A DNA stretch of 8,232 bases from Spartobacteria bacterium (GTDB lineage: Bacteria; Verrucomicrobiota; Verrucomicrobiae; Chthoniobacterales; UBA6821), in assembly GCA_003136515.1 (NCBI GenBank), contig PLEU01000151.1, forward strand, positions 322-8,553, given 5' to 3'. A program made the position numbers and the translations under genes. Below are positions 1 through 8,232 of the stretch, piece by piece. The number at the start of each line of letters is the position of its first letter. Positions within the stretch are counted from its first letter, which is position 1. Under the pieces are notes generated by a model. It ran no database searches. It had not been told where the DNA came from and saw only the letters and a program-made list of their open reading frames with translations.

Positions 1-117
1 CGCGTGATCTGGCTCCTGCGTTGAGTCGATCAGTCTCTGAGCTCCCATATGCTCATCCTGACGCGCTCCTTCATTAATCACGCATTTTTCAACACAATCT
101 ATACTCAACCAACTTTT

Positions 118-1092
118 ATGAAACCGATTCTTTCCCGGCTTGCCACGCAATTTTGTGCAGGCCTTCGTTTTGTATTTCTCACCATTTTTGCCATCACGCT
201 TCTGATTTCCACCCGCTCAACGCACGCCTGTGCCTGCGGCTGTGGCGTCTTCGACGTGGGTACTCTTTGGAATCTCCCAAGCGGACCTGGCGGAATGGTC
301 TATACGGAATACAACTTCTCCTGCCAAAGCCAGAACTGGCACAACATGGGACCCTCGGCAGCAGAAAACAATGCCGACCGACTCATCCAGACATCTTGGC
401 TGACTTATGGAGCGCAGTATTTCTTCAACAACAAATGGGGTGTGGAATTGCAGATCCCCACGGCAAACCGTCTCTACTACGGACAAAGCGTGAGTGGAAA
501 TTCTCCCACGAGCACATTGGATTGGTACACTCTGGGAGATATGCGGGTGATGGGTTACTACACGGGATTTGCAACCGATATGTCTAGCGGACTGCAATTT
601 GGCCTGAAGCTTCCGACCGGCTACTGGGGAGAGGGACGCAATGCGCTGGTAGATCGGGACACCCAGATTGGTACGGGAAGCACAGACATCCTACTCGGCT
701 TCTACACGCATCATTCCTTTACCCAGGATAGAAATTGGAACTGGTTTGCCCAGTCCATCTTCGATCTCCCTGTAATGACTCAAGGCGGCTACAATCCTGG
801 TGTGGAGGTTGATTCCGCGGCAGGTGTCTACTATAACGGTCTCCGGAGTGGTCGGGTACAAATCCAACCACTTGGTCAGATCCTTGTTTCGAATCGGGCC
901 TCAGATACTGGCCCCGCAGCTTCGCCTCAGGACTCCGGCTACCAGCGCATCCTCCTCTCACCTGGAATTCAGTTCGACATCCATCCGATCCGAGTCTATG
1001 CCGATGCAGAACTGCCGGTCTTCAATGATGTGGTGGGTCAGCAGCTCATCTCGCAGTGTCTGGTTAAAATAAACGTCTCCTACATGTTCTAG
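118..1092 (+). CDS. Secreted outer-membrane beta-barrel protein with N-terminal CACGCG motif, function unknown
   Basis: The product is 324 residues from the ATG at 118. That start is preferred because the signal peptide begins there (MKPILSR, then a hydrophobic stretch at about residues 16-31, ending STHA). An ATG at 49 in the same frame would add 23 residues with no obvious role. Neither start has a good Shine-Dalgarno sequence. Predicted cleavage after Ala37 leaves Cys38 at or near the mature N-terminus, in the cluster Cys38-Ala-Cys40-Gly-Cys42-Gly. The preceding residues do not form a lipobox. The rest is rich in aromatic and Gly residues with alternating strands, and it ends in KINVSYMF, whose C-terminal Phe is the usual outer-membrane insertion signal. 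The fold resembles the 'putative transporter/MetA-pathway of phenol degradation' barrels, and similar CACGCG barrels occur in Verrucomicrobia and Acidobacteria (from memory). The barrel call is fairly firm. Substrate and role are unknown, though the exposed Cys cluster could bind metal. Confidence 0.75.
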   Translation: MKPILSRLATQFCAGLRFVFLTIFAITLLISTRSTHACACGCGVFDVGTLWNLPSGPGGMVYTEYNFSCQSQNWHNMGPSAAENNADRLIQTSWLTYGAQYFFNNKWGVELQIPTANRLYYGQSVSGNSPTSTLDWYTLGDMRVMGYYTGFATDMSSGLQFGLKLPTGYWGEGRNALVDRDTQIGTGSTDILLGFYTHHSFTQDRNWNWFAQSIFDLPVMTQGGYNPGVEVDSAAGVYYNGLRSGRVQIQPLGQILVSNRASDTGPAASPQDSGYQRILLSPGIQFDIHPIRVYADAELPVFNDVVGQQLISQCLVKINVSYMF

Positions 1093-1254
1093 TGGGAATT
1101 GGACTTGGGTGCCGTAGAGCGTCCACCAGCGCTTGCAGCATTTTATATACAGCGGCGCTCGGAGACTCGATGCGGCATTCCAACTCCCAGAGCTTTCTCA
1201 CCATGAACGCGAAAAACTTTCGGAACTGCACTTGAAGGGGTAGAACTTAGAGCT

Positions 1255-1605
1255 ATGCCTTATGCATTGAAAATTCTTCTGACAGTTTTAATGGTCGTAG
1301 CCATCAGCGAGGCCACGAAGCGTCTCGGTTTTGTAGGAGCGTTGCTCGCCGCATTACCGGTGACGTCACTGATCTCCATGATCTGGATCTACAGTGACAC
1401 GGGGGATACGGCAAAAATCGCGACCTTTTCTACTCAGGTCTTCTGGTTTGTGATTCCTTCGCTTGGCCTCTTTATGGCTCTGCCTTTGCTGCTGAAGCGC
1501 TATGGATTCTATCCAAGCCTCGTGCTGTCTTCTCTGGTCACTGTGATTCTCTATCTACTGATGCTTGGAATTTTCCGTCTAGTTCGCTATTCACCCGGGA
1601 TCTGA
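1255..1605 (+). CDS. DUF3147 family small integral membrane protein
   Basis: This 116-residue protein is almost entirely hydrophobic, with four likely membrane spans at about residues 5-22, 26-46, 60-80 and 87-108. The segment VAISEATKR followed by GALLAALPVTSLISMIW and DTGDTAKIATFST matches the remembered DUF3147 pattern (a conserved SE-x-KR near the N-terminus, an LPxTS motif in the second span and a TGD loop). The molecular function of the family is not known. The start at 1255 is the only reasonable one, because an in-frame TGA lies not far upstream with no other ATG between. A purine-rich GAAGGGG sits about 14 bases before the ATG. The gene follows the barrel gene after 162 bp, so co-transcription is possible but not shown. 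Its last 15 bp overlap the 3' end of the convergent sigma-factor gene. Confidence 0.8.
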   Translation: MPYALKILLTVLMVVAISEATKRLGFVGALLAALPVTSLISMIWIYSDTGDTAKIATFSTQVFWFVIPSLGLFMALPLLLKRYGFYPSLVLSSLVTVILYLLMLGIFRLVRYSPGI

Positions 1606-2178
1606 GAGATATCGCCGAAGTCCTGAACGGATCTGATGCCTGGCGTGACTGAGGCGTCTCTCTACGGCCTTAACGCTACAGTCCGCGACTCTGGCAATCT
1701 CTGCATGGGCAAGACCCTCATATTCGCTGAGAATGAGGGCTTCTCGGAGTTCGTCAGGAAGAGCGCTGATGGCCGACCTCACGGCGATTTCCCTCTCCTT
1801 TGATTCCGCCGAGAATCCGGGGTCTCCACATATGGTGACGTCCGCTGCTTCTTCCAGGGATACCGTTGGATGGCGTCGATGCCAGCGGAGATGTTGCCGT
1901 CCGAGATTGGCTGCAATCCCAAAGAGCCACGTTGAAAAGGATCGATTCGTGTCTGACTTTGGGCAAAAGCGAAGGCGTGACTGGTAGAGTCTGACAAAGG
2001 TCTCTTGGGCGAGATCGCCGGCGATGACTTCATCACCGGTAAATCGTATCAGATAACTGACAACACGGTTTTTCCACCGCTCCATGATCTCGTTGAGAGC
2101 CAGATCTTCTCCCGCAATGAGCCGTCGCATAGCCACTAGATCGGAATCATCATGGCCCGATGCCTTGTTCCCAGTCAT
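1591..2178 (-). CDS. ECF-type RNA polymerase sigma factor (CnrH-like position)
   Basis: A 195-residue sigma-70 family protein of ECF architecture. Region 2 spans about residues 12-102 and includes DLAQETFVRLY (55-65) and FSTWLFGIAANLGRQHLRW (81-99), which correspond to the core-binding and -10-recognising segments. A linker at about 103-137 leads to region 4 at about 139-186, with ALPDELREALILSEYEGL and the helix-turn-helix HAEIARVADCSVKAVERRLSHAR that reads the -35 element. No extra C-terminal sensor domain is present. The start is the ATG at 2178, which overlaps the stop of the upstream sensor gene in a TGATG. A TTG one codon earlier is an alternative but less likely. The lack of a strong ribosome binding site fits translational coupling to the sensor. 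It is the last gene of an operon also encoding an anti-sigma factor, so its activity is probably held in check at the membrane. Its target promoters cannot be identified with confidence. Confidence 0.92.
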   Translation of the reverse strand: MTGNKASGHDDSDLVAMRRLIAGEDLALNEIMERWKNRVVSYLIRFTGDEVIAGDLAQETFVRLYQSRLRFCPKSDTNRSFSTWLFGIAANLGRQHLRWHRRHPTVSLEEAADVTICGDPGFSAESKEREIAVRSAISALPDELREALILSEYEGLAHAEIARVADCSVKAVERRLSHARHQIRSGLRRYLSDPG

Positions 2179-2603
2179 CAACGCGATGGGCTATCGCACG
2201 GTTCGATTACAAGCGGAAGAACTTTGAGCAAATAATCGTGACGCCGTTCTGGCGGCAGGGCATCTGCAACAGAATAAAAATGATCCAGCATTTCTATGCG
2301 AGTCTCGGTTCTAATGCGGTCTGTCACGACGACTGCAGCCCTCAATTCGGGGGTGATGCTGTCAGATCCAAGAGCCAGCGTTTCAAGATCGCTGTTGGCC
2401 TTGCACATTTCACCGCAGAGATGACCGCAGCGATAGGCATACTCCTTTTCTGGCTCCTTGAGCTCATCCATCTGCTTGTGGCTGAGACCATATTCCCTAC
2501 AGAGCCAAAGAGTTGGTGGCTTCTGGAAAAAACGCTTCGATACCACGGCTGTTACCAGCCCGACTCCAACTACAAGGGCAAGAACAAGAAGGCCGCGTTG
2601 CAT
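2178..2603 (-). CDS. Membrane-anchored periplasmic metal-sensor protein, CnrX/Metal_resist-like
   Basis: A 141-residue protein with one N-terminal membrane span (residues 4-21) and a periplasmic alpha-helical remainder. The pattern WLCREYGLSHKQMDELKEPEKEY, then a Cys cluster, and later EMLDHFYSVADALPPERRHDYL, matches the helical-hairpin sensor family that includes CnrX and other periplasmic heavy-metal sensors. Possible ligands are Cys35, His42, Cys59, His61, Cys63, Met66, Cys67 and His108. The central cluster reads Cys59-x3-Cys63-x2-Met66-Cys67. Cupriavidus CnrX binds Ni/Co mainly through His, Glu and Met, so this thiol-rich version may prefer soft metals such as Cu(I), or sense redox state; that is inference. 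The gene follows the anti-sigma gene after 18 bp and overlaps the sigma gene by one base. The gene order is the same as cnrY-cnrX-cnrH. The ATG at 2603 gives the signal-anchor directly. I am confident of the family type but not of the ligand. Confidence 0.78.
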   Translation of the reverse strand: MQRGLLVLALVVGVGLVTAVVSKRFFQKPPTLWLCREYGLSHKQMDELKEPEKEYAYRCGHLCGEMCKANSDLETLALGSDSITPELRAAVVVTDRIRTETRIEMLDHFYSVADALPPERRHDYLLKVLPLVIEPCDSPSR

Positions 2604-2621
2604 GTGTGAATTTTCGGGAGC

Positions 2622-2945
2622 TTAAGGCGGGGTGATTTGTGTTCTGTTTACCCGATAGGGATTTACTGAAAGTAAGTATTGCTCTTCCTGCATGGAGCGG
2701 GCCTGAAGCCCACCGACAAGAATGCCGATAAGCATCGCGATAGTCGCTGCAGAGAATGCCAGACGCGGACGGGCTAATGCTTGGAGCCAGCTGCACAGCG
2801 GAGCAAGAAAATCGACCCGTTCCCAAGAGTTGCCCTCGCTGCTTTCAATCCGAAGCCAGACCTGACGGTTGAAGCTGCCACCCAATTCGGTATTGGGATT
2901 CCAATTCTGGAGAAGTTTGGAAAGTTCGTTGTCAGGGGCAGACAT
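2622..2945 (-). CDS. Single-span anti-sigma factor (CnrY-like position)
   Basis: A 107-residue protein starting MSAPDNELSKLLQNW. It has a short cytoplasmic N-terminal part with the motif LSKLLQNWNPNTELGGSFNRQVWLRIE (described here as the LxxLLxxW and FNRxVWxRI elements), an amphipathic stretch WERVDFLAPLCSWLQALARP, one membrane span at about residues 61-80, and a short periplasmic tail with YLLSVNPY. This plan fits the small anti-sigma proteins that precede CnrX-like sensors, with the N-terminal helices binding the sigma factor. The open frame continues upstream to an ATG at 3086, but that start would overlap the cysteine-rich mini-protein gene and add an uncharacteristic sequence, so 2945 is preferred. 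The leader before 2945 has no strong ribosome binding site and contains a large hairpin. Function is inferred from topology, motifs and the position two genes before the sigma factor. Confidence 0.78.
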   Translation of the reverse strand: MSAPDNELSKLLQNWNPNTELGGSFNRQVWLRIESSEGNSWERVDFLAPLCSWLQALARPRLAFSAATIAMLIGILVGGLQARSMQEEQYLLSVNPYRVNRTQITPP

Positions 2946-2980
2946 GGCTTGATCGAGTTCACACTCTTGCACGATTCGTC

Positions 2981-3013
2981 GGCAGAGGCAGCCAATTTCG
3001 GCTCCCTCCTGCC
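2981..3013 (-). promoter_or_regulatory. Strong intercistronic RNA hairpin between mini-protein and anti-sigma genes
   Basis: Read on the - strand, this 33-nt segment folds into about 12 base pairs. GGCAG pairs with CTGCC, AGG with CCT and AGCC with GGCT, closing a GAAATT loop, with one bulged G and one G-G mismatch. It lies 12 bases after the mini-protein stop and 35 bases before the anti-sigma ATG. No U tract follows, so it is not a standard intrinsic terminator. It could act as a partial attenuator, an RNase stop that stabilises the upstream mini-protein message, or a translational control element. The fold is seen directly and the role is inferred. Confidence 0.5.
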
Positions 3014-3024
3014 CAAGCGAAGGG

Positions 3025-3201
3025 TTACTTGCAGCAGGTCGGGCAATTGCCGCCGGCACAGCTTTTGCAGGAACTGAAAGAGCCATTGCAGCAACTTGTG
3101 CACGTAGCTACATTATCGGCGGCTGAAGTGCTGGAGAGGCCGAATCCGGCTACGATTACTAGCAGGGCAGCTGCTTTGAGGAAGGTGGTGAGTGTATTCA
3201 T
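3025..3201 (-). CDS. Exported cysteine-rich mini-protein (metallothionein-like candidate)
   Basis: This 58-residue gene was found by direct translation of the - strand from the ATG at 3201 to the TAA at 3025. The N-terminus MNTLTTFLKAAALLVIVAGF, followed by GLSSTSAA, is a clear signal peptide: Lys9, a hydrophobic core at about 10-22, and a cleavage site near residues 26-28. The mature part would be about 30 residues with eight Cys at 34, 37, 38, 45, 48, 53, 56 and 57, in the near-symmetrical pattern CxxCC-x6-CxxC-x4-CxxCC. Ser, Thr, Gly, Asn and Lys make up most of the rest. No histidine is present and the only aromatic residue in the mature part is Phe42. The pattern suggests binding of soft metal ions, or disulfides, outside the cytoplasm. 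It is the first gene of the anti-sigma/metal-sensor/sigma operon, which supports a metal or thiol-stress role. No standard ribosome binding site precedes the ATG. I do not recognise a named family, and the function is inference. Confidence 0.8.
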   Translation of the reverse strand: MNTLTTFLKAAALLVIVAGFGLSSTSAADNVATCTSCCNGSFSSCKSCAGGNCPTCCK

Positions 3202-3227
3202 GTGTATTCAATGGTTCCGGGCAGGAA

Positions 3228-3259
3228 TGATTTCCCGCTCTAAAAGAGTGATTTCCCGC
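3228..3259. repeat. Perfect 11-bp direct repeat with 21-bp period, candidate operator or promoter element
   Basis: TGATTTCCCGC occurs at 3228-3238 and again at 3249-3259, exactly 21 bp apart (two DNA helical turns). The spacer contains the small palindrome CTCTaaaAGAG. On the - strand the units read GCGGGAAATCA and lie 27-58 bp upstream of the mini-protein ATG, where a promoter or operator is expected. GGGAAAT loosely resembles the GGAAC -35 core of ECF promoters, but no convincing -10 element was found at the right spacing, so a dimeric regulator site is equally possible. Confidence 0.45.
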
Positions 3260-3263
3260 GAAA

Positions 3264-3291
3264 GCCAAAATCCCCCAGTGTTTTTTTTGGC
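3264..3291 (-). repeat. Inverted repeat GCCAAAA/TTTTGGC, weak terminator candidate
   Basis: GCCAAAA at 3264-3270 is the exact reverse complement of TTTTGGC at 3285-3291, with a 14-nt loop that includes part of a run of eight T. On the - strand the hairpin is followed by only three T, so it would be a poor intrinsic terminator for the zinc-ribbon gene about 120 bp upstream. It may simply be upstream promoter DNA of the mini-protein operon. Confidence 0.2.
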
Positions 3292-3329
3292 GGAGGGAGG
3301 GTCAGAGTTCGGAGATAAGACATATATCC

Positions 3330-3364
3330 GTGAGACAGGAGTTTAAGCTATGCTCTAGTCTCAC
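3330..3364. repeat. Inverted repeat GTGAGAC/GTCTCAC after the zinc-ribbon gene
   Basis: GTGAGAC at 3330-3336 and GTCTCAC at 3358-3364 are perfect 7-bp inverted copies separated by 21 bases. Three or four further base pairs (GGAG with CTCT) are possible inside the loop after one A-A mismatch. It lies about 50 bp downstream of the zinc-ribbon gene's stop on the - strand. No T tract follows on either strand, so a terminator role is uncertain, and a protein-binding site is possible. Confidence 0.3.
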
Positions 3365-3412
3365 CCAGAGCAGGAGCGACGCAACGTGGCGCTAAATGCA
3401 CCAGACTGATAA

Positions 3413-4117
3413 TTACTGGGGTTCGTAGAGAATCCGCCCACACTGCGGACAGCCAATGATTTCCTTTTCGGCACGCACTTCGAGATGGGTTTGCATGTTG
3501 ACCTGCATGTGGCAACCGCTGCAGACCCCGTGCTCCACGGTGACGAGAGCGACGCCCACCTTGCTCTTGAAGAGACGGTTGTAGCGATCCAGGAGATCTT
3601 CATCGATTCCTTGGGTTGCAACGCTCCGCTCCGCTTCCAATTCTGTCTGACGGGAGGCGAGATTCACTCGACGCGCATCTAGGGAGGCCATATGGGATCG
3701 AACCTTCTTCTGCTCCTCGTCATGGGCTATTTGGGCAGCCTGAAGAGCAGGCTTGAGGTTCTCAGCCTCCTCCATCAGTAGCAATTCCCTGTCTTCTAGT
3801 TCGATGATGAACTTTTCTGCCATTTCAATCTCATGACGAAGTGCGGTGAATTCATCATTCTTGCGGGTTTCAAGCTGCTGGTTTTTATAACGCGCGATTT
3901 GGTCTTGCTTGGTCTTCACTTCGACCTCGAGCTTCTTACGCTCGACCTCGAGCTCGCGCTGACGCCCTCGTGCTGCATCGAGACGGTCATCGGCGGCCTT
4001 CATCTCCCGTTCCCGGGCAACCTTTTCTCCGGGGAGTGCCGCAATTTCCGTCAGGACAGCTCTGAGTTTCTGGTCGCGATCCTGAAGGGTCAGCAGTTTT
4101 TCGATTTGAGGGAGCAT
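3413..4117 (-). CDS. Coiled-coil/C4 zinc-ribbon protein, COG1579 family (CT398/CdsZ-like)
   Basis: A 234-residue protein. Residues 1-175 are strongly charged heptad-rich helix, expected to form a long antiparallel coiled-coil hairpin, and include the conserved NDEFTALRHEIEMAE (87-101). The C-terminal zinc ribbon has Cys199-x2-Cys202 and Cys223-x2-Cys226, with GVCSGCHM and GCPQCGRILY as the knuckles. This is the architecture of the COG1579 'C4-type zinc ribbon' family. In Chlamydia the member CT398 (CdsZ) is reported to interact with sigma-54 and with the type III secretion system. In most bacteria the role is unknown, and nothing here points to type III secretion. The gene follows the lipoprotein gene with 9 bases between stop and start. 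A GGAAG sequence just upstream of, and abutting, that stop can serve as its ribosome binding site at 12-base spacing, so the two genes are likely co-transcribed and translationally coupled. Confidence 0.9.
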   Translation of the reverse strand: MLPQIEKLLTLQDRDQKLRAVLTEIAALPGEKVAREREMKAADDRLDAARGRQRELEVERKKLEVEVKTKQDQIARYKNQQLETRKNDEFTALRHEIEMAEKFIIELEDRELLLMEEAENLKPALQAAQIAHDEEQKKVRSHMASLDARRVNLASRQTELEAERSVATQGIDEDLLDRYNRLFKSKVGVALVTVEHGVCSGCHMQVNMQTHLEVRAEKEIIGCPQCGRILYEPQ

Positions 4118-4126
4118 GACGCGCTA

Positions 4127-4711
4127 TTACTTCCAAAGGTATGACTGGGTCAGGGCGACTATCCTCCCATTGACAATGAGGAGGGCTCGCCAGTTGGTGA
4201 CGGGTCCATTCTCCAAGTAGTCATCCCCGATGACGGAAAACTGAGTTTTGCGCGAGCCTCGTACGGAGGTGTAGCTTTTTTCGCGTGCCATCACAAAGGC
4301 GCCAAGATTGGCTTGGCGGTATTCCAGCCGAACGGTGACATCTGCAGCCGGGCCGTGATTCCTCCAGAAAAAATTGAGGTAATTGCCCCGGAGGGCATCC
4401 ATGTCGAGGGCTGTCGTGGCAGGCCACATGTAGTAGCGACGTTCAAAGTCAATGGCCTCGTTCAACTGGCCCGTCTTGATATAAGTGGACGGATCATTGA
4501 GGAACTGAGTCTTTTTGCGGAAGGCAAAATTTGAATCAATGGCCAGCGGAAGGATATTGGCCTTCTCCAGCTTGACCTGCGGAGGCTCGGGTGTGGAGCA
4601 CCCGCTGGTCAGCAGCGATGACACTGCCATGGCGGCGATGCCCAAGGTGGTCTGCAGGAGTCGCCTGAATTGGCGGAGCGCCAGAGTGAGGGCAATTGAC
4701 GTGGGTCGCAT
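4127..4711 (-). CDS. Putative lipoprotein of unknown function
   Basis: A 194-residue protein with a long, Arg-containing N-terminal region (Arg2, Arg13, Arg16, Arg17), a hydrophobic stretch at about residues 18-34, and a lipobox LTSG-Cys38 suited to lipoprotein signal peptidase. After Cys38 comes a Pro-rich linker (STPEPPQ), and then a folded domain beginning near residue 48 that ends NWRALLIVNGRIVALTQSYLWK. The segments DFERRYYMW, LRGNYLNFFWRN and VTVRLEYRQ are likely conserved, with alternating hydrophobic strands in the C-terminal half suggesting a mixed or beta-rich domain. I do not recognise a named family. The alternative Met28 would leave no charged n-region for the signal peptide, so the ATG at 4711 is kept. 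The gene is divergent from gmhA and close upstream of the zinc-ribbon gene. The lipoprotein assignment is good and the function is unknown. Confidence 0.72.
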   Translation of the reverse strand: MRPTSIALTLALRQFRRLLQTTLGIAAMAVSSLLTSGCSTPEPPQVKLEKANILPLAIDSNFAFRKKTQFLNDPSTYIKTGQLNEAIDFERRYYMWPATTALDMDALRGNYLNFFWRNHGPAADVTVRLEYRQANLGAFVMAREKSYTSVRGSRKTQFSVIGDDYLENGPVTNWRALLIVNGRIVALTQSYLWK

Positions 4712-4868
4712 GAAGGATAAAGGAATCGCTCAGGATCAAAGCGGGTGGTTGCGGGCGTGTCAATGCGCCTCGACCCCGTAAGGGAGAGTGGATAGAGGGC
4801 TGCTCCCCTGGAACCCCCGCCGCTTAGCCATTCTTGACGCACGCTTTCAGCAAGCCCAATGTCGCTGG

Positions 4869-5435
4869 ATGAGTCAATTTCAGACCTCGCTCAACGCCCT
4901 GCAGGAAATACTCCAGACTCTCCCTGCCCTGCAGGATAGTTTGGAAAGGGCCGCCGCTCTTGCCGGGGATGCCCTGCTTGCGGGAAACAAGCTGATGTTT
5001 TGCGGCAATGGAGGTAGCGCCAGTGACAGCGCCCATCTGGCCACCGAGTTCACCTGCCGTTTCAAGGAGGATCGTCGTCCCTATCCGGCAATGGCCTTGA
5101 CCGTCGATGCAGGGCTGATGACAGCCATTGGAAATGACTACGAATTCACGAACGTCTTTTCGCGTCAACTTTCAGCATTCGGGAAGCCGGGAGATGTGCT
5201 TGTGGTTCTCTCTACGAGTGGCAAATCACGCAACATCCTTGCAGCTTTGGAAGAGGCCCGGAGGCGTGATGTGAAGAGCGTTGCCTTCCTTGGAAAGGGG
5301 GGAGGGTTCACAAAAGGGGCTGCCGATCTTGAACTCATTGTGCCCGGTACCGAAACCGCCCGCATCCAGGAGGTGCAGAAATTTTTACTCCATGTTTTCT
5401 GCGAAATCATCGAGGAGCGTCTGCCCAAGGCATAG
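4869..5435 (+). CDS. gmhA: Sedoheptulose 7-phosphate isomerase (phosphoheptose isomerase)
   Basis: A SIS-domain protein of 188 residues, close to the roughly 190 of E. coli GmhA. It converts D-sedoheptulose 7-phosphate to D-glycero-D-manno-heptose 7-phosphate in the cytoplasm, the first step toward ADP-heptose for the LPS inner core. The sugar-phosphate loop is CGNGGSASDSAHLATEF (45-61), and the second phosphate-binding stretch is STSGKSRN. The zinc/active-site set of the family is present: His56 and Glu60 in the first motif, and Gln167 and His175 in TARIQEVQKFLLH. AIGNDYEF is also typical. The frame is open to an ATG at 4788, but the sequence before 4869 is unlike the family, whereas MSQFQTSLNALQEIL aligns with the usual N-terminal helix. 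A DiaA-like or other SIS role is possible but less likely given the complete metal-ligand set. It heads a run of three + strand envelope genes. Confidence 0.9.
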   Translation: MSQFQTSLNALQEILQTLPALQDSLERAAALAGDALLAGNKLMFCGNGGSASDSAHLATEFTCRFKEDRRPYPAMALTVDAGLMTAIGNDYEFTNVFSRQLSAFGKPGDVLVVLSTSGKSRNILAALEEARRRDVKSVAFLGKGGGFTKGAADLELIVPGTETARIQEVQKFLLHVFCEIIEERLPKA

Positions 5436-5503
5436 GAAACCCGGAAGCATGCCAAGGCAAACGGGCTATCACAAAACTCTAGGCAACACCCGGCATTAAC
5501 CCC

Positions 5504-6667
5504 ATGGTTCTTTCGGCATTCACGCTCCCTAGTTCCTGGGCATTACAACTTCTCGTTGCGATTCTGGGTCTGATTACCGGATCATTCCTTAATGCGGTGA
5601 TTCATCGCCTGCCGCGAGGCATCTCCCTGCTGAATCCCAGCCGCTCGTTCTGCCCGAGTTGTCAAAAGATGATTCCTTGGCATGAGAATCTACCGCTTGC
5701 CAGCTGGGTGCTGCTGCGTGGACGGTGTTCCGGATGTGCCTTGCCGATATCGACCCGATATCCATTGGTGGAGCTGCTGAGCGCGGGGCTTTATCTCTTG
5801 GCCTGGAATCGGTTCGGTCTGCCGCTGGCAGTAGTTTTTTGGATCTTTCTCTCCATGCTGGTGGCCGCAACCTTCATCGATCTCGACCATCTCATCATTC
5901 CCGATGAGATTACACTCGGCGGGACTGCCGCAGGATTGTGCTGCGCCACCCTCCTTCCAAATCTCGTGGGTGCCTCCTGTTGGTGGCAGGGATTTCTCTG
6001 TTCACTTCTGGGGGGAGCCGTTGGGTATTGCCTACTTTGGGGGGTGGTGGAGTTGGGAAAGCAGGCCTTCGGTCAGCGCAGGATTCATTCCAAAGAGCCC
6101 TGCGCCTTTGAAATTCTCACAAAGCACGAAGGAACTGTCCAGCAGCGCTATCTAATAGTTGGTGAGGAAGAGTTGGCACTGGAGGAGGTTTTTTATCGCA
6201 CGAGTGACCGGGTGGAGGCTGTGTGCGAGTGGATTGAGATTTCGGGGAAACGCCTTGGAAATGGGCGACTCATTCTTGATCAGGAGAGCATTAAGTTTGA
6301 AGGGAGGGAATGGCCTCTTGGTGAGGTCTCAACGATCCGTGCCGAAGTGACCGATCTGATACTGCCGCGCGAGGCTATGGGATTCGGTGACGTGAAGTTT
6401 TTGGCCTTTATCGGAACCTTTCTGGGGTGGAAGGGCGCTCTTTTCTCGCTCTTTGCGGGGTCGATCGCTGGAGCCGTGCTCGGCCTCGGCCTGCTTATGG
6501 TCACGCGTGGCCGATCAGGAGGTCGGATTCCTTTCGGGCCGTATCTTGCAATGGGTGCAGCGCTTTGGGTTTTTGCCGGGCCGTATTTGGTGAGCCTCTA
6601 TTGCACAAGACTGCACGGGGTGGAAGGGCAGGCTTTTTTCCTCTCTCCGCTCCATTTGCCTGTATAA
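5504..6667 (+). CDS. pilD: Type IV prepilin peptidase (A24 family) with ~100-residue insertion
   Basis: A 387-residue polytopic membrane aspartyl protease that cleaves, and probably N-methylates, type IV pilin-like proteins at the inner membrane. The N-terminal domain has GSFLNAVIHRLPRG (26-39) and the two zinc-type knuckles Cys50-x2-Cys53 and Cys75-x2-Cys78. The catalytic aspartates are Asp126 in FIDLDHLIIPDEIT and Asp296 in GFGDVK. Membrane spans occur at about 12-30, 87-100, 105-125, 136-152, 162-182 and in the 300-365 region. The catalytic residues are about 170 positions apart, against about 64 in Vibrio TcpJ. The extra soluble segment (about 187-286) explains the length over the usual 250-290. 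Both catalytic motifs are intact, so the enzyme should be active. It starts 68 bp after gmhA, has no clear ribosome binding site, and ends 12 bp before the ABC exporter gene. No pilin genes lie in the window. Confidence 0.92.
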   Translation: MVLSAFTLPSSWALQLLVAILGLITGSFLNAVIHRLPRGISLLNPSRSFCPSCQKMIPWHENLPLASWVLLRGRCSGCALPISTRYPLVELLSAGLYLLAWNRFGLPLAVVFWIFLSMLVAATFIDLDHLIIPDEITLGGTAAGLCCATLLPNLVGASCWWQGFLCSLLGGAVGYCLLWGVVELGKQAFGQRRIHSKEPCAFEILTKHEGTVQQRYLIVGEEELALEEVFYRTSDRVEAVCEWIEISGKRLGNGRLILDQESIKFEGREWPLGEVSTIRAEVTDLILPREAMGFGDVKFLAFIGTFLGWKGALFSLFAGSIAGAVLGLGLLMVTRGRSGGRIPFGPYLAMGAALWVFAGPYLVSLYCTRLHGVEGQAFFLSPLHLPV

Positions 6668-6679
6668 GGTTTCCCCCCC

Positions 6680-8232
6680 ATGTCTCAACCGCAGTATACG
6701 CCTATTCAGCAGAAGAGATCCCTTTTGAGATTTCTTCCTGAAAGCTGGCGTCCCGCGAAAGAACTTCTCCCTTTTCTCGCCCCTTACAAGCAACGCCTGG
6801 CCCTCGGATTGCTTGCGGGTATTGGCTTTGCGCTCGCGAATGCCAGCTTATTGCCTCTGGTTAACAGGATAGCCGATACAGCCTTTCACGGAAAATTCAA
6901 TCCAACGGATTTGATGAAAGGATCAGGGGCGGGACAAGGATCGGGTATTAGTGGCTTTCTTTGGATGATTGTGCTCATCCCGATCGTGATGATTTTGCGA
7001 GGACTCCTCGCATATGCGAATGTCTATTGTCTCACTTGGGTCAGCCTGAAGGCGTTGCGCGATATGCGCCGCCGGATCTTTGCTCATCTGATGGGCCAGT
7101 CGCTTGATTTTTTCAACAAGGCGCAGTCGGGCCGTCTCCTCTCCCGTGTCCTCAATGACACGATGGTGGCTCAAGAGTCGGTGGTCAGCATTGTCGGAGA
7201 GTTGGTGAAGCAGCCGCTGGCGGCAATTGGAGTCATCGCTTACCTATTCTACAAAGATTGGAGGTTCAGTCTCTTCGCGCTGGTACTTTTTCCACTCTGT
7301 CTCGTACCGGTGATCATCTATGGGCGGCGTGTTCGCAAGGCGGCTCGTGCCATGCAGAACGAAGCGGGGGTCATGGCGGTGATCCTCCAAGAGTCCTTTG
7401 CCGGTGTCCGAGTCATCAAGTCCTTCGCTCGCGAGGCCTTCCAACTCCGACTTTTTGACAAATCGAGCGATCAGCAGTTTCGCTCCAACATGAGCGCAAA
7501 AAAGAGTATGGCCATCGTGCAGCCTATGATGGAAAGCGTCTCAGCCTTCGGTGTCGCCTTGGCACTTTTCTATGTCTATTATTCGCATCTCACCATCGGA
7601 AGTTTTTTGGCACTCCTTGGAGGACTCTTCCTCCTTTATGATCCGATCAAGAATCTTAGCCGGATTCATGTGACGATTCAGAATTGCGTGGGAGCCGCAA
7701 CCAGCATTTTGGAACTGCTCGATACCAAGCCGACGATCCATGATCTCCCTGGTGCCCGTCCCCTGGAGAAGGTCCGCGGCCACATCGCTCTGGAGGCGCT
7801 GAGCTTTTCCTATGGTATTCCGGGTGTTACGGAGGAGGGCAATGCCATCACTGGATTGAACCTTGTCATACAGCCTGATCAGAAAGTCGCCCTCGTTGGA
7901 GCCAGCGGAGCGGGGAAGAGCACAATCCTTTCACTGCTCCTGCGGTTCTACGACCCGCAGCAGGGAAGAGTACTCATCGATGGGAATGATCTGCGCGATT
8001 TGACACTCCATTCTCTCCGTGAACAGATCGGCATCGTCACCCAGGAGAACTTTCTCTTTCACGACACGATCTACGAGAATATCCGCTTTGGCCGCCTCGA
8101 CGCCACCAGGGCCGAGATCGAGGAAGCGGCGCGTCTTGCCTATGCCCATGACTTCATTATGGCCCAGCCGCATGGCTATGAGACTCTCGTGGGTGACAAG
8201 GGCTCGCTCCTTTCCGGAGGTCAGCAGCAGCG
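6680..8232 (+). CDS. ABC exporter, fused permease/ATPase, MsbA-like (3' end beyond window)
   Basis: The frame stays open from the ATG at 6680 to the window edge, giving 517 complete codons. The permease domain (about residues 30-345) has roughly six spans and the typical coupling segments LDFFNKAQSGRLLSRVLNDT and ESFAGVRVIKSFARE. The ATPase domain follows, with Walker A GASGAGKST (407-415), the Q-loop at Gln455 in VTQENFLFHDTI, and the signature LSGGQQQ (511-517) as the last visible residues. Walker B, the D-loop and the H-loop would lie beyond the edge, in an expected 70-85 further residues. The architecture is that of homodimeric lipid A/lipid or multidrug exporters. The neighbouring gmhA favours a lipid A or LPS-related flippase, but sequence alone does not separate MsbA from related exporters. 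AAGG, formed by the end of the previous stop and the next bases, lies 10 bases before the ATG, and a run of seven C fills part of that spacer. Confidence 0.93.
   Translation, partial: MSQPQYTPIQQKRSLLRFLPESWRPAKELLPFLAPYKQRLALGLLAGIGFALANASLLPLVNRIADTAFHGKFNPTDLMKGSGAGQGSGISGFLWMIVLIPIVMILRGLLAYANVYCLTWVSLKALRDMRRRIFAHLMGQSLDFFNKAQSGRLLSRVLNDTMVAQESVVSIVGELVKQPLAAIGVIAYLFYKDWRFSLFALVLFPLCLVPVIIYGRRVRKAARAMQNEAGVMAVILQESFAGVRVIKSFAREAFQLRLFDKSSDQQFRSNMSAKKSMAIVQPMMESVSAFGVALALFYVYYSHLTIGSFLALLGGLFLLYDPIKNLSRIHVTIQNCVGAATSILELLDTKPTIHDLPGARPLEKVRGHIALEALSFSYGIPGVTEEGNAITGLNLVIQPDQKVALVGASGAGKSTILSLLLRFYDPQQGRVLIDGNDLRDLTLHSLREQIGIVTQENFLFHDTIYENIRFGRLDATRAEIEEAARLAYAHDFIMAQPHGYETLVGDKGSLLSGGQQQ

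Follow-up and report, generated by a model that had tools for sequence, protein, structure and literature searches.

Protection of the bacterial periplasm is usually ascribed to efflux, oxidases, chaperones, bufferins or Csp1. The bacterial metallothioneins described so far, among them SmtA/BmtA, MymT and PmtA, are not known to be made with a signal peptide. The excerpt of PMC7558416 presents MymT as a non-annotated ORF, and that of PMC11237414 places PmtA on the cell surface, by a route given as unknown; in the excerpted text of open-licence papers, no bacterial metallothionein with a signal peptide appears, PmtA on the cell surface being the nearest case. Bufferins and oxazolins are Sec-exported cysteine peptides; bufferins chelate excess copper, and the cluster genes include sigma-factor genes (PMC12452194, excerpt). 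Csp1 is an exported, cysteine-rich copper store (PMC7558416, excerpt). For regulation, the closest described system is CnrYXH of Cupriavidus metallidurans, the mechanism of which is given in the excerpt of PMC7689651.

Here we analyse a locus in a stretch of 8,232 nucleotides of Spartobacteria DNA (the window). As in CnrYXH and NccYXH, the genes for an anti-sigma factor, a periplasmic sensor and an ECF sigma factor stand together, and the sensor is predicted to share the fold of its counterpart; unlike CnrYXH, the operon begins with a gene for a cysteine-rich peptide with an export signal and carries no pump. The peptide resembles bacterial metallothioneins in being small, cysteine-rich and easily missed by annotation, but it has a signal peptide, lacks histidine and shows no sequence match to a metallothionein model. 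It shares a Sec-type signal and a cysteine-rich core with bufferins and oxazolins, but the MNIO enzyme and partner that adjoin their precursors were not found beside window-type peptides. It also recalls Csp1 in combining an export signal with cysteines, whereas Csp1 is a Tat-exported, pre-folded four-helix bundle and the mature window peptide has about 30 residues. We consider it probable, with moderate confidence, that the peptide is a Sec-exported, metallothionein-like buffer of a soft metal in the periplasm, controlled by a switch made of a CnrX-fold sensor and an ECF sigma factor. The term refers to a predicted mode of working, as distinct from a demonstrated metallothionein. If the proposal is true, a Sec-exported peptide under its own sigma factor, with no adjoining maturation enzyme, would constitute a simple and separate form of periplasm protection.

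The cysteine-rich peptide and its relatives

The peptide gene occupies positions 3025–3201 (stop codon included) of the minus strand and encodes the 58-residue protein MNTLTTFLKAAALLVIVAGFGLSSTSAADNVATCTSCCNGSFSSCKSCAGGNCPTCCK. The strand, coordinates, length and cysteine spacing (CxxCC-x6-CxxC-x4-CxxCC) given in the initial annotation match the sequence exactly. Residues 1–28 (3118–3201, minus strand), ending ...STSAA, form a probable Sec signal peptide, while residues 29–58 (3028–3117, minus strand) form the mature part, in which 8 of 30 residues are cysteine. The marks of a signal peptide, judged by eye, are kept in the alignments, namely a lysine near the N-terminus, a hydrophobic stretch and an A-x-A motif, supporting the export signal proposed earlier, and we infer that the peptide is Sec-exported. 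No twin arginine precedes the hydrophobic stretch in the peptide sequences inspected, and the window peptide scores 11.8 bits against TIGR01409, under the cut-off. Since it has fewer than 60 codons, the gene is easily missed. Upstream of its ATG (3202–3225, minus strand), no Shine-Dalgarno-like sequence is seen in the window, and several leaders in the family are A/C-rich.

The ORF is a real, conserved gene, and it exceeds chance expectation because of a close homologue in the same place, matches in the family and in the protein database, and its pN/pS ratio. Specifically, a locus found through its ECF sigma factor (67% identity; L001, Spartobacteria UBA6821, Verrucomicrobiota) carries an operon headed by a 55-residue peptide that is 60% identical to that of the window. 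One Spartobacteria-type family has homologues in 13 of 22 genomes, one copy (in G091) being broken. An even draw from the class gave strong matches in 9 of 384 genomes, all nine in that family, and an even draw from the phylum gave matches in 3 of 387, again all family members. The window peptide as a single query against the protein database returned no candidate, while an alignment (A4), searched at E up to 1, returned 42 relatives, each at 1e-4 or better; none has a precomputed Pfam domain, and the few that carry a name are called hypothetical or predicted secreted protein. Among 13 aligned genes (window included, G091 copy left out; 78 pairs), mean pN is 0.17 and mean pS 0.52, with pN/pS about 0.32. 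The dN/dS between the window gene and the others is 0.14 to 0.56 in 9 of 12 pairs, the remaining three being saturated, and all eight window cysteines are kept in 13 of 13 genes. The predicted gene and its cysteine spacing thus withstood both the search for homologues and the estimate of coding constraint.

Some further matches were rejected. Five more class genomes gave matches at E 0.005–0.01, and on inspection their sequences are not peptides of this kind; a second weak match in G001 (L006, E 0.14) lies in a frame unrelated to the peptide; and a pattern search of viral contigs gave 84 stretches, none a peptide relative. In G091 (L035, about 5764–6302), the peptide and sensor genes are broken by frame changes and stops, and the database protein P0041 is altered in much the same way, reflecting either decay or assembly error. 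G091 also has a piece of the sensor on contig C50, with a CusA gene 2.5 kb away.

Cysteine content was counted in 53 sequences (the window, 42 database proteins and 10 from genome loci), from which odd or partial entries (P0036, P0039, P0041, P0042 and P0043) were dropped and identical mature parts collapsed, leaving 46 distinct mature peptides. Eight cysteines occur in 1 of these, nine in 25, ten in 5 and eleven in 15. Cysteine makes up 31% of residues on average, histidine is absent, CxxC and CC occur without any CxC, and aromatic residues are found in three. In P0029 and P0040, the rule for cutting off the signal peptide set the cut in the wrong place, which makes artefacts of two aromatic cases and of two ten-cysteine counts. 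The remaining aromatic case comes from the window peptide, with phenylalanine (TTC) at a ninth position, where the other 12 aligned genes have cysteine. The near-symmetrical eight-cysteine pattern of the initial annotation is therefore exact for the window but is not a trait of the family, in which the window, as the only 1 of 46 with eight cysteines, is an outlier. Window-type peptides show the traits of metallothioneins (small size, many cysteines, cysteine clusters and few aromatics), although no metallothionein model is among the families listed when 43 members are compared with Pfam and NCBIfam at E up to 1.

The many cysteines and the export signal would also suit a disulphide-rich folded peptide with a defensin-like or structural role. 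We regard this as most improbable. The cysteine number is odd in 40 of the 46 distinct mature peptides and the second cysteine cluster is movable (CKSCC or CKACKGC), which argues against one fixed set of disulphides and against a purely disulphide-bonded peptide. Furthermore, the AlphaFold model has a mean pLDDT of 59, a low-confidence prediction with no confident fold, and the peptide profile gave 11 low-scoring matches among solved structures (best E 0.005), with no credible relative.

Another reading is that the cysteines are matured into a modified peptide, either bufferin-like or another RiPP, or a bacteriocin. A signal peptide followed by a cysteine-rich core is what the excerpt of PMC12452194 describes for bufferins, many family cores contain DGKC, and NCBIfam gives weak matches for 12 of 43 members to TIGR04117 (best E 0.003) and for 2 of 43 to TIGR03601 (best E 0.0024). 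However, the MNIO family PF05114 was found in only 1 of the 22 family genomes, which may be incomplete, and thus in 1 of the 13 that bear the peptide (G001), where it lies on contig C76 and the operon on C133. Moreover, no gene from outside the operon adjoins the peptide gene in the majority of loci. The rarity of MNIO among peptide-bearing genomes argues that the peptide is not bufferin-like, and a matured product is very unlikely on a genome-wide maturase search that covered PF05114.

The anti-sigma, sensor and ECF sigma genes

On the minus strand, the peptide gene is followed by genes for a one-TM anti-sigma factor (2622–2945), which is CnrY-like by position and has no Pfam match over the cut-off; a small, membrane-anchored helical sensor with a predicted CnrX fold (2178–2603); and an ECF sigma factor (1591–2181), CnrH-like by position, whose ORF runs from a TTG at 2181 with an ATG at 2178. 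The peptide thus heads the operon in the order first described, and the likeness to CnrYXH is borne out in gene order and, for CnrX, at the level of predicted fold. Adjacent anti-sigma, sensor and ECF sigma genes in this order are complete in the window and in 11 of 13 family loci. The operon follows the peptide in 12 of the 13, with the sigma gene running off the contig in one (L038); the exception, L035 of G091, lies near a contig end, with the peptide and sensor in pieces and no anti-sigma match between them. With a sensor profile, matches appear in exactly those 13 of the 22 genomes that bear the peptide (as pieces in G091) and in none of the remaining nine, a co-occurrence with a chance probability of 2e-6 if genomes were independent, which these related genomes are not.

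Cysteines C35, C59, C63, C67 and C136 and histidine H108 of the sensor are invariant in 13 sequences. The window sensor alone matches Pfam Metal_resist at E 0.0079, under Pfam's cut-off, and Foldseek E-values are 3e-3 or worse; the CnrX fold is a prediction. The metal ligands of CnrX, which we take to be histidine, Glu63 and Met123, are not kept as a set. Cys35 stands at a histidine position of NccX and Val112 at Met123 of CnrX, while a histidine is kept at H108. The window operon thus departs from CnrYXH in its sensor ligands and, apparently, in its output.

Promoter-like motif and RNA hairpins

A promoter-like motif, GGGGGATTT-N8-GCGGGAAATCAC (family form GGGGATTY-N8-GYGGTGAATYAC), lies at 3248–3276 of the minus strand. 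The 28-base motif precedes the peptide gene in 14 of 14 cases (the window and 13 loci) with fixed spacing, in the shared form GGGGATTY-N8-G[CT]GG[TG][GA]AAT[CT]AC. A slightly looser pattern occurs exactly once per genome in the 13 operon-bearing genomes, at the operon, and in none of the other nine, while a reversed control pattern has zero sites; since the pattern was drawn from the operon sites, its presence there is by construction and its absence elsewhere is the result. Allowing up to three mismatches adds six sites in the 13 genomes, whereas the reversed pattern yields three. Of the six extra sites, L111 and L114 were inspected and L112, L113, L115 and L116 left out; L111, with two mismatches, lies ahead of an unrelated frame in a single genome and may be genuine.

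The motif is probably an ECF sigma promoter, with the sigma factor of this operon as its putative user. RNAalifold pairs the two halves of the motif with each other, so an operator with dyad symmetry is possible instead. Scans of 2900–3420 gave no sigma-70 promoter and no T-tract terminator, and an Rfam scan of the window gave no match. The operon has no pump, and each genome's only exact motif site is the operon's own, although weaker sites, including weak second promoters, could have been missed. Because the motif stands only at the operon, once per genome, the peptide looks like the sole non-regulatory output of its own sigma factor; on the plain reading, the sigma factor serves only its own operon, with the peptide as its one non-regulatory product.

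Between the peptide and anti-sigma genes, a strong conserved hairpin (2981–3014, minus strand) is present in 13 of 13 sequences folded (the window and 12 loci), with z-scores of −2.9 to −6.5. Both sides change at 9 of its 15 consensus pairs, and other pairs are broken in some rows; the RNAalifold covariation term, −0.13 kcal/mol, is near zero. In the window, the hairpin has no T-tract or U-tract. It is a possible attenuator or stabiliser of the mRNA 3′ end, and by ending some transcripts early or shielding the peptide message it could give more peptide than regulator. A possible 5′ leader hairpin (3219–3239, minus strand; RNAalifold) has two covarying pairs and an unfavourable overall covariation term of +0.18 kcal/mol, and we treat it as a lead.

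Metal genes near related sensors and the slot before the anti-sigma gene

Counting members of the family, 96 of 384 class genomes have relatives of the sensor. We took the 20 best-scoring sensor loci outside the family, from 18 genomes, as a neighbourhood sample. In 10 of these (L078, L079, L082, L085, L086, L090, L091, L092, L095 and L097), the sensor has a CusA-type RND pump or a P1B-ATPase no more than 10 kb away, versus about 0.8 expected from gene numbers and genome sizes, a hand tally that assumes independent loci; with efflux-gene counts tripled, P is still about 1e-5. The neighbour lists of the other ten contain no CusA or P1B-ATPase. Specifically, L079 has an ATPase above the cut-off of a copper model, L086 and L091 have TolC-, CusB- and CusA-like sets, and L082 has a P1B-ATPase directly upstream. 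The window itself has no recognised metal efflux gene. Within the family, a P1B-ATPase is nearby in four genomes (G195, G124, G312 and G143).

These neighbourhoods bear on the reading in which the peptide is a thiol redox buffer, a sacrificial pool of periplasmic thiols instead of a metal chelator, with the five sensor cysteines detecting oxidants or thiol-reactive compounds. The invariance of those cysteines, the export signal on a cysteine-rich peptide and the two SCO1-type (thioredoxin-like) genes adjoining the L040 operon would all fit. However, related sensors stand by heavy-metal efflux genes far above chance, and the sensor is predicted to fold like a metal sensor, although redox genes could escape a Pfam scan that covered 10 neighbour proteins. 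We consider a redox buffer unlikely and prefer the metal buffer.

The identity of the metal is ambiguous, because the family ATPase of G143, the only one scanned, has its best score among metal-specific models with Cd/Zn, while the family locus L040 has CusF-SCO1 and SCO1 genes by its operon; copper is a first guess. In the mechanism we propose for the metal buffer, the peptide, about 27–36 residues long when mature, would buffer or sequester a soft, thiol-loving metal in the periplasm, most likely Cu(I), with Zn, Cd, Ag or Hg possible. The CnrX-fold sensor would detect the metal by a Cys/His site and, by analogy with CnrYXH, would then relax the anti-sigma factor and free the ECF sigma factor. 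The freed sigma factor would fire one promoter, that of its own operon, at the motif seen there. The strong hairpin after the promoter-proximal peptide gene could yield much peptide and little regulator, and the exported peptide would wrap the metal in thiolate clusters, lowering free metal and turning the response off. Points against a metal buffer are the possible oxidation of free periplasmic thiols, the lack of a recognised efflux gene in the window, the ambiguous metal, the weak Metal_resist and Foldseek matches of the sensor, the broken operon of G091 and the absence of a match to metallothionein models.

In 12 of the 20 outside loci (L078–L081, L083, L084, L086, L092 and L094–L097), a small protein that begins like a signal peptide but is unlike the cysteine peptide in sequence, identified by eye, precedes the anti-sigma gene. 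L087 has a larger protein in this slot, none was seen in the other seven, and L002 and L003 have further such proteins. The slot seems to hold a variable effector, which in this family is the cysteine peptide.

An alternative is that the peptide is regulatory, binding the sensor or anti-sigma domain through thiol exchange or metal hand-over and setting the threshold of the circuit as a periplasmic co-sensor. It co-occurs with the sensor, no other gene of the operon is a candidate effector, and motif sites beyond the operon are few. The different exported proteins that, by eye, fill the same slot in related operons fit a swappable effector better than a dedicated co-sensor, and we judge a regulatory role quite unlikely. 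For the peptide as effector, we advance a stronger proposal tentatively, at somewhat less than even chances: that a dedicated CnrYXH-like sigma circuit has a family of Sec-exported metallothioneins as its only effector and forms a one-gene regulon, the same slot being taken by different exported proteins in other Verrucomicrobiota. If true, a three-protein envelope sensor would exist only to make one 30-residue periplasmic metal sponge. With one promoter and one effector, so compact a system would make envelope metal sensing by an ECF sigma factor testable end to end.

Several neighbouring genes also encode exported-looking proteins. In L086, a histidine-rich one precedes the anti-sigma gene (about 2385–2870), and the TolC/CusB/CusA-like set follows on the same strand (3882–7501). 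In L003, a sigma operon stands between two related ones (4735–5088 and 6863–7303), each with L(S/A)PRAAGN motifs and VAPLK at the C-terminus; there is a second sigma match at 10531–11094. Just past the sigma gene, L030, L032, L033, L034 and L039 encode a protein of about 100 residues with several zinc-ribbon-like CxxC pairs. In the window, a 324-residue protein (118–1092, plus strand) has a signal-like start followed by a CACGCG stretch and no Pfam match at cut-off, and its relatives lie near the operon in L029, L033, L034, L037 and L040. A 194-residue lipoprotein-like protein of the window (4127–4711, minus strand), with no Pfam or NCBIfam match at E up to 1, is conserved in L028 and L030.
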